From positions 3,249,501 through 3,313,500 of the forward strand of contig NZ_CP020370.1 in the NCBI RefSeq assembly GCF_002813775.1: a stretch of 64,000 bases of DNA. The letters run 5' to 3'. The notes below the pieces were generated by a model, which saw only the letters and a program-made list of their open reading frames with translations, had not been told where the DNA came from and searched no databases. Numbering within the stretch: the first letter of the stretch is position 1; the number at the start of each line of letters is the position of its first letter. Origin of the DNA: Candidatus Thiodictyon syntrophicum (GTDB lineage Bacteria > Pseudomonadota > Gammaproteobacteria > Chromatiales > Chromatiaceae). The translations under genes were made by a program, and so were the position numbers. Below, piece after piece: positions 1-64,000 of the stretch.

Positions 1-2194
1 CACGGCTGGTTTGGCGCAGACACTCCAGCACCTGGGCGGTGGTGAGTTCCGGGTCGACGGACAGCAGCCACGCGACCAGACCGCTGACATGGGGTGCGGC
101 CATGGAGGTGCCGCTGTACTCGGCATAGCCGCTGAAGCGGCTCGCGCCGGTGGCCGCCTCATCGGTAAAGGTGCCGTCCGGCTTCTCCCACAGGGGCACC
201 GAGCTCAGCACATCCACGCCGGGGGCGCTGAAGTAGAACTGCGCACCGACCATGTTATTGGCGATGCCGGAAAATTCGGCCCGAATGATGTTTGCCCGGT
301 TATCGGTCTTGTCCAGGGCCTCAACGACAATGACGTTGCCCGCGCCGTTGTAGGCCGCCCAGGCCATGGGGCTGTTGTACTGGGCGCTGATCACATTCCA
401 TTGCGCGGCCCGGACCGGAATGTTCGGGTCATCAAACTGAGCCGGATCGGAGTGGAGCTGGCCGGCGATGTCCCAGCGGTCATTGCCAGCGGAGACCACA
501 AACATCACGTTGCGGCCGGACTCCGGATGACGGGTTGGGTCCGCCCACCAAGCCACGCGCCGGGCGATCTTGCCCTGGGCCTCCACAAAGGCGCGGATCA
601 CCGGATTGTTGTCCGGCGTCGAGGGCACGCGGGTCAAGCGTATCTCACCACCGGCGGCGGGGTCCGGCTGACCGGAGAACAGGGCCGGCAGATAGTAGTC
701 ACCGGGGTCGGTGTAGTTACCATCCCCGTTGCCATCGTAGGTCCAGTTCTTGCGGCCATTCTTCTTCCAGTTGTAGCCCTGGCTGCTGTTGATCACCCGC
801 ACATCCGGGCGGGCGTGGATGAGGCGGCGCATCTGCCCATAGAGCATGTCCCCAAGGCTGGTGAAGAACGCCCCCCAGGTGCCCATCCCGATGCCACCGT
901 TGCTCGGCTGACTGGCAATCACCGCGAACGGCGAGGCGCCGTCGATCCCCTTGCCGTCCCCCCAAGTGGCGGCGATGGTGCCGGCCACATGGCTGCCGTG
1001 GCCCTCGGTGACGGTCTGGTCGGTCACACCCTCCCAAATCACCGTGCCGCTCAGGTCCGGGTGGATGCGAAAGGTGCGGGTATCCGACAGTCCGACCTCG
1101 ATGCGGCGGTCGAACTTGCCCACATGCGCCTTCAGGTTCCAGACCTGCGGGAAGTTGGCGTATTCCAGCCCCCAGTTGCCGCGGGACGGGGCCAGGGTCC
1201 AGTCCCAAATGAAGTCCGTTGCGAAGTCGTAGACCTGTTTCTCACGCAGTACCTTCAGCGTGCCGGGCGTGGCCGGTGGCAGCGCCGTGGCGCTGATCAG
1301 CGCATCGTGGGCCACCGCCTCGACCGCCGGCAGCGCCGCCAGCGTCGCCACGAGGGCCCGGATCGCGCTGTGATCGTTGCTGTCCGGGATCTCGATATAC
1401 GCCGTGCCGATGGCCGGGAGGCCGCCCACCACCCGCGCGTTGGCGGCGGCCGACGCGGTGAGCACCGGGCCGAGGCTTGCCCCCTCGCGCAGCATGACCA
1501 TCAGCCGGGTGCGGGAGACGGGCTGGAAGATCTCGGGCTCCACGCTGAAGTGGGCCGGGTCCGCCGGGGTCAGCGGCAGGTCCGGCACGCCCCCCGCGGG
1601 GTCGATCAGGCGCACCTCGGCAATCGCCTGCACCGCCGGGTTGGCCACCGCCCGCACCGCGACCCGCACCACCGGCTCCGGCGGCAGGGTGTCCGGCGCC
1701 TGGTAGATTGCCGGGGTCCCCTGGGTGATGGTGCCATGCACCGCGTCGCCGCCGTCGCCGCCGGCCACGCTCCAGACCAGCGCCGACGGGCCGCCGGCGA
1801 CCAGGGCAGTGAACGGCGCGGTCCGTTCCAGCGGCAGATTGACCGCCGTCGGGGTCAGCGTCAGGGTCAGCGGGGAGACGAGGAAGGGCTCCGCGGTGGT
1901 CGCTTCACCGTCCGCGGTCAGAACCCGCAGCGGGTCGGTCGTGGCGCCCGCCGGAATGGTCACCCTGACCTCCTCTTCGCTGCCGCCCTGCACCTCCAGG
2001 GCGAGGTCTCCGATCCTGACTGTCAGCGTCTCGGGTGCCAGGTTGGCACCGACCAGACGGACTTCGGTGCCCGCCGGGCCGCCCGTCGGGCTGAAGTAGT
2101 CGATGACCGGCGGCGCGGCGGCCGTCAGCGATGCGCAGAGGGCGAGCAGCACCAGCAGCGCGCCTTGAAGGGGGGTACGGATTCGCCTGATCAT
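1..2194 (-). CDS. Subtilisin-like serine protease (S8) with N-terminal IPT/TIG domain, 3' end outside the window
   Basis: The frame reads from an ATG at 2194 to the window edge (about 731 residues) without a stop. Residues 1-26 form a signal peptide (basic start, then a Leu/Ala-rich core). An IPT/TIG-like beta domain follows at about 28-100 (start FSPTGGPAGTEV), then Ig-like sequence. The S8 catalytic domain starts near 350. The triad can be read directly: Asp371 (GLSDTRT), His399 (EGHGSHVAG) and Ser697 (SGTSMAAPHVSG), with VSAGND as the oxyanion-hole Asn region. The His-to-Ser gap of about 300 residues is longer than in plain subtilisins, so an insertion is likely. The product should be a secreted endopeptidase. 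It begins 5 bp after the stop of the upstream 1315-aa gene, so it is the last visible gene of a three-gene operon. The C-terminus is not visible. Confidence 0.88.
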   Translation of the reverse strand, partial: MIRRIRTPLQGALLVLLALCASLTAAAPPVIDYFSPTGGPAGTEVRLVGANLAPETLTVRIGDLALEVQGGSEEEVRVTIPAGATTDPLRVLTADGEATTAEPFLVSPLTLTLTPTAVNLPLERTAPFTALVAGGPSALVWSVAGGDGGDAVHGTITQGTPAIYQAPDTLPPEPVVRVAVRAVANPAVQAIAEVRLIDPAGGVPDLPLTPADPAHFSVEPEIFQPVSRTRLMVMLREGASLGPVLTASAAANARVVGGLPAIGTAYIEIPDSNDHSAIRALVATLAALPAVEAVAHDALISATALPPATPGTLKVLREKQVYDFATDFIWDWTLAPSRGNWGLEYANFPQVWNLKAHVGKFDRRIEVGLSDTRTFRIHPDLSGTVIWEGVTDQTVTEGHGSHVAGTIAATWGDGKGIDGASPFAVIASQPSNGGIGMGTWGAFFTSLGDMLYGQMRRLIHARPDVRVINSSQGYNWKKNGRKNWTYDGNGDGNYTDPGDYYLPALFSGQPDPAAGGEIRLTRVPSTPDNNPVIRAFVEAQGKIARRVAWWADPTRHPESGRNVMFVVSAGNDRWDIAGQLHSDPAQFDDPNIPVRAAQWNVISAQYNSPMAWAAYNGAGNVIVVEALDKTDNRANIIRAEFSGIANNMVGAQFYFSAPGVDVLSSVPLWEKPDGTFTDEAATGASRFSGYAEYSGTSMAAPHVSGLVAWLLSVDPELTTAQVLECLRQTSR

Positions 2195-2199
2195 CGCGC

Positions 2200-5100
2200 T
2201 TACTCCGGCTCGAACAGGGCGTCGAGGGTCGGCACGCCGTCGGTGAAACGCAGCACGCGCCAGCCGTCCAGCAGGAACAAACGGCCCTCGCCGTCAAAGG
2301 CCATGTCGATGGCCCGCCCGGCGGAGTGCTCGTCGGGCGGGATCGTCGCCCAGATCTGGCCGACCCGCCGGAACGGGTCCCAGGGCTGGTTGACCGGCAC
2401 CCGTTTGATCTGCATGGTCGAGTTGTCGACGATGTAGAGATCCTCCGCGACCGGATCGGCGGCGCGCCGGATCACCATCGGCCCGGACAGGGTCGGCCGC
2501 GCGAACATCAGCATCTGGCTGAAGTAGTTGATGCTGCCGGTGAAGCTCCGCGCCCCGTCGGGTTGCGCGAAGCGGAACAGGCGCCCGCCGAAGGCGTCCT
2601 CCGAGGCCGGGTTGGCCGCATAGAGGTTGCCGAGGCTGTCGATGGCGAGCCCCGCCTGGACGATCAGGCGCCCGTCGCGCAGCGAGGCCTTGAAGCCGGC
2701 GTCGACAAAGCGGATGCGGCTCGCCCCGCGGGTGCCGACGCCACTGCCGGGGGCAATCAACTGGTAGAATGCGCCGAGTTCGGCATCGCTGTAGTAGGCG
2801 ATGTCCCGATCCGGGTCCGGGTCCACCTCGATGCCGTCCAGGGTCACCGAGAAGTCCAGTGGCCCCACGTAGAGGGACCGCGGCGCCGAGAAGTCGCTCA
2901 TCAGGCGACGCGCCCCGAAGGCGAATACGGACTTGGCGCCGGCGAAGCTGGCTGGCCACCAGTCCCCGCCCGGTCCGCCGACGTCCGGGTCGACGCCTTG
3001 GTAGCGAGTCGCCCGCAGGGAATAGAAGCTGGTGCCGTCCGGCGGGTCCGGGTCCACCAGCAGCAGATCGTCGCCGCCGTCGAAGCGACCGCGGGCCGCC
3101 AGTTCCGGCACCTGGTCACCCTGGAACCGATAGAGATCGTAGACGAAGGCCCGACCGGGCCGGGCGGGGTCGTCGCCGGTGCTGCGCCGGAAGGCGGCCT
3201 TGACCAGCGCGGTGCCGTCCTCCTGGGTCTCCAGGTCGAGCCCGGTCAGCAGCGGTGCAGCCGGGACATGGAGCGCGACATTGGCGTTGATCATCGCCGC
3301 ATGCATCTCGTCGATGGCCGGGCCGGCCAGGAATATCGGCGCGGCCAGCGTGCCGAGCAGCGAGCCGCTGGACATCAGCATGCCGCCCAGCATCACCGAC
3401 ACCGCCGCCTCGGCCATGCCGACCTGAATCTGGCCCTGGATCACGCCGTCCTTGGAGGTGAAGAAGTTGCGCCAGAAGCGGGTGAAGGGCCGATTGGCGG
3501 ACGGGAACGGCGGTGACGCGGGCAGCACCTGCGCGAGCAGAATCTGCTCGAGCACAGGCGCGTCCGTCGCAATGGTCGGATCGTAGCGGGTGGTCTGCGC
3601 CGCGAGCATGGTCCCGGCCAAGCGGCCGAGCAGACCGTTCTTGCGCAGGTGGACATAGGTGAACAGGCTGTTCAGCAGCAGGTGCGACTGCAACGCGTTC
3701 AGCCGGGTGTAGGGCGACAACACCGGGGCCTGCGGCAGCAGCGTGCGCCCGCTGTTGAAGACCAGCACCGCCAGGGCATTGCCGGGCGCGGTCGGATCCT
3801 GCCAGGCGGCGTCGATCTCCGCCTGCAGGCCGGCGAGCCATTCGCCGAGGTCCGGCGACCCGCTGCCGGTCCAGCGGAAGCCGGCGGACAGGCCGTATAG
3901 CAGCGCCTGCAGGGACAGGCCCTCGCCGCGGCTGAGCGCATCGGTCAGTGCGGTGATCCCGGTGTCGGTGACGGACACCAGGCCATCGCCGGTGAGTGCG
4001 GGGTTCAACTGGTTGCCGTAGGCGTCGTGCACGCCGGCCTCGTCGCCGCCGACCAGCAGCAGGGCCTCGGTGATCAGGCCACGCAGCCGGGCCGGGTCGA
4101 GGACCGTCGCCGGGTCGCCGAGCCCGCGCCCGAGGATGCTGAGGGTGCTAATGGACGGCGCCGAGGTCGGGTCGAACACGGTGGCCGCGGCGTCCAGGGC
4201 ACCGACGGCCACCGGCAGGCCGATCCGGGTCTCCACGGTCTGGCTCAGGAACCGCCGGTTCGGGGCGTTGACGATGAGCTGGTAGGTGCCGGGCGGCATG
4301 CCGGTCAGCGTGAACCGCCCGTCGGCGCCCAGGGCGACCTGGAAGTTCGTCCCGGACAGGGCCACGGTACCGGCAGTGACCGGCGCGCCGCTATCGGGGT
4401 CGCGGATCAGGCCGGTGATGGTCGTGCTGCCGGGCTCCACCGTGAAGGCGTTCACCGACACCGCGACCGCGCCACCGGTGACGATGCGCGGCGCACGTGG
4501 TCCGGGGTTGGCAGCCGGGTCGATCCGGATGCGGGCGACCGCCAGGTTCGACGCCAGCACCGTCAGGGATTCCACGGTGATGCCGGCGCCGGCCTCCAGC
4601 CGGCTCTCGCCGGCGACGAAGGCGGTCGCGTAGCGGCCGTCCGCGGCGCCGGAGAACTGGACGTCCAGGGTCGCGCCCTGGGGTGCACTGGTCGGCACCA
4701 GGCCGGTGATGACGCCGGCCCCCGGCGACGGCAGCGGCGGCAGGCCGCCGGGGGCGTTCACGGTCCCGAGCACCCGCTGGGTGGCCTGGAACGTGGGCGA
4801 TCCCACCGGCGCCACCTGCAGGACCAATTCGCGGGCCTGGCCGGTGCCGGGCTGGGTATCGGTGACGGTGATTGTCAGGGTCGCGGGTCCGGTGGTCACC
4901 TTGCCGTCGGTGGCGGTGAGGTCGATCCGGTACTCCCCGGCCTGATCATAGTCCGGGGCGAAGGTCAGCACCCCCGCCGCCGCGGCGAACACGGCGTTGA
5001 CCGGCAACGCGTCGGCGGTGATGCGCACCGCATCGCCATCGAGGTCACTGGCGCTGATCGGCACGTTCAATACGCCACCCTCGGCAACCGTCGCCGTCGC

Positions 5101-6147
5101 GGGCAGGTCCAGCACCGGCGCCCGGTTGGTGTCGCTGACCTCTACCCGCACCGCGGCAGTGCGGGTGTAGCCCTCCGGGTCGCGGGCGGTGAACGTCAGG
5201 TAATGGGTGCCCTGCTGGGTGTAGTCCGGGCTGAAGCTCAGGCGGCCGGTCGCGACCGGACCCGGGGTCGCGTCGAAGCGGGCATTGGTCAACGGCGGAG
5301 CCGCGGTGAGGGTCACGACGCCGCCGTCCGGGTCATCGGCGCTGACCGGAATCTCCAGCGTCCCGCCCTCCGCGATGTTGTGGTTCGGCACGATGGTCAG
5401 GGCCGGCGGACTCGGCGGCGGGGCCTGGGTCACGGTGATCTGCACGGTCGCCGGGGCGCTGTCCTGGCCTTGGTTGTCGGTGACGACGAGCGTGAAGGTA
5501 TGGCTGCCCGGCGCGAGGGGCAGGGTCGGATTCACGACGTCGCCGGGGTCCGGCGCGCCGGTCCAGCGCCAGGCGACGACTGCGCCATCCGGGTCCGTCG
5601 ACCCACTGCCGTCCAGGGTCACCGCGACAGTGCTGCTGTCCCAGGGGACGACGGCTGCGATCGCAGCCCCGGCGTCGGCCCGCGGCGGCTGGTTTGGCGG
5701 CGGCGCCGGAATCTCCCGCTCCAACCGCAGCGTCGCCACCAGTTGCCCACGCCCGCCGCTGAATTTGAGCTGGCGCTTGTGCGTGGCACCAGCGGCGAAG
5801 GCCGCGCCCTGGCCGGTCAGCAGGCCGTAGAAGGGCTCGTTGGCGGCGGTGGCACCCATCGGTTCCAGCGCGGTCTTGTTCGCGCTCGCGACCACCAGCC
5901 GGTACTGACCGGGCAACGCGGTGCGCCCGGTGTTGGACACCGAGACATCGAGCAGAAAGGTCTGGGTGCGGCTGTCCAGGATGGGCCGCGCCTGGGTGAT
6001 CTTAAACGCCGGGTCGGTGACCGGCAGGAACTCGGCCGCGGCAGGTGTTGCCAGGGTCAGCAGACCGAATACCAGGCCCAGCGCCGCGAACCACCCGCGG
6101 GGACCAGGACGTTGCGTCGAAGGGTGGCGGGCGGTGGGGCGGTGCAT
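2200..6147 (-). CDS. Large secreted PKD/Ig-repeat protein with carboxypeptidase-regulatory-like and propeller-like domains
   Basis: 1315 residues with a signal peptide (about 1-38, ending TPAAAE). A PKD domain lies at about 150-240 (SGSTDPDG core, then TDNQGQDS). Two cadherin/He_PIG-like Ig repeats follow at about 245-430 (ADDPDG, SDLDGDAV). A carboxypeptidase regulatory-like fold sits at about 570-650 (TGLIRDPDSG, GMPPGTYQL). The last about 160 residues contain NHL-like units (AIDSLGNLYAAN, AFDGEGRLFLLDG). No catalytic motif is visible, so a structural, adhesive or substrate-presenting role outside the cell is likely. It sits 10 bp downstream of the PEP-CTERM-like gene and 5 bp upstream of the protease, so the three are probably co-transcribed and may work together in the envelope. 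Function is inferred from domains only. Confidence 0.8.
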   Translation of the reverse strand: MHRPTARHPSTQRPGPRGWFAALGLVFGLLTLATPAAAEFLPVTDPAFKITQARPILDSRTQTFLLDVSVSNTGRTALPGQYRLVVASANKTALEPMGATAANEPFYGLLTGQGAAFAAGATHKRQLKFSGGRGQLVATLRLEREIPAPPPNQPPRADAGAAIAAVVPWDSSTVAVTLDGSGSTDPDGAVVAWRWTGAPDPGDVVNPTLPLAPGSHTFTLVVTDNQGQDSAPATVQITVTQAPPPSPPALTIVPNHNIAEGGTLEIPVSADDPDGGVVTLTAAPPLTNARFDATPGPVATGRLSFSPDYTQQGTHYLTFTARDPEGYTRTAAVRVEVSDTNRAPVLDLPATATVAEGGVLNVPISASDLDGDAVRITADALPVNAVFAAAAGVLTFAPDYDQAGEYRIDLTATDGKVTTGPATLTITVTDTQPGTGQARELVLQVAPVGSPTFQATQRVLGTVNAPGGLPPLPSPGAGVITGLVPTSAPQGATLDVQFSGAADGRYATAFVAGESRLEAGAGITVESLTVLASNLAVARIRIDPAANPGPRAPRIVTGGAVAVSVNAFTVEPGSTTITGLIRDPDSGAPVTAGTVALSGTNFQVALGADGRFTLTGMPPGTYQLIVNAPNRRFLSQTVETRIGLPVAVGALDAAATVFDPTSAPSISTLSILGRGLGDPATVLDPARLRGLITEALLLVGGDEAGVHDAYGNQLNPALTGDGLVSVTDTGITALTDALSRGEGLSLQALLYGLSAGFRWTGSGSPDLGEWLAGLQAEIDAAWQDPTAPGNALAVLVFNSGRTLLPQAPVLSPYTRLNALQSHLLLNSLFTYVHLRKNGLLGRLAGTMLAAQTTRYDPTIATDAPVLEQILLAQVLPASPPFPSANRPFTRFWRNFFTSKDGVIQGQIQVGMAEAAVSVMLGGMLMSSGSLLGTLAAPIFLAGPAIDEMHAAMINANVALHVPAAPLLTGLDLETQEDGTALVKAAFRRSTGDDPARPGRAFVYDLYRFQGDQVPELAARGRFDGGDDLLLVDPDPPDGTSFYSLRATRYQGVDPDVGGPGGDWWPASFAGAKSVFAFGARRLMSDFSAPRSLYVGPLDFSVTLDGIEVDPDPDRDIAYYSDAELGAFYQLIAPGSGVGTRGASRIRFVDAGFKASLRDGRLIVQAGLAIDSLGNLYAANPASEDAFGGRLFRFAQPDGARSFTGSINYFSQMLMFARPTLSGPMVIRRAADPVAEDLYIVDNSTMQIKRVPVNQPWDPFRRVGQIWATIPPDEHSAGRAIDMAFDGEGRLFLLDGWRVLRFTDGVPTLDALFEPE

Positions 6148-6157
6148 GCTGGCGTCC

Positions 6158-6823
6158 TTAGGTTACGAGGGTCGCGAGCCGACGACCGGCGCGATGCCAG
6201 TCGGCGCGGCGGACGAGCAGGCCGAGGCCCGGCAGCAGCAGCACCAGGGTTGGCGGCAGCGGCACCGCGGCTGCGGCAATCGCGACATTGCCGATGGCGA
6301 ACCAGTCCGCTTCGTCGAAATCGCCATCCTCCAACAGGAACTCAAGCACGACGGACTGGCCGGCGAAGGCGCCGATCGCGGCGCTGGCAGTGTCCTTGCC
6401 GGTTGGGGCACTCGTGTCGAAGGGGGGTTGGGGGAACAGGTCGATGTAGTTGGTGAAGCCCGCAAGCCACAACACCGCTTGGACGAAATCCGCTGGCGGG
6501 TCGGCGGCGGTCAGCGCCCATTGGTAGTCGAAGCTGAGTGTCTGGGCACTGGGGTCGAGATCGAAGGACTGGAACAGCGAGACCTCGAAGTTGACGGGGT
6601 CGTTCGCGAGCTTGGCGAAACCGCCGTTCATCAGCGTAAACTGGGGTCCGGTCGGCGGATCGACCAGACTCCGGTTAGAAGTCACGCTGTCGCGTACCGC
6701 GCCCGTCCAGCCCTCGAAGTTTGCAAAGGCGCCGTTGACGAATGGCCCGGCCCAGGCGGCTGACTGCGTCAGCCCCAGGCACAGCGCCACGGCTGATAAA
6801 AGATTGATTATGCTTCGCATCAT
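6158..6823 (-). CDS. Exported protein with VPLPA/PEP-CTERM-like sorting signal
   Basis: About 221 residues. An N-terminal signal peptide (core INLLSAVALCLGL) precedes a beta-rich middle resembling PEP-CTERM carbohydrate-binding-type domains (NGAFANFEGW, SFDYQWALTA). The C-terminus has the tripartite sorting signal: a VPLPP motif, the hydrophobic stretch TLVLLLPGLGLLV and a basic tail (RRADWHRAGRR). Such tails are processed by exosortases in EPS-producing Gram-negatives; no exosortase gene is in this window. The start is ambiguous: GTG at 6829, ATG at 6823 and ATG at 6820 lie in a row with only a poorly spaced GGTGAGG before them. It is the first gene of the operon leading to the PKD protein and the subtilisin. 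Confidence 0.78.
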   Translation of the reverse strand: MMRSIINLLSAVALCLGLTQSAAWAGPFVNGAFANFEGWTGAVRDSVTSNRSLVDPPTGPQFTLMNGGFAKLANDPVNFEVSLFQSFDLDPSAQTLSFDYQWALTAADPPADFVQAVLWLAGFTNYIDLFPQPPFDTSAPTGKDTASAAIGAFAGQSVVLEFLLEDGDFDEADWFAIGNVAIAAAAVPLPPTLVLLLPGLGLLVRRADWHRAGRRLATLVT

Positions 6824-7084
6824 CCTCACCAGGGTTGCGCTGCGCCACCGCAGCTGGGACTGCCGCAGCGGTCGAAAATGTTCCCTCCGGGCCTCTGCTT
6901 ACAATTATTTACAGTAGTGGGCGTCGTATGTCAAACCATCACACTAGGATCATGGGCGGCCCGCCCGTCGCCACTGCTTCGCACCGGCTGAGGTCCGGCC
7001 TGTTCGCCGCGGTGTCGCTGCCTGCTGCACCGGAGGCCCGCAGGACGATCGCCACTGCGCCATGAGCACCATGGCGGGGCCGCC
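6824..7084. promoter_or_regulatory. Intergenic spacer upstream of the exported-protein operon
   Basis: 261 bp between the PEP-CTERM-like gene and the end of nadA, both on the minus strand. It should contain the operon promoter. A locally AT-richer stretch near 6895-6930 (ttacaattatttacagtag) is the best candidate, but no clear -35/-10 pair can be asserted. Confidence 0.3.
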
Positions 7085-8131
7085 CTACGCATGGGTCCGG
7101 GCAAAGTCCAACATGCGCTGGATCGGGATCACGGCGGCTTGGCGCACGCCCTCGTCGATCGCGATCTCCTGATCCTGGGTGAGCAGGACGCGCTCCAGGC
7201 TTTGCAGCGCATTCATGGCCATCCAGGGGCAATGGGCGCAGCTCTCGCAGGTGGCGCCCTCACCGGCCGTTGGCGCCGCGATCAGGGTCTTGTGGGGGGC
7301 GAGCTGGTGCATCTTCCAGAAGATGCCCGCGTCGGTGGCGACGATGAACTCCTGGTTGGGCAGGTCCACCACGGCCCGGATCAACTGGGTGGTGGAACCC
7401 ACCACATCGGCCTGGTCCACGACCTCGTCCGGGGCCTCCGGGTGCACCAGCACCGCCGCCTTGGGGTGCAGCCGGCGCACCCGCTCCAGGGCAAAGGACT
7501 TGAACTCCTCGTGGACGACACAGGCCCCGTCCCACAGCAGCATCTCGGCCCCGGTCTGCCGCTCGATATAGTGACCCAGGTGCCGGTCCGGCGCCCACAG
7601 GACCTTCTGTCCCTGTGCCTTCAGGTGCCTGACGATCGGCAGCGCGATGCTGGAGGTGACCACCCAGTCGGCCCGCGCCTTCACCCGGGCGCTGGTATTG
7701 GCATAGACCACTACGGTGTGGTCCGGGTGGGCGTCGCAGAAGGCGGCAAAGGCGTCCGCCGGGCAGCCCTCGTCCAGTGAACAGGTCGCCTTCAGGTCGG
7801 GCATAAGTACCCGCTTCTCGGGGTTTAAGATTTTGGCCGTCTCACCCATGAAGCGGACCCCGCAGACCACCAGGGTGCGGGCCTCGCTGGCCGCGCCGAA
7901 GCGGGCCATCTCCAGCGAATCGGCCACACAGCCGCCGGTCTCCTCGGCCAGGGATTGCAGGTCGCCGTCGGTGTAATAGTGGGCGACCAGGACGGCGCCC
8001 TGGGCGGCCAGCAGGGCGGCGATGCGCGCCTTGAGTGCGTCGGTCTCGCCCGCGCTCAACGCCGGCCACCGTGGGTGGGGCGGGACCGGGAGCGGGGGGC
8101 GGGGAGGCGCGGTGACGGGGGTGCTGCTCAT
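7085..8131 (-). CDS. nadA: Quinolinate synthase A
   Basis: 348 residues, matching the E. coli enzyme in length and along most of its sequence. NadA condenses iminoaspartate with dihydroxyacetone phosphate to quinolinate in de novo NAD synthesis, using a [4Fe-4S] cluster. Visible signatures are [19 protein letters not shown] near the N-terminus, [12 protein letters not shown], the region of the first ligand (ATCSLDEGC), the second cysteine in [10 protein letters not shown], and the C-terminal [16 protein letters not shown]. The open frame extends upstream to 8476, but that part translates a dispersed repeat and is not conserved. The ATG at 8131 ([10 protein letters not shown]) gives family length. 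No nadB or nadC is adjacent, so it is a stand-alone gene. Confidence 0.97.
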
Positions 8132-8248
8132 GAAGTGGTGCTCGGCGGGGGCCGGTGGGTCCGGCAGGCATTGGAATAGGCCCATTATGCACCGACCCGT
8201 GGCTGCGGCTGAGCCCCGGGGAGGTCCGGACCACCACGGAGCGGCCGC

Positions 8249-8370
8249 GGGTACGCTGTGCTGGTCGTTGTCGTTGTCGTTGTCGTGATCGGATTGTTCG
8301 ATTACGACAACGACAACGACGTCCAGTCCGTGAGAAGGTCCGGTCGCTGTAGGGTACGCATCGCATACCC
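8249..8370 (-). repeat. GTTGTC/GACAAC palindromic repeat element, copy A
   Basis: About 120 bp. Tandem GTTGTC units face GACAAC units across a short AT-richer loop (8264-8321), giving a stem of about 17 bp or more. Outside the stem are a segment with gtccgtgagaaggtccg and a terminal gggtacgcatcgcataccc. Read on the minus strand it aligns almost end to end with the copy at 9813-9941, so the two are inverted relative to each other and flank the 8.5-9.7 kb genes. It lies upstream of nadA and produces a false extension of its reading frame. Confidence 0.85.
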
Positions 8371-8492
8371 GGCCCCAGAGGTTCCCGCGGCGGCATGGAC
8401 CGGTGTCGGTCCCTGGCGGATAATAGGCCGCCGGCCTGGCGCCGGCGTTAGGTTTCCCAATCCGAATTCCGTCCATTGAGGATCACACGATC

Positions 8493-8792
8493 ATGCAGAC
8501 GAAAGAAGAGTATCTGGCGAAACTGAAGGTCCAACTCGACGAGTGGCAGGGCGACCTGGAGGTCCTGCGCGGCAAGGCGGAGACCGCCACCGAGGACGCC
8601 AAGGTCAAGATCCACGAGCAGATCGCCGAGCTGCGCGCCAAGTGGGACGAGGGTCATGCCCGGCGCGAGGAGATCAAGGACGCCGCCGACGACAAGTGGG
8701 AGGAATTCAAGGACGAGGCCGAGGCGAAGTGGGAGGAGTTCAAGGTCGGCGCCAAGGACTCCTTCGATAAGGTCAAATCCTACTTCAGCTGA
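8493..8792 (+). CDS. Small charged coiled-coil protein
   Basis: 99 residues, highly charged, no signal peptide. Heptad-like Lys/Glu/Leu patterning runs through the whole chain and a repeated WEEF unit occurs twice (DKWEEFKDEAEAKWEEFK). This suggests a single long amphipathic helix or coiled coil, as in small stress-associated coiled-coil proteins of proteobacteria and cyanobacteria. A TGAGGATC ribosome-binding site precedes the ATG at 8493. It is monocistronic, divergent from nadA, and no enzymatic role can be assigned. Confidence 0.75.
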   Translation: MQTKEEYLAKLKVQLDEWQGDLEVLRGKAETATEDAKVKIHEQIAELRAKWDEGHARREEIKDAADDKWEEFKDEAEAKWEEFKVGAKDSFDKVKSYFS

Positions 8793-8837
8793 GTCTGCCG
8801 TCAACCCCGCGGGTCCCGGCCAGCCGGGGCTCGCGCC

Positions 8838-9010
8838 CCGTAGCCCGTAGCCCGTAGCCCGTAGGATGGGTAGAGCGCAGCGAAACCCATCTCCCTCGCG
8901 GGACGGGGCATTCGCCCCGTCCCAAGCGCTTCTGCAATCGCCGATCCCAGGCGCAGGCCTGCGGGTCCGCAGAAAACCTGGCGGACGGGGCGAATGCCCC
9001 GTCCGACCCG
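8838..9010. repeat. GTAGCCC tandem plus GGGACGGGGC inverted-repeat element, copy 1
   Basis: Begins with four tandem gtagccc units (about 8838-8862), then gtaggatgggtagagcgcagcg, the palindrome gggacggggcattcgccccgtccc (about 8900-8923), a middle with gcgggtccgcagaaaac, and the palindrome ggacggggcgaatgccccgtcc (about 8983-9004). The same block order recurs at 23378-23590. It is a dispersed intergenic element just downstream of the 3' ends of two convergent genes. Confidence 0.75.
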
Positions 9011-9034
9011 CAAACCCATCCTGTGCGCCCCAGT

Positions 9035-9709
9035 TTACCGGTCCTCCAACAACTCCCGCCACGCCGGATGCCCGGCGATCAGCCCGAGCCCCCGCGCCAG
9101 CAGCGCTTTGCCCGGCTCCATCTTGAACCAGGTGGAGGCCCCGGACGGGTGGGGCAGTGGGATCAGGTCCGCCGTCGCCCCGCCCGCGCAGCGATAGGGC
9201 CATTGCTGACCCACCAGGCCGTCGAGCCGCGCCCCCGCGGGCAGTTGGTCCGCGAACTGGGCGATGGCCAGCTTGCCGACCGGGATGATGAGCCGCGGCC
9301 GGCTGATCGTCATCTCAGTGCGCCACCAGCCTGAGCAGTTCGCGACCTCGGGCCGATCCGGCACCCGGTCCCCGCCCTTGGGGTTCTTACCGGGAAAGCA
9401 GCGGCACACGGCGCTCATCAATACCCGCTCGCGCACCCGCGCCTCGTCCAGCCCGATCGAGGCGAACCAGCGAAACAGCGTCTTGCCCGCAGTCCAGCAA
9501 AAGGGTCGGCACTGTTCGATCTCCTTGGTGCCCGGTGCCTGGCCGATCATCATCACCGGCGAGGACACCGCCTGCCCATGCACCGGCGGGCCGAACATGC
9601 CGGGGCAGCGGCGGCAGCGCAGCAGGTCGCGGTAGAGGTCGGCGAGTTGACTCGACCGATCCGCCGCGCCCAGCAGAGCGCCCGCGTTCCCCCTGGTGAC
9701 ATCATCCAT
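9035..9709 (-). CDS. Uracil-DNA glycosylase family protein
   Basis: 224 residues with the UDG-superfamily hallmarks: motif 1 MIGQAPGTKEIEQ at about 53-65 and the C-terminal HPSGAST motif near 183. A CxxC pair (RCRRCPG, about 32-38) and the isolated Cys in SAVCRCFPGKN resemble the Fe-S cysteines of family 4/5-type enzymes. The expected role is removal of uracil or a related damaged base in base-excision repair. A GGGAG ribosome-binding site precedes the ATG at 9709. The exact subfamily cannot be settled by eye, and some members of this group have unknown substrates. Confidence 0.82.
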   Translation of the reverse strand: MDDVTRGNAGALLGAADRSSQLADLYRDLLRCRRCPGMFGPPVHGQAVSSPVMMIGQAPGTKEIEQCRPFCWTAGKTLFRWFASIGLDEARVRERVLMSAVCRCFPGKNPKGGDRVPDRPEVANCSGWWRTEMTISRPRLIIPVGKLAIAQFADQLPAGARLDGLVGQQWPYRCAGGATADLIPLPHPSGASTWFKMEPGKALLARGLGLIAGHPAWRELLEDR

Positions 9710-9812
9710 CGTAAGCTCCCGTCAAAGCCCTTCATCATAGCGCGCGGCGGAGCCTAACCGGCTTGCGCCGCGAGGGTGCGATCAGAACTGATGTGTTAAC
9801 GCACATGTCGTA

Positions 9813-9941
9813 GGGTACGCATCGCGTACCCTACAGCTACAGCTCCCGGACGTTCTCACGGACCGGGCGTCGTTGTCGTTGTCGTAATCGTGGTCGGATT
9901 ATTCGATTTCGACAACGACAACGACAACGACAGCGTACCCG
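9813..9941 (+). repeat. GTTGTC/GACAAC palindromic repeat element, copy B
   Basis: Starts with gggtacgcatcgcgtaccc, itself a palindrome, continues with gttctcacggaccggg, then the GTTGTC arm (about 9872-9886) and the GACAAC arm (about 9910-9932), and ends in agcgtaccc. It is the same element as at 8249-8370 but in the opposite orientation. It lies between the glycosylase gene and the Uma2 gene. Confidence 0.85.
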
Positions 9942-10057
9942 GGGTCGCGGTCGCCACATCAGTTCTGTTCGCACCCCGCTCCCACAGCGTCGCTGCGCGA
10001 CTGCGGGTCGGGGTGCTAGACTGGACTGCATGGCCGTCACTGCCCGTGGCAACATCT

Positions 10058-10978
10058 ATGTCTCAGACCATCCTTGCCGAAGGGCGCCGGGGCCGACTGG
10101 ACCGGGCGCCCGCTCCGCCGCCTGCCGGGCCCCCCTCCCAGGCCGGCCGCTGCTGCTCCGAGGAGGAGTACTGGAACACCTACTACCTCGAGTCCGACCG
10201 CCATTATGAATGGAACAACGGCCGCCTGGAGGAGAAGCCCGTGTCCGACTACGAAACCTTCCTGGTCTATCACTGGTTCATGCTGCTCCTGGACCACTTT
10301 CTGCGGACCCGGCCGATCGCCAAGCTCGTCGCCCTGGAGATGGGCTTCCGGCTGCCCCTGCCGACCGGCACCGTCATCCGCAGGCCGGACTTCGGCGTGG
10401 TGCGCAACGACAATCCCCAGCCGCTCCTGCCGCTGGAGGCGTCCTATCACGGCATCTTCGATCTCTGCATCGAGGCACTGTCGGATAAGAAGCGCGCCGA
10501 CAGCGAGCGCGACACGGTGGTCAAGAAGGCCGAGTATGCCGCCGGGGGCGTCCCGGAGTATTACATCCTGCACCGCGAGCCCGGGCGTCAGGCCTTCTTC
10601 ACCCGCACGGCCGCGGGGGTCTATGTCCCGCTCGCGCCCGCGCAGGGCCTGATCCACTCGCGCGTGCTGCCGGGTTTTGCGTTCCGCCTCACCGATCTCT
10701 GCCGCCGCCCCGACCACGAGACCCTGCGCGATGATCCCGTTTACCGCGCCTTCGTGGTGCCCGGCTGGCAGGAGGCCGAGCGGCGGGCCGCGGCCGAGGC
10801 CTGCGCCCGCGAAGCGGCCGAACGGCGGGCCGCGGCCGAGGGACAGGCCCGGGAGGCAGCCGAACGGCGGGCCCAGGCCGAAACCTCGCGCGCCGACACC
10901 GCGCAAGCCGCGTTGCGCCAGGCCGAAGCGCGCGCCCGGGCGGCCGAGGAGGCGCTCGTCCGCCTGCGGTCCCAATGA
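10058..10978 (+). CDS. Uma2 (DUF820) family PD-(D/E)XK nuclease-like protein with Ala/Arg-rich coiled-coil tail
   Basis: 306 residues from the ATG at 10058 (MSQTILAEG); the longer open frame upstream only translates repeat DNA. The Uma2 core shows HYEWNNGRLEEKPV, the RRPDFGVV motif with the catalytic-type Asp, LCIEALSDKKRADSERD (the E...K part of the restriction-endonuclease-like active site) and the family hallmark KKAEYAAGGVPEYYIL. The last about 80 residues are repeated ERRAAAEAxAREAA units forming a predicted coiled coil, common in Uma2 proteins of cyanobacteria and Chromatiaceae. Biochemical function of the family is largely unknown; it is often expanded in genomes and linked to mobile DNA. 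No partner gene is adjacent. Confidence 0.87.
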   Translation: MSQTILAEGRRGRLDRAPAPPPAGPPSQAGRCCSEEEYWNTYYLESDRHYEWNNGRLEEKPVSDYETFLVYHWFMLLLDHFLRTRPIAKLVALEMGFRLPLPTGTVIRRPDFGVVRNDNPQPLLPLEASYHGIFDLCIEALSDKKRADSERDTVVKKAEYAAGGVPEYYILHREPGRQAFFTRTAAGVYVPLAPAQGLIHSRVLPGFAFRLTDLCRRPDHETLRDDPVYRAFVVPGWQEAERRAAAEACAREAAERRAAAEGQAREAAERRAQAETSRADTAQAALRQAEARARAAEEALVRLRSQ

Positions 10979-11128
10979 CATCGTCCAGCGCAGCGTCGCG
11001 CCAAAGCCCCTCACCATAGCCCCCTCACCAAAGCGTGCATCGCAGCGTTGCCACCTCCCGGAGCCGCGATGCTCGCTCCCCAGTGTGCCCCCGCCGGGAA
11101 GTCAAGCGATGCACGCTAGCGATGCACG

Positions 11129-12802
11129 CTAGCGCTGTGCCTTCCCCCAGGTATCCTTGAGCCCCACGGTCAGATTGAAGACCGGCCGTTGTGGCGTGCC
11201 GTCCGCGTCGGCGACGAAGTAGCCCTCACGCTCGAACTGGCAGCGCTCCCCGGGGGCCACCCCGGCGAGCGAGGGCTCCACCAGGGCCTCGGTGAGCACG
11301 GTGAGTGAGTGCGGATTCAGATCGTCCAGGAAATTCCCGCCGCCCGCCCCCGGCACCGCGACACTGCACAGCCGGTCATAGAGCCGCACCTCGCAGGGCA
11401 CCCCCAAGGCGGCGGCGACCCAGTGGATGACACCCTTGACCTTGCGCCCCTCCGGGTTGCGGCCCAGGGTGTCCAGGTCCGCGGTGGCGCGCAGCTCAAT
11501 GACTTGCCCGTCGGCGTCCTTGATGACCCGCTCGCAGCGGATCACATAGGCGTTGCGCAGCCGCACCTCGCCCCCCGGGACCAGGCGCTTGAACCCCTTG
11601 GGCGGCTGCTCGGCGAAGTCGTTGCGGTCGATGACGATTTCGCGTGCGAAGGGGACCTGGCGCGTCCCCAGCTCCGCGATCTTGGGGTGGTTGTCGGCCG
11701 CCATCTCCTGGACCTCAGCCTCCGGGACGTTCTCGATGACGACCGTGAGCGGGCGCAGGACCGCCATGCGCCGGGGCACACTGGCGTCCAGGTCGTCGCG
11801 GATGGCGCTCTCCAGGAGCGCCATCTCCACCCGGTTGTCGGCCTTGGTCACCCCGATCCGCTCGCAGAAGTCGCGGATGGAGGCGGGGGTGTAGCCGCGG
11901 CGGCGCAGGCCGGCGATGGTCGGCATCCGCGGGTCATCCCAGCCGTTGACGTGCCCCTCGCTGACGAGTTGGGTCAGGAGCCGCTTGCTCATCACCGTGT
12001 ATTCCAGATTCAGCCGGGAGAACTCGATCTGGCGCGGTTTGCAGGGGACCGAGACGTGGTCCACGCACCAGTCGTAGAGCGGGCGATGGTCCTCGAACTC
12101 GAGCGTGCAGATGGAGTGGGTGATGCACTCCAGGGCGTCGGAGATGGGGTGGGTGTAGTCGTAGGTCGGGTACAGACACCACTCGCTGCCGGTCTGGTGA
12201 TGGATCACCCCGTGGCGGATGCGGTAGAGCACCGGGTCGCGCAGGTTGATGTTGGGGGAGGCCATGTCGATGCGGGCGCGCAGGCTGCGGGCGCCGTCCG
12301 GGAACTCACCGGCGCGCATGCGCGTGAACAGATCCAGGTTCTCCGCGATCGGGCGGTCGCGCCAGGGGCTCGCCCGGCCCGGCTCGGTCAGGGTGCCGCG
12401 GTGCTGCCGGACCTCCTCCGCGTCGAGATCACAGACGTAGGCGAGCCCCTTGCCGATCAGCTCGATCGCAAAGCCGTAGAGCTGCTCGAAATAGTCCGAG
12501 GCGAAATAGAGCCGGTCCCCCCAGTCGTACCCCAGCCAGCGCACGTCCGCCTGGATACTGTCGACGAACTCCTCGTCTTCCTTGCTCGGGTTGGTGTCAT
12601 CGAAGCGCAGGTTGCAGGTCCCCGGGTAGTCCTGGGCCAGGCCGAAGTTCAGACAAATCGACTTGGCGTGCCCGATGTGCAGGTACCCGTTGGGCTCCGG
12701 TGGGAAACGGGTCGCGATGCGCTGGTGGCGGCCGGCGGCCAGGTCCTCCTCAATGATCTGACGGATGAAATTGCTGCGGGGTGAATCGACGGGGTCAGTC
12801 AT
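11129..12802 (-). CDS. glnS: Glutamine--tRNA ligase
   Basis: 557 residues, the usual bacterial GlnRS length (E. coli 554). It charges tRNA-Gln in the cytoplasm. Class I signatures are present: [17 protein letters not shown] (HIGH) near residue 30 and YTVMSKRLL (KMSKS equivalent) in the middle. [19 protein letters not shown] and the C-terminal anticodon-binding beta-barrels also match. The start is the ATG at 12802 ([21 protein letters not shown]). The open frame continues 153 codons upstream but overlaps the divergent DUF1840 gene and is not homologous. About 190 bp separate it from that gene, so both promoters lie there. Confidence 0.98.
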
Positions 12803-12995
12803 GATGCTCGCGGTCCGCGGGGGGAGGGGAGGGCCAAGGGGTAGTCCGGTGGACCTGTAGGCTGCCATTCTAACGCCCCGGGGCACAACGTGGGTAAGCG
12901 CGGGGCAATCCCATGGAATCCAGTGCGGCCGGCGCGACTTTGCTAGAGTAGCCGGGCGGCCGCACCGGCCGCGACCGATGATCCGGGAGGCTCCC

Positions 12996-13316
12996 ATGCT
13001 CGTGACCTTTGAAACCCAGGCCCATGCCAACATCACCATGTTCGGCGAGGTGGCGGTCACCCTGCTGAAGCTCATGGGCTTGAGCGGCACCGTGCCCGGG
13101 GCCCTGCTGGCGGCCGACGTGCCGGCCGCCCTGGAGCGGCTGCGCCAGGCCGTCGCCGAGCAGTCGGACGTACCGCTCGACCCCGCGCGCGAGCCCGCCG
13201 CCAAGGACACCGGGGAGGAGCGCCATGTGAGCCTGGGCCACCGCGCCCTGCCGCTGATCAAACTCCTGGAAGACGCCGCGGCGGCCGGTCAGAACGTGAT
13301 GTGGGACAACCCGTAG
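12996..13316 (+). CDS. DUF1840 family protein
   Basis: 106 residues from the ATG at 12996 ([20 protein letters not shown]), preceded by GGGAGG at 12985-12990; an upstream in-frame ATG at 12978 has no ribosome-binding site. The sequence matches DUF1840: the conserved start with HANITMFG, a Leu-rich helix, and the C-terminal [22 protein letters not shown]. Members are small cytoplasmic proteobacterial proteins of unknown function. It is divergent from glnS. Confidence 0.9.
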
Positions 13317-13352
13317 GGCGGATGCCCGCAGGGAGCGGTGATCCTAAGAAGA

Positions 13353-13504
13353 GCATTTAGCCGCAAATCAACGCAAATAAGCGCAAATAAATCTGCTGGT
13401 TAGCATCGTCGCGGGCGTCACCCGGACGGTGAACACGCAGTAAAGGCCAAGTCTCTGATTATTTCCGTCAATTTGCGTTCATTTGCGGCTAAACTGCTTT
13501 TTCT
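13353..13504 (+). repeat. Terminal-inverted-repeat element (TTTAGCCGCAAAT family), copy 1
   Basis: About 150 bp with imperfect terminal inverted repeats: left tttagccgcaaatcaacg, right cgttcatttgcggctaaa. The interior holds agcatcgtcgcgggcg and cagtaaaggcc. The copy at 24531-24690, read in reverse, has the same ends and the same interior blocks. The two are much more AT-rich than the surroundings. There is no coding capacity, so it is a MITE-like or structured repeat. Confidence 0.85.
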
Positions 13505-13535
13505 GTGGTGATCCGCCCCAAGGAGGCACCCCCCC

Positions 13536-14453
13536 ATGCGCAACCAGGTCTTCATCAGCTACCGCCAGGAGACCCCCCAGCACGCCCAGGCGGTCCGGCG
13601 CCTGGGCGAACTCCTGCGTCAGGCCGGGTTGGCCGTGGCGCTGGATCAGTTCCTGCTGGAAGACCAGCCCGGCGGACCGGACCAGGGCTGGCCCAAGTGG
13701 TGCGAGGACTGCGCCCGCGACTGCGCCTGCGTGCTGGTCATCGCCTCCGCCGGTTGGTTTACCGCCTATGAGGCATCAGGCCCGCGCGGGTCTGGCCGCG
13801 GGTCGGCCGCGGAGGCGCGGCTGTTGCGGCAATACCTCTACGACGAGCCGGGCCGCAACGCCCGCATCCGCCTGGTCCTTCTCGACGACCTGGACCCGGA
13901 GGCGGTCCCGGCGGGGCTGCGCGCCTGGCATCGGTTCCGGCCGTTTGCGAGCGACACCGAGCGGGGGCAACTGGTCCGGTGGGCGGCGCAATGCCTCGCG
14001 GCCCCGGTCGCGCCTGACCCGAACCCGGCGCCGGCGACTCCAAACGCGGCGACGCCATCGACCCCATCGACCGCGAGGCCAGCCATGGACGCCGCGGCCT
14101 GGGAGCGACAGCGCTCGCCGCTGCGCGACCTGCTGGTGGCCCTGCCCGATTGGGACCTGCTGGCGGTCCGGCGGGGGTTCGTGGCCGCGGCCTTGGGCGA
14201 GCACCCCGCCGCGCGACTCACCTGGGAAGGCGACGGCTTCACCGTGGCCGGCGAACTCGTGTCGAAACTCAAGTATTACAGCGCGGCCCCCTTGCCCGAC
14301 GTCCGCCATGCCGTCTGCGCCCTGTTGGCCGAGGCCCGCACGCGCAAGTGGGACCAGGCCCCGGCGATTGGTGACGCGGTGCGGCGGCTCGCGGCCGCGT
14401 TCGGGTGCGAATTGAACGCCGACGCGGCCGGGGCCGGCAATGGAATCGAGTAA
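13536..14453 (+). CDS. SEFIR (TIR-like) protein with C-terminal effector-associated domain
   Basis: 305 residues, with AAGGAGG before the ATG at 13536. The N-terminal SEFIR fold, about residues 1-150, shows QVFISYRQETPQHAQ, the alpha-helix with LGELLRQAGLAVALDQ, the GPDQGWPKWCED motif and CVLVIASAGWFTAYEA. After a Pro/Ala-rich linker (155-180) comes an alpha-helical domain (about 190-270, PLRDLLVALPDWDLLAVRRGF through RHAVCALLAEART). The same domain opens the STAND pseudogenes at 14440 and 21433, so it fits an effector-associated domain (EAD), a death-like adaptor joining effectors to STAND switches. In known systems such a protein is recruited by a STAND ATPase sharing the EAD. Here the neighbouring STAND genes are broken, so it may be an orphan effector. 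Confidence 0.82.
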   Translation: MRNQVFISYRQETPQHAQAVRRLGELLRQAGLAVALDQFLLEDQPGGPDQGWPKWCEDCARDCACVLVIASAGWFTAYEASGPRGSGRGSAAEARLLRQYLYDEPGRNARIRLVLLDDLDPEAVPAGLRAWHRFRPFASDTERGQLVRWAAQCLAAPVAPDPNPAPATPNAATPSTPSTARPAMDAAAWERQRSPLRDLLVALPDWDLLAVRRGFVAAALGEHPAARLTWEGDGFTVAGELVSKLKYYSAAPLPDVRHAVCALLAEARTRKWDQAPAIGDAVRRLAAAFGCELNADAAGAGNGIE

Positions 14454-15411
14454 CGGCAGCACCGCTGGGGACGCAATGCGCACCGCCCTGCGCGACCTGT
14501 TGGTGAAACTTCCGGCCTGCTCGCCTACGACTGGGGCCGCGACCGCGAGCGCGCCCGCCTCTTCTTCGGCCGCGAGGAGGAGACCGCGGCCCTCATCGAG
14601 ACCCTGCGCGACCTGGCCCCCGGCAACCTGCTGGTGGTCTCCGGCCCCTCCGGGTCCGGCAAGTCGTCACTGGTCAAGGCCGGACTCTGGCGCGCCCTGA
14701 ACGAACCGCCGGACGGGAAGGATCCCATCGCCGGCTGTCGCGACTGGGCCATCAGCGCCATGACCCCGAATTTCCACGGCAACGCCTTTTTCAGCCTGGT
14801 CCAGAGCGCCCACGACTGCGGGCCGAGCGCGGCTTTCGCGTCCTGGCCGATGAGATCGGCCTGGAACGCGCCGCGGCCGAGACCCTGGCGCGAACGTCGC
14901 CTGGATGGAGGCCATGGCCTATTGCCGCTGGCTGACCGCCCGCTACCTGGCGGCGGGTATGATCGACGCGCGCTCGGTCATCCGCCTGCCCACCGAGGCC
15001 GAGTGGGAACGCGCCGCCCGGGGCACGCGGGCGCACCTCTATCCCTCGGGGGAGGACTACCGCAAGGGCTACGCCAATATCGACGAGACGCCCGCGGACC
15101 CGGATGGGCTCTGTCTGCGCGAGACCACCGCCGTGGGACTCTACCCCCGCGACGCCTCCCCGGACGGCCTGCTCGACTGCGCGGGTAATGTCTCGGAGTG
15201 GTGCCTCAACAAATTCGCGGACCCGGACGATACTGACACGACCGGTGATGCAGGCCGTTCTTTGCGCGGCGGGTCTTGGTACTACAGTCCAGCCGTCGCG
15301 CGCGCGGTCGGCCGCAACTGGAACATCCCAGTCAACCGCAACTACTCCGTTGGCTTTCGTCTGATGTGTACGTGCCCCATTCCTCTGACCACTGATCCAC
15401 TGATCCACTGA
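14440..15411 (+). pseudogene. Remnant of an EAD-STAND ATPase-FGE gene (copy 1)
   Basis: Fragments of one large gene in changing frames. 14440-14520 encodes the start of an EAD (TALRDLLVKLP). The frame then jumps to LLAYDWGRDRERARLFFGREEE and a good P-loop, VVSGPSGSGKSSLVKAG (about 14635-14685). After NAFFSLVQSAHD (about 14815) the frame breaks again; a short block FRVLADEIGLERAAAETLA lies in another frame. From 14905 a formylglycine-generating-enzyme (FGE/sulfatase-modifying) domain runs to the stop: MEAMAYCRWLTARYL, RLPTEAEWERAARG, GLLDCAGNVSEWCLNKF, RSLRGGSWYYSP. Most of the STAND core and the start of the FGE domain are missing, so it is a deletion-ridden pseudogene. It overlaps the SEFIR gene by 14 bp, as in an operon. 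Confidence 0.85.
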
Positions 15412-15421
15412 TCCACTGAAC
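15398..15421. repeat. 8-bp tandem repeat at the 3' end of FGE remnant 1
   Basis: The unit ctgatcca is repeated three times around the stop codon of the FGE fragment. The matching 3' end of the second FGE fragment (18785-18835) lacks the perfect array, so slippage has happened here. Confidence 0.65.
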
Positions 15422-15492
15422 ACTGATCTTCTGCTCACTGGCCGCCGCCTCGGGCAGGTCGAGGCCCACCGCGAAAGGCAGGCCGCCACCCG

Positions 15493-15586
15493 GTGGGAGC
15501 GGCTTCAGCCGCGACGCGACCTCGCGAGCCGCTGCGGCCTCGTCGCGGCTGAAGCCGCTCCCACAGCGTCGCTGCGCGACCTTCAC
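15493..15586. repeat. GTGGGAGCGGCTTCAGCC inverted-repeat element, copy 1
   Basis: Left arm gtgggagcggcttcagccgc, right arm gcggctgaagccgctcccac, followed by agcgtcgctgcgcgaccttcac. Further copies are at 18383-18476 and 21566-21660, and a solo half (ctcccacagcgtcgctgcgcgac) is near 9978-10001. It is a REP/BIME-like element. Confidence 0.85.
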
Positions 15587-15726
15587 CCCAGAAAGAGCAG
15601 TTCTCTCACAGAGACACAAAGATCACATAGATTTTCAACACGATATGTCGGTCGATGAGGTCGGCCTTGATCATAATCCCGGCCAAGCCGCACCAGCGAG
15701 CGCACGCGCTTAAGCCCGCTCGGATG

Positions 15727-15853
15727 CTGGGAGCGCCGCACCCCAGTGTGGCGCGGCCTCGCGAGCGACCGCAGCGTTGCGTTCTGCGGATAGGCCGCGC
15801 CGCACTGGGGTGCGGCGGTCCCAGTAGCCGCTGCGGCTCAACTCAATGGCAGT
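15727..15853. repeat. GCCGCACCCCAGTGCGGCG palindromic element, copy 1
   Basis: ctgggagcgccgcaccccag begins the unit and gccgcactggggtgcggcg ends it in inverted form, followed by tagccgctgcggctcaactcaatggcag. A second copy is at 18522-18648. With the neighbouring repeats it fills the 747-bp stretch 15412-16158, in which no gene is visible. Confidence 0.75.
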
Positions 15854-15945
15854 TCGTCGTTCGTAGCCTGGATGGAGCGCAGCGCAATCCAGGTCCCCGC
15901 GGCGGCCGTGATCATAACTCCGGCCACACGCCCTTGCGGCAACCC

Positions 15946-15998
15946 GTCGCGGCCTGGGGGCCGCTCCTACGGCGTAGGAGCGGCCCCCAGGCCGCGAC
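15946..15998. repeat. Perfect 25-bp hairpin
   Basis: Arms 15946-15970 and 15974-15998 are exact reverse complements (gtcgcggcctgggggccgct and so on) with a 3-base loop, ggc. There is no T-tract, so it is not a typical terminator. It resembles RAYT-mobilised REP hairpins. Confidence 0.85.
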
Positions 15999-16158
15999 AG
16001 ATGTCACCCTCGAGGTGGCCGGAATAATGACCAAGGTCCCCGCGGCAACCCGCTGATTCCTCATGTATCTGCGAGGCCGGCCCCGGATTGCGCTGCGCTC
16101 CATCCGGGCTACGGGGGCGTGCTGAGGTCATTATCGGTATCGACGAACAGGCCCGGTT

Positions 16159-16380
16159 TCATCGTGACCGGGCGCCCAGGTATTCGTCGTGCGCAAACGA
16201 ACCGTCAGGGCGGGCCGACACGACACCGATCAGGTCGTCGAACACACCCGGGTCCAGTTCCCTCTTGTCCGGTTGCTCTTCGTCCAACAGGGTGACGATC
16301 GCTCGGGCCCGCTTCACGCGCGGTATCTGTTCGAGCAGGGTCACCTTGCCGTCTTCATAGATCGCATTGACCGATAACAT
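16159..16380 (-). CDS. Small hypothetical protein, possible antitoxin partner of the nucleotidyltransferase
   Basis: 73 residues from the ATG at 16380 (MLSVNAIYEDGKVTLLEQIP), preceded by GGCGGAG. The beta-hairpin start followed by an acidic tail (LDEEQPDKRELDPGVFDDLIG) resembles small AF2212-like/DUF104-type antitoxins, but the match is only in style. A longer frame starts at 16464 (MAEAFTNRRRLDF), overlapping the stop of the upstream nucleotidyltransferase; translation could be coupled from there. The pair is probably one operon. Function unknown. Confidence 0.55.
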   Translation of the reverse strand: MLSVNAIYEDGKVTLLEQIPRVKRARAIVTLLDEEQPDKRELDPGVFDDLIGVVSARPDGSFAHDEYLGARSR

Positions 16381-16456
16381 GCTGTACTCCGCCGATTGAT
16401 CTGCATCCGCAAGGCGCCCGGGATTGAAATCCAGGCGGCGCCGGTTTGTAAAGGCC

Positions 16457-16783
16457 TCAGCCATCCAGGCGCCGGCCTTCGGTCAAGGCGCGATACAACA
16501 GCGACGAGCGTACCGGGTTGATCCGTTCAAGTTCGGCCCGGGTGCGCACGCGGATATCGCAGGGCACGGCAAGCCCCCGCAAGGCCCGGTGTGCGCGCAC
16601 GGCACGCCGGTGGGGCGACTCGTCCGAATCGGCGAGAATGACCAGCAGATCGAGGTCGCTGTCCGCCGTCGGGGTACGCCAGGCATGGGAGCCGAACAGG
16701 ATGATCTGCTCCGGAGCGAGGGCCGCGCTGATCCGTCCGGCGATCTCATCGAGCGTCTGCGGTGTCGGGAGGCTGTCCATCAT
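16457..16783 (-). CDS. Minimal (MNT-type) nucleotidyltransferase
   Basis: 108 residues. The core motif of the pol-beta superfamily is clear: ILFGSHAWRTPTADSDLDLLVI (GSxAxG-like, then DxD) at about 29-50, with a third acidic residue in VPCDIRVRT. MNT proteins usually pair with HEPN proteins and AMPylate them as antitoxins. No HEPN gene is next to it; the downstream small gene is of a different type. The ISKra4-type element is inserted immediately upstream (its edge is at about 16817, 34 bp from the start codon), so the native promoter may have been displaced. Confidence 0.85.
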   Translation of the reverse strand: MMDSLPTPQTLDEIAGRISAALAPEQIILFGSHAWRTPTADSDLDLLVILADSDESPHRRAVRAHRALRGLAVPCDIRVRTRAELERINPVRSSLLYRALTEGRRLDG

Positions 16784-16816
16784 GATCCCCGGTGGCGGGG
16801 GTGCGGCCTCCGAATA

Positions 16817-18165
16817 ATGTGCCTAACCGTAGCACTCAGCCCCAAACTGGTCGATCTTCTGCCAGAACTGTGCCCATCGTCCGGTGGTCTGCGTCAGTGC
16901 GCGTAGGCTGAGCACAATCTTGGCCCCTTTGTTCTTCCAGCGCATCCCGGAGGCACATAGCCGTTGCTTGACCAAGGTCTTGCAGGCGGCCTCGGTGACG
17001 CCCGATCCGATCGGCAGTCCCGCGGCGACGAAGCCCGGGTAGTCCATTTGATGGCGATGGTTGGTGAAGTAGGTCCAAGCGCTGAGAACGTCGTCGCGCA
17101 GCGTCTGCGAGAGGGTGTGCCGCTGCGACAGGCGCGCGGCCTCGCCGATGAGCAGGTCAAGGGCGGCGGGGTCGTGCTTGAGCGTCGTGCAGTGCGCGCT
17201 CTGCCACTGCGCGCGCGGGCCCTCGGCGTGGCGCTGCGGATGGGTCGCTTGGGCGATTTTGCCCACGTATTCCGTTGCATGGAAAAAATCGATCAACTGG
17301 CGGTCGGTGTGTTGCTCGAGGAACCGCCAGTTGCTTGCCGCCCCGTCGGCGATGCCCAGGTACAGTGCCTCGGGGAGGTGCCGCTTGACGCGTTGGATCT
17401 CGCGCTCCATGCGTTGCCGGAACTCCTGCTTGCCGTACTCGGGTGCCGCAGCGAGGTAGATGGTGTGCTGGCGCTCGCCCTCGCCGTCGTAAAGCGAGAG
17501 GGTTCCGACCATGGCTTCGCGCCAGCCCGCACTGTCGGCCATGGGGATCATGGCGCCGTCGAGGCTGACCACGACGGTCGCGATGGGCGTCTCAAGCGCC
17601 GGCATCGCGTACTCCCAGTCCTCCTCTTTGGCCGTGGCGATGGTGCCTACCCACTCCGCAACATTTTGAATATACGAGGTAGCGATCGTCCGACCGTGGT
17701 TCTGCTCAAGGTCAGTCTGCACCGCGCGCACGTTGAGCTGCGCATACTTGTGGCTGAGTTGACTGGCGAATCGGGGGGTCGCCCCGCGCACGATCCGCGC
17801 CTGGTGCTCGAGCGGACAGTAGATCCGCCCGCCGCGCGAGCTTTGGTAGACATAACGCTCGACCTCGACCGGCCCGTAAGGCGTCTGGTACTCCTTCGGA
17901 TCGCGCCCGCGCGCGGTCAGCTTGATCGCGCCGACACGGATCGCACTGCCGTCGGTGTCGAAACGCTGCAGCGCCTCCTCGGTGGCGCAGCGCCCCACCG
18001 CGTTGGTGGCCTCCTGGATGGCTCCTTCCATGTCCAGCAGGCTACCGCTGAGCCGCACCGTTACCTCGACCGTCACCTCGTCACCCGAGATCCTGACTAC
18101 CTTCGCCACGACTGCACCTTCTCGTCTAGTCACAGAAGGTTACGAAATACTCCTCAAAGGCACAT
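16817..18165 (-). mobile_element. ISKra4-family insertion sequence
   Basis: One transposase gene bounded by short inverted ends: ATGTGCCT at 16817-16824 and AGGCACAT at 18158-18165 (10 of 11 match if extended outward). The transposase stop codon lies inside the left end. Length is about 1.35 kb. A target duplication is not obvious. Confidence 0.75.
16823..18133 (-). CDS. ISKra4-family transposase
   Basis: 436 residues, apparently intact. A DDE-type active site is readable: VVSLDGAMIPMAD (first Asp), YLGIADGAASNWRFLE (second Asp) and GSGVTEAACKTLVKQRL (Glu). GSGVTEAACKTLVKQR followed by SGMRWKNKGA is the family hallmark. The N-terminal region (to about 150) has YGPVEVERYVYQSSRGGRIYCPLE as in other ISKra4 members. 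It catalyses excision and insertion of the element. It sits between the SEFIR/STAND remnants and the second STAND-FGE remnant, and may have contributed to rearrangements there. Confidence 0.92.
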   Translation of the reverse strand: MTRREGAVVAKVVRISGDEVTVEVTVRLSGSLLDMEGAIQEATNAVGRCATEEALQRFDTDGSAIRVGAIKLTARGRDPKEYQTPYGPVEVERYVYQSSRGGRIYCPLEHQARIVRGATPRFASQLSHKYAQLNVRAVQTDLEQNHGRTIATSYIQNVAEWVGTIATAKEEDWEYAMPALETPIATVVVSLDGAMIPMADSAGWREAMVGTLSLYDGEGERQHTIYLAAAPEYGKQEFRQRMEREIQRVKRHLPEALYLGIADGAASNWRFLEQHTDRQLIDFFHATEYVGKIAQATHPQRHAEGPRAQWQSAHCTTLKHDPAALDLLIGEAARLSQRHTLSQTLRDDVLSAWTYFTNHRHQMDYPGFVAAGLPIGSGVTEAACKTLVKQRLCASGMRWKNKGAKIVLSLRALTQTTGRWAQFWQKIDQFGAECYG

Positions 18166-18382
18166 CATGTCAAGGCCGCACCCGGTGGCGGAGGGTTGAA
18201 GTTCTGGGACCGGTCCGCCGACGGGCGGTGATTCGGCAATTCGGTCCGCTTGCGCGGACGTGACGGTTAGGATTGTGCCTCTATTCGGGTCGGCAACGGT
18301 ACCCGGACGGCCGGCGCCTCACCGGCTCGGGCGTTGCGCACCGGCGGTCGAGGCGCTACCGTGAAAGTCAGGCCGGGACCCG

Positions 18383-18476
18383 GTGGGAGCGGCTTCAGCC
18401 GCGACTGGGCCGCGACGGCTTGCGCCGCCGCGTCGCGGCTGAAGCCGCTCCCACAGCGTCGCTGCGCGACCCTCAC
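18383..18476. repeat. GTGGGAGCGGCTTCAGCC inverted-repeat element, copy 2
   Basis: Same arms and same trailing agcgtcgctgcgcgacc as at 15493-15586. It lies in the 635-bp gene-free stretch 18166-18800, which otherwise holds the second GCCGCACCCCAG element. Confidence 0.85.
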
Positions 18477-18521
18477 GGTTGAGCCGCTCCCACGCGCGCC
18501 TTGCAGCCAGTCCGGCCCGGC

Positions 18522-18648
18522 CTGGGAGCGCCGCACCCCAGTGCGGCGCGCTCTCGCGGATAACTCCGGCGGTGCGGGCTGGGCCGAGGCCGCGCCGCAC
18601 TGGGGTGCGGCGCTCCCAGTAGCCGCGGCGGCTTGACGCAATGGCAGT
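18522..18648. repeat. GCCGCACCCCAGTGCGGCG palindromic element, copy 2
   Basis: ctgggagcgccgcaccccag, then gccgcactggggtgcggcg and the same downstream block (tagccgcggcggcttgacgcaatggcag) as at 15727-15853. Confidence 0.75.
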
Positions 18649-18800
18649 GACGCCGGCGGGTGGGAACGAGAAGCGGTCGAGGCCCTTGACCGAGCGCGTC
18701 CCGGGCTGTAATAGCATAAAAAAATTATGAATTGGCGCGCGGCGGCGCTTCGCGCCGCGACGACCGCCGCCGGGGGCGGCGGTCGTGAGTGAGCAGAAGG

Positions 18801-21433
18801 TCAGTGATCAGTGTTCAGTGGTTCAGTGGTCAGAGGAATGGGGCACGCACACACCAGACGAAAGCCCACGGAGAGGTTGCGGAAGCCTGGGTCGCTCCGG
18901 GGGCGGAAGACCGCGCGCGCGAGGGCTGGATCGTAGCGCCAAGACCCGCCGCGCAAAGAACGGCCTGCCTTGCCCGAGGTATCGGTGTCCTCCGGGGTGT
19001 CGAATTTGTTGAGGCACCACTCCCAGACATTGCCGGCGCAGTCGAGCAGCCCTGATGGGGAGACGCCCTGGGGGTAAAGACCGACCGCGGTGGTCTGCCC
19101 CAGGTGGTGTGGACCGTCTTTACGGGAAGTCTCATCAACATTGGCATGGCCGACCCGGTACCCGTCGCCCCAGGGGTATTCCCGCCCGGTCCCGGCGCGC
19201 ACGGCCCCTTCCCACTCCACCTCGGTCGGCAGGCGGATCTGATCCCCGGCCGCGATCAGGCCCGCCGCCCGGCAGCGGGCGGTGAGCCAGCGGCAATAGG
19301 CCATGGCCTCGACCCAGGCGACCCAGACGCGCGGTCGGTTGGGCTGGGTCCAGGGGGCCGGCAGCGGATCGGGCGCCTTGATGCCCCGCCACCACTGCGG
19401 GCTTCCGTAGTCCGGGGCCTGGGCGAAGGCCAGGTACTGGGCGTTAGTCACCGGGTAACGGGCGATGCGCTCGACCCGGCCGATGGCACCGCGTCCGGCG
19501 CCCCTGAGCGCACGGCCGATCCGCGCCAGGAGACCGGGGGTGCGCCGGCCCGCGGAGACGCCGCCCGGCGTCTGCCACGCGGGGGTCCCCGGCGCGACCG
19601 GCACCCAGTCGATCGCCGGCAGTCCGTCCGGGCCCAGCCCGACACCGGGCCGGTCGTCGCCCAGCGCGGCCAGCAGGTCGCCGATCCCGAGCCGGCGGCG
19701 GTGCTAGCTCAGGGCGTCCTCATGGCCCAGCAGGACGAGCACCTCGGTGAGCCCGGCGCGCAGCCAGGCGGCCAACTCCGGCACTTGCCCCAAGGCCCAG
19801 TGGCCCAGGGCCTCGCTGGTCTCCCAGGTCCGCCCGGGCCTGGTCAGGTCCGCCAACAGGGGCAGCGCCGCCAAGGCCCCGGCCTGCCCATGGCGGCGAA
19901 AGGCCTCCAGCGTCAGACCGCCCAGGTCCGCCGGGTCGTCCTGGGCGAGGAACCAGGCGATGCGCTCCTCCCGGCGCAGGTCATCCCAGAGCCCGGCGGC
20001 GGCGAGCCGGGCGCGGACCTCGGCCAGCAGTTCCGGGTGGGGCAGCAGGTGGTCCGGGCGACCGCGCTCGTCCCAGCGGGCGGCGTCGCGGCGCACCTCG
20101 TCGCGGCGGATCAGGGCCTCGCGCCGGGTGCGGATCCAGACCGCCAGGCGCGGCCATTCGCGCAGCAGGGCCTCGTGGGCGACCTCCACCGTCGCCTGGC
20201 CGCCCTGTTCGCCGCAGACCAGCAGGCGCACGGCGTCGCGGGAGAAGACCTCGATCAGGCGGCGCTCGCTGCCCTGCGGCGGCCACCGGTCGAGCGGTAC
20301 CCGGCGGCGGGTGGCGGCCCCGGTCTCCGCGTCCACATGGATCAACTGGCCGAAGACCCGCGGCAGGGCCGCGCGCCCCTGCGGCCACAGGAGCGCCAGG
20401 CCGCGCCGACCGCGCCGGCTGAGGACACCCTTGATACCGCCGACGGCCCGGGCATAGTGGTCGAGCCGCAGGGTCCCCTCGTCCTGGCCGGCGAGCCAGG
20501 TGTCCTGCAGGGCCGCGGCCAGTAGCGCCAGGCCGCCGGGCTCGCGGTCCGCCTCGGACACCAGTTGGGCGGTCAGGGCCGGTTCGACGGCGAGGCCGAC
20601 CGCCTGGGCCGGGCCCTCGATCATGCGCGCCAGGGCGAGCGGCCCCGGGGCGCCGACATAATAGCTCCCGCCGCCGTTGAGCACCGCGCACAGCCCGGGG
20701 TGGGCGATGACCTGGGGCTGGAAGTCCGCCCGGAGGGTGGCGATGACCCGGCAGCCCGGTTCGGCCGCGGCGCGCAGCAGCAGGGCGATGAAGGCGTCGC
20801 GGTGGGCCTCGGCCCCCGGGGTGAAGACCTCCTCGAACTGGTCCAGGATCAACAGCCAGGCGGGGCGGCCGTTCAGCAGCCGGTGCAGGAAGCCGGGGAA
20901 GGCGGCCGGGTCGGTGCGCAGCCGCTCGGCCTCCTCCCGCGCGCGCAGGCGCCCGTCCTGCCAGTGGCCGGCGACGCTATTGACCAGGTCTCCGGTTCAC
21001 GGCCGAAAAAGAGTTCGGCCAGGCCCGGGTCCCGGCCCCAGTCGTAGGCCATGAGACTGGGGTAGGGGGAACCCGCGCGCGTGACCCGGGGCGGCGGGTC
21101 GCAGCCGAAGAAGCGGGCCAGGACGGCGCCGCGCGCGGCCGTGTCGGGGTTGCCGTGCTCCCCGCGGGTGCGCAGTTCGCGGAGCAGGGCGCAGACGGGG
21201 TGGGTGCCGGTGGCGAGCGCCGCGTAGCCGTGATGCTGAAGGCGCGTCACCAGTTCACAGGCGACGGTCAGGGGCTGACCGTCATGCCGGAAGTCGGCCA
21301 GCGCCGGGTGGCCCGCCAGGGCGAACTCCAGCAAGGCGCGCCGGTCGCGCTCCTGCTGCCAGAGCGGGAGGCGCGCCAGCAGGTCGCGCAGGGTCTCGGC
21401 CACCGGCAGGTCGGCGTGGCCCTGGCTAGGCAT
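18801..21433 (-). pseudogene. Remnant of an EAD-STAND ATPase-FGE gene (copy 2)
   Basis: Reads from 21433 to 18801. An EAD opens it (AETLRDLLARLPLWQQERDRRAL to HPVCALLRELRTRG), then a linker and SLMAYDWGRD...LFFGREPE. Near 21000 sequence is missing and the frame shifts: the Walker A region present in copy 1 is gone. From 20985 the STAND continues with a Walker B-like LLILDQFEEVF, then VIATLRADF, a winged-helix-like part (VEVAHEALLREWPRL) and helical C-part, ending at a TAG at 19704-19706. The frame is not lost there: RLGIGDLLAALGDDRPGVG and a full FGE domain (ARYPVTNAQYLAFAQ, IRLPTEVEWEGAVRAG, GLLDCAGNVWEWCLNKF, RSLRGGSWRYDP) continue in the same frame to 18801. So one deletion/frameshift and one nonsense codon inactivate a fused gene. 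Confidence 0.87.
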
Positions 21434-21565
21434 GGTCGCGGCGGGTCATTGGCTCGGGATCACAGGGGGGAATCCAAGGCGTCGGCACCCGGGGAGTCTA
21501 AGGCTGCAACCCCATCGGAGTCCAAGGCTTCAGCCTTGGGGGGGTGAGCGAGGTCGAGGCTTACC

Positions 21566-21660
21566 GTGAAAGTCGCGCAGCGACGCTGTGGGAGCGGCTT
21601 CAGCCGCGACGCGACCGCGCAAGCCGCCGCGGCCTCGTCGGGGCTGAAGCCGCTCCCACG
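21566..21660. repeat. GTGGGAGCGGCTTCAGCC inverted-repeat element, copy 3
   Basis: Same arms as at 15493 and 18383, with the agtcgcgcagcgacgct block on the left side, so the unit is inverted relative to them. It lies in the 415-bp spacer 21434-21848, which also has three ggagtccaaggct-like short repeats (21470-21540) and the sequence aagcctcgacctccggt near 21739 that recurs at 31734. No gene is visible in the spacer. Confidence 0.8.
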
Positions 21661-21848
21661 CACGCCTGGCGCTGTGTCGGAGGCAAAACTGGTGTAGATT
21701 CACGCGGCACCCGCGGTCGGCTCAACCCGACCGGCTGAAGCCTCGACCTCCGGTCCATCTGCGGCAGTGTCCGGGGGCCGGGCCTGCACCAGCCCGCGCG
21801 CCTGCCGCCGACCGCACCCAACACCAGGCCACCCGCGCCAGGAGCCCC

Positions 21849-23342
21849 ATGCAGCAGATCACGCAACCCCGTCTCGCCTCCACCCCAGCGCGGTCGGCCG
21901 GACCGTCCGTCGCCGCCCTGGTCGCCTTGCTCATCGCCCACCCGGGAGTCGCCATGGCCGCCGCCGACACCAACGTGAAACCCCAGGAACAGCGCATCGA
22001 CGACTCGGCCCAACGCGCCCTGGCCGTGACCATCTACAACGAGGACCTGGCCCTGGTGAAGGACCTGCGCGCCCTCACCCTGACCCAGGGCGAGAACCGG
22101 CTCGCCTGGCGCAGTGTCTCGGCCCAGATCCGCCCCGAGACCGCCCTGTTGTCGGAGACCTCCGGGGCCCTGCCGATCGGCCTCTTGGAGCAGAACTTCG
22201 ACTTCGACCTGCTCACCCCGACGAGCCTGCTCAAGAAATACCTGGGGCGCAAGGTCCAGGTGATCCGTGCCAACGACGCGGGGGAGCGCACCACGGAGGA
22301 CGCCACCGTCCTCGCCGCCAACGACGGCGTGGTGCTGCGCTATGCCGACCGCATCGAGACCGGCGTGGTCGGGCACCTGGCCTTCCCCGACCTGCCCGCG
22401 GACCTGCGCGACCAGCCCACGCTGGTCCTGCACCTGGAGTCGGAGAAGGCCGGCAGCGGCAACTTCGAGCTGTCCTATCTGACCGGCGGCCTGGGCTGGA
22501 GGGCCGACTATGTGGCCGACCTGGCGGCCGACGGCAAGAGCATGGATCTCAGCGGCTGGGTGACCCTGACCAACGCCAGCGGGGTGGCCTATCGGCGCGC
22601 GCAGGTGCAACTGGTGGCGGGGGAGGTCAACCAGGTCCAGCCGCTCCCGCAGGCCAGGATGATGCGGGCGGACATGGCGATGGCGGCCCCGGCCCCGATG
22701 CCGCAGGAGGAGGCCCTGGACCAATACCACCTCTATACCCTGCCGCGCCCCACCGACATCGGCAACAACCAGACCAAGCAGGTGGCGCTGCTCTCGGCCC
22801 CGCTGGTGCCGGTGACGCGCGAGCTGTTGGTGCGGGGCCAGCCCTATTTCTATCAGGCGCAGTCCAGCGACGGCTGGACCAAGCTCGCGGTCGCCTCCAC
22901 CATGGGTTTCCTCAATAAGGGCGGCAGCCTGGGTATTCCCCTGCCCAAGGGCGTGGTGCGCGTCTATTCCAAGGACAGCCGCGGCAATGCCCAGTTCATC
23001 GGTGAAGACGCGATCGACCACACCCCCAAGAACGAGACCGTCACCCTCAAGCTGGGCGAGAGCTTCGACGTCACCGCCCGGCGCAAGCAGACCGAATTCA
23101 ACAAGCTCTCGGGTACCGGCCCCTACAACTATGCCTATGAGGCGTCCTTCGCCATGGAGTTGAAGAACGCCAAGTCCGACCCGGTGACCGTCAAGGTGCT
23201 GGAGGAGATCCCCGGCGACTGGAAGATCGTCCAGGAGAGCCAGCCCCACACCAAAGAGGCGTCGAATCTCGCCTCCTGGCAGGTCCAGGTCCCGGCCGAG
23301 GGGGCGGTCAGTCTCACCTGGCGGACGCAGGTGCGGCGCTGA
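21849..23342 (+). CDS. DUF4139 domain-containing exported protein
   Basis: 497 residues with a signal peptide (about 1-38, ending GVAMAAAD) and CAGGAG upstream of the ATG at 21849. The DUF4139 signatures are VTIYNEDLALVKDLRAL near the N-terminus, LSYLTGGLGWRADYVADL and GWVTLTNASGVAYRRAQVQLVAG in the middle, and the C-terminal beta-rich LEEIPGDWKIVQES. Members are periplasmic or outer-membrane-associated proteins of unknown function. Gene is monocistronic. Confidence 0.9.
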   Translation: MQQITQPRLASTPARSAGPSVAALVALLIAHPGVAMAAADTNVKPQEQRIDDSAQRALAVTIYNEDLALVKDLRALTLTQGENRLAWRSVSAQIRPETALLSETSGALPIGLLEQNFDFDLLTPTSLLKKYLGRKVQVIRANDAGERTTEDATVLAANDGVVLRYADRIETGVVGHLAFPDLPADLRDQPTLVLHLESEKAGSGNFELSYLTGGLGWRADYVADLAADGKSMDLSGWVTLTNASGVAYRRAQVQLVAGEVNQVQPLPQARMMRADMAMAAPAPMPQEEALDQYHLYTLPRPTDIGNNQTKQVALLSAPLVPVTRELLVRGQPYFYQAQSSDGWTKLAVASTMGFLNKGGSLGIPLPKGVVRVYSKDSRGNAQFIGEDAIDHTPKNETVTLKLGESFDVTARRKQTEFNKLSGTGPYNYAYEASFAMELKNAKSDPVTVKVLEEIPGDWKIVQESQPHTKEASNLASWQVQVPAEGAVSLTWRTQVRR

Positions 23343-23377
23343 GTCGCTGTCCTTCGTTCCCAGGCGCCGAGACTCCC

Positions 23378-23590
23378 GTAGGATGGGCAGAGCGCAGCGA
23401 TGCCCATCATCCGCCGCCGCGGTGACAGGATGGGCATCGTTCAGCCTTGGAGCCCGCCAAGGCTGAAGCCTTGGACTCCGGGCGGGACGGGGCATTCGCC
23501 CCGTCCCAGCGGTTTATTGCGTCGTCGGTCAGTGCGGCGGGTCCGCAAGTCCGGGGAAAACGTTTCGGACGGGGCGCATTCCCCGTCCGG
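23378..23590. repeat. GGGACGGGGC inverted-repeat element, copy 2
   Basis: gtaggatgggcagagcgcagcg, then a short palindromic middle (ccaaggctgaagccttgg), gggacggggcattcgccccgtccc, gcgggtccgcaagtcc and ggacggggcgcattccccgtcc. It has the same order of blocks as 8861-9010 with a different middle. It occupies most of the 331-bp spacer 23343-23673; no gene is visible. Confidence 0.75.
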
Positions 23591-23673
23591 CTGAGTGCCG
23601 ACAGCGCTTAACTTGTCCCCAATCCGCCCCGCACGGACTACGCTTGGAGTGACACACGAGAAGGAGAACCGTC

Positions 23674-24522
23674 ATGACCCCATTGCGGTCCCGCCGCTGG
23701 TTTCTGGTACCGGTGGCCTTAACCCTGCTGGCCGTTGCGGCGCTGCCCGCGTTCGCCGGGAAGGCCCCCCCGCCGGACACCCAGGTCATCGCCCTGATCG
23801 CCCCGGACCCGGGCAGCCCGGCGGCGCAGGCCGCCGCCGGGCCGCCCCTCGACAGCGCCGCGGCCGCGGCGGCGCAGCCGCGGCCGAGCGTGCCGGACCG
23901 GCTCCTGGGGGTCCTGCGTGACCCCAATGTCGCCTATGTCCTGCTCCTGCTCGGGGTTTACGGGCTGGTCTTCGAGCTGGCCAACCCGGGCACGGTGCTG
24001 CCCGGGACCCTGGGGGCCGTCAGTCTGGTGTTGGCCCTTTATGCCTTTGCACTGCTGCCGGTCAACTGGGCGGGGCTGGCCCTGATCGGGCTGGGGCTGG
24101 GGCTGATGATCGCGGAGGCCTTCACGCCCAGCTTCGGCGCCCTGGGTCTGGGGGGGATCCTGACCTTCGTGATCGGCTCGGTGATCCTGATCGACAGCGA
24201 GGCCCCCGGCGGTGCGGTCTCGCTGCCGCTGATCGCGGGGTTTGCGGTGGCGAGCGCGGTGCTTCTGGCGCTGGTGGCGGGCCTGGCGGTCCGCACCCAC
24301 CGGCGCCCGGTGGTGACCGGCGGCGAGCAACTGATCGGTGCCGGCGGCACCGCCGTGGCGGGCTTTCCGGGCGCGGGCACCGTCCACCTGCATGGGGAGG
24401 TCTGGGGCGCCCGCTGTCCCCAACCCATACCCCCGGGCGCGGCCATCCGGGTCCTGGCCCGCGACGGGCTGACCCTCGTCGTCGAACCCTTATCCCAGGA
24501 GGAGCAGTCAAACCGCAAATAA
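23674..24522 (+). CDS. NfeD-like membrane protein lacking the ClpP-like protease domain
   Basis: 282 residues, with GAAGGAGAA before the ATG at 23674. A signal peptide (about 1-28) leads into an Ala/Pro linker, then four to five transmembrane segments (about 88-225, e.g. YVLLLLGVYGLVFELANPG, VLPGTLGAVSLVLALYAFALLPV) and a C-terminal OB-fold (GGTAVAGFPGAGTVHLHGEVWGA). FELANPGTVLPG and FTPSFGALGLGGI are typical of the C-terminal half of long NfeD1 proteins. Those normally carry a ClpP-like serine protease of about 200 residues after the signal peptide; here it is reduced to the linker. NfeD proteins pair with slipins, and a slipin gene follows 206 bp downstream with a repeat element in between. 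Confidence 0.88.
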   Translation: MTPLRSRRWFLVPVALTLLAVAALPAFAGKAPPPDTQVIALIAPDPGSPAAQAAAGPPLDSAAAAAAQPRPSVPDRLLGVLRDPNVAYVLLLLGVYGLVFELANPGTVLPGTLGAVSLVLALYAFALLPVNWAGLALIGLGLGLMIAEAFTPSFGALGLGGILTFVIGSVILIDSEAPGGAVSLPLIAGFAVASAVLLALVAGLAVRTHRRPVVTGGEQLIGAGGTAVAGFPGAGTVHLHGEVWGARCPQPIPPGAAIRVLARDGLTLVVEPLSQEEQSNRK

Positions 24523-24530
24523 ACCCAGAA

Positions 24531-24690
24531 AAAGCAGTTTAGCCGCAAATGAACGCAAATCGACGCAAATCGACGCAAATAATCAGAGAACCGGCCTTTA
24601 CTGCATCGCCACCATCCGGGTAGCGCCCGCGACGATGCTGACCAGCCGACTTATTTGCGCTTATTCGCGTTCATTTGCGGCCAAATACTC
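24531..24690 (-). repeat. Terminal-inverted-repeat element (TTTAGCCGCAAAT family), copy 2
   Basis: Ends gcagtttagccgcaaatg and cattcatttgcgg-like with interior blocks agcatcgtcgcgggcg and cagtaaaggcc on the minus strand, as in 13353-13504. Extra cgacgcaaat units (three tandem) make it slightly longer. It lies between the NfeD-like and slipin genes of what looks like one operon. Confidence 0.85.
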
Positions 24691-24728
24691 TTTTTTCGGC
24701 ATCGCCGATCCCTTGAGGAGCCCAAATC

Positions 24729-25484
24729 ATGCTTTTCGCCGGTTACCTGGTCCCGCTGATCATCCTCGCCGTCCTGCTCGTCTCCGCGGTGCGCATCCTG
24801 CGCGAATACGAGCGCGCGGTCGTCTTCACCCTGGGGCGCTTCACCGGGATCAAGGGCCCGGGGATCTTCCTGCTCATCCCGCTGGCGCAGAAGATGGTCA
24901 AGGTGGACCTGCGCGTGCAGGTCCTGGACGTGCCGAGTCAGGACGTGATCTCGCGCGACAATGTCTCGGTGAAGGTCAACGCGGTGATGTACTTCCGGGT
25001 GATGGACCCGGAGCGCGCCATCATCCAGGTGGAAGACTATCAGATGGCCACCAGCCAACTCGCCCAGACGACGCTGCGCTCGGTCCTGGGCCAGCACGAC
25101 CTGGACCAGATGCTCGCCGAGCGTGACAAGCTCAACGATGCCATCCGCACCATCCTGGACGCCCAGACCGACGCCTGGGGGATCAAGGTCGCCAACGTGG
25201 AGATCAAGCGTGTGGACTTAGACGAGTCCATGGTCCGCGCCATCGCCCGCCAGGCCGAGGCGGAGCGCTCGCGCCGCGCCAAGGTGATCCACGCCGAGGG
25301 CGAGATGCAGGCCGCCGAGAAGCTCGCCGAGGCGGCCGAAATCCTGGGCCGCCAGCCCCAGGCGCTGCAATTGCGCTATCTGGAGACCCTGACCGCCATC
25401 GCCGGGGACAAGACCACGACGATCGTCTTTCCACTGCCCTTGGACCTGGTGGAGCCGCTGCTGCGGCGCCATGCGGCGGGGTGA
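24729..25484 (+). CDS. Slipin (stomatin/band 7 family) membrane protein
   Basis: 251 residues, with GAGGAG before the ATG at 24729. One N-terminal transmembrane segment (about 5-23), then the SPFH/band 7 domain: [59 protein letters not shown], and the helical part [34 protein letters not shown]. The C-terminus [31 protein letters not shown] is typical of slipins. It should oligomerise in the inner membrane with NfeD. The order NfeD-slipin matches the conserved operon. A short degenerate copy of part of this gene is at 29818-29882. Confidence 0.95.
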
Positions 25485-25610
25485 AGGCGCGGCCTTGACC
25501 ATAACGCCGACCAGCGCGTGGGCGCAGTCGGGCGGAATGCGATAGCGGTTGCGCCATTGCGGTGGGTGGGGATGGCGGGGGGATGGCGGATCGCCCCGCG
25601 GGCATCCGCC

Positions 25611-28600
25611 CTAAGGTGACGTTCCTGAGCCGGTCCAGGGCACCGCGTTGCGGCTTACCGCCGCCACATCGACCCAGGCCGGATCGGGGCGCCAGGCGGC
25701 CGACCAACCGGGGAGGTCGGCGGCCGGCATGGGGTGGGCGATGCCGTAGCCTTGGGCCAGCTCGCAGCCGAGTTGCAGCAGCCGCGTGCCTTGGGCCACG
25801 GTCTCCACCCCCTCGGCGATGACCTGGCGACGGAAGGCGGCGGCCAGGCCGAGCACGCCCTCCACAATGGCCAGGTCATCCGCGTCATCGAGCATGCCGC
25901 GTACAAAGCTCTGGTCGATCTTGATCCGGGCGACCCGCAGGCGCCTGAGATAGGTGAGCGAGGAATACCCCGTGCCGAAGTCATCCAGGGCGAAGGTCAC
26001 CCCGAGTTCCCGGCAGGCGTCGATGGCCTGGGCGGCCCCGGCCAGTTCCAGCGCACTGGTCTCCAGCACTTCCAGTTCCAGATGGCCCGGCGGGACCGCC
26101 GGATGCGCTGCCAGAATCGTGCGCAGGCGGTCGGGAAAGCCCGCCTGCTGCAACTGCCGGGCGCCCACGTTGACGCTGACCGGCAGCGCCAGCCCGCCGG
26201 CCTGCCAGCGCTCGATCTGGGTCAGGGCGGTGTCGATCACCCACTCGCCGAGGTCGACGGCCAGCGGATGATCCTCGATCAGGGGCAGGAATACCCCCGG
26301 CGGCAGGAGCCCCCGTTGCGGGTGTTGCCACCGGACCAAGGCCTCGGCGCCGCTGACGGTCCCGCTGCGCATATTGACCTTGGGCTGGTAATACAGCACA
26401 AATTCATGTGCCATGAGGGCCTGGTGGAGACGCTCCAGGCCCTCGTGATGGCCGCGCAGGCGGCGATCATGCTCGGCGTCGAAAAAGTGGTAGCGGCCCT
26501 TGCCGGCCAGCTTGGCCTGATACATGGCCTGGTCGGCCTGGCGCAGCAGTTGCTCGGCATCGATGTCATCCGCCTGCGGATAGAAGGTGACACCGAGACT
26601 GGCCGACACCTGGAGCACCAGATCGCCGGCCTGGACCGGTTGGGCCGCGGCCGCGAGCAGTCGGGTGATCATCGGCACGCCGGCCTGGGTGTCGGCCAAA
26701 TCAGGCAGCACCGCCACAAACTCGTCACCACCCAGCCGGGCAAAGGTGTCGCTTTCGCGCAGCGTCTGCCGCATGCGGGCCGCCGCGGCGATCAGAAACT
26801 GGTCCCCGGCGTCATGCCCATGAAGGTCGTTGATGACCTTGAATCCATCGAGATCAAGCAGGACCACTGCCACCGGGTGCGCGTGCCGTTGCGCCTGCGC
26901 CATGGCCTGCTGCAGGCGGTCGGCCAGCAGCACGCGGTTGGGCAGTCCGGTCAGCGCGTCATAGTGTGCGACGCGCTCCAACGCGCGTTCGTGCTCCTTG
27001 ATCGGGGTGATGTCGGAGAACAAGGCCACGAACTGCTGGGGTTGGCCCTGGGCATCCGGGACGGCGCTGATGGTCTCCATCACGGCATAGACCTCGCCGT
27101 TCTTGCGGCGGTTCCAGAGTTCACCCCGCCATTGGCCGTGCGCGATCAGGTTGCGCCACAGCTCGGCGTAGAACGCCGGTCCCTGGCAGGGGTCGCTGAG
27201 CAGGCGCGGAGTCTGGCCCAGAACTTCATCACGGCGGTAACCGGTGATGTGGCTGAAGGCGTCATTGACATCGATGATGGTGCCATCGGCGGCGGTGATC
27301 ATGATGCCCTCGCTGGCATGGGTGAAGACGTTTGCGGCGAGGCGCAACTGTGCCTCGGATTCCTTGAGGTCCTGGATGTCGGTGCAGGTGCCGAACCAAT
27401 TGATGACCTGGCCGTTGGCTGCGTGCAGCGACGCACCCCGGATCAACCACCAGCGGTACACGCCATCGGCGCGGCGCAACCGACACTCCAGCGAGTATCG
27501 GCCATCGGTTTGGACGGCGTGCTGCCAGGCCTCCCAGGAACGCTGCTGGTCATCGGGATGGAAGGGGAGGTTCCAACCGTGGCCGTAGCTCTCCTCCAGC
27601 GTCAACCCCGTGTAATCGACCCACTGCTGATTGAAATAGATGTTCCAACCGTCGGCCCTGGTCATCCAGACAATTTGCGGCAAAGATTCGGCCAGGATGT
27701 GGAATTTTTCTTCACTGGCGTGCAGGGACTCTTCGGCCAACAGCCGTTCCAATTCCCCGGCGGCGCGCAGGGCCACCAGCTTCAATGCGGATTCGGCGAA
27801 CGGGCGGTTGCGCAGCGGTTGGCGGCCGATCACGGCAATCAGGCCGATTGGTCGGCCATCGTGGCTCCATAGCGTCGTGCCGATGTAGCTCTCCGCCCCC
27901 AAGTCCTGGAGTACCTGATCACGCGGGAAGGACTGGCAGACACCGGCGGCAAAGCAGCAGACCTGTTTGCCGACGACATCGCCGCAGGGTGTGTCCTTGA
28001 GGGCATAGCTTAAGTCGTCCTCGAAATGCCCGTCGCACCACACCGCGAGGGTGCGGGCGGTCAGTCCATCCCCTTCCAGGCGATCGATGCAGACGTAAAA
28101 CATGTCGAGCGTTTCAGCGAGGTAGCGCGCCAGCGCATGGAAAAATGTCTCTTCCCGAGAGCGCCCGCTGGTGCGCGCCAGAAAGGCCTGAACATCGCCG
28201 GCCTGCTTGCGCTCGGTAATGTCCAGACTGATACCGATATACTTGACAATCGTGCCGGTAACATCGCGTTGCGGCGTCGCCAGCCCTTGAACCCAGGTAA
28301 TGATACCTCCGGGGGTCCGCAAGCGGTATTCCTGTTCCCAACGCTCCCCAGACGCGACCGTCCCTTGCCAGTGCGCGGCAACGGATGCGCGATCCGCCGG
28401 ATGCAGTGCTGATAACCATCCGTTACCGAGCGCCTGCGTCGGGGCCATCCCCGCCATTTCACACCAGCGTTGGTTGGCATACAGGCAGTTGCCGGTGGGT
28501 GATGCCAGATAGATGCCGACCGGTGCCAGCGCCGCCAAGGTGCGGAACCGCTCCTCGCTATCGCGCAATGCCTCCTCCATCTGCTTGCGCGCACTGATGT

Positions 28601-29666
28601 CGATACAAATACCGATCATGCGCAGGGGCTGACCCTGCGCATCGTACGTCGTGTCGCCCCTGGCGTAGATCCAGCGCGACTTTCCCGCTCCCGGGATGAT
28701 GCGATATTCGTTGACCAGTGGGACATGGTCACGAATCGCGTCGTCGATACGCGCTTCTGCCGCCGCCAGGTCCGCGGGATGCAGCGCGGACCGCCAGGTG
28801 TCGAAGCTCGCCGGCGTGGTGGCCGGATCGAGATCGAGCAGATGAAAGAATTCATCCGACCATGACAGTTTGCCGCTTACGATGTCCCAGTCCCACACGC
28901 CCGCCTGGGCGGCGCTTTGCGCCAAGGTCAGCCGCGCATTGGCCTCCCGCAGGGCAATCTCCTGCTGCTTACGGTCGGTGATGTCATGGATGACGGAAAA
29001 GAGCAGCGGCTTGCCGCTGACGCCGACCGGCGTTGAAAAGACCTCGACGTCGCGCACCTCGCCGGTTGCGATCCGGTGTCGGAAATTGAAATAATTGCGC
29101 TCCTCGCGCAGCGCCCGTTGCCGCTCCAGCGCCACCTCGTCCGGGGGCAGGGTGTTGATCGCGCTGATGAGCATGCCGACCAGGTCTTGCGGCGGGTAGC
29201 CGTAATAGCGCACCGCCGCCTGATTGGCGGCGATGATGGCTCCGCCGGCGGGATCGATGAGCAACATCACCGATGACGTCTTCTCAAAGAAGTCACGGAA
29301 GCGGGTCTCGCTCACCCTCAGACGTTCACGGCCGCGGCGCCGGGTCCAGACCCAGCTACCGAACAACATCAACATCACGCCCAGCCCGCCGCCTAGCCAG
29401 GCCGACAATTTCAGCGGGAACGGTGACGGCTCGCGGCCCAACGCGGCGGGCAGCTTCTCGGCAAGCGCCCGGTCACTGGTGAAACCCCGGTCGGCGAGGG
29501 CGTGGCGGCCGACATCCGCGGGTGGGACACCGCTTTCGGAACCGGCAGGGAGTGGGCGCGGCGCGTCGCATCTTGCGTCGGCGGGGGCAAGCAGGCAGAG
29601 CAGCGCAACACCCCAGGCGGCGATTGTCGGGACGCTACCGCGGGGTCTGCCAAGAAGTACCGACAT
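25611..29666 (-). CDS. Multi-PAS/GAF sensor with GGDEF and EAL domains
   Basis: 1351 residues from the ATG at 29666 (MSVLLGRPRG, GGAG upstream); an ATG at 29687 has no ribosome-binding site, and the frame above it crosses a gene relic. An N-terminal signal or membrane segment and a second transmembrane segment (about 78-95) enclose a short periplasmic part. Three PAS domains follow (RFRDFFEKTSSVMLLID; QAGVWDWDIVSGKLSW; APVGIYLASPTGNCLYAN), then a GAF-like domain (FFHALARYLAETLDMFYVC), two more PAS domains (SLPQIVWMTRADGWNIYF; ASEGIMITAADGTIIDVND), GGDEF with intact LGGDEF (near residue 980) and EAL with intact EALVRW (near 1107) and DDFGTGYSSL. It probably makes and/or degrades cyclic di-GMP in response to membrane or redox signals. 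It is a single gene. Confidence 0.93.
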   Translation of the reverse strand: MSVLLGRPRGSVPTIAAWGVALLCLLAPADARCDAPRPLPAGSESGVPPADVGRHALADRGFTSDRALAEKLPAALGREPSPFPLKLSAWLGGGLGVMLMLFGSWVWTRRRGRERLRVSETRFRDFFEKTSSVMLLIDPAGGAIIAANQAAVRYYGYPPQDLVGMLISAINTLPPDEVALERQRALREERNYFNFRHRIATGEVRDVEVFSTPVGVSGKPLLFSVIHDITDRKQQEIALREANARLTLAQSAAQAGVWDWDIVSGKLSWSDEFFHLLDLDPATTPASFDTWRSALHPADLAAAEARIDDAIRDHVPLVNEYRIIPGAGKSRWIYARGDTTYDAQGQPLRMIGICIDISARKQMEEALRDSEERFRTLAALAPVGIYLASPTGNCLYANQRWCEMAGMAPTQALGNGWLSALHPADRASVAAHWQGTVASGERWEQEYRLRTPGGIITWVQGLATPQRDVTGTIVKYIGISLDITERKQAGDVQAFLARTSGRSREETFFHALARYLAETLDMFYVCIDRLEGDGLTARTLAVWCDGHFEDDLSYALKDTPCGDVVGKQVCCFAAGVCQSFPRDQVLQDLGAESYIGTTLWSHDGRPIGLIAVIGRQPLRNRPFAESALKLVALRAAGELERLLAEESLHASEEKFHILAESLPQIVWMTRADGWNIYFNQQWVDYTGLTLEESYGHGWNLPFHPDDQQRSWEAWQHAVQTDGRYSLECRLRRADGVYRWWLIRGASLHAANGQVINWFGTCTDIQDLKESEAQLRLAANVFTHASEGIMITAADGTIIDVNDAFSHITGYRRDEVLGQTPRLLSDPCQGPAFYAELWRNLIAHGQWRGELWNRRKNGEVYAVMETISAVPDAQGQPQQFVALFSDITPIKEHERALERVAHYDALTGLPNRVLLADRLQQAMAQAQRHAHPVAVVLLDLDGFKVINDLHGHDAGDQFLIAAAARMRQTLRESDTFARLGGDEFVAVLPDLADTQAGVPMITRLLAAAAQPVQAGDLVLQVSASLGVTFYPQADDIDAEQLLRQADQAMYQAKLAGKGRYHFFDAEHDRRLRGHHEGLERLHQALMAHEFVLYYQPKVNMRSGTVSGAEALVRWQHPQRGLLPPGVFLPLIEDHPLAVDLGEWVIDTALTQIERWQAGGLALPVSVNVGARQLQQAGFPDRLRTILAAHPAVPPGHLELEVLETSALELAGAAQAIDACRELGVTFALDDFGTGYSSLTYLRRLRVARIKIDQSFVRGMLDDADDLAIVEGVLGLAAAFRRQVIAEGVETVAQGTRLLQLGCELAQGYGIAHPMPAADLPGWSAAWRPDPAWVDVAAVSRNAVPWTGSGTSP

Positions 29667-29692
29667 GGGGCGGGAACTCCGACTCATGTGAC

Positions 29693-29819
29693 GATGGTCG
29701 GCGAAACGCGCCGGCAGCATGGCATGACGATCTTCTGCAAGCCGTTCATCCGGGCGCCCGTCAACTATTTCGATCATGTCGACCTGCCGCAGGCGTACGC
29801 CTGGTTGGTCGAGGCGTAG
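29693..29819 (+). pseudogene. C-terminal fragment of a SpoIIAA/STAS-like protein
   Basis: The frame MVGETRRQHGMTIFCKPF...NYFDHVDLPQAYAWLVEA ends in TAG at 29819. This corresponds to the last about 40 residues of SpoIIAA-like STAS proteins, which typically end in a KPF...YF...A.AWL pattern. The N-terminal two thirds is absent and replaced by the 5' region of the GGDEF/EAL gene on the other strand. It is a relic with no ribosome-binding site. Confidence 0.6.
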
Positions 29820-29882
29820 CGCTCGCGCCGCGCCAAGGTGATCCACCCCGGGGGCGGGATGCAGGCGGCGCAGAAGCATTAA
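29818..29882 (+). pseudogene. Slipin gene fragment
   Basis: The DNA agcgctcgcgccgcgccaag and following bases match the slipin gene at 25262-25327, with conservation of AKVIH.(E/G)GGMQAA at the protein level, then stop. It is fused directly behind the STAS fragment. Length is only about 65 bp, so it is a rearrangement scar. Confidence 0.65.
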
Positions 29883-29956
29883 ACGTAACGCGCCGATTAT
29901 CGCTTGCTCGGGGGACAAGCGATCCCCGCGCCCTGAGCGCGGGCGACCGCCGCCCT

Positions 29957-31591
29957 TCAGGCCAGCACCGGATTCAGATTGACCCACCGCATGACGCGCG
30001 AGACCAGGTCCTTCGGGAATACGATGTCGCTCGCGCGGGCGTAGCGCCGGGACTCGGTGAGGTCGCGCTCGAACTGCTCGGCGAGCGTGACCGCCAGGGC
30101 CTCGTCCAGGATGTAATGGGCGCCTTCCACCTCGAGGCGCAGCGAGCGGGTATGGATGTTGAGGCTGGCGACCTGGCAGAATTGCCGATCCACCACCATG
30201 AACTTACTGTGCAGGGTGTCGGCGTTGCTCAAGTTGGGGTGGAGCTTGTTACGCACATAGACCTGACAGCCGTCCGGCGCGCTTCCGGCGGCCTCGGCAT
30301 CAGTGAGCAGGCAATACAGACCCTTCAAGATCGGCACGACCACGACCGCCTCGTCCACCGAGTCGCCGGAGTTGGTGAGCACCCGCACGCAAACGCCGCG
30401 CTGCACCGCGTCCACCAGTGCCTTGCAAATCGCCGGGACGTCCATGAAATAGGCATTTTCGATGTCAATCGTGCGGCGTGCCGCCCGGATCGCGCGCAGC
30501 ATGGCGAGCGTGACCCCTTGGCGGCTCTGGGGTCCGGGTTCGTCGATTACGGTGAGGATGCGGGCGGTCCCGCGTGCGGCCGGTACGGGCAGCGTCGCCG
30601 GCACCGCGATCGGGGTCAAGATCTGCCCGAAGGGCTCCACGGCGTTCGTGGCCGCGGCCCGCTCATTCCAGATCCCGACATAGCGCTGATAGTCATCGCG
30701 CACATTGGGGCCCGCGATGCGGACATCGGTATCGCGCCACTGCCGCCGGTTCGGGTCGGCGGCGGCGGGCGTGCCGAAGGCGTGGCTGTATTCATCCCCG
30801 ATGTTCATGCCGCCGGTGATGCTGATCGGCTGGGCACCGGCGCCGTCGATGATCAGCTCCTTGTAATGGAAGCCGTCGAACGGCCGCTCGTCGTGATGAT
30901 AGAGCAGCACCGGTATCCCGCCCTCGACCAGGCGGCACAACAGTGCGATCGACGTGGGATCGCCGGCGGCGATATTGCCGTCGACCATGACGCGAATCTC
31001 GATTGCGGGTTCCCGGCGGCGCCGGGCGAGCAGGGCGTCCACGGTCTTCTGTCCGGTGTGGTCGCCGTACAGCTTCCAGGTGGCGAGCAGGATGCTTGAC
31101 TGGGCCGCAGCGATGAGTTCATAGCGCTGCGCGAAGGAGGCCGGACCATTGATCAAGGGCACCACGGCATTACCCGCACTGAAGCGCTCTCCCACCAGTT
31201 GTTCCAGGCCCTCGGCGAACGCGGCCTCCGAGACGCCGCTGCCGGCGGGTATCCGGGATGTCTCATCATACAGGCGGGCATTGAGCGAATCCCATTGCGG
31301 ATAGCGGTTGGCCCCGCGTCCGCGGGAGATATACCCCTCGACTAGCAGCCGCGCGTAGATGCTGCGTTTGATCAGGGCGACGGTGCGCGCCTGGGTTTCG
31401 GAGAGTGGCCCCGGGGCGTGCTTGACGAGCAGGCCGAGGACCAGGTCCAGGGTCCGGTCCAGTACCTTGTAGGTCGCGCGCAGGACCGCGGGCTCGGCGC
31501 TCGTCAGCGGCCGCGTCAGACCGGACTGATGGGCCTGTGGGGTCGCCGCGGTGAGGTTTGAATATGCTGACTGATGGTCGTCTTGCGGCAT
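29957..31591 (-). CDS. Phospholipase D/cardiolipin synthase-like protein
   Basis: 544 residues from the ATG at 31591 (MPQDDHQSAYS), preceded by TTGGAGGG. The frame runs further upstream but there it translates repeat DNA. Two PLD (HKD) half-sites are visible: FHYKELIIDGAGAQPISITGG in the first half and LHSKFMVVDRQFCQVASLNIH in the second, each followed by the expected Gly/Ser or Asn. Such enzymes transfer phosphatidyl groups or hydrolyse phosphodiesters through a phospho-His intermediate. No transmembrane segment or signal peptide is evident. The N-terminal about 140 residues are helical and unusual for cardiolipin synthases. The substrate cannot be told from sequence. Confidence 0.87.
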   Translation of the reverse strand: MPQDDHQSAYSNLTAATPQAHQSGLTRPLTSAEPAVLRATYKVLDRTLDLVLGLLVKHAPGPLSETQARTVALIKRSIYARLLVEGYISRGRGANRYPQWDSLNARLYDETSRIPAGSGVSEAAFAEGLEQLVGERFSAGNAVVPLINGPASFAQRYELIAAAQSSILLATWKLYGDHTGQKTVDALLARRRREPAIEIRVMVDGNIAAGDPTSIALLCRLVEGGIPVLLYHHDERPFDGFHYKELIIDGAGAQPISITGGMNIGDEYSHAFGTPAAADPNRRQWRDTDVRIAGPNVRDDYQRYVGIWNERAAATNAVEPFGQILTPIAVPATLPVPAARGTARILTVIDEPGPQSRQGVTLAMLRAIRAARRTIDIENAYFMDVPAICKALVDAVQRGVCVRVLTNSGDSVDEAVVVVPILKGLYCLLTDAEAAGSAPDGCQVYVRNKLHPNLSNADTLHSKFMVVDRQFCQVASLNIHTRSLRLEVEGAHYILDEALAVTLAEQFERDLTESRRYARASDIVFPKDLVSRVMRWVNLNPVLA

Positions 31592-31654
31592 GGTCACACC
31601 CTCCAAAACGTATAGAAAACGCAAACACCCGGCGGTGATCGTCGTTCCGGCCAC

Positions 31655-31746
31655 TGGAGGTCGAGGCTTTGGCCGGTCCGGCGTGCAGGCGCCGGTGATT
31701 TCCATTGGATCGGTCGGAAACCGCCACCGGCGAAAGCCTCGACCTC
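31655..31746. repeat. GGTCGAGGCTTT inverted repeat
   Basis: Left arm ggtcgaggctttggccggt (31659-31677), right arm accggcgaaagcctcgacc (31726-31744), one mismatch over 19 bp, with about 48 bp between. The right arm motif aagcctcgacctccggt also occurs at about 21739. It is the main content of the 361-bp divergent spacer 31592-31952. Confidence 0.75.
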
Positions 31747-31952
31747 CGGTTGTCGACGGACCGCCACTGGCCGAAACGATGACCAGGGTCAAGCCCCCGA
31801 CCACGAGTCTAGCATCGATCCGCGCCCTTGTTGCGGATGCCGGCTCCGGCGTACCCGTTCGGGAGGCACCGGCGCGTTCGCCATCAGCGGCCACCCCGCG
31901 GCTATGATACCGCCCGCGGCACTGACGCCGCATCGACCTCTGGGGCACCCCG

Positions 31953-34145
31953 ATGAGACGCCTGTTGTTGCTGCTCTTGCTCTGCTGTGTGACGCTGCCC
32001 GGGATGGCCCGGGACCTGGCCCACCCGCGTATCGGTCTGGTCTTGAGCGGCGGCGGAGCCCGCGGGGCGGCCCATGTGGGTGTGCTCAAGGTCCTGGAGG
32101 AGTTGCATATCCCCATCAGTGCCGTGGCCGGGACCAGCATGGGCGCCCTGGTGGGCGGGGTCTACGCCGGCGGTATGGCACCGGCGGAGATGCAGCGCCG
32201 TCTGACCGGCGTGAACTGGGCCGAACTGCTGTTGGATGACCCGCCGCGCCAGGAGTGGCCCATCCGCCGCAAACAGCGCGACGTTCAGACCCCCGTCGAC
32301 CTGAGCTTCGGCGTCCGGCAGGGGAAACTCAGACTGCCGGGCGGGGCCCTCGCCGGACAGCAGGTGGAGGTCTTCTTCAGCGATCTGGTCAAGGGCGTCG
32401 AGGCGCGGCGCGGCTTCGACGACCTGCCGATCCCCTTCCGTGCGGTGGCGACCAATCTCGAGAACGGGGCCATGAAGGTCTTCGCTGCGGGACCGCTCCC
32501 GGAGGTGATGCGCGCGAGCATGTCGGTGCCCGGGGTCTTTGCCCCGGTGGAGATCGACGACCATCTCTACGTGGACGGTGGCCTGGTGCGCAACCTGCCG
32601 GTCGATGTGGCGCGACGCATGGGGGTGGATATCGTGATCGCCGTCAACCTGGGGGGTTCCTATCTCCCCCGCGATCAATTGCACTCGGTGGTCGGGGTCA
32701 TGGCGCAGATGTTGGCGATCCTCACCGAACAGAACGTCGAACGCTCACTCAAGGAACTGCGCCCCCACCGGGACATCCTGATCGCGCCGGATTTGGGCAC
32801 CATCGGTGCCGCCGACTTCACGCGCGTCGCCGAGGCCATCCGCGCCGGGGAGCAGGCCGCCCGCGCCGTCGCTCCGCGGCTGCGGCACCTGGGTCTGAGC
32901 CCCGCCGACTATGCCGCCTGGCGGGCGCGCCGGTCGCTGCCGGCCACCGACGAGGCTCCGGTCGCACAGGTCGAGATCAGGGGCCTGGAGCGGGTCGCCC
33001 CGGCGCTCTTCGCCCCCCTGGCGGCCCATCAGCAGGGCCACCCGCTGGAGCGCGAGCGCCTCAAGGCAGACCTGCGGACCCTCTATGCCCGCAGCGACTT
33101 CACCAACCTGAACTATGATCTGGACCCGCTGGGAAGCGCCAATCGGTTGGTCATCCGGGCCCATGAGAAGCCCTGGGGACCCGGGTATTTCAGCTTTGGG
33201 CTCGGCCTGTCGTCCGACTTCAAGGGCGACGAACGCTTCGGTCTGCGCGGGACCTATCGCCGGACCTGGGTCAATCCGCTGGGTGCCGAATGGCTCACGA
33301 GTGCCCAGTTCGGCAACGTGATGGGTCTCTATACCGAGTTTTTCCAACCCTTTGCGGTCGATCGCAGCACCTTCGTCGTGCCCAGCCTGGGCCTGGGTTC
33401 GACCCCGCTCGGGGTCTTTCGCGACGGTACCCGCATCGCGCGCTATGACGTGCTGCGCGCTAGCGCCGGCCTGGATGTCGGCGCCACCCTCTTCGGCGGC
33501 AATGCGGAACTGCGCCTGGGCCTGGCGCTGGGCACCGCCACGCCCAAACGCGATACGGGTGAACCAATTCTATTCGAGGGCACGCGCAACGAGAGCGGGC
33601 CGCGCGCCTCATTGCGCTACGACACCCTCGACAGCCCCGAGCTGCCGCGGCAGGGCAACCGGGTGGTGCTGGAACTGCGCGCCCCGGAGCCGGCCCTGGG
33701 CGCGGACCTGAGTTACCGGCGGGCACTGGGTCAGTGGATCGGTGCCTACAGTATCGGCGACCACACCCTGGTCGGCCGGGCCGAGGTCGGCCGCGGCTTC
33801 GGGGAGACCATGCCCTATTATGACCAGTTTGCGCTGGGCGGTTTCCTGCACCTGTCCGGCTACGCCAACGACGAATTGCGCGGCAATGAGGTCGCCTTCG
33901 GCGCGCTCGCCTATTACCGTCGGCTGCCCACCCTGACCCCTTCCTGGGCGCGCGGCGTCTATCTCGGCGGCTCTCTGGAGGTCGGATCGGTCACGCAGAC
34001 CAACCCGCTCCTGACGCCGCCCGGCACCCGCTTCGGCAGCAGCTTGTTCCTCGGCATCGACACCCTGATCGGACCCGCCTATCTGGGCCTGGGGATGGCT
34101 GGGGACGGCGACGGCACGGGCTACCTGATGATTGGATTCCCGTAA
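31953..34145 (+). CDS. plpD: Patatin-like phospholipase with POTRA and Omp85-type barrel (PlpD-like, type Vd secretion)
   Basis: 730 residues. A signal peptide (1-19) precedes a patatin domain with every hallmark: SGGGARGAAHVGVL oxyanion loop, nucleophile Ser62 in GTSMG, and catalytic Asp208 in VDGG. A single POTRA-like domain follows (about 315-390, VAQVEIRGLERVAPALF to YDLDPLGSANRLVI), and residues about 395-730 are amphipathic beta-strands of a surface-antigen barrel ending in GYLMIGFP, a C-terminal aromatic as needed for BAM. This is the arrangement of Pseudomonas PlpD, in which the barrel takes the lipase to the cell surface. It should act on phospholipids outside the cell. Monocistronic, divergent from the PLD gene. 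Confidence 0.92.
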   Translation: MRRLLLLLLLCCVTLPGMARDLAHPRIGLVLSGGGARGAAHVGVLKVLEELHIPISAVAGTSMGALVGGVYAGGMAPAEMQRRLTGVNWAELLLDDPPRQEWPIRRKQRDVQTPVDLSFGVRQGKLRLPGGALAGQQVEVFFSDLVKGVEARRGFDDLPIPFRAVATNLENGAMKVFAAGPLPEVMRASMSVPGVFAPVEIDDHLYVDGGLVRNLPVDVARRMGVDIVIAVNLGGSYLPRDQLHSVVGVMAQMLAILTEQNVERSLKELRPHRDILIAPDLGTIGAADFTRVAEAIRAGEQAARAVAPRLRHLGLSPADYAAWRARRSLPATDEAPVAQVEIRGLERVAPALFAPLAAHQQGHPLERERLKADLRTLYARSDFTNLNYDLDPLGSANRLVIRAHEKPWGPGYFSFGLGLSSDFKGDERFGLRGTYRRTWVNPLGAEWLTSAQFGNVMGLYTEFFQPFAVDRSTFVVPSLGLGSTPLGVFRDGTRIARYDVLRASAGLDVGATLFGGNAELRLGLALGTATPKRDTGEPILFEGTRNESGPRASLRYDTLDSPELPRQGNRVVLELRAPEPALGADLSYRRALGQWIGAYSIGDHTLVGRAEVGRGFGETMPYYDQFALGGFLHLSGYANDELRGNEVAFGALAYYRRLPTLTPSWARGVYLGGSLEVGSVTQTNPLLTPPGTRFGSSLFLGIDTLIGPAYLGLGMAGDGDGTGYLMIGFP

Positions 34146-34149
34146 GAGG

Positions 34150-34174
34150 AGCCGGGGCGTCCCGCCCCGGCGCA
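34150..34174. repeat. GCCGGGGCGTCCCGCCCCGGC palindrome after the patatin gene
   Basis: Hairpin gccggggcg-tc-cgccccggc directly after the patatin stop codon, identical in core to 56638-56660 and related to the in-frame palindromes of brxC and pglX. It may also help terminate transcription, but there is no T-tract. Confidence 0.7.
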
Positions 34175-34328
34175 TCGGTAAGCATGCGGTGGGACGCACG
34201 ATGCGTTTCAAAGGGTTGCGGGGCGTCACACATGGCCCCCTGCGAAGGCTGGACAGGGGGGGTACCGTACAGTAGGATCGGGAAATATGCCGTGACCGTT
34301 GTCAACTCTTTAAATCAGGAGACAGGCT

Positions 34329-34496
34329 TTGGATTTATTCATGATTGGCTTTGTGGTTTTCGTGGTAATTATTTTCGTTGTGGGGTTATCCCGTGGCAGC
34401 CGCCGCGACGGTGGTGGTGACGGTGGTGGTGGTGGCGGTGGCGGTGGCGGTGGCGGTGGCGGCGGCGGTGGTGGTGACGGCGGTGATGGTGGCTGA
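34329..34496 (+). CDS. Glycine-tailed single-span membrane microprotein
   Basis: 55 codons from the TTG at 34329, which has AGGAGA at 34317-34322 at good spacing, or 51 from the ATG at 34341. One hydrophobic span (FMIGFVVFVVIIFVVGL) is followed by a short basic stretch (SRGSRRD) and then an almost pure glycine tail interrupted by Asp, ending DGGDGG. The gene is bracketed by a Shine-Dalgarno and a hairpin, and its first third is AT-rich relative to the flanks. Similar Gly-rich tail microproteins occur widely in bacteria, function unknown. The tail makes the region look like simple repeat DNA, so it is easily missed. Confidence 0.6.
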   Translation: MDLFMIGFVVFVVIIFVVGLSRGSRRDGGGDGGGGGGGGGGGGGGGGGGDGGDGG

Positions 34497-34533
34497 GAAG
34501 CGCTGTAGCCTACGGCGGTCGGCCGGTTCGATG

Positions 34534-34554
34534 GGCGCCGTTTTATACGGCGCC
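34534..34554 (+). terminator. Hairpin after the microprotein gene
   Basis: Arms ggcgccgt (34534-34541) and acggcgcc (34547-34554) with loop tttat, 38 bp after the stop. No U-tract follows, so termination is possible but not typical. Confidence 0.4.
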
Positions 34555-34730
34555 GGGCCGCCGCGTTGATTGGTGTCGGAGACCTCAATGAATTACGGGG
34601 CAGCCTCGATCATAGGCTCGGCCGCGCGGCATCCGCGCGGCATCGTGGGGTCGACAAGCGCAGCGCAGTCCACCAACGGCAGCGCGGGATTCGGTGGACT
34701 GCGCTAGCCTTTGTCCACCCTACGGCCGAG

Positions 34731-35282
34731 GTGATCATCAAGACCTGCCGGGCTGGGGCGGCCCGCGCGACCTTGCTTGTACTCGCCTTGGTCCTTGGGC
34801 CGGCGAGCGCCTGTGACGCGCAGTCAGGGCCCAGTCAGGCCGCGCTGTCCGAGCGCAATTTTTCCCGCGTCGTGGACCTGGACGGCCAGCCGACACTGCG
34901 CGTCAGTTGCGAATACGTCGGCAAGACGCCGGGCGATCCCGCCGACTATATCAGCGGTCACGATTATCGCCGGGTCGATACGGATTTCTATCGGCTCACG
35001 CTGGAAAACCTGTCGGCCAATCCGCTGATCATCGAGCGTGTCGACTACCGGTTGGAAACGGGGTCGATAACAGGGGAACAGGCGGCCGATGCGACCTCGC
35101 TGCGCCGCACCTGGGGGACCAACGTCATCGCGCCGGGGGCCCGCATCAGCCGCGGCAACAATATGGTCTGGTCCAAAGCCAGTCGCAACCGCCTGTGGAA
35201 GACCTACCAATTCCGCATTGATGATGAAGATAAGTCCAATCGGACCTTTGCCGTCGCTGTCTCCCTCGTCTACCGCCGTTGA
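34731..35282 (+). CDS. Exported hypothetical protein
   Basis: 183 residues from the GTG at 34731. A signal peptide or lipoprotein-type leader (RATLLVLALVLGPASAC, with the Cys possibly lipidated) is followed by a beta-rich domain (FSRVVDLDGQPTLRVSCEYV, YRLTLENLSANPLIIERVDYRL, FAVAVSLVYRR). No known domain is recognised. The open frame extends to 34566, but there it translates repeat DNA with a gtggactgcgc palindrome, so the later start is preferred. The phosphoribosyltransferase frame begins inside its 3' end. Confidence 0.6.
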   Translation: MIIKTCRAGAARATLLVLALVLGPASACDAQSGPSQAALSERNFSRVVDLDGQPTLRVSCEYVGKTPGDPADYISGHDYRRVDTDFYRLTLENLSANPLIIERVDYRLETGSITGEQAADATSLRRTWGTNVIAPGARISRGNNMVWSKASRNRLWKTYQFRIDDEDKSNRTFAVAVSLVYRR

Positions 35283-35934
35283 GTCCGCTGGGTTCGACGC
35301 GCGGCTCGTCATCGTGCCGCAGCACCCCAGCGGTGCCTTTCTGGTCGAGTTTGCACGCGCCTGCTACGTTGAAGGCGATTTTCGCTCGCCGGGTGGTCGG
35401 GCCAATGCCTGGTTGCTCGATTGCCGCCGACGCCTTGGTGACGGGCCGACGCTGCGGGCGGTGGCCGCCGAACTCGCGCGCCTGATCCAGGCCCAGGGGA
35501 GCGACCAGGTCGCCGGCACCGGGTTCGGCGCCTATCTACTGGTCGGCGGGATTCTGGCGTTACATACGCAGGTCGCCCGCGGCGTCCTGATTCGCCCTCA
35601 GGCCAAGCGCTATGGAACTGCAACGATGATCGAGGGCAGCCTCGACATCCGCACGCCGGTCTGTCTGGTGGACGATATCTTGAACTCCGGGGCCAGCGCG
35701 CTGGACGCCGTGAACAAGTTGCGTGCTTACGGATGCACCGACATTCGTCACCTGAGCGTGTTCTGCTTCGACTGGGGGAGCGGCCGGCGGCGCTTGAACG
35801 AGGTCGGCGTCTCGTGCGAGTGCCTCGCCGTGGTCGGCAAGGCTGGACCCGACAGGGCCCGGATGTCGCCTGCCCGGGCTGGATGCCTGTGGTTAGCCCG
35901 CTCCTGGCGTCGGGGCCTGGGACGGTTTCGTTAG
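35221..35934 (+). CDS. Phosphoribosyltransferase-like protein
   Basis: About 237 residues from the ATG at 35221; a GTG at 35311 is another possible start. The PRPP-binding loop of type I phosphoribosyltransferases is clear: TPVCLVDDILNSGASALDAV, with two Asp and the GxS loop, resembling orotate phosphoribosyltransferase. Ahead of it FGAYLLVGGIL and GVLIRPQAKRYG fit the flexible hood and Lys/Arg region of that family. The C-terminal about 40 residues (ARMSPARAGCLWLARSWRRG) look non-conserved and may be read-through into untranslated DNA. Substrate unknown. It overlaps the upstream exported-protein gene by 62 bp if the ATG is used. Confidence 0.7.
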   Translation: MMKISPIGPLPSLSPSSTAVESAGFDARLVIVPQHPSGAFLVEFARACYVEGDFRSPGGRANAWLLDCRRRLGDGPTLRAVAAELARLIQAQGSDQVAGTGFGAYLLVGGILALHTQVARGVLIRPQAKRYGTATMIEGSLDIRTPVCLVDDILNSGASALDAVNKLRAYGCTDIRHLSVFCFDWGSGRRRLNEVGVSCECLAVVGKAGPDRARMSPARAGCLWLARSWRRGLGRFR

Positions 35935-36024
35935 TCCCTTACCCGGGAACCCCTGGACCACACAAGATGCGGTCGTCGGGTTCGGTTTGGTGCAAGCAAC
36001 GACGAGCACCCGCCTGATGCAGCA

Positions 36025-36549
36025 TCAATGCAACACCCCGCTTGGTGCCTCTCCCGACTCCGGCTCCGGCAACAGATGCACGAAGCGCCCCTGCGCCTCG
36101 GTGAAGAGCTCGAACGCGGGCTCGCCAAAGGTGCGCCGCTTCTTCGAGACGCCCTTGGGCTTGACCTGCATCTGGGCGACCCAGAGTCCGTGGCGGGTCT
36201 CCAGGGTGAAGGAGACGATGTCGACGCGGTAGGGGGAGGCGCCGATCGAGCCGTAGCGCTCCAGGATCTCCTTGTAGCGGTGCATCTTCTCGCGCGGCAG
36301 GCCCCAGGCGTCCATGATGACGAAGACGAAGTCGGCCTCATGCAGCGCGGCCAGGTGCCGGACCAGTTCGGCCGACTCGTCCTTGGCGCTCTCGGAGGCC
36401 GCGCTCATCATCACCTGATGCGTCTGCCCGTTCGTCAGGTTGCCGACGAAGGCGACCGGCACCAGGTGCTCGCCGGACTCCAGGATGCCCCGGGCGACGT
36501 CGATCAGGGGGTCGATGAGGGTGCGATAGGTGGTGGGAATCATGCTCAT
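36025..36549 (-). CDS. Hypothetical cytoplasmic protein
   Basis: 174 residues, GAGG before the ATG at 36549. Soluble, with mixed alpha/beta character (HLVPVAFVGNLTNGQTHQVMM, EADFVFVIMDAWGLPREKM, VDIVSFTLETRHGLWVAQMQV). No catalytic motif or known domain is recognised. It is convergent with the phosphoribosyltransferase gene and divergent from hicA. Confidence 0.7.
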   Translation of the reverse strand: MSMIPTTYRTLIDPLIDVARGILESGEHLVPVAFVGNLTNGQTHQVMMSAASESAKDESAELVRHLAALHEADFVFVIMDAWGLPREKMHRYKEILERYGSIGASPYRVDIVSFTLETRHGLWVAQMQVKPKGVSKKRRTFGEPAFELFTEAQGRFVHLLPEPESGEAPSGVLH

Positions 36550-36667
36550 GGGTGCGCCTCGCTGCCTGGGTCGGCGCGGCCCGCGCCCCCCGTGGGCACC
36601 GCCGCGCCGTGCGGCGGCTAGTGTGGCAGCGTCAGCGCCGGTTCGCTAGCCGCGGACTGGACATCCG

Positions 36668-36687
36668 GACATTTGTGCCCTAATGTC
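36668..36687. promoter_or_regulatory. Candidate HicB operator
   Basis: Inverted repeat GACATT (36668-36673), 8-bp spacer, AATGTC (36682-36687), directly upstream of the hicA start and overlapping its Shine-Dalgarno region. HicB antitoxins with a DNA-binding domain repress their own operon from such palindromes. Confidence 0.5.
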
Positions 36688-36693
36688 AGGTTC

Positions 36694-36894
36694 GTGAAAG
36701 CCAGACAATTCATCAAGCTCCTGAAGGCTGCCGGCGCCGACATCATCAAACATCGCGGCAAGGGGGGTCACTATCTGGTGACGCTCAACGGCAGGCAGAC
36801 GACCGTGCCGATGCACGGTGATGCCGACTATGATCCTGAGTTTCTGGACGACATCTGCAAGCAACTCGAGACCCGCCTGAGAGACCTGGCATGA
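36694..36894 (+). CDS. hicA: HicA-type mRNA interferase toxin
   Basis: 66 residues from the GTG at 36694 (VKARQFIKLLKAAGADIIKH), with GTCAGG upstream. The dsRBD-like HicA fold is clear: RQFIKLLKAAGADIIKHRGKG, with the catalytic His in GKGGHYLVTL, then TTVPMHGDADYDPEFLDDICKQL. HicA toxins cleave mRNA on the ribosome or free. The stop codon overlaps the hicB start (ATGA at 36891), giving the usual toxin-first operon with translational coupling. Confidence 0.92.
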   Translation: MKARQFIKLLKAAGADIIKHRGKGGHYLVTLNGRQTTVPMHGDADYDPEFLDDICKQLETRLRDLA

Positions 36895-37346
36895 ACATGG
36901 CCTACCCCGTCACCTTCAAGACTTACGCGAACGGTCAGGTCGGCGCCTTCTTCGCTGACGTGCCGGAGGCGATCACGGTGGGCGCAACTGCGGCCCAAGC
37001 CCTCGACCGCGCCCACGACGCCCTGGTGGTTGCCCTGTCCGGATACCTGGATCACGGCCGGCCGCTCCCCGCTGCCAGTAAGGCACGACGTGGTCAGGCA
37101 CTGGTGTCACTGCCGCCGCGCGTCGCACTCAAGCTGGCCATTCATGTGGCGCTAGGCGAACAGGGCTTGACCCAGGCACAACTGGGTGAGCGGATCGGCG
37201 CGGACGGGCGGCAGGTGCGGCGCATTCTCGACCTTGACTACGAATCGACACTGGCGCAACTGGATGCCGCCCTGGCGGCCCTTGGATTGCGTGCGACAGT
37301 GAGCGTGGTGAAGGCGCTGCCGGGAATGCCCCGCGTGGCGGCCTGA
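36891..37346 (+). CDS. hicB: HicB-type antitoxin
   Basis: 151 residues. The N-terminal degraded RNase H-like domain shows YPVTFKTYANGQVGAFFADVPEAITVGATAAQALD and LSGYLDHGRPLP. A C-terminal helix-turn-helix follows (LKLAIHVALGEQGLTQAQLGERIGADGRQVRRILD), so it should bind DNA and autoregulate; the palindrome at 36668-36687 is a likely site. It neutralises HicA by binding its active site. Confidence 0.93.
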   Translation: MNMAYPVTFKTYANGQVGAFFADVPEAITVGATAAQALDRAHDALVVALSGYLDHGRPLPAASKARRGQALVSLPPRVALKLAIHVALGEQGLTQAQLGERIGADGRQVRRILDLDYESTLAQLDAALAALGLRATVSVVKALPGMPRVAA

Positions 37347-37417
37347 CTGGTCCCGGGCGCCCACTTCAGGGTGCGCACCGCCTTGTGCCCTGGGTGCGCA
37401 CTCGATCGAGGCGGGGT

Positions 37418-38641
37418 TCAGTAACGCGGCCCGGCCTCACCATAGCCCAGTCCCGCCTCCGCCCCCTGTTTGCGCACCGTGTTCCAGAGCTGGTGGTCGA
37501 GTGAGTCCTTGGCCCCCCCGGCGGCCTCCACCTTCTCCTTGAGATAGCCGGCCCGCTGGGTCGAGAGGTCCTGCACCTCCTTCTTGATGGTCTCGCGCCG
37601 GGCGGCGGTTGCGGCGACTACCTTGGCCAGCTCGGGTGCATCAAGCTTCGCCAGGGGGGCCGGCAGGGCCGCGGCCGGGAGCTTGTCGAGGTCCACCCGG
37701 CCGCTGCGCACCGCGTCCACCAGCTCCTGGTCGGCGGTCAGGCTCGCCGCGCCGCTCGGGGACGCGACGAACTCGGCACGCCGCGCCAGCGCGGCCGGGG
37801 CAGCGGCGGACTTGGCGGCGCCGGCCTTGGCCACCTCAGCGGCGCGCCGCTCCCGTTCGTCCGCGCTGCCGTAGAAGATGCGGGTGTCGTCCAACTCGGC
37901 GGAGAGTTTGGCCAGCCGGGCGTCATAGGGGGTGGCGATGGCCACGGCGCCGCCCGCCTGGTCCACCTGGAGATAGGCGCCGTTGCCGAGTTGGGCGATG
38001 CGTTGCCACTCGCCGCGGGTGTCTGCCTGGTGGCCGCACTGGATGGCGTTGACACGGATGCCGCGTTGCTGCGCCTGCGCCAGTGACTGGGCGTAGGGGA
38101 CGTCGTCCTGGTAATCCAGGTGGGGCGGGGCGTCGCCCACCAGGAAGACCACCCGGTAGGCGCCCGGGTCGCGGCTCCAATTGATCCGCGTAAGCGCCTC
38201 ATGGATGGCCTGGTTGACGCTCTCGGGCCCGTCCCCGCCGCCCTGCGCCTGGAGTTGGAACAACTCGGCCTGGAGCCGGTCCAGATCGGGGGAGAGGTCG
38301 ACCACCCGGGTCACATAGTCGTCCCCGCGGTCGCGGTAGGCGACCAGGCCCATGCGGATAATGGGCGCCGGCTGGGCGCCGGCAAGCGTCGAGGCGATGG
38401 CCCAGATTTTGTCCTTGGCCGCCTGGATCAGCCCGCCCATGCTGCCGGTGGTGTCCAGCACGAAGACCGCCTCCACCGCCGGGCGTTGCCCCGGCGGGGG
38501 TTGGGGAACGGCGATCGCGAGCGGCTGCCCCGCGGTCTGCACCGGCAGGGGTGTCGGCGCGGATGCAGTCAGCAGGGGGTAATAGGCCACCGCGGCGGCG
38601 GTGAGTCCGAACAGGCCGAGGCCGATGAGCTTGGTGTTCAT
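37418..38641 (-). CDS. von Willebrand factor A domain protein
   Basis: 407 residues from the ATG at 38641 (MNTKLIGLG); a TTG at 38662 is less likely. One N-terminal membrane anchor (about 3-22) and then a VWA domain with a full MIDAS: AVFVLDTTGSMGG (DxTxS-type), the second loop near GGGDGPESVN and VVFLVGDAPPHLDY. The Ala-rich C-terminal 150 residues are helical (ETIKKEVQDLSTQRAGYLKEKVEAAGG). Periplasmic metal-dependent protein-protein interaction is expected. It is the last gene of an operon starting with a PspA-like gene and a multi-span membrane gene. Confidence 0.85.
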   Translation of the reverse strand: MNTKLIGLGLFGLTAAAVAYYPLLTASAPTPLPVQTAGQPLAIAVPQPPPGQRPAVEAVFVLDTTGSMGGLIQAAKDKIWAIASTLAGAQPAPIIRMGLVAYRDRGDDYVTRVVDLSPDLDRLQAELFQLQAQGGGDGPESVNQAIHEALTRINWSRDPGAYRVVFLVGDAPPHLDYQDDVPYAQSLAQAQQRGIRVNAIQCGHQADTRGEWQRIAQLGNGAYLQVDQAGGAVAIATPYDARLAKLSAELDDTRIFYGSADERERRAAEVAKAGAAKSAAAPAALARRAEFVASPSGAASLTADQELVDAVRSGRVDLDKLPAAALPAPLAKLDAPELAKVVAATAARRETIKKEVQDLSTQRAGYLKEKVEAAGGAKDSLDHQLWNTVRKQGAEAGLGYGEAGPRY

Positions 38642-38677
38642 GAGAGTCTTCTCTATTGGCAATCGTGCAGTTGAACC

Positions 38678-38700
38678 GCGGGCGGGACGCCCGCGCTCCT
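38678..38700. repeat. CGCGGGCGGGACGCCCGCG palindrome
   Basis: aaccgcgggcgggacgcccgcgctcct, between the VWA gene and the membrane-protein gene. Same core as the palindromes translated within brxC and pglX. Confidence 0.75.
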
Positions 38701-39268
38701 ATGGATGGTCGGCGATCCGGCGCAAGGCCCCCTCCGCCGCCCGGCGCGCCAGGTCGAAGGGCTCCGCCGGTGCAGTCGGCCCCAGGGTCCGGTCGGGGCC
38801 GAGCCCAGTCCGGACGGGAATGGCCGCGAACAGGGCCTGGACCAGGAACAGGCACCAGACGGCGAGGAACAGGCTGCCGCTGTGAACGGCGGCCCAGAGG
38901 GCGGCGGCGCCCCCGCCGAGGATCAGGCCCAGGTCCAGCAGGGCGGCCGTGGGTGTGCCATGGAAGTTCCAGACGCGCGCCACCCAGATGAAACCGAGCT
39001 GGATCAACACCTGGCCCCAGACCCCGGGCAGCAGGCCCAGCGCGGCGGCGCTGACCGCGATCCACGCGAGCACCAGCAGCACGCGGCCGACCCGCTCGCC
39101 GCTGCGCCCGAGCAGATACAGCAGGTACCCCAGGCCCAGGGCGGCGACCGTCAGGGCTAGGGCCGCGTCGGGCAGGAGCGCCAGGCGCAGCCCGGTGTAG
39201 AGCACCGAACCCCCGAGCGCGGCGCCGAGTGCGACCAGCGCACCCTCAAGGAAACTCGGGCGGTTCAT
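38699..39268 (-). CDS. Multi-span inner-membrane protein
   Basis: 189 residues from the ATG at 39268 (MNRPSFLEG). About five hydrophobic segments: EGALVALGAALGGSVLYTGL, ALALTVAALGLGYLLYLL, VLLVLAWIAVSAAALGLL, ALLDLGLILGGGAAALWAAV and FLAVWCLFLVQALFAAIP. No family is recognised. Its start overlaps the end of the PspA-like gene (ATGA at 39265-39268), so the two are translationally coupled. It may anchor or sense membrane state for its partners. Confidence 0.78.
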   Translation of the reverse strand: MNRPSFLEGALVALGAALGGSVLYTGLRLALLPDAALALTVAALGLGYLLYLLGRSGERVGRVLLVLAWIAVSAAALGLLPGVWGQVLIQLGFIWVARVWNFHGTPTAALLDLGLILGGGAAALWAAVHSGSLFLAVWCLFLVQALFAAIPVRTGLGPDRTLGPTAPAEPFDLARRAAEGALRRIADHP

Positions 39269-39825
39269 GACCCGCCCCCCTGGCGGCGCAGCCGCAGCAG
39301 TTCCAGTTCCACCTCGGCGTCCGAGACCGCGGGGTCCGCACCGGACCAGGCAGGGCCCCAACCCTCATCGGCGGCGCCGGCCGCGGGCGCCTGCTCAGTG
39401 TCGTCGAGGTACAGGGCGGCGCGGGCGCGCAGGTCGGCGAGCCGGGCGGCCCGGGACTCCAGTTGCGCGGCCAGGCGCCCCCGCTCGCCCGCGTGCTCAG
39501 CGCGGCGGGTCTTGAGGGCGGCGCGGCGGCGACCGGTCTCCAGGCGGCGGCGGATCAGGGGCCGCGCCAGGGCCTCGCGGCCCTCCTGCAGCCCTTCCGC
39601 CAAGGCCGCGGTGGTGCCTTCCTCCTCCTCGGCCAGGGCGGTATCGCGCAGCGCCAGGCGGGCCAGTTCCCGGTCCAGCGCGGCGAGGCCGCGCCGCTCC
39701 TGGTCCAATGCCTGCTCCATCTCCCGCACCGCCTGTGCGAGCACCAACTCAGGCGCCTCCAGTCGGTCCAGGACGGCGTTGAGATCGGCGCGCACCAGTC
39801 GCGCCAGACGGGTCATCAGTGCCAT
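39265..39825 (-). CDS. Short PspA/IM30-like coiled-coil protein
   Basis: 186 residues from the ATG at 39825 (MALMTRLARLVRADLNAVLDRLE), with CTGGAGG at correct distance; a GTG at 39834 is less likely. The start is typical of PspA/IM30 (TRLARLVRADLNAVLDRLEAPE, then LVLAQAVREMEQAL). Long Arg/Glu/Ala-rich helices follow, shorter than usual PspA (about 220). The C-terminal EVELELLRLRR helix is present. It probably acts on membrane integrity. First gene of an operon with the membrane and VWA genes. Confidence 0.8.
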   Translation of the reverse strand: MALMTRLARLVRADLNAVLDRLEAPELVLAQAVREMEQALDQERRGLAALDRELARLALRDTALAEEEEGTTAALAEGLQEGREALARPLIRRRLETGRRRAALKTRRAEHAGERGRLAAQLESRAARLADLRARAALYLDDTEQAPAAGAADEGWGPAWSGADPAVSDAEVELELLRLRRQGGGS

Positions 39826-40010
39826 GGTCGTCACCTCCAGGTTGACCGCGGTGGGTCGGTGCTTGCAGTCTAGGCAGGCGGCGGGGTGGGGCCTAGGCAG
39901 GTCTTGGTAAAACCGCAGGGCATCGTTTTACGTGCAATTTACGTCCGCGGGGCGGACTTGCGGTTAAACTGGAATTGCACCGCCTAATTCCCATCGGACG
40001 GACAATCGTT

Positions 40011-40121
40011 CTCGTTGTCGTTGTCGTAATCGTTGTCGTAATCGGACAAGCGATGCAATTTGAGTGCGAGAGAATCCGTGGCGCTACGATAAACCCGATT
40101 ACGACAACGACAACGACAACG
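40011..40121. repeat. GTTGTC/GACAAC palindromic repeat element, copy C
   Basis: Left arm tcgttgtcgttgtcgtaatcg (40012 on), right arm cgattacgacaacgacaacgac (40096 on), loop of about 60 bp, larger than in copies A and B. It lies in the 369-bp divergent spacer 39826-40194 between the PspA-like operon and the two-component system. The rest of the spacer shows short gcggttaaact-like and aattgca repeats but no gene. Confidence 0.8.
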
Positions 40122-40194
40122 GTGCGAAACGTAATCTCTAATGGACTTGCGTAACTTATCAATGAACCGTGCCTAAGCGGAGTCACTGACCACG

Positions 40195-40911
40195 ATGCCC
40201 AAACGCCCCCGCCTGCTGCTGATCGAGGACGAGGAGCCGATCCGGGTCGGGCTCACGGACCTCTTCGTCTTTCACGGCTACGAGGTCCAGGGTGCCGCGG
40301 ACGGCCCGAGCGGGTTGCAGCTCGCCCTCTCCGGGACCTTCGATATCATCCTGTTGGACGTGATGCTGCCGGGCCTGGACGGCTTCACCATCTGCGACCG
40401 GATCAGGGCCGTGGACCGGGTGCAGCCCATCATCCTGCTGACCGCCCTGGGGGCGGACGAGGACATCATCCGCGGGCTCAGTCTCGGCGCGGACGACTAT
40501 GTCGCCAAGCCCTTCTCGGTCGCGGAACTGGTGCTGCGCGTCCAGGCCGTGCTGCGCCGCGCCCCGGGCGGCGCGGCCCGGGCCGCGACCCTGCGGCTCG
40601 GCGATCTCACCCTCGACACCGTCAATCTGCTCGGGCGGCGCGGCGCCCTGGAGGTCCCCTTCACCCGCCGGGAGGTCGAGATCCTGCACTACCTGGCGGC
40701 CCATGCGGACCGCCCGGTCCCCCGCGACGAGCTCTTGACCAAGGTCTGGGGCTACTCCCGGGGCTGCGGCATCGAGACCCGTACCGTCGACATCCATATC
40801 GCCAAGCTGCGCCGCAAGATCGAGCCGGACCCGGCCGCCCCGCGGGTGTTGGTCACGGTGCGGGGCGTGGGGTATCGGCTCTTGGTCGGGGCTGGCGCCG
40901 TGCCGCAATGA
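40195..40911 (+). CDS. OmpR-family response regulator
   Basis: 238 residues. The receiver domain has the acidic pair in LLIEDEEPI, the phospho-acceptor Asp in IILLDVMLPGLDG, Thr in IILLTALG and Lys in YVAKPFS. The C-terminal winged helix has FTRREVEILHYLAAH, DELLTKVWGY, TRTVDIHIAKLRRKI and VRGVGYRL. It is a DNA-binding regulator whose stop overlaps the kinase start (ATGA). The targets are unknown; the divergent PspA/VWA operon is a natural candidate. Confidence 0.95.
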   Translation: MPKRPRLLLIEDEEPIRVGLTDLFVFHGYEVQGAADGPSGLQLALSGTFDIILLDVMLPGLDGFTICDRIRAVDRVQPIILLTALGADEDIIRGLSLGADDYVAKPFSVAELVLRVQAVLRRAPGGAARAATLRLGDLTLDTVNLLGRRGALEVPFTRREVEILHYLAAHADRPVPRDELLTKVWGYSRGCGIETRTVDIHIAKLRRKIEPDPAAPRVLVTVRGVGYRLLVGAGAVPQ

Positions 40912-43082
40912 AGGGCGAAGACGCCGATCGCGCACGCCGGCGCCTGCGCCTGTGGCTCGGGGCCTTTTTCATCGCGCTGGCCCTGCCCAGCGCGGTCCTG
41001 GTCTACCAGGCCTATGACCAGCTCAAATGGGAGTCCTTCCGGGCGCAGCAGTTGGTCGCCGAGGACTTCGCCGCCCGGGTCGATCAGCGCTTGAGTGACC
41101 TCGTGCGGGTGGAGGACGCCCGGCCGGTGGCGGACTACGCCTTTCTGGTCGGCGAGTCGGCGCCCGCGGACCATCGCTCACCGCTGGCGGAGCTGCCGGT
41201 GCGGGCCGGCCCCCCCGGTCTGATGGGCTGGTTCCAGGTGGCGGAGGACGGCCGCTTCAGCACCCCGCTGGTCCCCGAGGGCGCAGCCGCCGCGGCGATG
41301 GCGCCGGCGGATCTGGCGCAGCGCCAGGCGCTCGCCGCGCGTATCGAAGGGATATTGATCGGCAACCGGCTGGTCGAACGCGGGCGCCCCGCGGGCGGGC
41401 CGACGGGGCCGGCGCCGCCGCCCATCGCCGCGGGGTCCGACGCGGCGGCGAACCAGTCTTCGGTCGACTCGGTGGTGGGTGCGGGCGGGCAGTTGCCGTC
41501 CGGGCTGCCGCCGCAGGCCAAGTCGGCGGCCTCTGCCAAGGCGCAACTGCCCCGGGAACGCCTGTCCCAGCGCGCCTTCGAGCAACTCGGCAGCCGGCGG
41601 GCGGACCCCGCAGCGCCTGCCATGGCCGATTCCGCCGCTGACCTGGACGCGCCGGCCGTCCCGGTCCAGGGGCTCGGGCGGGTCGATGAGCTGACCCTGG
41701 ACGCGGCCCTGGCCAAGCGCACCGCGCCGGTCCCGGCGACGCCCCGCGCCCAGGGGCCGGCAGCGTCGGCGCCCGCCGGGGGCGGCCGGGGCGAGGCGGC
41801 CTCAGTCCAGTCCCAACGCGGTCTCGCCGCGTCGGCCGCGCGCCCGGAGGCCCTCGCCGAGACCGCCCGCGCACCCGTGGCGGCGGACAAGACCAAGGAT
41901 GAACGCGCCCGGGCGCCCCTGGCACTCTTTGCCAACCGGGTGGAGCCCTTTGAAGTGGGTTTGCTCGGCAGTGGCCATTTCGTCCTGTTCCGGGCCGTGC
42001 GGCAGGGCGGGGGGCGCATCATCCAGGGTCTCCTGATCGAGCAGGGGCCATTCCTTACTGCGGTCTTGGGCGAGCCCTTGCGGTCCAGCGCGCTCGGGCG
42101 CACCACCGACCTGATCGTCGCCTTGCGCGACACGGTCCTGACCGCGTTGCGCACCGCGTCGGGGCGCGACTATGTCGCCAGCGCCCGGGAACTGACCGGG
42201 GCCCTGCTCTATCGCACCCGGATGCGCGAACCCTTCGGCGGTCTGGAGCTCATCTTCAGCGTAGGCCGGCTGCCGGTCCCGGCGGGGGCCCTGGTGATCG
42301 GCTGGGTGGGCGGGCTGCTGGCCCTGGTGCTGGTGGCCGGGACCTGGCTCATGTACCGGCTGGGACTCAAGCAGATCGCGCTGGTGCGCCAGCAGCAGGC
42401 CTTCGTCTCCGCGGTGAGCCACGAGCTCAAGACCCCGCTGACCTCCATCCGCCTCTATGCGGAGATGCTGCGCGCCGGCTTCGCAGACGAGGACCGCCGT
42501 CAGGTCTATTACCGCTATATCCAAGAGGAGAGTGAGCGCCTCTCGCGGCTGATCGCCAATGTGCTGGCCCTGTCGCGGATCGGGCGCGACGCACTCACCG
42601 TCTCCCCCCAGGCGCTGGATCTCGCCGAGCTGATGGCCCTGGTGCGCGAGCGCCTCGCGTCCCAGGTCGAGCGGGCCGGGTTCCGGTTGGTCGTTCAGTG
42701 CCCGGCTGGCGGGACCGTCCAGGCCGATCCGGATGCCTTCGTCCAGATCCTGATCAATCTGGTGGACAACGCACTCAAGTTCGCCGCTCAGGAGGCCGAG
42801 CGGACGGTGGAGATCCGCTGCGAATGGCCCCGGGACGGCTGGGTGCGCATCGCCGTGCGCGACTTCGGCCCCGGGGTGCCGCGTGAGTTGCGCCGCCGCG
42901 TCTTCCAACTCTTCTACCGCGGCCCCGAGGCCGGGGCGCGCGCCATCCCCGGCACCGGCATCGGGCTTGCCCTCGTTGAGCGTCTGACGCTCGCCATGGG
43001 CGGGCGGGTGGAGGTGGTGGAGCGGGAGCCGGGGGCGGAGTTTCGGGTCGAGTTGCCTTCAGGGCATTCGTGCGGGTCTTGA
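40908..43082 (+). CDS. Sensor histidine kinase with a long low-complexity periplasmic domain
   Basis: 724 residues. The first transmembrane segment is at about 14-34 (LWLGAFFIALALPSAVLVYQ) and the second at about 462-482 (LVIGWVGGLLALVLVAGTWL). Between them is a sensor region with a roughly 200-residue Ala/Pro/Gly-rich, low-complexity part (about 120-330), unusual for this class. The kinase core is intact: H box AVSHELKTPLTSIRLYAEML, N box NLVDNALKFA, G1 RDFGPGVP and G2 GTGIGLALVERL. It phosphorylates the response regulator encoded with a 4-bp overlap. Confidence 0.94.
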   Translation: MKGEDADRARRRLRLWLGAFFIALALPSAVLVYQAYDQLKWESFRAQQLVAEDFAARVDQRLSDLVRVEDARPVADYAFLVGESAPADHRSPLAELPVRAGPPGLMGWFQVAEDGRFSTPLVPEGAAAAAMAPADLAQRQALAARIEGILIGNRLVERGRPAGGPTGPAPPPIAAGSDAAANQSSVDSVVGAGGQLPSGLPPQAKSAASAKAQLPRERLSQRAFEQLGSRRADPAAPAMADSAADLDAPAVPVQGLGRVDELTLDAALAKRTAPVPATPRAQGPAASAPAGGGRGEAASVQSQRGLAASAARPEALAETARAPVAADKTKDERARAPLALFANRVEPFEVGLLGSGHFVLFRAVRQGGGRIIQGLLIEQGPFLTAVLGEPLRSSALGRTTDLIVALRDTVLTALRTASGRDYVASARELTGALLYRTRMREPFGGLELIFSVGRLPVPAGALVIGWVGGLLALVLVAGTWLMYRLGLKQIALVRQQQAFVSAVSHELKTPLTSIRLYAEMLRAGFADEDRRQVYYRYIQEESERLSRLIANVLALSRIGRDALTVSPQALDLAELMALVRERLASQVERAGFRLVVQCPAGGTVQADPDAFVQILINLVDNALKFAAQEAERTVEIRCEWPRDGWVRIAVRDFGPGVPRELRRRVFQLFYRGPEAGARAIPGTGIGLALVERLTLAMGGRVEVVEREPGAEFRVELPSGHSCGS

Positions 43083-43199
43083 CCTCCCCTGCGCCCTGTG
43101 AGATCGCACACTCTGTCGGTCCGGCTATACTTGACTTGACGGCCGGGCGCCGTTCGTCCCGGTGTGCCAGTTGAATTGTCGCCATCGAGCGGAGGCCCC

Positions 43200-46100
43200 A
43201 TGTCCATCCAGCCGCCTGTCATCCTCTTGGTCTGCGCCAACGATCGCATCGACCCGTCGCGCCACCTGCGCAACCTGTATGCGGAGCTCACCCAGATCCA
43301 CGATGCCCTGCGGCCAGCCGAGCAGGCCGGGCTCTGCGAGGTTCTGACCGAGGCCAATGCCGACGCGGACCGGATCTTCTCGGTCTTCCAGGACGCGGGT
43401 TACCGCCACCGCATTGCCATCCTGCACTACGCCGGACACGCCGATGAGTCCCTACTGGAATTAGAGTCCGCATCCGGTGGCCATGGTCCGGCCTACGCGG
43501 CGGGCCTGGCGGCCTTCCTGCGTGAGCAAGGCGGGCTGCAACTGGTATTCCTCAACGGCTGCTCCACTGCGCCGCAGGTTCAGGGTCTGATCGATGCCAA
43601 TTGTCCCGCGGTCATCGCCACCTCCCAGGCAATCGACGACGAATTGGCCCTGAACTTCGCCAAGGGCTTCTATAAGGCGCTCGCTGGCGGTGCAGGACTC
43701 AAGTCGGCCTTCCGACAGGCCGAGGCCGAAGCCAGGACCAAGTATGGCGACAGCACCCGCGGCCTCTACTGGAACGGTGCAACCGAGCGCACACAAGTCG
43801 CCCAGCCTCCGTTCCCTTGGGAGCTGGCGACCGCGCCCGACGCCGATGACTGGAAGCTCCTGAAGGATCCCCTGCTCGGCCTGCCCAAGCTGCCCGACGA
43901 TATCGTTCCACCCGAGTCGGGGCCTTTTCGCCGCCTGAATTCGTTCGAGCGCTCGGACGCCCTGGTCTTCTTTGGCCGCTCCCGGGAGATCCGCGATGGT
44001 TACGACCTAATCACCGCCGCAGACAGCTCACCGATCCTCCTCCTCTACGGTCAATCCGGTGTGGGCAAGTCCTCGCTGTTGGCGGCGGGTCTGTTGCCCC
44101 GGCTGGAGTTCAGTCACGATGTGCACTATCTGCGCCGGGACCGAAGCCTGGGGCTGCTGGGCACCCTGTTGCAATACTTGCAGCCAGGGAATGATCCGCC
44201 GGAAATGGCATGGCGCCGGATCGAAGCGGCCGAGGGTCGCCCGTTGGTGCTGGTCCTGGATCAGGCGGAAGAAGCCTTTACCCGACCGGTCCCCGACCTG
44301 CCGGACGAGATCAAGATATTTGCGAACGGCTTGCGCCAGATCTTCACTCAACCGGACGCTCGGCCGCAGGGGCGCTTGATCCTGGGCTTCTGCAAGGAAT
44401 GGTTGGCTGAGATCGCAACGGCGTTGAATGATCAAGGACTCCGCTGGGAGCACCAGTTCCTGAAAGCTCTGGATCGCAACGGAATCATTGATGCCGTGAC
44501 CGGACCCACTAGGAGTGAGCGACTCTGCCGGAAGTACCGACTCGGGATCGAGGAGGGACTGGCCGAGGAGATTGCCGATGACCTGCTCGTGGACCCGGAT
44601 TCGCCTGTCGCTCCCACCCTTCAGATCCTGCTGACCAAACTGTGGGAAGAGGCGAAAGAGCGAAATCGCGAGGACCCGCGATTCGACCGCGCGCTGTATC
44701 AGAAACTCCGCAAGGGCAGCGCACTGGGTCCCTTCATCGACGAGCAGCTTGCCGGCCTTGAGAAGGTGCGGGCCGGGGACCTGAGGTCCGGGCTGGCCCT
44801 TGATCTGCTCGCCTATCACACCACGCCCAAGGGGACCGCGGAACAACACACCGATGAGGACCTGCAGCAACACTACTGCCACATCAAGGACCGGGTCGCC
44901 GAGATCGTGCAGTGGTTCAAAGGCGGCTTTGTCCTTACGGATCTTCACACCGAACAAGCCCCCATCAAGGGTAGCCGCCTGGCTCATGATACCCTGGCGC
45001 CGTTCGTGCGGGAGCGGTTCGACAGATCGGATTGGCCTGGGCAACGGGCGCGGCGCATCCTGGAGAACAGGGCAGTCGATTGGGGCAAGGGGCAGACGGG
45101 ACCGGTGCTCGACGATACGGACCTGGACCTGGTCGAGAAAGGAGCCGCGGGCATGCGGTGCCTTGAACCGGATGAAGAGCGGCTGATTGCGGCGAGCCGC
45201 CGGGCGCGCAATTGGCGACGTGCGCTGAGCGGCTTCTTCGTGGCGGCCCTCGTTGTTGCTGCGGTTTCCGTACTGTACCAGTGGCAGCAGACAGAGAGTC
45301 AGAAGCGGATAGCAATCGCCCGGCTCCAGACCTACGAGGCGGTGAAAGTAGCAGAAAAAAATCCGATCCGCGCGCTACTTCTGGCCGCAGAGGCCGTCAA
45401 GCGACCTTTTGATGCTAGTGGTATTCGGTTTGGCGACGCTGAAACCGTATTGCGCGAGCGGATCGCTGCAACCGGTGGAATACCCTTCGGCGGGGATGGG
45501 CTCGCGTTGGGTTTCGACCACCAAGGCCTTTGGCTCGCAACCGGGCGGGCCGACCACGCCGTGCTCTTGTGGGATCTTCGGAGCCTGGCATCCAAGCCCC
45601 AGGTGCGACTCGGCCATCAAGCTAGCATTCAGGCCCTGGCCTTCTCCCCCGACGGCAAATGGCTCGCCACCATTGGCTTGGACGATGTTGCCTTGCTGTG
45701 GGATATCCAGAACCCCAAGACCGAACCGCGCCGACTGGGGGGGCAGGATGGCCGGATTTCGAGCCTCGCCTTCCACCCCGCGGGTGGCTGGCTCGCCACC
45801 GGGGCTGTGGATGGGACCATCTGCGTGTTGGACTTGGGTAACCCCGACGCCAAGCCCATCCGTCGGGACGGTGACGGTATTCCGATTGCCGCTATAGCCT
45901 TCGACGGCAAGAGTCGCTGGTTGGCCGCCGGCAGTCTTAACAGCATCGTCTACCTGTGGGACTTATGGGACCCCGGATACAAAATGTATAAACTGCCGGG
46001 GTACGCCGGTCCGCTAAAGTCGCTCTCCTTCGATCCCCAAGGCCACTGGCTCGCCACCAATGAGAACGTGGTCGCGCGCCTGTGGGACCTCCAGCACCCC

Positions 46101-47798
46101 GAGGTTGAACCACGGGTGCTGCGCGGGCACGAGGGTTTTGTGACGAGCCTCGCCTTCGACCTCCAAGGTCGTTGGGTCGCCACCGGGAGCGACAACAGTT
46201 CCGTGTTCTTGTGGGATCTCCAGAACCCCGAGGGCGAGCCCCGTGAGGTGAAGGGACATAGGAGCTCGGTCGTGAGCCTTGCCTTCGATCCCCAGGGTCG
46301 TTGGTTTGGCTCCGGGAGCGAGGACCGGACCGCGCGTCTGTGGGACCTCCAGGACTTTGAGACCGAGCCCAGGGTTTTGCGCGGGCATGAGGGCTCAGTG
46401 CAGAGCCTTGTCTTCGACCCCGCGGGACACTGGCTTGCGACCGGTGGCAAAGAGGATACCGCGCGCCTGTGGGACCTCGACCAGCCGGAAAGCGAGCCGC
46501 GGGTGCTGATTGGGAACGAGAACCGGCTGAGACATCCTTCCTTCGATCCTCTGGGTCGCTGGCTCGCCGCCCGGAGCGACGATCGGACCATCCACCTGTG
46601 GAATCTTGAACAGCCGGGGACTCCGCCTCGGGTCCTGCATGGCCAGGAGACCGGGCTCGATGACTATGCCTTCGATCCCAGCGGCCGTTGGCTTGCCGCT
46701 CGCGGCGAGGACAGGACCGTCAGCCTGTGGGACCTCCAGCAATCAGATGCCGAGCCGCGCATTCTGAGGCTAAAAGACGGGGAGATTGGTTCCTTCGTCT
46801 TCGATCCATTCGGCCAATGGCTCGTCACTCGAACCGACAAACAGGAGGCTCGTCTCTGGAACCTTCAGCACTCCGACTCCGAACCCCGCGTGTTACCGGG
46901 AACCGACGGCTCTATACTGGATGCTCCCTTCGCCTTCGGCCTCAACGATGGCTGGCTCGCCAGCGGGGGCCGAAACAACGCTGCACTCCTGTGGGATCTC
47001 CGCCAACCGGAGGTCGGTCCCCGTCAGTTGGACGGGCATACCAAGGAGATTGATGACCTCGCCATAGACCCCCAGGGCCGATGGCTTGTGAGCGGAAGTT
47101 GGGATAAGACTGCGCGCATCTGGGACCTCCACGACCGCGAAACCACCTCGATCCAGTTGACCGTTAACGACGGCGGAATTGAATCATTCGTCTTAGCCCC
47201 TGATGGCCGCTGGCTCGTCACCTGGGCCGAGGGAAAGGATGCCCGCCTGTGGGACCTGGAACATCTGCGGGCCGAGCCTCGTGTTCTCCCGGGGCATAAA
47301 CTCGGCACGTGGAGTGTAGCGTTCGATCCCAAGGGCCGCTGGGTCGCTAACGAGGGTCTTGGCGAGACCGTGCTGCTGTGGGACCTTCAGCACCCATCCC
47401 CCGCCGTCCCGTTGGGTGGGCACAATCGGGTTGGGTTACTCGTCTTTGATCCTGATGGCCGGTGGTTCGTGACGACTGATTCGGCAACTGCCCGCCTGTG
47501 GGATCTCCAACATCTCGAGAGCGGTGCTCGGGTGCTTCACGGTGGTGCGGGCGGGATGAAATCTGTCGCGTTCGATCCCGGTGGTCGCTGGCTCGCCACC
47601 GAGAGTGCAGACGGCATCGTGCGGCTCTGGCGACTGCACCTTGTTCCCCTGCTGGACTTGGCCTGCCGAACCGCCGGACGTAACTTGACCCTTGGTGAGT
47701 GGCAACAACATGTCGGTGGCATAGACTACCAGGTGACCTGCACCCAATTCCCAAGTGGTGAGATATTGGCCGAAAAGGCAGCCTCAGGGTCGCCTTGA
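43200..47798 (+). CDS. CHAT protease-STAND ATPase-WD40 protein
   Basis: 1532 residues from the ATG at 43200 (MSIQPPVILLVC, GCGGAGG upstream); an in-frame ATG-like start at 43164 has no ribosome-binding site. Domains: CHAT caspase-like protease (1-205) with His80 in LHYAGHAD and Cys121 in LVFLNGCSTA; STAND NTPase with Walker A at 284-292 (GQSGVGKSS) and Walker B LVLVLDQAEEAF (about 349-360); one predicted transmembrane segment (about 675-695); then about 17 WD40-type units (each ending near LWDL) from about 740 to 1480. The WD40 part is the likely sensor, the STAND part the switch and CHAT the effector that cleaves a partner protein. The propeller repeats are quite regular, consistent with recent duplication. 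It is convergent with the caspase-hydrolase gene. Confidence 0.92.
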   Translation: MSIQPPVILLVCANDRIDPSRHLRNLYAELTQIHDALRPAEQAGLCEVLTEANADADRIFSVFQDAGYRHRIAILHYAGHADESLLELESASGGHGPAYAAGLAAFLREQGGLQLVFLNGCSTAPQVQGLIDANCPAVIATSQAIDDELALNFAKGFYKALAGGAGLKSAFRQAEAEARTKYGDSTRGLYWNGATERTQVAQPPFPWELATAPDADDWKLLKDPLLGLPKLPDDIVPPESGPFRRLNSFERSDALVFFGRSREIRDGYDLITAADSSPILLLYGQSGVGKSSLLAAGLLPRLEFSHDVHYLRRDRSLGLLGTLLQYLQPGNDPPEMAWRRIEAAEGRPLVLVLDQAEEAFTRPVPDLPDEIKIFANGLRQIFTQPDARPQGRLILGFCKEWLAEIATALNDQGLRWEHQFLKALDRNGIIDAVTGPTRSERLCRKYRLGIEEGLAEEIADDLLVDPDSPVAPTLQILLTKLWEEAKERNREDPRFDRALYQKLRKGSALGPFIDEQLAGLEKVRAGDLRSGLALDLLAYHTTPKGTAEQHTDEDLQQHYCHIKDRVAEIVQWFKGGFVLTDLHTEQAPIKGSRLAHDTLAPFVRERFDRSDWPGQRARRILENRAVDWGKGQTGPVLDDTDLDLVEKGAAGMRCLEPDEERLIAASRRARNWRRALSGFFVAALVVAAVSVLYQWQQTESQKRIAIARLQTYEAVKVAEKNPIRALLLAAEAVKRPFDASGIRFGDAETVLRERIAATGGIPFGGDGLALGFDHQGLWLATGRADHAVLLWDLRSLASKPQVRLGHQASIQALAFSPDGKWLATIGLDDVALLWDIQNPKTEPRRLGGQDGRISSLAFHPAGGWLATGAVDGTICVLDLGNPDAKPIRRDGDGIPIAAIAFDGKSRWLAAGSLNSIVYLWDLWDPGYKMYKLPGYAGPLKSLSFDPQGHWLATNENVVARLWDLQHPEVEPRVLRGHEGFVTSLAFDLQGRWVATGSDNSSVFLWDLQNPEGEPREVKGHRSSVVSLAFDPQGRWFGSGSEDRTARLWDLQDFETEPRVLRGHEGSVQSLVFDPAGHWLATGGKEDTARLWDLDQPESEPRVLIGNENRLRHPSFDPLGRWLAARSDDRTIHLWNLEQPGTPPRVLHGQETGLDDYAFDPSGRWLAARGEDRTVSLWDLQQSDAEPRILRLKDGEIGSFVFDPFGQWLVTRTDKQEARLWNLQHSDSEPRVLPGTDGSILDAPFAFGLNDGWLASGGRNNAALLWDLRQPEVGPRQLDGHTKEIDDLAIDPQGRWLVSGSWDKTARIWDLHDRETTSIQLTVNDGGIESFVLAPDGRWLVTWAEGKDARLWDLEHLRAEPRVLPGHKLGTWSVAFDPKGRWVANEGLGETVLLWDLQHPSPAVPLGGHNRVGLLVFDPDGRWFVTTDSATARLWDLQHLESGARVLHGGAGGMKSVAFDPGGRWLATESADGIVRLWRLHLVPLLDLACRTAGRNLTLGEWQQHVGGIDYQVTCTQFPSGEILAEKAASGSP

Positions 47799-48106
47799 TG
47801 CGGGATGTGGATCGCCGACATCCTGTTGGCGATCACCCCAAGCACCGGCCGCGCTGATCAGGCAGAGACCGGCGCACGCTTGACCGCGATTTGCTAGCCG
47901 CCGGGCATCAGTTGACCGGCAACAGATAAGCGCGCGCAGGGACGAACGGTACATTCATTCCCGCGCGGCGAAATCGCGCAAGCATCGGCTGCCCCTTCCT
48001 GGATCGAGCACGGCGAAACTCCGAGGCAGCTTTGCAGAGAAGCGAAGAATCACGGGCCTGCACCGAAGACGTAGTTTCCACCGAGTTCCATCCAGGCTCT
48101 CATAGC
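47799..48106. other. Intergenic region between two convergent protease genes
   Basis: 308 bp. No open reading frame with coding character and no known repeat element was seen. It holds the 3' ends of both convergent transcripts; no clear terminator hairpin with a T-tract is visible. Confidence 0.5.
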
Positions 48107-51100
48107 CTACCAATCCAGCCCCGTGAGTGCGCGGAGCCCCGCCTCCGAGACAAAGTAATTCAGGTGATGACAGTCCACCACCTGCCGCACCGCGACCGGC
48201 TGACGCGGTTCCGGCACGCCCTCGATACTGACGGTACTCACCGCGATGTCATGCCCGGCCTCATGGTAAAGGGCATCGAACAGCGGCCCCTTGCCAAGCT
48301 TGGCGGTGAGCCGCGCGAGCAGCGGGTCGGCCCCCTCCTGGTAGCCACGGATATCCCCGGCCAGGATGCTGTAGCGCACGCCGGGGTCCTCACCCGCGTT
48401 GAGTGCGTTGATGAAGGGCGACCCCGGGTCCATCTGTTCCAGGGTGGGGGAGATCTTCTTGGAGCGTCCCAGCACCGTCAGCAGTCCGGTACCGAAGGGG
48501 GCAAAGGCCGGGAAGACATTGATGGCCCAGGTGGTCAGCAGGCCGGTAAGGCTGCGCGCGCTGTCGATCTTGCCGAAGGGCGAGCCCTGGTTGGGGGTGC
48601 CGCACATGACCAGGTGATCGACGATGCGGTTGCCGCCCTCCCGCTCGATCAGCCAGCGGGCGATCAGGCCGCCCATGGAGTGGACCAGGAGGGTCAGGCG
48701 CTTGTCATCCTGTGGGTGCAGGCCGGCGTCGCGCAGGCGGCCCTTGAGGGTCCGCGCCTTCTCTTCGATGCTGCCGCTCAGGTTCTCATAGTCGTAGGTC
48801 AGCACCAGGTCGAAGCGGGCGTCGAGACCGCGCCCGTCCCCGTCGCGGGCCAGGCGCAGGCCCTGTGCCATGCCCTCGGTGTCGCCGATGATGCCGTGGA
48901 TCAGAAGAATGAGGTTGCGGGCCGCGGCGACCTTATCGACCAGGCCCTCTGCGTGACGAGCGATGGTGCCGTCCGGCCGATACTCGACCCAACAGAGCTG
49001 GTCCACGTCGGTACGCTTGAGATAGGTCTTGAAGAAATAGAGCTTGAGCGCCTTGCCGAGGCTGCGGCGGTTGTCCGGGATACCGTCCGGAATACGGTCG
49101 ATGGTGACCCGCGTGCGGCCTTGCGCGTCGCGCTCCGGCTCACCCGCCAGTAGGATGTCCTCGCCGTCGAAGGTGAGCGGCAGGAGCTGCTCGTCCGCGC
49201 CGAGGCCCAGGTCGAGCGTCAGTTCCAGCGGTTGGGCCGCCAGGGACTCGGGGTTCGCAATATCCGTCAGTTCCAGGACGCAGGGGGACTCTCCGCGGGT
49301 GTCGGCAAAGCGCAGCAGTTCGAGCCCCTGACGTTCCAGGGCCAGCGAAAAGTCGGCGCCGTCGCCCGCCCCGCGGCTGGCGGCCGGGGGCGTGCCAAAA
49401 CTGACGCCGGCCTGGAATGCAGGGTGCCCCTTGATGCCGATCCGCCCGCCGACCAGGCTGAGATCGCGCGTGCCCACCCGGTCGGCCCGGCGCACCAGGC
49501 GGACCCGGATGGTCTTGGTGAACCACTCGTTCTCGTGGACCAACTTGGCGCGCGGCGCGCCGAAGGTGATCCCGCGGGCCTCGCCGCCCCCGCCGCGCGT
49601 GACGCGATGGACCTTGCCGATCTCCACCGGGTCCTGCACCAGCAGGAAGTCGTCGATGCGCTCGGTGCTGACGATGAGCTTGAAGAGGTGGACGGCCTCG
49701 TCGCCTTCCTCCGGTTTCAGGTCCAGGGTGAAGGTCGATGCGCCGCCGACGATCAGGTCGAAGGGTGTGTCCGCGGGCTCGATCCGCTCGTTGTAGACGA
49801 CCTGCATGGCGAAGGTGTTGGCGAGATAGGCCAGCGCGAAATGCAGCGGCTGGGCGCTGCGATTGGCGGCGCTCAGGCGGGCCTTGATGTCCCGCCAGGT
49901 AGCGCCCTCGCGGGTGATGTCGATGGTGAGGTCGTCGCCGGGGTAGACGTAGGCGTCCGGGTTGCCGGGGAGGACCTCGACGAACTGGAAGGCGACCGCG
50001 TCCTGATCCATCCGCGTGGCCCGGTTCTGCAGCGCTGCCGCCCGCTCCCAGTCGGCGATGGCCTTGAGCGCCGGGAAGAGCAGGTCGCTTGAGCAGTAGT
50101 CGGTGCCCTGGATCAGGCGGCCGGTCGCGGTTTGCGTGAGCCTGGATGAGCCACCCTGGGCACTCAGGCAGTAGGACTCGCCGCCCGCCCCCCCGGTACT
50201 GAACGCAAACCCCAGTGCCTGCCGATCCTGCGCCTTGGCCAGGGCCTCCTGGGCGGCCGCGATGCCGGCCGCGTCGCCGTCCAGGCGCACCAGCAGCGGC
50301 GGCACCGGCAGGCTGGTGACCTGGGCCTGGAAGCGCGCCGCGGGGGCGGGCGCCAGGTCCAGGAGGCGCAGTTCGCTTTTCTGGGCGCCGACCTGGGTGG
50401 TCGCGGCATGGCCGGCCAGGACCGCGGGGTCGGATTCCGGATAGAGGGCCAGTTCGACGACCTGGTCCGGGTCCGTGGGCAGCCCGTGCAAGGCGCCGCA
50501 GTTCGCCTGCCAGGCGCCCCGGTCGAAATAGACGCTGTAGCGGCCCCCGGACGGCGCCCCGGTGCCGCCCAGGAATCCGTTATAGGCATCGAACCCGGCG
50601 TAGGTCTCGAACTGCGGGGTCTGATTGTCCGCATAGCGGTGCACTGCCGCGCGTGCGCGCACGAACAGGTCCGCGTAGGCGATGCCGGGGCCGGACTGGC
50701 CGAGGACGTCGATCAGGGTACTGGTGAAGACCCCGCGGTGGTCCTTGGACTCCCAGGCCTTCTGTACCCGCTCGCAGGCGGCGAGCAGGATGTGCCGGCT
50801 GGTCGGAATTTCCAGGGGCTCACCGCGCGCCTGGCGCTCCGCGTACCAGCCGTCCAGATAGGTCTCCAGGGGGCGCTCCTCGAAGACCTCGTGGGTGTAA
50901 CGGGCGCGGGCCTGGGTGAAGTCGTCGGCGCCGCGGGTGGCCGAGCCGGAATGACAGCAGTCGAGCAGCACCGCGAGGTGCGGGCCCCGGGCGGCGACCT
51001 CTTGCAGCAGCACCGCCAGTTCCTTGTCCGCCAGGTCGAAACCGCCGGGCTCCCGGCTGTCGACGCACACCAGGCCCTCGTCGCGCCCGTCCGGGTACAG

Positions 51101-51394
51101 GCGCTTGAAGGCGGCCGCGGAACAGGAGCGGGCGCCGTGACCCGAGTAGTGGAACAGGACGGTATCCTCCGGCCCGGCCTGGCCCAGGTGGGTGCGAAAG
51201 CGTTCAATCAGATTGCCGCGGGTCGCCTGCGCGTCCGTGAGACATTCGAGTGCGAGCCGCCCCGGGTAGGCCCGGCCGAGCCAATCCGCGACGGCCCCCA
51301 CATCGTTCACGCAGCCTTGCAGCCGGCCGACCGACTGGGGATAGTCGTTGATCCCGACGAGCAGGGCATAGATTCGATTCGTGTTGTTTGGCAT
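48107..51394 (-). CDS. Caspase-like (C14) protease fused to a lipase-type alpha/beta-hydrolase
   Basis: 1095 residues from the ATG at 51394 (MPNNTNRIYALLVGINDYP). The N-terminal caspase/metacaspase domain (1-260) has His86 in FHYSGHG and Cys147 in LLDCCHSG, plus the opening ALLVGINDYP...GCVNDV. The middle (about 270-800) is beta-rich with no recognised domain. The C-terminal 270 residues form an alpha/beta-hydrolase: LLIHGIIGD oxyanion region at about 830, nucleophile Ser906 in LVHSMGGL, CGTPNQGSP, and candidate acid/base at Asp1049 and His1076/1077. Both active sites look complete. A protease that could activate a tethered lipase would suit a membrane-damaging suicide system. No TPR or sensor domain is present. 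It lies divergently just upstream of the BREX genes. Confidence 0.9.
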   Translation of the reverse strand: MPNNTNRIYALLVGINDYPQSVGRLQGCVNDVGAVADWLGRAYPGRLALECLTDAQATRGNLIERFRTHLGQAGPEDTVLFHYSGHGARSCSAAAFKRLYPDGRDEGLVCVDSREPGGFDLADKELAVLLQEVAARGPHLAVLLDCCHSGSATRGADDFTQARARYTHEVFEERPLETYLDGWYAERQARGEPLEIPTSRHILLAACERVQKAWESKDHRGVFTSTLIDVLGQSGPGIAYADLFVRARAAVHRYADNQTPQFETYAGFDAYNGFLGGTGAPSGGRYSVYFDRGAWQANCGALHGLPTDPDQVVELALYPESDPAVLAGHAATTQVGAQKSELRLLDLAPAPAARFQAQVTSLPVPPLLVRLDGDAAGIAAAQEALAKAQDRQALGFAFSTGGAGGESYCLSAQGGSSRLTQTATGRLIQGTDYCSSDLLFPALKAIADWERAAALQNRATRMDQDAVAFQFVEVLPGNPDAYVYPGDDLTIDITREGATWRDIKARLSAANRSAQPLHFALAYLANTFAMQVVYNERIEPADTPFDLIVGGASTFTLDLKPEEGDEAVHLFKLIVSTERIDDFLLVQDPVEIGKVHRVTRGGGGEARGITFGAPRAKLVHENEWFTKTIRVRLVRRADRVGTRDLSLVGGRIGIKGHPAFQAGVSFGTPPAASRGAGDGADFSLALERQGLELLRFADTRGESPCVLELTDIANPESLAAQPLELTLDLGLGADEQLLPLTFDGEDILLAGEPERDAQGRTRVTIDRIPDGIPDNRRSLGKALKLYFFKTYLKRTDVDQLCWVEYRPDGTIARHAEGLVDKVAAARNLILLIHGIIGDTEGMAQGLRLARDGDGRGLDARFDLVLTYDYENLSGSIEEKARTLKGRLRDAGLHPQDDKRLTLLVHSMGGLIARWLIEREGGNRIVDHLVMCGTPNQGSPFGKIDSARSLTGLLTTWAINVFPAFAPFGTGLLTVLGRSKKISPTLEQMDPGSPFINALNAGEDPGVRYSILAGDIRGYQEGADPLLARLTAKLGKGPLFDALYHEAGHDIAVSTVSIEGVPEPRQPVAVRQVVDCHHLNYFVSEAGLRALTGLDW

Positions 51395-51792
51395 CGCGAA
51401 TGGTCCTGTGGCTGGGTTTGGATCGGGTACCCTCAAGCATCGTTCCCGCCGGGCGTTCTTGCAAGCCGGCCGTCAAGGTGCGCCGACAGAAGCCTTTGCC
51501 GCGCCGCGGGTCGCACGCCGTGCTGCGCGATGCGGGCGGTATTCCCGCCGCTGCGCATCCTGCCGCCGCTCTCCGCCGCCATCAAGCGGCGCTTCGGCCA
51601 CCGCACCGTCACTCAGCCGACAGGACGCGCAACTCTATCCAGCACCTGCCTGCAGTGTGCGGTATATTTCCCGTACCGACGCAGTAGCGCCAACCGGGGG
51701 GAGGGGCCGACCCGCATGACCGCCGTCAAAACCAATCCTTAAGGACCAGGCAACACCATGGACCACATCGCGCACCCGCTCGCGATCTCCGC
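51395..51792. promoter_or_regulatory. Divergent promoter region of the caspase-hydrolase gene and the BREX operon
   Basis: 398 bp between two divergent starts. No gene is supported, and short plus-strand frames look non-coding. It must carry the promoter(s) of brxA and of the caspase gene; individual boxes cannot be named with confidence. Confidence 0.45.
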
Positions 51793-52608
51793 ATGAGCGC
51801 ATCACTCGAAGATGCCAGTCCCTTGGCGATCCCACCGCACGCAACCGGTTTCGGGTTCTCGCTGCGCCGCTCGGGTGGCCACCTGTCGCGCTCGATGATG
51901 CTGCCCGAGCTGCGTCTGCTCTTTGCGGCCGTCCCTGCCACCGCCGGCCGCGCGGACTACCGTACCGCCATCCTGGAGGGCAACGTACTGGGCAAGCGCA
52001 CCTTTTCCAGCCGCCAGAAGAGCGAGAAGCACCTCTACGAGTTGTACGGGCTCGCCCCCGCGCTCGCCCTGTTCCGGCTGCTGCGCCGCTTCGCCGCCGA
52101 GGCCCCCGACTCGCTTCCCCTCCTGGCCCTGACCTGCGTCTTCTGCCGTGACCCCCAACTGCGGGCCAGCTTTACCCTGATCGAGGCCCTGAAGCCGGGC
52201 GAGGTCCTGCTCCGCGCTCGGACGGAGGCACACCTGGAGTCGGTCTTCCCGGAGCGCTTCAGCCCGATCATGCTCGCTGGCTTAGCCACCCGGGTCAGCG
52301 TCACCTGGGCGGCCACCGGCCATCTGAAGGGCCGAGCGACGCGGATACGAACCCTGCCGATCCCCACCCCTGCCGCATCGACCTACGCCATGTTCGCCGG
52401 CTACCTCCTGGGCCTGCGCGGGGATTGTCTGGTGTCATCCGTCTTTGCGCGTCTGGTGGGGGCCGATCCAGCGCTCATCCTGTCACACCTCGCCCTGGGC
52501 TCGCAGCGGGGCTGGCTGCGCCTGCGCCACGGCGGCGGGGTGATCGAGATCGACTTCTCCGCCCTGTTACTGCCCGCCGAGGAGGCAATCCTGAATGGCT
52601 CGCGCTGA
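51793..52608 (+). CDS. brxA: BREX inner-core protein BrxA (DUF1819-like)
   Basis: 271 residues, mostly helical. GHLSRSMMLPELRLLFAAVP, ILEGNVLGKRTFSSRQKSEKH and LYELYGLAPALALFRLLRR resemble the winged-helix DNA-binding DUF1819/BrxA family, though it is longer than the classic about 200 residues and divergent. Position supports the call: it overlaps brxB by 14 bp and is followed by brxC. BrxA is a small DNA-binding component of BREX needed for phage defence. The start is uncertain as no good ribosome-binding site precedes 51793. Confidence 0.75.
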   Translation: MSASLEDASPLAIPPHATGFGFSLRRSGGHLSRSMMLPELRLLFAAVPATAGRADYRTAILEGNVLGKRTFSSRQKSEKHLYELYGLAPALALFRLLRRFAAEAPDSLPLLALTCVFCRDPQLRASFTLIEALKPGEVLLRARTEAHLESVFPERFSPIMLAGLATRVSVTWAATGHLKGRATRIRTLPIPTPAASTYAMFAGYLLGLRGDCLVSSVFARLVGADPALILSHLALGSQRGWLRLRHGGGVIEIDFSALLLPAEEAILNGSR

Positions 52609-53158
52609 CCAACTCCTGGCGAGCTACCGCCGCCACGTCTCCCTGACCCCGCGCACCAACCTGCCGCTGAGTCAGCGGGTGTGGTTCATCGTCTATCCCC
52701 CGGAAGACGAGCGCCGTATGGTCAACCGCATCCCCGAGTTCGAGATCGCCACCCGCGAGCACGGACTGCGCTGGCACCACCTGGACCTCAAAGGGGCCTT
52801 CGCCGACTGGATCGACACCTTCGACCCGGACGAGCGCGACGCCTGCCTGGCCGAGCCCGCCATCGTCGAGGACTACGCCGATCCCGGGCTGCTCGACTAT
52901 CTGGGGGAGCGCCTGCGTACCGCCATGACCGCGGTCCCGCCGCAGATCGCCACCACCACCGTCTTCGCCGTCTCCGGGCTCATGGACCTCTACGACTTCG
53001 CCCACGTCTCCGGCGTGCTGGAAACCCTGGAGGCCGACCGGCTGCCGGGCATCCTGGCGCTCTTTTTCCCTGGCGATCGGGAGGGCAACACCTACCGCTT
53101 TCTCGGCGCCCGCACCGGCTGGAATTACCTCGCCACCCCCATCCTCACGGAAGGCTGA
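52595..53158 (+). CDS. brxB: BREX protein BrxB (DUF1788)
   Basis: 187 residues. The DUF1788 pattern is visible: LPLSQRVWFIVYPPEDERRM, HLDLKGAFADWID, VFAVSGLMDLYDFAHVS and the C-terminal ADRLPGILALFFPGDREGNTYRFL with GWNYLATPI. Function within BREX is unknown but it is an invariant partner of BrxC and PglZ. It overlaps brxA by 14 bp; brxC starts 2 bp after its stop. Confidence 0.9.
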   Translation: MARADQLLASYRRHVSLTPRTNLPLSQRVWFIVYPPEDERRMVNRIPEFEIATREHGLRWHHLDLKGAFADWIDTFDPDERDACLAEPAIVEDYADPGLLDYLGERLRTAMTAVPPQIATTTVFAVSGLMDLYDFAHVSGVLETLEADRLPGILALFFPGDREGNTYRFLGARTGWNYLATPILTEG

Positions 53159-53160
53159 CC

Positions 53161-56100
53161 ATGTCCGACTCGCCCCCCTCATTCCCAAGAAATCGGGACC
53201 TCTTCGTCAAAGACCCCCTGACCTGGACCATCGCCAATGAGGGCGTCTCCAGCAACAACGTCGAAGACCTGGACACCCTGCGCTACGAGCTGACCACCTT
53301 CGTCTGCGAGGGCGAGTATCGGACCGGACTGGCCAAGATCCTCCAGGGCTTCCTGGACAATCTGGACCGAGAGCAGAAGGCGGCCTGGGTCAGCGGCTTC
53401 TATGGCTGCGGCAAATCCCATCTGGTCAAGGTTGCGCGTCACCTGTGGACCGACTCCCCGCTTCCAGGCGGCCACACCGCCCGCACCCTGGCGAACCTCC
53501 CGGACGACATCCGCGACCTGCTCCGCGAGCTATCGACCCGCGGCAAACAGGGCGCGGGGCTGCACAGCGCGGGCGGCACCATGAAGGCCGGGGCCGGCAG
53601 CGTGCGCCTGCGGCTGCTCGGCATCCTGCTCGCCTCGGTCGGTCTGCCGCCCAAGCCCTCGCGCGCCCGCCTGATCATGGACCTGCGCGACGATGGCAAG
53701 CTGGACGAGGTGCGCGGGCACATCACCGCGGCCGGCAAGGACCCAGCGCTGGAGGTGGCCCACGCCCATACGTCAAAGCCCCTCCACGAAGCCTATCTTG
53801 CCAGCTACCCGCATTACGGTAACCCGGCTCAGGCGGCCCAAGCGCTGCGGGCGGAGTATCCGAGCAAGGTCGACGACATCAGCATCGCCGATATGCTCGC
53901 CATCAGCCGCCGCGCCCTGGAGCGCGGGCGTCCCGCCCGCGATTCCCGGCCGGGACGGCCGGGCTCCTTTCTGCCCTGCACTGTCATCGTCCTGGACGAG
54001 ATCCAGCAATACATCGCCAATAACGCCGACCTCGCCCACGACGTGCAGGAGGTGGTCGAGGCACTCTCCAAAGAGATGGACGGCCGCGTCCTGGTGATCG
54101 GCACCGGCCAAAGCGCCCTGACCGACACCCCCGCACTCCAACGCCTGATGGGCCGCTTCACCACCAAGGTCCACCTGAAGGACAACGACGTGGAGCGTGT
54201 GGTCCGCACCGTCGTGCTGCAGAAGAAGGAAGAGGCCAAACCGGTCATCGCCGACCTGGTGTCCAGACGCTCCGGGGAGATCGCCCGCCAGCTCAAATCC
54301 ACCCGCATCGCGACCCGCGCGGACGACGATCAGGGCTATGTCCCCGACTACCCGCTCCTGCCCGTGCGGCGGCGCTTCTGGGAGCAGGTGCTGCACAGTT
54401 GCGACCCCAGCGGCACCGCCGCCCAGATGCGCACCCAACTGCGCGTCACCCATGAGGCGTGCCGCCTGGTGGCGGAGCAGCCCCTGGGAACCATCATCCC
54501 CGCCGACTTCATCTACGATCAACTCGCTAACGAACTGGTCACCACCGGCGAGTTGCAAAAGCGCTTCCAGGAGCTGGTCGAGGAGCAGAAGCGTCAACCG
54601 GACGGCCCCCTGCGCTCGCGCATCTGCGCCCTGGTCTTCCTGATCGGCAAGCTCGCGCGCGCAGGCGTCGACACCGGCGTGCGCGCCAACCCGGAGCACC
54701 TGGCCGACCTGCTCACCGAGGATCTCAGCGACTCCGCCACGCAGTTGCGAGCCAGCGTCCCCGCCCTGGTACAGGCCCTGACGGACGAGGGTGTCCTGAT
54801 GGAGATCGAGGGCGAAGTCCACCTCCAGACCACCGAGGGGGCCGCCTGGGAGTCCGAATACCGCAAGCGCCGCGCCTCCCTGCTGAACAACGAGCCCCAA
54901 CTCGCCGCCGAGCGCGGCCAGTTGCTCTCCAAGTCCATCCAGGCCGCGCTCGCGGGGGTCTGCGTCCTGCACGGCGCGGCCAAGGAGAAGCGTAAGGTCA
55001 GCATCCACCACGGGATGAGCCCGCCGGCCCAAGACGAGGGTCTGGTGGTCTGGGTACGCGACGGCTTCCAGGAGTCGGAGGGCGCCGTCATCCAGGACAT
55101 CCAGGCCCGCAGCACCCTGGATGCCACCATCCACGTCCTCATCCCCAAGACCAAGGCGGACCCGCTCAAGAACGCCCTGGCCGCCGCCCGGGCCGCCGCG
55201 GACACCCGCAGCTTCAAGGGCGAGCCAGGCAGTGACGAGGGGCGCGCCGCCCGCGCCGCGATGACCAGCCGCCAGGCCGGGGAGGAGTCCAAGATTGCCG
55301 CGCTGATGGGCGACATCGTGCGCGGCGCCCGACTGTTTCTCTCCGGCGGCCAGGAGTTGAACATCACCAGTCTCAAGGAGGGGGTGGAAGAGGCCGCCAA
55401 ATCCGTGCTCGACCGACTCTATCCCCAGTTCCACCTCGCCGACTCGCCCAACTGGCCCACGGTCTGGAAGAAGGCCAAGGAGGGCAATGCCAATGCACTG
55501 GCCGCCGTCAATTACCAGGGCGACCCCCACCGACACCCTGTCACCGCGGCCATCCTCGCCGAGGTCGGGGCCGGCAAGAAGGGGTCCGACCTGGTGTCGC
55601 GCTTCACCGCCGGTCCCTATGGATGGCCCAAGGACGCGGTGGACGCCGGCGCGGCCGTGCTGCTCGTCAGTGGCCACCTGGGCGCCCGTCTCCAGGCCCA
55701 GCCGGTGAAGATCGCCGACCTGGACCAGCGCAAGATCGGCCAGGCCGATCTGCGCGTGGAGCAACCGGTCCTCACCGCTGTCCAGAAGCTCAAAATCAAG
55801 AAGCTCTTCCAAAGCGCCGGCTACAAGTTCCAGCCCGGCGACGAGGCCGCCGTTGCCCCCGCGTTCGTCGGACTGCTCAAACAGCAGGCCCAGGCCGCCG
55901 GGGGCGAGGCTCCGGCACCGGCCGCGCCCAACCCGCCGGTACTGGCGGAGTTGCACGGCCTCTCCGGCAACGACCTACTCTACAAGCTCCACGACCGCGC
56001 CGACGACCTCACCCAATCCCTGGCGGACTGGCGGTCGGTCGCCGACAAGATCGACGACCGTGGCCCCAACTACGCCCTGGCCGGTCAACTGCTGGCCCAG

Positions 56101-56631
56101 GCCCGCGACCTGCCGGACATGGACGCACTGACCCAGACCCTGGAGGCCATCCGCACCAACCGCAGCCTGCTGGACGACCCGGACCCCACCGCCACCGTCC
56201 TCCAGGCCGTCAGCAGTGCCCTGCGCGGCGCCCTGGCCCAGGCCCAGACCGACCATGCCGACACCCTGGCCGCCGAGCTGGCCCGGCTCGCCGCCCATCC
56301 CGTCTGGGCCGCCCTGCGCGACACCGATCGCGCCGCCCTGCTCCGGGAAGCGGGCGCCGTGGCCCCGACCCTGCCGGCCGCCTCGACCGACACCGAACTG
56401 CTGGAGTCACTGAAGCGGCGCGACCTGCGCGGCTGGCGGGACCTCACCGACGCCCTGCCGACCCGCTGCGACCTGGCCCTGGCCGCCGCCATCAAGGCCG
56501 CCGAGCCCAAGGCCCGGCGTGTCAGCCTGCCGGGAGCCACCATCCACGACGGGACCGAACTGGACGACTGGCTCACTGAGGCCCGCGCCAAGATCGAAGC
56601 AGCGTTGGAGCAAGGGCCGGTGATTTTGTAG
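53161..56631 (+). CDS. brxC: BREX ATPase BrxC
   Basis: 1156 residues from the ATG at 53161 (MSDSPPSFPRNRDLF), the usual BrxC length. N-terminal KDPLTWTIANEGV and ELTTFVCEGEYRTGLAKILQ are family signatures. Walker A is GFYGCGKSHLVK (Lys85), Walker B is CTVIVLDEIQQYI (about 276-288), and the sensor-like VLVIGTGQSALTD follows. It is the large AAA-type NTPase that drives BREX. A palindromic repeat is inserted in frame just ahead of Walker B, at about residues 254-270 (ERGRPARDSRPGRPGSF), adding about 17 residues without breaking the gene. Confidence 0.95.
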   Translation: MSDSPPSFPRNRDLFVKDPLTWTIANEGVSSNNVEDLDTLRYELTTFVCEGEYRTGLAKILQGFLDNLDREQKAAWVSGFYGCGKSHLVKVARHLWTDSPLPGGHTARTLANLPDDIRDLLRELSTRGKQGAGLHSAGGTMKAGAGSVRLRLLGILLASVGLPPKPSRARLIMDLRDDGKLDEVRGHITAAGKDPALEVAHAHTSKPLHEAYLASYPHYGNPAQAAQALRAEYPSKVDDISIADMLAISRRALERGRPARDSRPGRPGSFLPCTVIVLDEIQQYIANNADLAHDVQEVVEALSKEMDGRVLVIGTGQSALTDTPALQRLMGRFTTKVHLKDNDVERVVRTVVLQKKEEAKPVIADLVSRRSGEIARQLKSTRIATRADDDQGYVPDYPLLPVRRRFWEQVLHSCDPSGTAAQMRTQLRVTHEACRLVAEQPLGTIIPADFIYDQLANELVTTGELQKRFQELVEEQKRQPDGPLRSRICALVFLIGKLARAGVDTGVRANPEHLADLLTEDLSDSATQLRASVPALVQALTDEGVLMEIEGEVHLQTTEGAAWESEYRKRRASLLNNEPQLAAERGQLLSKSIQAALAGVCVLHGAAKEKRKVSIHHGMSPPAQDEGLVVWVRDGFQESEGAVIQDIQARSTLDATIHVLIPKTKADPLKNALAAARAAADTRSFKGEPGSDEGRAARAAMTSRQAGEESKIAALMGDIVRGARLFLSGGQELNITSLKEGVEEAAKSVLDRLYPQFHLADSPNWPTVWKKAKEGNANALAAVNYQGDPHRHPVTAAILAEVGAGKKGSDLVSRFTAGPYGWPKDAVDAGAAVLLVSGHLGARLQAQPVKIADLDQRKIGQADLRVEQPVLTAVQKLKIKKLFQSAGYKFQPGDEAAVAPAFVGLLKQQAQAAGGEAPAPAAPNPPVLAELHGLSGNDLLYKLHDRADDLTQSLADWRSVADKIDDRGPNYALAGQLLAQARDLPDMDALTQTLEAIRTNRSLLDDPDPTATVLQAVSSALRGALAQAQTDHADTLAAELARLAAHPVWAALRDTDRAALLREAGAVAPTLPAASTDTELLESLKRRDLRGWRDLTDALPTRCDLALAAAIKAAEPKARRVSLPGATIHDGTELDDWLTEARAKIEAALEQGPVIL
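53919..53970. repeat. In-frame palindromic repeat inside brxC
   Basis: gagcgcgggcgtcccgcccgcg followed by cggccgggacggccgggctc: two adjacent hairpins of the family found in pglX and between genes. They are read through as coding sequence. Confidence 0.85.
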
Positions 56632-56637
56632 AACGGA

Positions 56638-56660
56638 GCCGGGGCGTCCCGCCCCGGCGC
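56638..56660. repeat. GCCGGGGCGTCCCGCCCCGGC palindrome after brxC
   Basis: Same core as at 34150-34174, placed directly behind the brxC stop codon in the 64-bp spacer. Confidence 0.75.
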
Positions 56661-56695
56661 AACCCCAATGTAAGGCAGAGAGCATCCAGCAAGAC

Positions 56696-56959
56696 ATGGC
56701 ACAGACTTTGGACCAACAGTGCAACTTCTGCGGCAACCGGAACCTCAGTGCCACGCACACCCGCTACATCCACCAACAGGATGGGGAGATGCTGATCGTC
56801 GAGGACGTACCCTGTATCGAGTGCGACTACTGCGGAGAACAGTATTTCGAGATCAAGACCTTAAAGAAGATCGAGGCCGATCACCTGGCCTTGGCCGCGC
56901 ATCAGAAGCAACCTCGCCGCACTCTCAGGGTTGCAGTTGAGGATTTTCATGCACTCTGA
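56696..56959 (+). CDS. MqsA/YgiT-type zinc-finger protein (antitoxin-like)
   Basis: 87 residues. Two CxxC pairs (CNFCGN and CDYCGEQYFE, with an extra Cys in CIECD) form the YgiT zinc-finger of MqsA antitoxins, including the EMLIVEDVPCIEC and YCGEQYFEIKTLKKIEA segments. The usual C-terminal helix-turn-helix of MqsA is absent, and no toxin (MqsR or DUF4258) gene is next to it. It lies between brxC and pglX, a location where accessory genes are often inserted. Confidence 0.75.
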   Translation: MAQTLDQQCNFCGNRNLSATHTRYIHQQDGEMLIVEDVPCIECDYCGEQYFEIKTLKKIEADHLALAAHQKQPRRTLRVAVEDFHAL

Positions 56960-57179
56960 TCGATTCGGACTCGCCTCGTGTCCAGACGCCGCGAGCACGG
57001 AAATGGACCGGCCGCAGGGCGCCTGCGAGCCGGCGAACCGGACCATCCTCGACCAGCGGACGTTTCAGGTGTCCGGCGACCAGTATCAGGCACTGCTCGA
57101 CCTGCTGGACCGCCCCGCCCGGGACAACCCCGGTTTGAGCGACCTGTTCTCCCGTCCCGATCCCTGGGAGCTCGGGTGA
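56931..57179 (+). pseudogene. Truncated TacA/DUF1778-type antitoxin
   Basis: 82 residues, starting 29 bp inside the zinc-finger gene (another ATG at 56949). Only the C-terminal half matches the family: RTILDQRTFQVSGDQYQALLDLLDRPARDNPGLSDLF, as in the toxin-binding tail of TacA. The N-terminal ribbon-helix-helix DNA-binding part is missing and the N-terminus looks random. The partner GNAT toxin is absent. Probably a relic, though an antidote-only gene cannot be excluded. Confidence 0.6.
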
Positions 57180-57223
57180 GCTGACGCTCCCGAACGCACA
57201 GAACACATCGCAAGGACCCGAAC

Positions 57224-60200
57224 ATGCCCAGCACCCTGACCAAGGACCAGCGCACGGCGCTGGAGAAGCTCACCCTCAAGGCCCGCGAGGCGGCAGAGGT
57301 CGCGGCCCGTGCCGCCCTGGATAACCTCGCCGTCCATGAAGAACGGCCGCGCGCCCACCTGGACGAGGACCAGCGCCGCCTGCGTAACCGCCTGCGCGCC
57401 CGCGGCCGGGCGTTGGGGGACCGGCTGGACCCGGGCGGCACCCAGTCCATCGACCAACTCGCCGAGGCCGCCGCCTACGAGCACTGGCACCGGCTGCTCT
57501 TCACCCGTTTCCTGGCCGATAACCACCTGCTGCACACCGGCGTCGAGCATGGCAGCGTCCCCGTCACCCTGAAAGAGTGCGACGAACTGGCCCCAGAGCT
57601 TGGCGCCCGCGACGGCTTCGATCTGGCCTGCCGCTTCGCCTCAGAGACCCTGCCCGGCATCTTCCGCCGGGATGACCCGGTGCTGGACCTGCGTCTGGCG
57701 CCCAACCACGAGGTCCAACTGCGCCGCCTGCTGGACGAACTGCCCGCCGAGACCTTCCGTACCGACGACGCACTGGGCTGGACCTACCAGTTCTGGCAGG
57801 CCAAGCGCAAAGACGAGGTGAACAAGTCCGGGGTCAAGATCGGCGCCCGCGAGTTGCCTGCGGTCACCCAGCTCTTCACCGAGGACTACATGGTGGAGTT
57901 CCTGCTCCACAACTCGCTGGGCGCCTGGTGGGCGGGAAAGGAGCGCGGGCGTCCCGCCCGCGATTGCACCACCGAGCAGGAAGCCCGCCAAGCCGCCGCG
58001 CTGCCGCCCAAAGACGGCTTACCCGGAATCGACTGGACCTACCTGCGTTTCATCGAAAGGAGCGTGGCCGTCCCGGCCGCGAACGGAAGCGCGGGCGTCT
58101 CGCCCGCGAATCCCGGCCGAGACGGCCGGGCTCCTTTCTTCGACCCTCATCGCGATATCGACATCACCGAGCACAACCTCCCCCACTGGCGCCAGGGTGA
58201 GGCTTGGATCTTCGTCACCTGGCGCTTAGCCGATTCACTCCCCGCCGACAAGCTTCGTCAATGGCAGGGAGAAAAGGCGTCGTGGCTGGTCCTTCACCCT
58301 CAGCCCTGGGATGCGGCCACCACGCGCGAATACCACGAGCGCTTTACCCAACGCATTGAAGACTGGCTCGATGCTGGTCACGGCGCCTGCATCCTGCGCG
58401 AGCCAAAGGTGCGTTGCATCGTCACGGATGCGCTGGCCTTCTTCGCTGGTAAGCGTTATGAACTTGGCGCCTGGGTCGTCATGCCCAACCACCTCCACGT
58501 GTTGTTCCGGCCCTTGGGCGAGCATCGGCTGCCCGACATCCTGCATTCCTGGAAGAGCTTCACCGCCAAGGAAATCAACAAACTCCTTGGGCACAGCGGC
58601 CCGGTTTGGCAGGAAGAGTACTGGGATCGGCTGATCCGCAACGAACGCCACCTGGACGCCTGCCAACACTACATTGCCGAGAATCCCGTAAAGGCCCATC
58701 TCCCCGATGGCGAGTGGAGCGGGAGCGTGGGCGTCCCGCCCGCGAATAGGAGCGTGGGCGTCCCGCCCGCGAATAGGAGCGTGGGCGTCCCGCCCGCGAA
58801 TGAGAGCCCGACCGTTCCCGCCGGGAATCGCGGGCGGGACGCCCGCGCTCCTTTTACCCCCGCCGCCGGCACCTTCGAGGGTTGGCCCAAACACGCCGCC
58901 GAGATCCGCTTCCTGGACCCCTGCATGGGCAGCGGGCACTTCCTGGTCTTCGCCCTGCCCATCCTCGCCCGGCTGCGGATGGAGGAGGAGGGTTTGAGCG
59001 CCGCCACGGCCATCGCCGCCGCGCTGCGGGACAACCTGCATGGGTTGGAGATCGATGAGCGTTGTACTCAGATTGCGGCGTTTAATGTGGCATTGACGGC
59101 GTGGCGGTTGGGTGGGTATCAGGCGTTGCCGGTGCTGCATCTGGCCTGCTCGGGGCTTGCGCCGAATACACCAGAGGAGACCTGGATTGCCTTGGCGGGG
59201 GAGGACGATCGGTTGCAGCGCGGGATGGCTCGACTTTATGCGCTGTTTCAGGATGCGCCGGTGCTTGGGAGCCTTATCGATCCGCGGAGTATTGAGGCGG
59301 ATCTCATCGACGCGGGTTTTGGCGAACTGGAGCCTTTGTTGGTGCAGGCTTTGGACGGGGGGCGCGATCAGGATGACGAGGGGCGGGAGTTGGGGGTGGT
59401 GGCGCAGGGGGTGGCGAAGGCGGCGGAACTTTTGGCGGGGCGCTATACGTTGGTGGCGACGAATGTTCCGTATTTGGGGAGGGGGAAGCAGGATGCGGTT
59501 TTGAAGGACTATAGCGAGAAGGTCTATCCGCAGGGAAAAGCCGACCTTGCCACCTGCTTCATATGTCGGTGTATAGACTTTGCCTCGCCCGGAGCTACAA
59601 TCGCGCTCGTCACTCCGCAGAATTGGTGGTTTCTGGGAAGCTATTTCAAGTTAAGAAAGGCACTCCTAACAGAGAGATCCTTTAATTTTATCGCAGCTCT
59701 CGGGGAGGAAGCTTGGCGGAGTTTTGGCGACCGTGGGCCGGTTGCGTCACTTGTTGGAATTACCAATGCCGTGCTCAAGGAAGAACAGTCGATGATGGGG
59801 ATTGATGCTATTTCCCTAAAGCAATTGAATGATAAGCTCTTTGAGCTGCGTGCTGGAACGGTTCGTAGGCTTAAGCAATTTGACCAATACCGCAATCCTG
59901 ATTCACGACTCGTCTTGGACACTCTCGCGGCAGGAGCGTTACTTTCTCAGCTTGCCGATTATGGCAAAGGGAGCACCACCGGCGATAGGCTGAGATTCGT
60001 GCGTGGATTCTGGGAGGTCGCATCTCTGGGCTCATCTAACCAGTTATGGCTCGATTCGCCATCAACCAATGAATTGTGGGGCGGGCGTGAGCACGTGACA
60101 ACCGTTTCATTAGAAGACTCGAGCCTAATAGAGCAACTGGGTTGCTGGATTCGAGGTCAAGAGGTTTTTGCTCGCGCCGGTGTCGCAGTAAACAAGATGC

Positions 60201-61558
60201 GCGATATGCAGCCCTTCCTCTATGCGGGCGAGGTGTTTGACGACAATATAGGTATCGTTGCCCCGAGTGATCCTAATGACGTTCTGCCGCTTTGGGCCTT
60301 TATCGAGTCAGGAAGCTATCTTCAAGAAATCCGCAAGATTGACAAGAAGCGAAATGTCACAGCCGCGACACTCGTGAAAGTCCCTTTCGACCTCGCCCAC
60401 TGGCAACAAGTCGCCGCCGAACAATACCCCAACGGCCTCCCCAAACCCCACTCCGACGACCCGACACAATGGCTCTTTGATGGCTATCCGTTCCAAAGGA
60501 GCGCGGGCGTCCCGCCCGCGAATCGCGGCCAGGATGGCCGCGCTCCTGTCCGCGCTCCTTTCCACGCCCCTCTCCAAGTCGCCGTCGCACGGCTGCTCGG
60601 GTACCGCTGGCCGCGGCAGACCGGCTCTGAGTTTCCGGACTGTCCGGCCTTGGGTCCGGACGGGCTGGAGGTCCATGCGGACGCGGACGGGATCGTCTGC
60701 CTGACGGCCATCAATCGGGAACTACCCGCGGCGGTGCGGCTGCGGGCGCTGCTTGCCGGGAGCGCGGGCGTCCCGCCCGCGATTGAAGGGAGCCCGGCCG
60801 TCCCGGCCGAGACTCGCGGGCGAGACGCCCGCGCTCCTTTGGACGAACAAGCCCTGCTGGCCGCCGCCGGGGCTACGTCGAGGACCCTGGAGGATTGGCT
60901 GCGCGACGAGTTTTTCGAGCAGCACTGCAAGCTCTTCCACCACCGCCCCTTCATCTGGCACCTCTGGGACGGTCGCAAGGACGGCTTCCATGCCCTGGTA
61001 AACTACCACCGGCTGGACCGGGCCAATCTGGAGAAGCTCACCTACAGCTATCTGGGCGACTGGATTCGCCAGCAGGACGCGGACGCGAAGGCCGACAAGC
61101 CCGGCGCCGCCGAGCGCCTGGGCGCCGCCCGTGTGCTGGAGGCCGAACTCGTCGCGATCCTGGAGGGCGAACCGCCCTATGACCTCTTCATCCGTTGGAA
61201 GCCGCTCGCCGAGCAGCCCCTGGGCTGGCAGCCGGACATCAACGACGGCGTGCGCCTCAACATCCGCCCCTTCATGCAGGCCCGGGACCTGGGTAAGAAG
61301 GGCGCCGGCATCCTGCGCGCCAAGCCCAACATCAAATGGGACAAGGACCGCGGGACCGAGCCCCAGCGCGACAAGTCCGACTACCCCTGGTTTTGGCACG
61401 CCGAGGAACCCCCGCTCGCCTGCCCCGGCGGCCCCGAGTTCACCGGCAACCGCTGGAACCTTGTTCATCTGACCCTGGCCCGGAAGCGCGCAGCCCACAA
61501 GCAATCCTCGCGCCCCGGACCAACGCAAGACACGGCTGGACCCGCGGAACTTTCTTGA
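57224..61558 (+). CDS. pglX: BREX adenine methyltransferase PglX with an inserted RAYT domain and translated palindromes
   Basis: 1444 residues, longer than typical PglX (about 1200). N-terminal helical part (1-240: TKDQRTALEKLTLKAREAAE, HRLLFTRFLADNHLL, ELPAVTQLFTEDYMVEFLLHNSLGAWW) and the methyltransferase domain from about 560: SAM motif I FLDPCMGSGHFLV (563 on) and catalytic NPPY-type motif as NVPYLG (Asn747). The C-terminal specificity part ends at 1444. Between residues 306 and 499 lies a whole REP-associated tyrosine transposase domain: LPHWRQGEAWIFVTWRLADSLP, HUH pair His423/His425 in MPNHLH, and Tyr483 in YIAENPVKA. Five palindromic segments are translated (239-248, 279-305, 500-543, 1092-1113, 1179-1206). 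BREX modifies one DNA strand at a 6-base site; whether this enzyme still works is unknown. Confidence 0.9.
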   Translation: MPSTLTKDQRTALEKLTLKAREAAEVAARAALDNLAVHEERPRAHLDEDQRRLRNRLRARGRALGDRLDPGGTQSIDQLAEAAAYEHWHRLLFTRFLADNHLLHTGVEHGSVPVTLKECDELAPELGARDGFDLACRFASETLPGIFRRDDPVLDLRLAPNHEVQLRRLLDELPAETFRTDDALGWTYQFWQAKRKDEVNKSGVKIGARELPAVTQLFTEDYMVEFLLHNSLGAWWAGKERGRPARDCTTEQEARQAAALPPKDGLPGIDWTYLRFIERSVAVPAANGSAGVSPANPGRDGRAPFFDPHRDIDITEHNLPHWRQGEAWIFVTWRLADSLPADKLRQWQGEKASWLVLHPQPWDAATTREYHERFTQRIEDWLDAGHGACILREPKVRCIVTDALAFFAGKRYELGAWVVMPNHLHVLFRPLGEHRLPDILHSWKSFTAKEINKLLGHSGPVWQEEYWDRLIRNERHLDACQHYIAENPVKAHLPDGEWSGSVGVPPANRSVGVPPANRSVGVPPANESPTVPAGNRGRDARAPFTPAAGTFEGWPKHAAEIRFLDPCMGSGHFLVFALPILARLRMEEEGLSAATAIAAALRDNLHGLEIDERCTQIAAFNVALTAWRLGGYQALPVLHLACSGLAPNTPEETWIALAGEDDRLQRGMARLYALFQDAPVLGSLIDPRSIEADLIDAGFGELEPLLVQALDGGRDQDDEGRELGVVAQGVAKAAELLAGRYTLVATNVPYLGRGKQDAVLKDYSEKVYPQGKADLATCFICRCIDFASPGATIALVTPQNWWFLGSYFKLRKALLTERSFNFIAALGEEAWRSFGDRGPVASLVGITNAVLKEEQSMMGIDAISLKQLNDKLFELRAGTVRRLKQFDQYRNPDSRLVLDTLAAGALLSQLADYGKGSTTGDRLRFVRGFWEVASLGSSNQLWLDSPSTNELWGGREHVTTVSLEDSSLIEQLGCWIRGQEVFARAGVAVNKMRDMQPFLYAGEVFDDNIGIVAPSDPNDVLPLWAFIESGSYLQEIRKIDKKRNVTAATLVKVPFDLAHWQQVAAEQYPNGLPKPHSDDPTQWLFDGYPFQRSAGVPPANRGQDGRAPVRAPFHAPLQVAVARLLGYRWPRQTGSEFPDCPALGPDGLEVHADADGIVCLTAINRELPAAVRLRALLAGSAGVPPAIEGSPAVPAETRGRDARAPLDEQALLAAAGATSRTLEDWLRDEFFEQHCKLFHHRPFIWHLWDGRKDGFHALVNYHRLDRANLEKLTYSYLGDWIRQQDADAKADKPGAAERLGAARVLEAELVAILEGEPPYDLFIRWKPLAEQPLGWQPDINDGVRLNIRPFMQARDLGKKGAGILRAKPNIKWDKDRGTEPQRDKSDYPWFWHAEEPPLACPGGPEFTGNRWNLVHLTLARKRAAHKQSSRPGPTQDTAGPAELS
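57939..57966. repeat. In-frame palindrome 1 in pglX
   Basis: aaggagcgcgggcgtcccgcccgcgatt, read as KERGRPARD. Conserved PglX-type sequence resumes right after it. Confidence 0.85.
58057..58138. repeat. In-frame palindrome pair 2 in pglX (left flank of the RAYT)
   Basis: gagcgtggccgtcccggccgcg, then agcgcgggcgtctcgcccgcg and cggccgagacggccgggctc, read as RSVAVPAANGSAGVSPAN with PGRDGRAPF. It directly abuts the first RAYT codons. Confidence 0.85.
58139..58720 (+). mobile_element. REP-associated tyrosine transposase (RAYT) module embedded in pglX
   Basis: About 194 codons in the same frame as pglX, with no own start needed. Typical RAYT order: HNLPHW, FVTWRLADSLP, DAGHGACILREP, ELGAWVVMPNHLHVLFRP (HUH), LHSWKSFTAKEIN, VWQEEYWDRLIRN, YIAENPVKAHLPDGEW. 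The family is Y1_Tnp/IS200-like and acts on REP hairpins. Both flanks consist of REP-like palindromes, which are the substrates such enzymes recognise. Confidence 0.88.
58721..58853. repeat. In-frame palindrome cluster 3 in pglX with a 27-bp triplication
   Basis: Three tandem 27-bp units (gagcgtgggcgtcccgcccg core), each read as RSVGVPPAN-type nonapeptides, then a short spacer and an inverted cgcgggcgggacgcccgcg, read as RGRDARAPF. The 27-bp period keeps the frame. Confidence 0.88.
60497..60561. repeat. In-frame palindrome 4 in pglX
   Basis: gagcgcgggcgtcccgcccgcg, cggccaggatggccgcg, then gcgctcctt repeated; read as RSAGVPPANRGQDGRAPVRAP. Confidence 0.85.
60759..60840. repeat. In-frame palindrome 5 in pglX
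   Basis: gagcgcgggcgtcccgcccgcg, then agcccggccgtcccggccgag and cgggcgagacgcccgcgctc; read as GSAGVPPAIEGSPAVPAET with RGRDARAPL. Confidence 0.85.
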
Positions 61559-61631
61559 TTGCCGGCTTTGCCGGTGCCACCATTTGTCTGCTCCGGTACG
61601 TTTTCCCGATCAGGCACAAGGAGCCAACCCA

Positions 61632-62993
61632 ATGAGCACCTCGTCGATACTGCGAGTCAAGAGCATCCAGGTTGATGGCCTCTTTGACACATTCGATCAC
61701 CGAGTCGACCTGAATCTGGACGAGCGCGTGACAATCCTGCACGGCCCCAACGGGGTTGGCAAGACCATGCTACTGCGGATGACGAATGCCATGCTCAATG
61801 GCCGGTACGGCCTGTTCCACGAAGTGCCGTTTCGCCGTTTCGCTCTGGATTTCACGGACGACACAAGCCTTGATCTGGTTGCGAGCGGCTTCGATGCTCA
61901 CAATGACAAGAGCGTGGTGCCTGTATTGGATCTGAGGCTATGGCGTCAAGGCAAGCAAGCGGAAACATACAGACTTCCGCTAGATGAGATCTGGTGGCGT
62001 AAGTATTCAAACAAAGGGCGCGCCGACACTTCAAGCGCGAAAGTACCTGCTTGGGTATTGGCCGCGAGGCTGGCTGAGCGAGAGTCATTGAGCGACGGCA
62101 TTAACGAAAGTCTATCGGCTGCTATCGCCAGCGCGCGGACCCTATTGAGCCAAGGCACAGAAGAGGATGAACCAGCGTGGCTCAAAGAGGCGAGAAATCG
62201 GATGCGCGTGCATGTAATCGAAGCTCAGCGTCTGCTGCGTGTTGCATTCAATGATTTCCGAAACGACGCTGCCGATCCGAAAACCACTCTGACCGTTGTC
62301 AATTACGCTAAGGATATGAGTGCCCTCGTCAAGGAGACGATGGCGCGCTATGGCCAGCAATCGCAAAGCCTTGACCAGTCTCTTCCCCAGCGATTATTGA
62401 ATGCTCGGGCAGCCCCCTTTCCCCGAGAAGCCCTTAAGCAGCGTATGCGGGATCTAGATACCCGCCGTGCCGAATTGAAGGAAATCGGACTGCTCGACGA
62501 ATCGGATAATCATCCGCTTGACAGTGGGGCACTTGATGGGCTGGATGAGTACCAGGAAAGCGTACTCAACCTATACGCAAACGATACCGAGCAAAAGCTC
62601 TCCGTCCTCGATGACCTTGCCAGGCGCACGCGATTGCTTTTGAATAATGTCAACCAGAAATTCCAGCATAAACATATCCGAATCGATCCGGATCGAGGGA
62701 TCGTTGCACAAGGTCGCAAGGGCGAGCGCCTGGAACTTGAACAGTTGTCCTCAGGCGAGCAGCACGAGTTGGTCCTGCATTACGACCTGCTGTTTCGAGT
62801 GCGGCCAAACACCTTGGTCTTGATTGACGAGCCTGAGCTGTCACTGCATGTTGCCTGGCAGAAGCGCTTCCTCCCGGACCTCTTGGAGATCGTTGCAACC
62901 GCTCAGTTCGATGTGCTGATGGCGACTCACTCGCCCTTTATCGTGGGCGATCGATCAGACCTGATGATCGGCTTGGGCGCGGAGTCGGTATGA
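61632..62993 (+). CDS. ariA: AAA ATPase, PARIS AriA-like
   Basis: 453 residues from the ATG at 61632 (MSTSSILRVKSIQVDG), with AAGGAG at 61618-61623. ABC/SMC-like ATPase: Walker A LHGPNGVGKTML (Lys44), signature LSSGEQHEL, Walker B LVLIDEPELSLHV and a switch His in MATHSPFIVG. A helical insert lies between. Paired with a DUF4435 gene by a 4-bp overlap, it matches AriA of the PARIS anti-phage system, which holds AriB inactive until phage anti-restriction proteins (for example Ocr) appear. GC content is lower than in brxC, so it was probably acquired separately. Alternatives are other AAA plus TOPRIM pairs. Confidence 0.78.
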   Translation: MSTSSILRVKSIQVDGLFDTFDHRVDLNLDERVTILHGPNGVGKTMLLRMTNAMLNGRYGLFHEVPFRRFALDFTDDTSLDLVASGFDAHNDKSVVPVLDLRLWRQGKQAETYRLPLDEIWWRKYSNKGRADTSSAKVPAWVLAARLAERESLSDGINESLSAAIASARTLLSQGTEEDEPAWLKEARNRMRVHVIEAQRLLRVAFNDFRNDAADPKTTLTVVNYAKDMSALVKETMARYGQQSQSLDQSLPQRLLNARAAPFPREALKQRMRDLDTRRAELKEIGLLDESDNHPLDSGALDGLDEYQESVLNLYANDTEQKLSVLDDLARRTRLLLNNVNQKFQHKHIRIDPDRGIVAQGRKGERLELEQLSSGEQHELVLHYDLLFRVRPNTLVLIDEPELSLHVAWQKRFLPDLLEIVATAQFDVLMATHSPFIVGDRSDLMIGLGAESV

Positions 62994-63835
62994 CGCTGAT
63001 CGACTACAAGGACGCCGGGGTAGTCGCCACCGAGGTCATCATGACGCGCCAACTCCACGCCGGCAGCTTCCTGATAGTGGAGGGCGAAGACGACCATAAA
63101 TTCTGGAGCCCGCGTGTTTTACCTGGTCATTGCGAACTCGTCATCGGCAATGGCAAGCCGAACGTAGAGGGGGCACTGGCGCGTTTGGACAGGGACCACT
63201 TCCGCGGCGCTCTCGGCGTCGTGGACGACGATTTCGATGGTCTGGAGGGGCGTCCCCGCCCTTCGCCTAATCTGATCGGTACGGATACCCACGACCTCGA
63301 GTGCATGTTGATTCGCTCGCCCGCTTTGGAGCGCGTTCTGGCGGAGCTTGCTGCTCCTGCCAAGATCCGGGATCTGGAGGCACGGCAGGGTCATTCTGTG
63401 CGGGATGCCCTATTGGAGCGTGGCTTGGAGTTCGGCCGGCTGCGTTGGGTGGCGCAGCGTCGGGCCTGGGAGATTCCGTTTCACAAGCTCGGACCCGAAC
63501 GGTTCCTCAACCGCGACACTTGGTTGGTCTCCCGGGACGATTTTCATGATGCAGCGGTAAGAACGGGCGCAGTCCCATCGATCGACGATCTGCATGCTGA
63601 GCTGGAAGCGTTACCGGCCGCCGATCCTTGGTCAATCTGCCAGGGTCACGACTTGGTGAGTATCCTGCGTATCGGTCTGACCAGGGTGTTGGGTAGTCTT
63701 AAGGCGAGCAAGGGAGTAGACGATATCGCGGCCATGTTGCGCAGCGCTTTCGACGATCAACAGCTTCACGGCGGCCATCTTGGCGCGGCGATTCGCGGCT
63801 GGGAGCAAGCGAACAAGCCTTATCTGGTGCTCTAG
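62990..63835 (+). CDS. ariB: DUF4435 TOPRIM-like protein, PARIS AriB-like effector
   Basis: 281 residues. DUF4435 hallmarks: SFLIVEGEDDHKFW with catalytic-type Glu31, GALGVVDDDFDGL with Asp79-81, and THDLECMLIRSPALERVL. The TOPRIM-like acidic cluster is intact. In PARIS, AriB is a nuclease that cleaves a host tRNA once released from AriA. Its length and the ATGA overlap with the ATPase gene fit. Placement next to a BREX operon makes sense if it guards against BREX/restriction inhibitors. Confidence 0.8.
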   Translation: MTLIDYKDAGVVATEVIMTRQLHAGSFLIVEGEDDHKFWSPRVLPGHCELVIGNGKPNVEGALARLDRDHFRGALGVVDDDFDGLEGRPRPSPNLIGTDTHDLECMLIRSPALERVLAELAAPAKIRDLEARQGHSVRDALLERGLEFGRLRWVAQRRAWEIPFHKLGPERFLNRDTWLVSRDDFHDAAVRTGAVPSIDDLHAELEALPAADPWSICQGHDLVSILRIGLTRVLGSLKASKGVDDIAAMLRSAFDDQQLHGGHLGAAIRGWEQANKPYLVL

Positions 63836-63896
63836 AGGCGAACCTGAAAACACGTCCAGTCGCTGGACGGGACTTACACACTTGGAGGTTTCGACG

Positions 63897-64000
63897 ATGA
63901 GCACGGCGTACGAAAACGGCATGTGGCTCAAAGACCCGGACGCTCGCATCACCGTCCATTCGGACCTCTGCAACGGGCGTCCGACGATCCACGGCCTGCG
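63897..64000 (+). CDS. DUF433 family protein, N-terminal part
   Basis: 34 codons to the edge, from the ATG at 63897 with GGAGG at 63884-63888. MSTAYENGMWLKDPDARITV and then HSDLCNGRPTIHG fit the start of DUF433 proteins, small winged-helix proteins that commonly serve as antitoxins for DUF5615 toxins. The remainder lies outside the window. Confidence 0.7.
   Translation, partial: MSTAYENGMWLKDPDARITVHSDLCNGRPTIHGL

Follow-up and report, generated by a model that had tools for sequence, protein, structure and literature searches.

A RAYT transposase and its REP hairpins as a probable in-frame passenger of the BREX methyltransferase gene pglX in Candidatus Thiodictyon syntrophicum

How can a complete transposase, together with the hairpins on which it presumably acts, lie inside a defence methyltransferase gene whose reading frame stays open from end to end? 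This question is raised by a stretch of 64,000 nucleotides of Candidatus Thiodictyon syntrophicum (contig NZ_CP020370.1, positions 3,249,501 to 3,313,500), called here the window. ORF reading of its pglX gene (57224-61558) gives 1444 codons, open throughout and in a single frame across an insert that carries a RAYT (TnpA-REP) domain between translated REP hairpins. The features discussed below are, in window coordinates (L numbers denote loci and G numbers genomes throughout):

51793-52608, + strand, brxA (PADLOC profile)
52595-53158, + strand, brxB (PADLOC profile)
53158-56631, + strand, brxC (NF033441, 686 bits; start approximate)
53917-53969, + strand, in-frame REP pair inside brxC
57224-61558, + strand, pglX, BREX adenine methyltransferase, 1444 codons (profile matches and frame reading)
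57938-57964, + strand, separate REP, also in frame, in a pglX loop further 5', at about residues 239-247
58055-58855, + strand, in-frame insert (REPtron), about 801 bp or 267 codons, between YLRFI and TPAAGTF
58059-58133, + strand, left REP group: GGAG, 8-bp stem and TCC loop, then more hairpins
58139-58720, + strand, RAYT/TnpA-REP domain with H423, H425 and Y483 (profile match and alignments)
58721-58855, + strand, right REP group: GGAG-CGTGGGCG-TCC-CGCCCGCG in three direct copies, plus an inverted one
58916-58939, + strand, SAM motif I DPCMGSGH, a short distance 3' of the insert
60497-60547, + strand, REP pair read in frame, C-terminal part of pglX
60757-60838, + strand, REP cluster read in frame, C-terminal part of pglX

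A first-pass annotation of this DNA had described the frame as running without a stop through a complete RAYT, and this was confirmed. The HUH motif and the single catalytic tyrosine of Y1 transposases are present, with His423, His425 and Tyr483 at the positions given there. The Pfam model PF01797 exceeds its cut-off on the RAYT inside the pglX frame, and NF047646 reaches 83.0 bits on the RAYT piece alone (cut-off 80) and 78.2 bits within the whole protein. PglX parts were also found on both sides with the frame kept, as had been claimed: the PADLOC model PDLC02528 (PglX) scores 1398 bits in two stretches that cover both flanks, the better one being 540-1428. Motif I (DPCMGSGH) and motif IV (TNVPY) are both present, as in the family of this protein; motif IV reads NVPY in that family versus NPPY in the Salmonella protein of the PglX/BrxX paper (PMC11341690), from which the PglX domain limits were also taken. 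The score of NF033452 (BREX type 1 PglX), 315.8 bits, lies below the curated cut-off of 500, and the NCBI BREX subtype of the window PglX is therefore left unassigned.

The translated hairpins at the flanks of the RAYT are real, with 8-10 bp stems and 3-nt loops. The extent initially proposed was 57939-58853, but the insert itself runs from about 58055 to 58855, and the hairpin at 57938-57964 belongs to a separate, earlier pglX loop. Insert-free pglX alleles were found by alignment with homologs and bracket the junction between YLRFI and TPAAGTF; the end points, placed by eye against insert-free L056, L057, L064 and L069, hold to within a few bp. In the AlphaFold2 model, the RAYT is a folded domain on two disordered REP-encoded linkers, that is, it is predicted to fold independently of PglX. 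Two findings named beforehand as contrary to the fusion did not appear: no frameshift was found in the insert, and the RAYT of the window is not a free-standing gene but an in-frame part of pglX with no plausible start of its own. A unique fusion or an assembly error was considered and is ruled out by the recurrence of the architecture beyond this genus and, in MAGs, beyond this phylum; as further evidence, the genome report of strain Cad16 describes a complete PacBio RS II genome of 7.74 Mb at 200x in three records (PMC5944118).

The BREX operon is complete. Its order is brxA, brxB, brxC, a YgiT-type zinc-finger gene, pglX and an AriA/AriB-like pair, with pglZ and brxL past the window. The zinc-finger gene (YgiT/MqsA type) occupies 56696-56959 between brxC and pglX; an AriA-like ATPase and an AriB-like protein (DUF4435), resembling PARIS, occupy 61584-63835 between pglX and pglZ; and a large caspase-like peptidase/hydrolase ORF, recognised by eye, lies 5' of the operon at 48107-51436. 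The second RAYT of the genome (L002, G000:C1:2220661) is 49% identical to the window RAYT over the aligned part and is out of frame with its upstream neighbour. By eye, it has its own flanking repeats and adjoins a ferredoxin-like gene in another frame.

REPs with a tetranucleotide foot and a palindromic stem flank the window RAYT in both orientations, the foot being GGAG and not GTAG/GTGG (GTRG). In one simple scan of the 64-kb window, 14 of 15 footed REP-like hairpins fell inside brxC or pglX. The sequence GGAGCGYGGGCGTCYCGCCCGCG has 33 exact copies in the genome (7,738,984 bases, 3 contigs), 10 of them within the window, and its reversed control has none in the same genome. This REP type is present in 6 of 194 family genomes and exceeds three copies in two, the window genome (33) and G006 (21). 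The proposal that REP number follows RAYT presence was tested and is unsupported: no window-type RAYT was found in G006, and G007 has 156 copies of a REP type that occurs around pglX-borne RAYTs with no RAYT match at E<=1e-25. In the embedded copies examined, the left side of the RAYT has hairpins with stems of 7-12 bp and loops mainly of the TCC/TTCC type, frequently preceded by a GTAG, GTGG or GGAG foot; inverted or direct copies lie on the right, and stem sequences vary between lineages. Since hairpins stand on both sides of embedded RAYTs, the unit is the whole REPtron, with its REPs read as protein. We also observed translated REPs in pglZ of the same operon (L053:1171-3618), and unrelated translated palindromes of L035/L056 and L036 in the same two pglX loops that hold the window REPs; these two loops look like general repeat hot spots.

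The fusion proved not to be a single case, as the same architecture recurs in further pglX genes. Eight pglX genes, from Gammaproteobacteria and from Bacteroidota and Planctomycetota MAGs, have a RAYT in one and the same short linker ahead of SAM motif I (that of the window, L037, L041, L043, L044, L055, L058 and L059), and two more copies are partial, L049 having no methyltransferase part and L046 holding a RAYT tail. With the C part of PglX as query, 19 of 190 related genomes gave matches; reading their frames gave same-place RAYTs in L037, L041, L043 and L044, plus L049, and the RAYT tail in L046. A pattern scan of named species genomes found a RAYT in pglX in 3 of the best 80 of 563 confirmed loci, a ratio that is no frequency estimate because the best 80 were ranked with a RAYT-bearing query. 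These loci are L055 (Competibacteraceae MAG), L058 (Chitinophagaceae MAG, Bacteroidota) and L059 (Kuenenia MAG, Planctomycetota), the phylum labels of the last two resting on the binning of MAG contigs. A profile search at E<=1e-10 gave one, one and two RAYT matches in the respective genomes.

In all eight genes a single frame spans the N part, the RAYT and the methyltransferase part; L044 and L055 reach the end of their contigs before the C end. The left border of the insert is no more than a few residues from YLR, and the right border is near a conserved (W)xPAxxxF block. Insert-free homologues space these two landmarks by 7-16 aa in 39 of 52 measured genes and by 20-47 aa in 13, and some of the wider-spaced genes hold other translated palindromes (L035/L056, L036). 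H423, H425 and Y483 are invariant in all nine pglX-borne RAYTs compared and in 14/14 of a wider set. In the three loci checked (L058, L059 and the window), brxC, pglZ and brxL accompany pglX. Most PglX found are without a RAYT, and the PglX/BrxX proteins of Salmonella and E. coli BREX, as presented in PMC11341690 (8c45, 9ewz), differ from that of the window in having no such insert. As separate observations, the frame of L046 (G076:C155) joins a start that by eye is BrxB-like, the RAYT tail and the methyltransferase part of PglX, with the look of a deletion product, and at L102, L106, L114 and L131 one locus holds two pglX genes or parts.

Did the RAYT descend with pglX? In the RAYT tree (54 rows; RAYT pieces below 165 aa left out), L037, L041, L043, L044, L059 and the partial L049 form one pglX-borne clade (100/99), and the window RAYT groups with a brxC-remnant RAYT, a free RAYT, L055 (pglX) and an hsdR RAYT (99/96). 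L058 stands apart, and the alaS and fabZ RAYTs stand together with some free ones elsewhere. A single clade of pglX-borne RAYTs is rejected (p-AU 4.1e-5), as are a single clade of all embedded RAYTs (1e-44) and, in a quick PglX tree, monophyly of the five complete PglX that carry members of the pglX-borne clade (9e-45), all these p-values being flattering because the groups were chosen after the trees were seen. The PglX trees, from which the insert was excluded, comprise 85 rows, 8 of them RAYT-bearing and 84 distinct, one record appearing as both L035 and L056; a gene was included if its N and C parts were long enough and it had the SAM motif. The RAYT-bearing state needs 7 changes on this tree, all forced, and shuffled labels average 7.8, which means that RAYT-bearing genes are scattered about as at random; trees of the N part only and the C part only likewise need 7 changes. 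With the PglX hosts scattered and five of the eight RAYTs in one clade, the histories of insert and host disagree. Judged from these trees, one RAYT lineage occupies the same site in pglX alleles that are unrelated to each other, and the genomes concerned bear the labels of two phyla. The same site and a tree in conflict with that of the host gene, as in a homing element, are thus both observed.

The window PglX is 94% identical to L035 in its N part and 65% in the post-insert part, and a recombination break near the insert is possible. Given this N-to-C mosaicism, recombination may be a vehicle of RAYT spread. The sharing of one loop can come from REP-guided HUH joining, from recombination in conserved flanks or from this loop alone tolerating a domain. 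Regarding spread by plasmids, the window RAYT as query gave no match and the L059 RAYT gave one remote match (32% identity).

Across pairs, the RAYT has dN/dS values of 0.09-0.35: 0.14 for the window and L169 (dS 1.1), 0.15 for L043/L044 (dS 0.14), 0.35 for L049/L041 and, at a saturated dS >2, 0.10 for L037/L059, 0.14 for L206/L210 and 0.09 for L207/L208. These ratios indicate that the RAYT is under purifying selection. The translated right REP flank of L043/L044 has a dN/dS of 1.00 (81 codons), and the post-insert PglX of the window, compared with insert-free L035, has 0.26.

Host-blind RAYT profile searches covered 194 Chromatiaceae genomes (E<=1e-25) and 99 genomes around the Kuenenia MAG, ORFs being read for 18 of the 32 and 17 of the 33 resulting matches and the remainder judged by frame length only. 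The 32 Chromatiaceae matches come from 22 genomes, and nine are in frame on both sides within a recognised host: six pglX (including L049), two hsdR with inserts at different sites (L165, L166) and one CARF-ADA gene (L167). Additionally, L168 has a RAYT in a DUF1156/HmaB gene with a frame that stops shortly behind it, and L169 has one beside a brxC remnant seen by eye and without a profile match. Around the Kuenenia MAG (33 matches, 17 genomes), seven are in frame on both sides, in pglX (L059), alaS (L206, L210), fabZ-like genes (L207, L208, L211) and an Eco57I/type IIG-like methylase (L212); in L218, a DUF1156 gene, the frame is lost after the RAYT. The 196 genomes searched around the Bacteroidota MAG gave 13 matches in 8 genomes, the only long frame being that of L058. 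Among 369 evenly drawn gammaproteobacterial genomes (58 with a match, E<=1e-12), RAYT frames >500 aa occurred only in the window genome, namely pglX and a 677-aa frame whose RAYT does not share the frame of the gene upstream. Specificity for defence genes, suggested by the Chromatiaceae sample, was dropped once the alaS and fabZ-like hosts appeared.

G607 and G628 have one alaS each (TIGR00344), in two pieces in one frame around the RAYT (1209 and 1170 aa; 774 and 803 bits with pieces summed), with the insert immediately 5' of the CGGTH motif. Five other genomes have one undivided alaS each over the cut-off, G630 with one weak sub-threshold match besides. The RAYT-bearing alaS is the only one found in either genome; if the assemblies are complete there, an essential enzyme must function alongside the insert or despite it. 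Other FabZ-like copies exist in the genomes of the fabZ-like hosts, which makes these hosts weaker evidence. The missing methyltransferase part of L049 and the lost frames of L168 and L218 imply that insertion is sometimes harmful.

We consider it probable that the insert is a complete REPtron that is translated along with PglX and rides as a passenger in one of its exposed loops. Because the REPs contain no stop codon in the frame that is used, the ribosome would read through and yield one chain of PglX-N, REP peptide, RAYT domain, REP peptide and PglX-C. With its predicted separate fold as an HUH domain on two floppy REP-encoded linkers, the RAYT would let the methyltransferase fold around it and BREX could still work. 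The RAYT would be expressed via its host gene, presumably as one protein with it, and may be kept by selection for its own ssDNA cleavage-and-joining activity, presumably on matching REPs of the genome such as the 33 exact copies. RAYTs would have reached the same pglX loop several times, and one lineage would have moved between distant alleles in a homing-like spread without splicing, either by REP-guided HUH joining or by homologous recombination in flanking pglX sequence. The earlier suggestion of a tolerated, intein-like passenger is in this sense upheld for the passenger, by the insert-free alleles, the predicted fold, the purifying selection and the sole alaS cases; "intein-like" fits the position and the scattered distribution but not splicing, as no splicing domain or intron was found.

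A different possibility, which we regard as unlikely, is that BREX has domesticated the RAYT, which would supply PglX with an ssDNA nuclease/ligase activity directed, for instance, at phage DNA during replication or at REPs. The fixed PglX site across several phyla, the intact HUH/Y residues, the adjoining brxC, pglZ and brxL in the three loci checked and the defence-gene hosts of Chromatiaceae (pglX, hsdR, CARF-ADA, together with the frame-lost hmaB and the brxC remnant) would agree with such a role. Nevertheless, similar RAYTs sit in alaS and fabZ-like genes in the Kuenenia-MAG sample, the flanking REP stems vary by lineage, most PglX have no RAYT and the RAYT-bearing genes form no lasting lineage. 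The bifunctional BREX protein proposed by the first-pass annotation is possible, but a BREX role is not needed, since RAYTs also occur in alaS and fabZ-like hosts.

Somewhat less likely still is that the insert has turned pglX into a pseudogene whose open frame is a recent chance read-through, as L049 without its methyltransferase part and the L168/L218 hosts out of frame after the RAYT might suggest. The window PglX, however, retains motif I, TNVPY and 1398 bits across both parts, its post-insert dN/dS against insert-free L035 is 0.26, eight open frames share one site on scattered branches, and the sole alaS found in two genomes bears such an insert.

Production of the RAYT from its own start inside pglX, apart from the PglX frame, seems very improbable. 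Such a nested gene would be favoured by the ATG 13 codons 5' of the RAYT LPHW motif in L043 and L044 and the ATG at -5 in L055, but L049 and L058 have no ATG, GTG or TTG within 60 codons upstream of that motif. In the same range, the sole candidate of the window RAYT is a GTG 38 codons before LPHW, with no ribosome-site match, and a nested gene would not require a kept frame or the loss of the 3' stop codon. Removal of the insert after transcription or translation, leaving mature PglX without it, is the least probable reading: placement beside conserved motifs (PglX motif I, AlaRS CGGTH) does resemble that of inteins, but no Hint domain was matched in the window PglX protein (Pfam, E<=0.001), no group I/II intron or IStron of Rfam in the window region or eight other loci, where Rfam matches in the window are sub-threshold miRNA models on hairpins, and the insert ends are REP hairpins.

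The translated passenger can be placed beside known systems. REPtrons described from E. coli and S. maltophilia are tnpA-REP genes flanked by REPs (PMC6006769, PMC8266576), and ours resembles them in the HUH motif with a single Tyr, REPs in both orientations and low copy number. The S. maltophilia REP, described as a perfect palindrome of 8 bp around a 3-nt loop (PMC8266576), shares the plan of 4-nt foot, stem and 3-nt loop. Unlike those REPtrons as described, the entire element is here an in-frame part of another gene. In PMC6006769, a few unexpectedly long Y1 proteins were set aside as gene fusions or annotation errors, and REPs are reported within tnpA-REP genes of subclass 2.4 with the frame undisturbed; there a REP sits in a transposase, whereas here transposase and REPs sit in a host enzyme. 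Intragenic in-frame REPs are also known, with a same-site case in recB of two Xanthomonas, larger REP-encoded regions of 43 to 82 residues without an enzyme and CGTC repeats that are not linked to transposase genes in that account (PMC3733652). As in those REPs and the Rickettsia palindromic elements cited there, the palindromes are translated in frame within known genes; unlike the intragenic REPs of that account, a full transposase is included. Among the open-access titles and abstracts listed, which leave out most subscription papers and every preprint, none showed a RAYT or REPtron built in frame into PglX or into any other enzyme, and the earlier statement that no case is described holds only for this open-access literature. 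Inteins with homing endonucleases are in frame, at fixed sites in conserved genes, patchy, and with insert and host trees in conflict. The pglX insert shares the in-frame fixed site, the tree conflict and the patchiness, but it has no splicing domain, its nuclease is an HUH transposase and the host protein must tolerate the passenger.

A broader reading, tentative and on balance doubtful, is that RAYTs with their own REP hairpins as in-frame translated linkers constitute splicing-free homing elements, which would colonise fixed exposed loops (pglX, alaS, fabZ-like, hsdR, CARF-ADA), copy between alleles across phyla and ride on host-gene selection. If true, a domesticated-looking transposase family persists as a translated, tolerated domain of genes that the cell keeps, a natural example of intein-like placement without splicing in which REP hairpins double as protein linkers. 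It would also serve as a warning that "fusion" transposase proteins put aside as errors can be real, and it makes testable what keeps low-copy RAYTs under selection. For BREX, it points to a PglX loop, immediately ahead of the SAM motif, that can apparently take up an entire folded enzyme.
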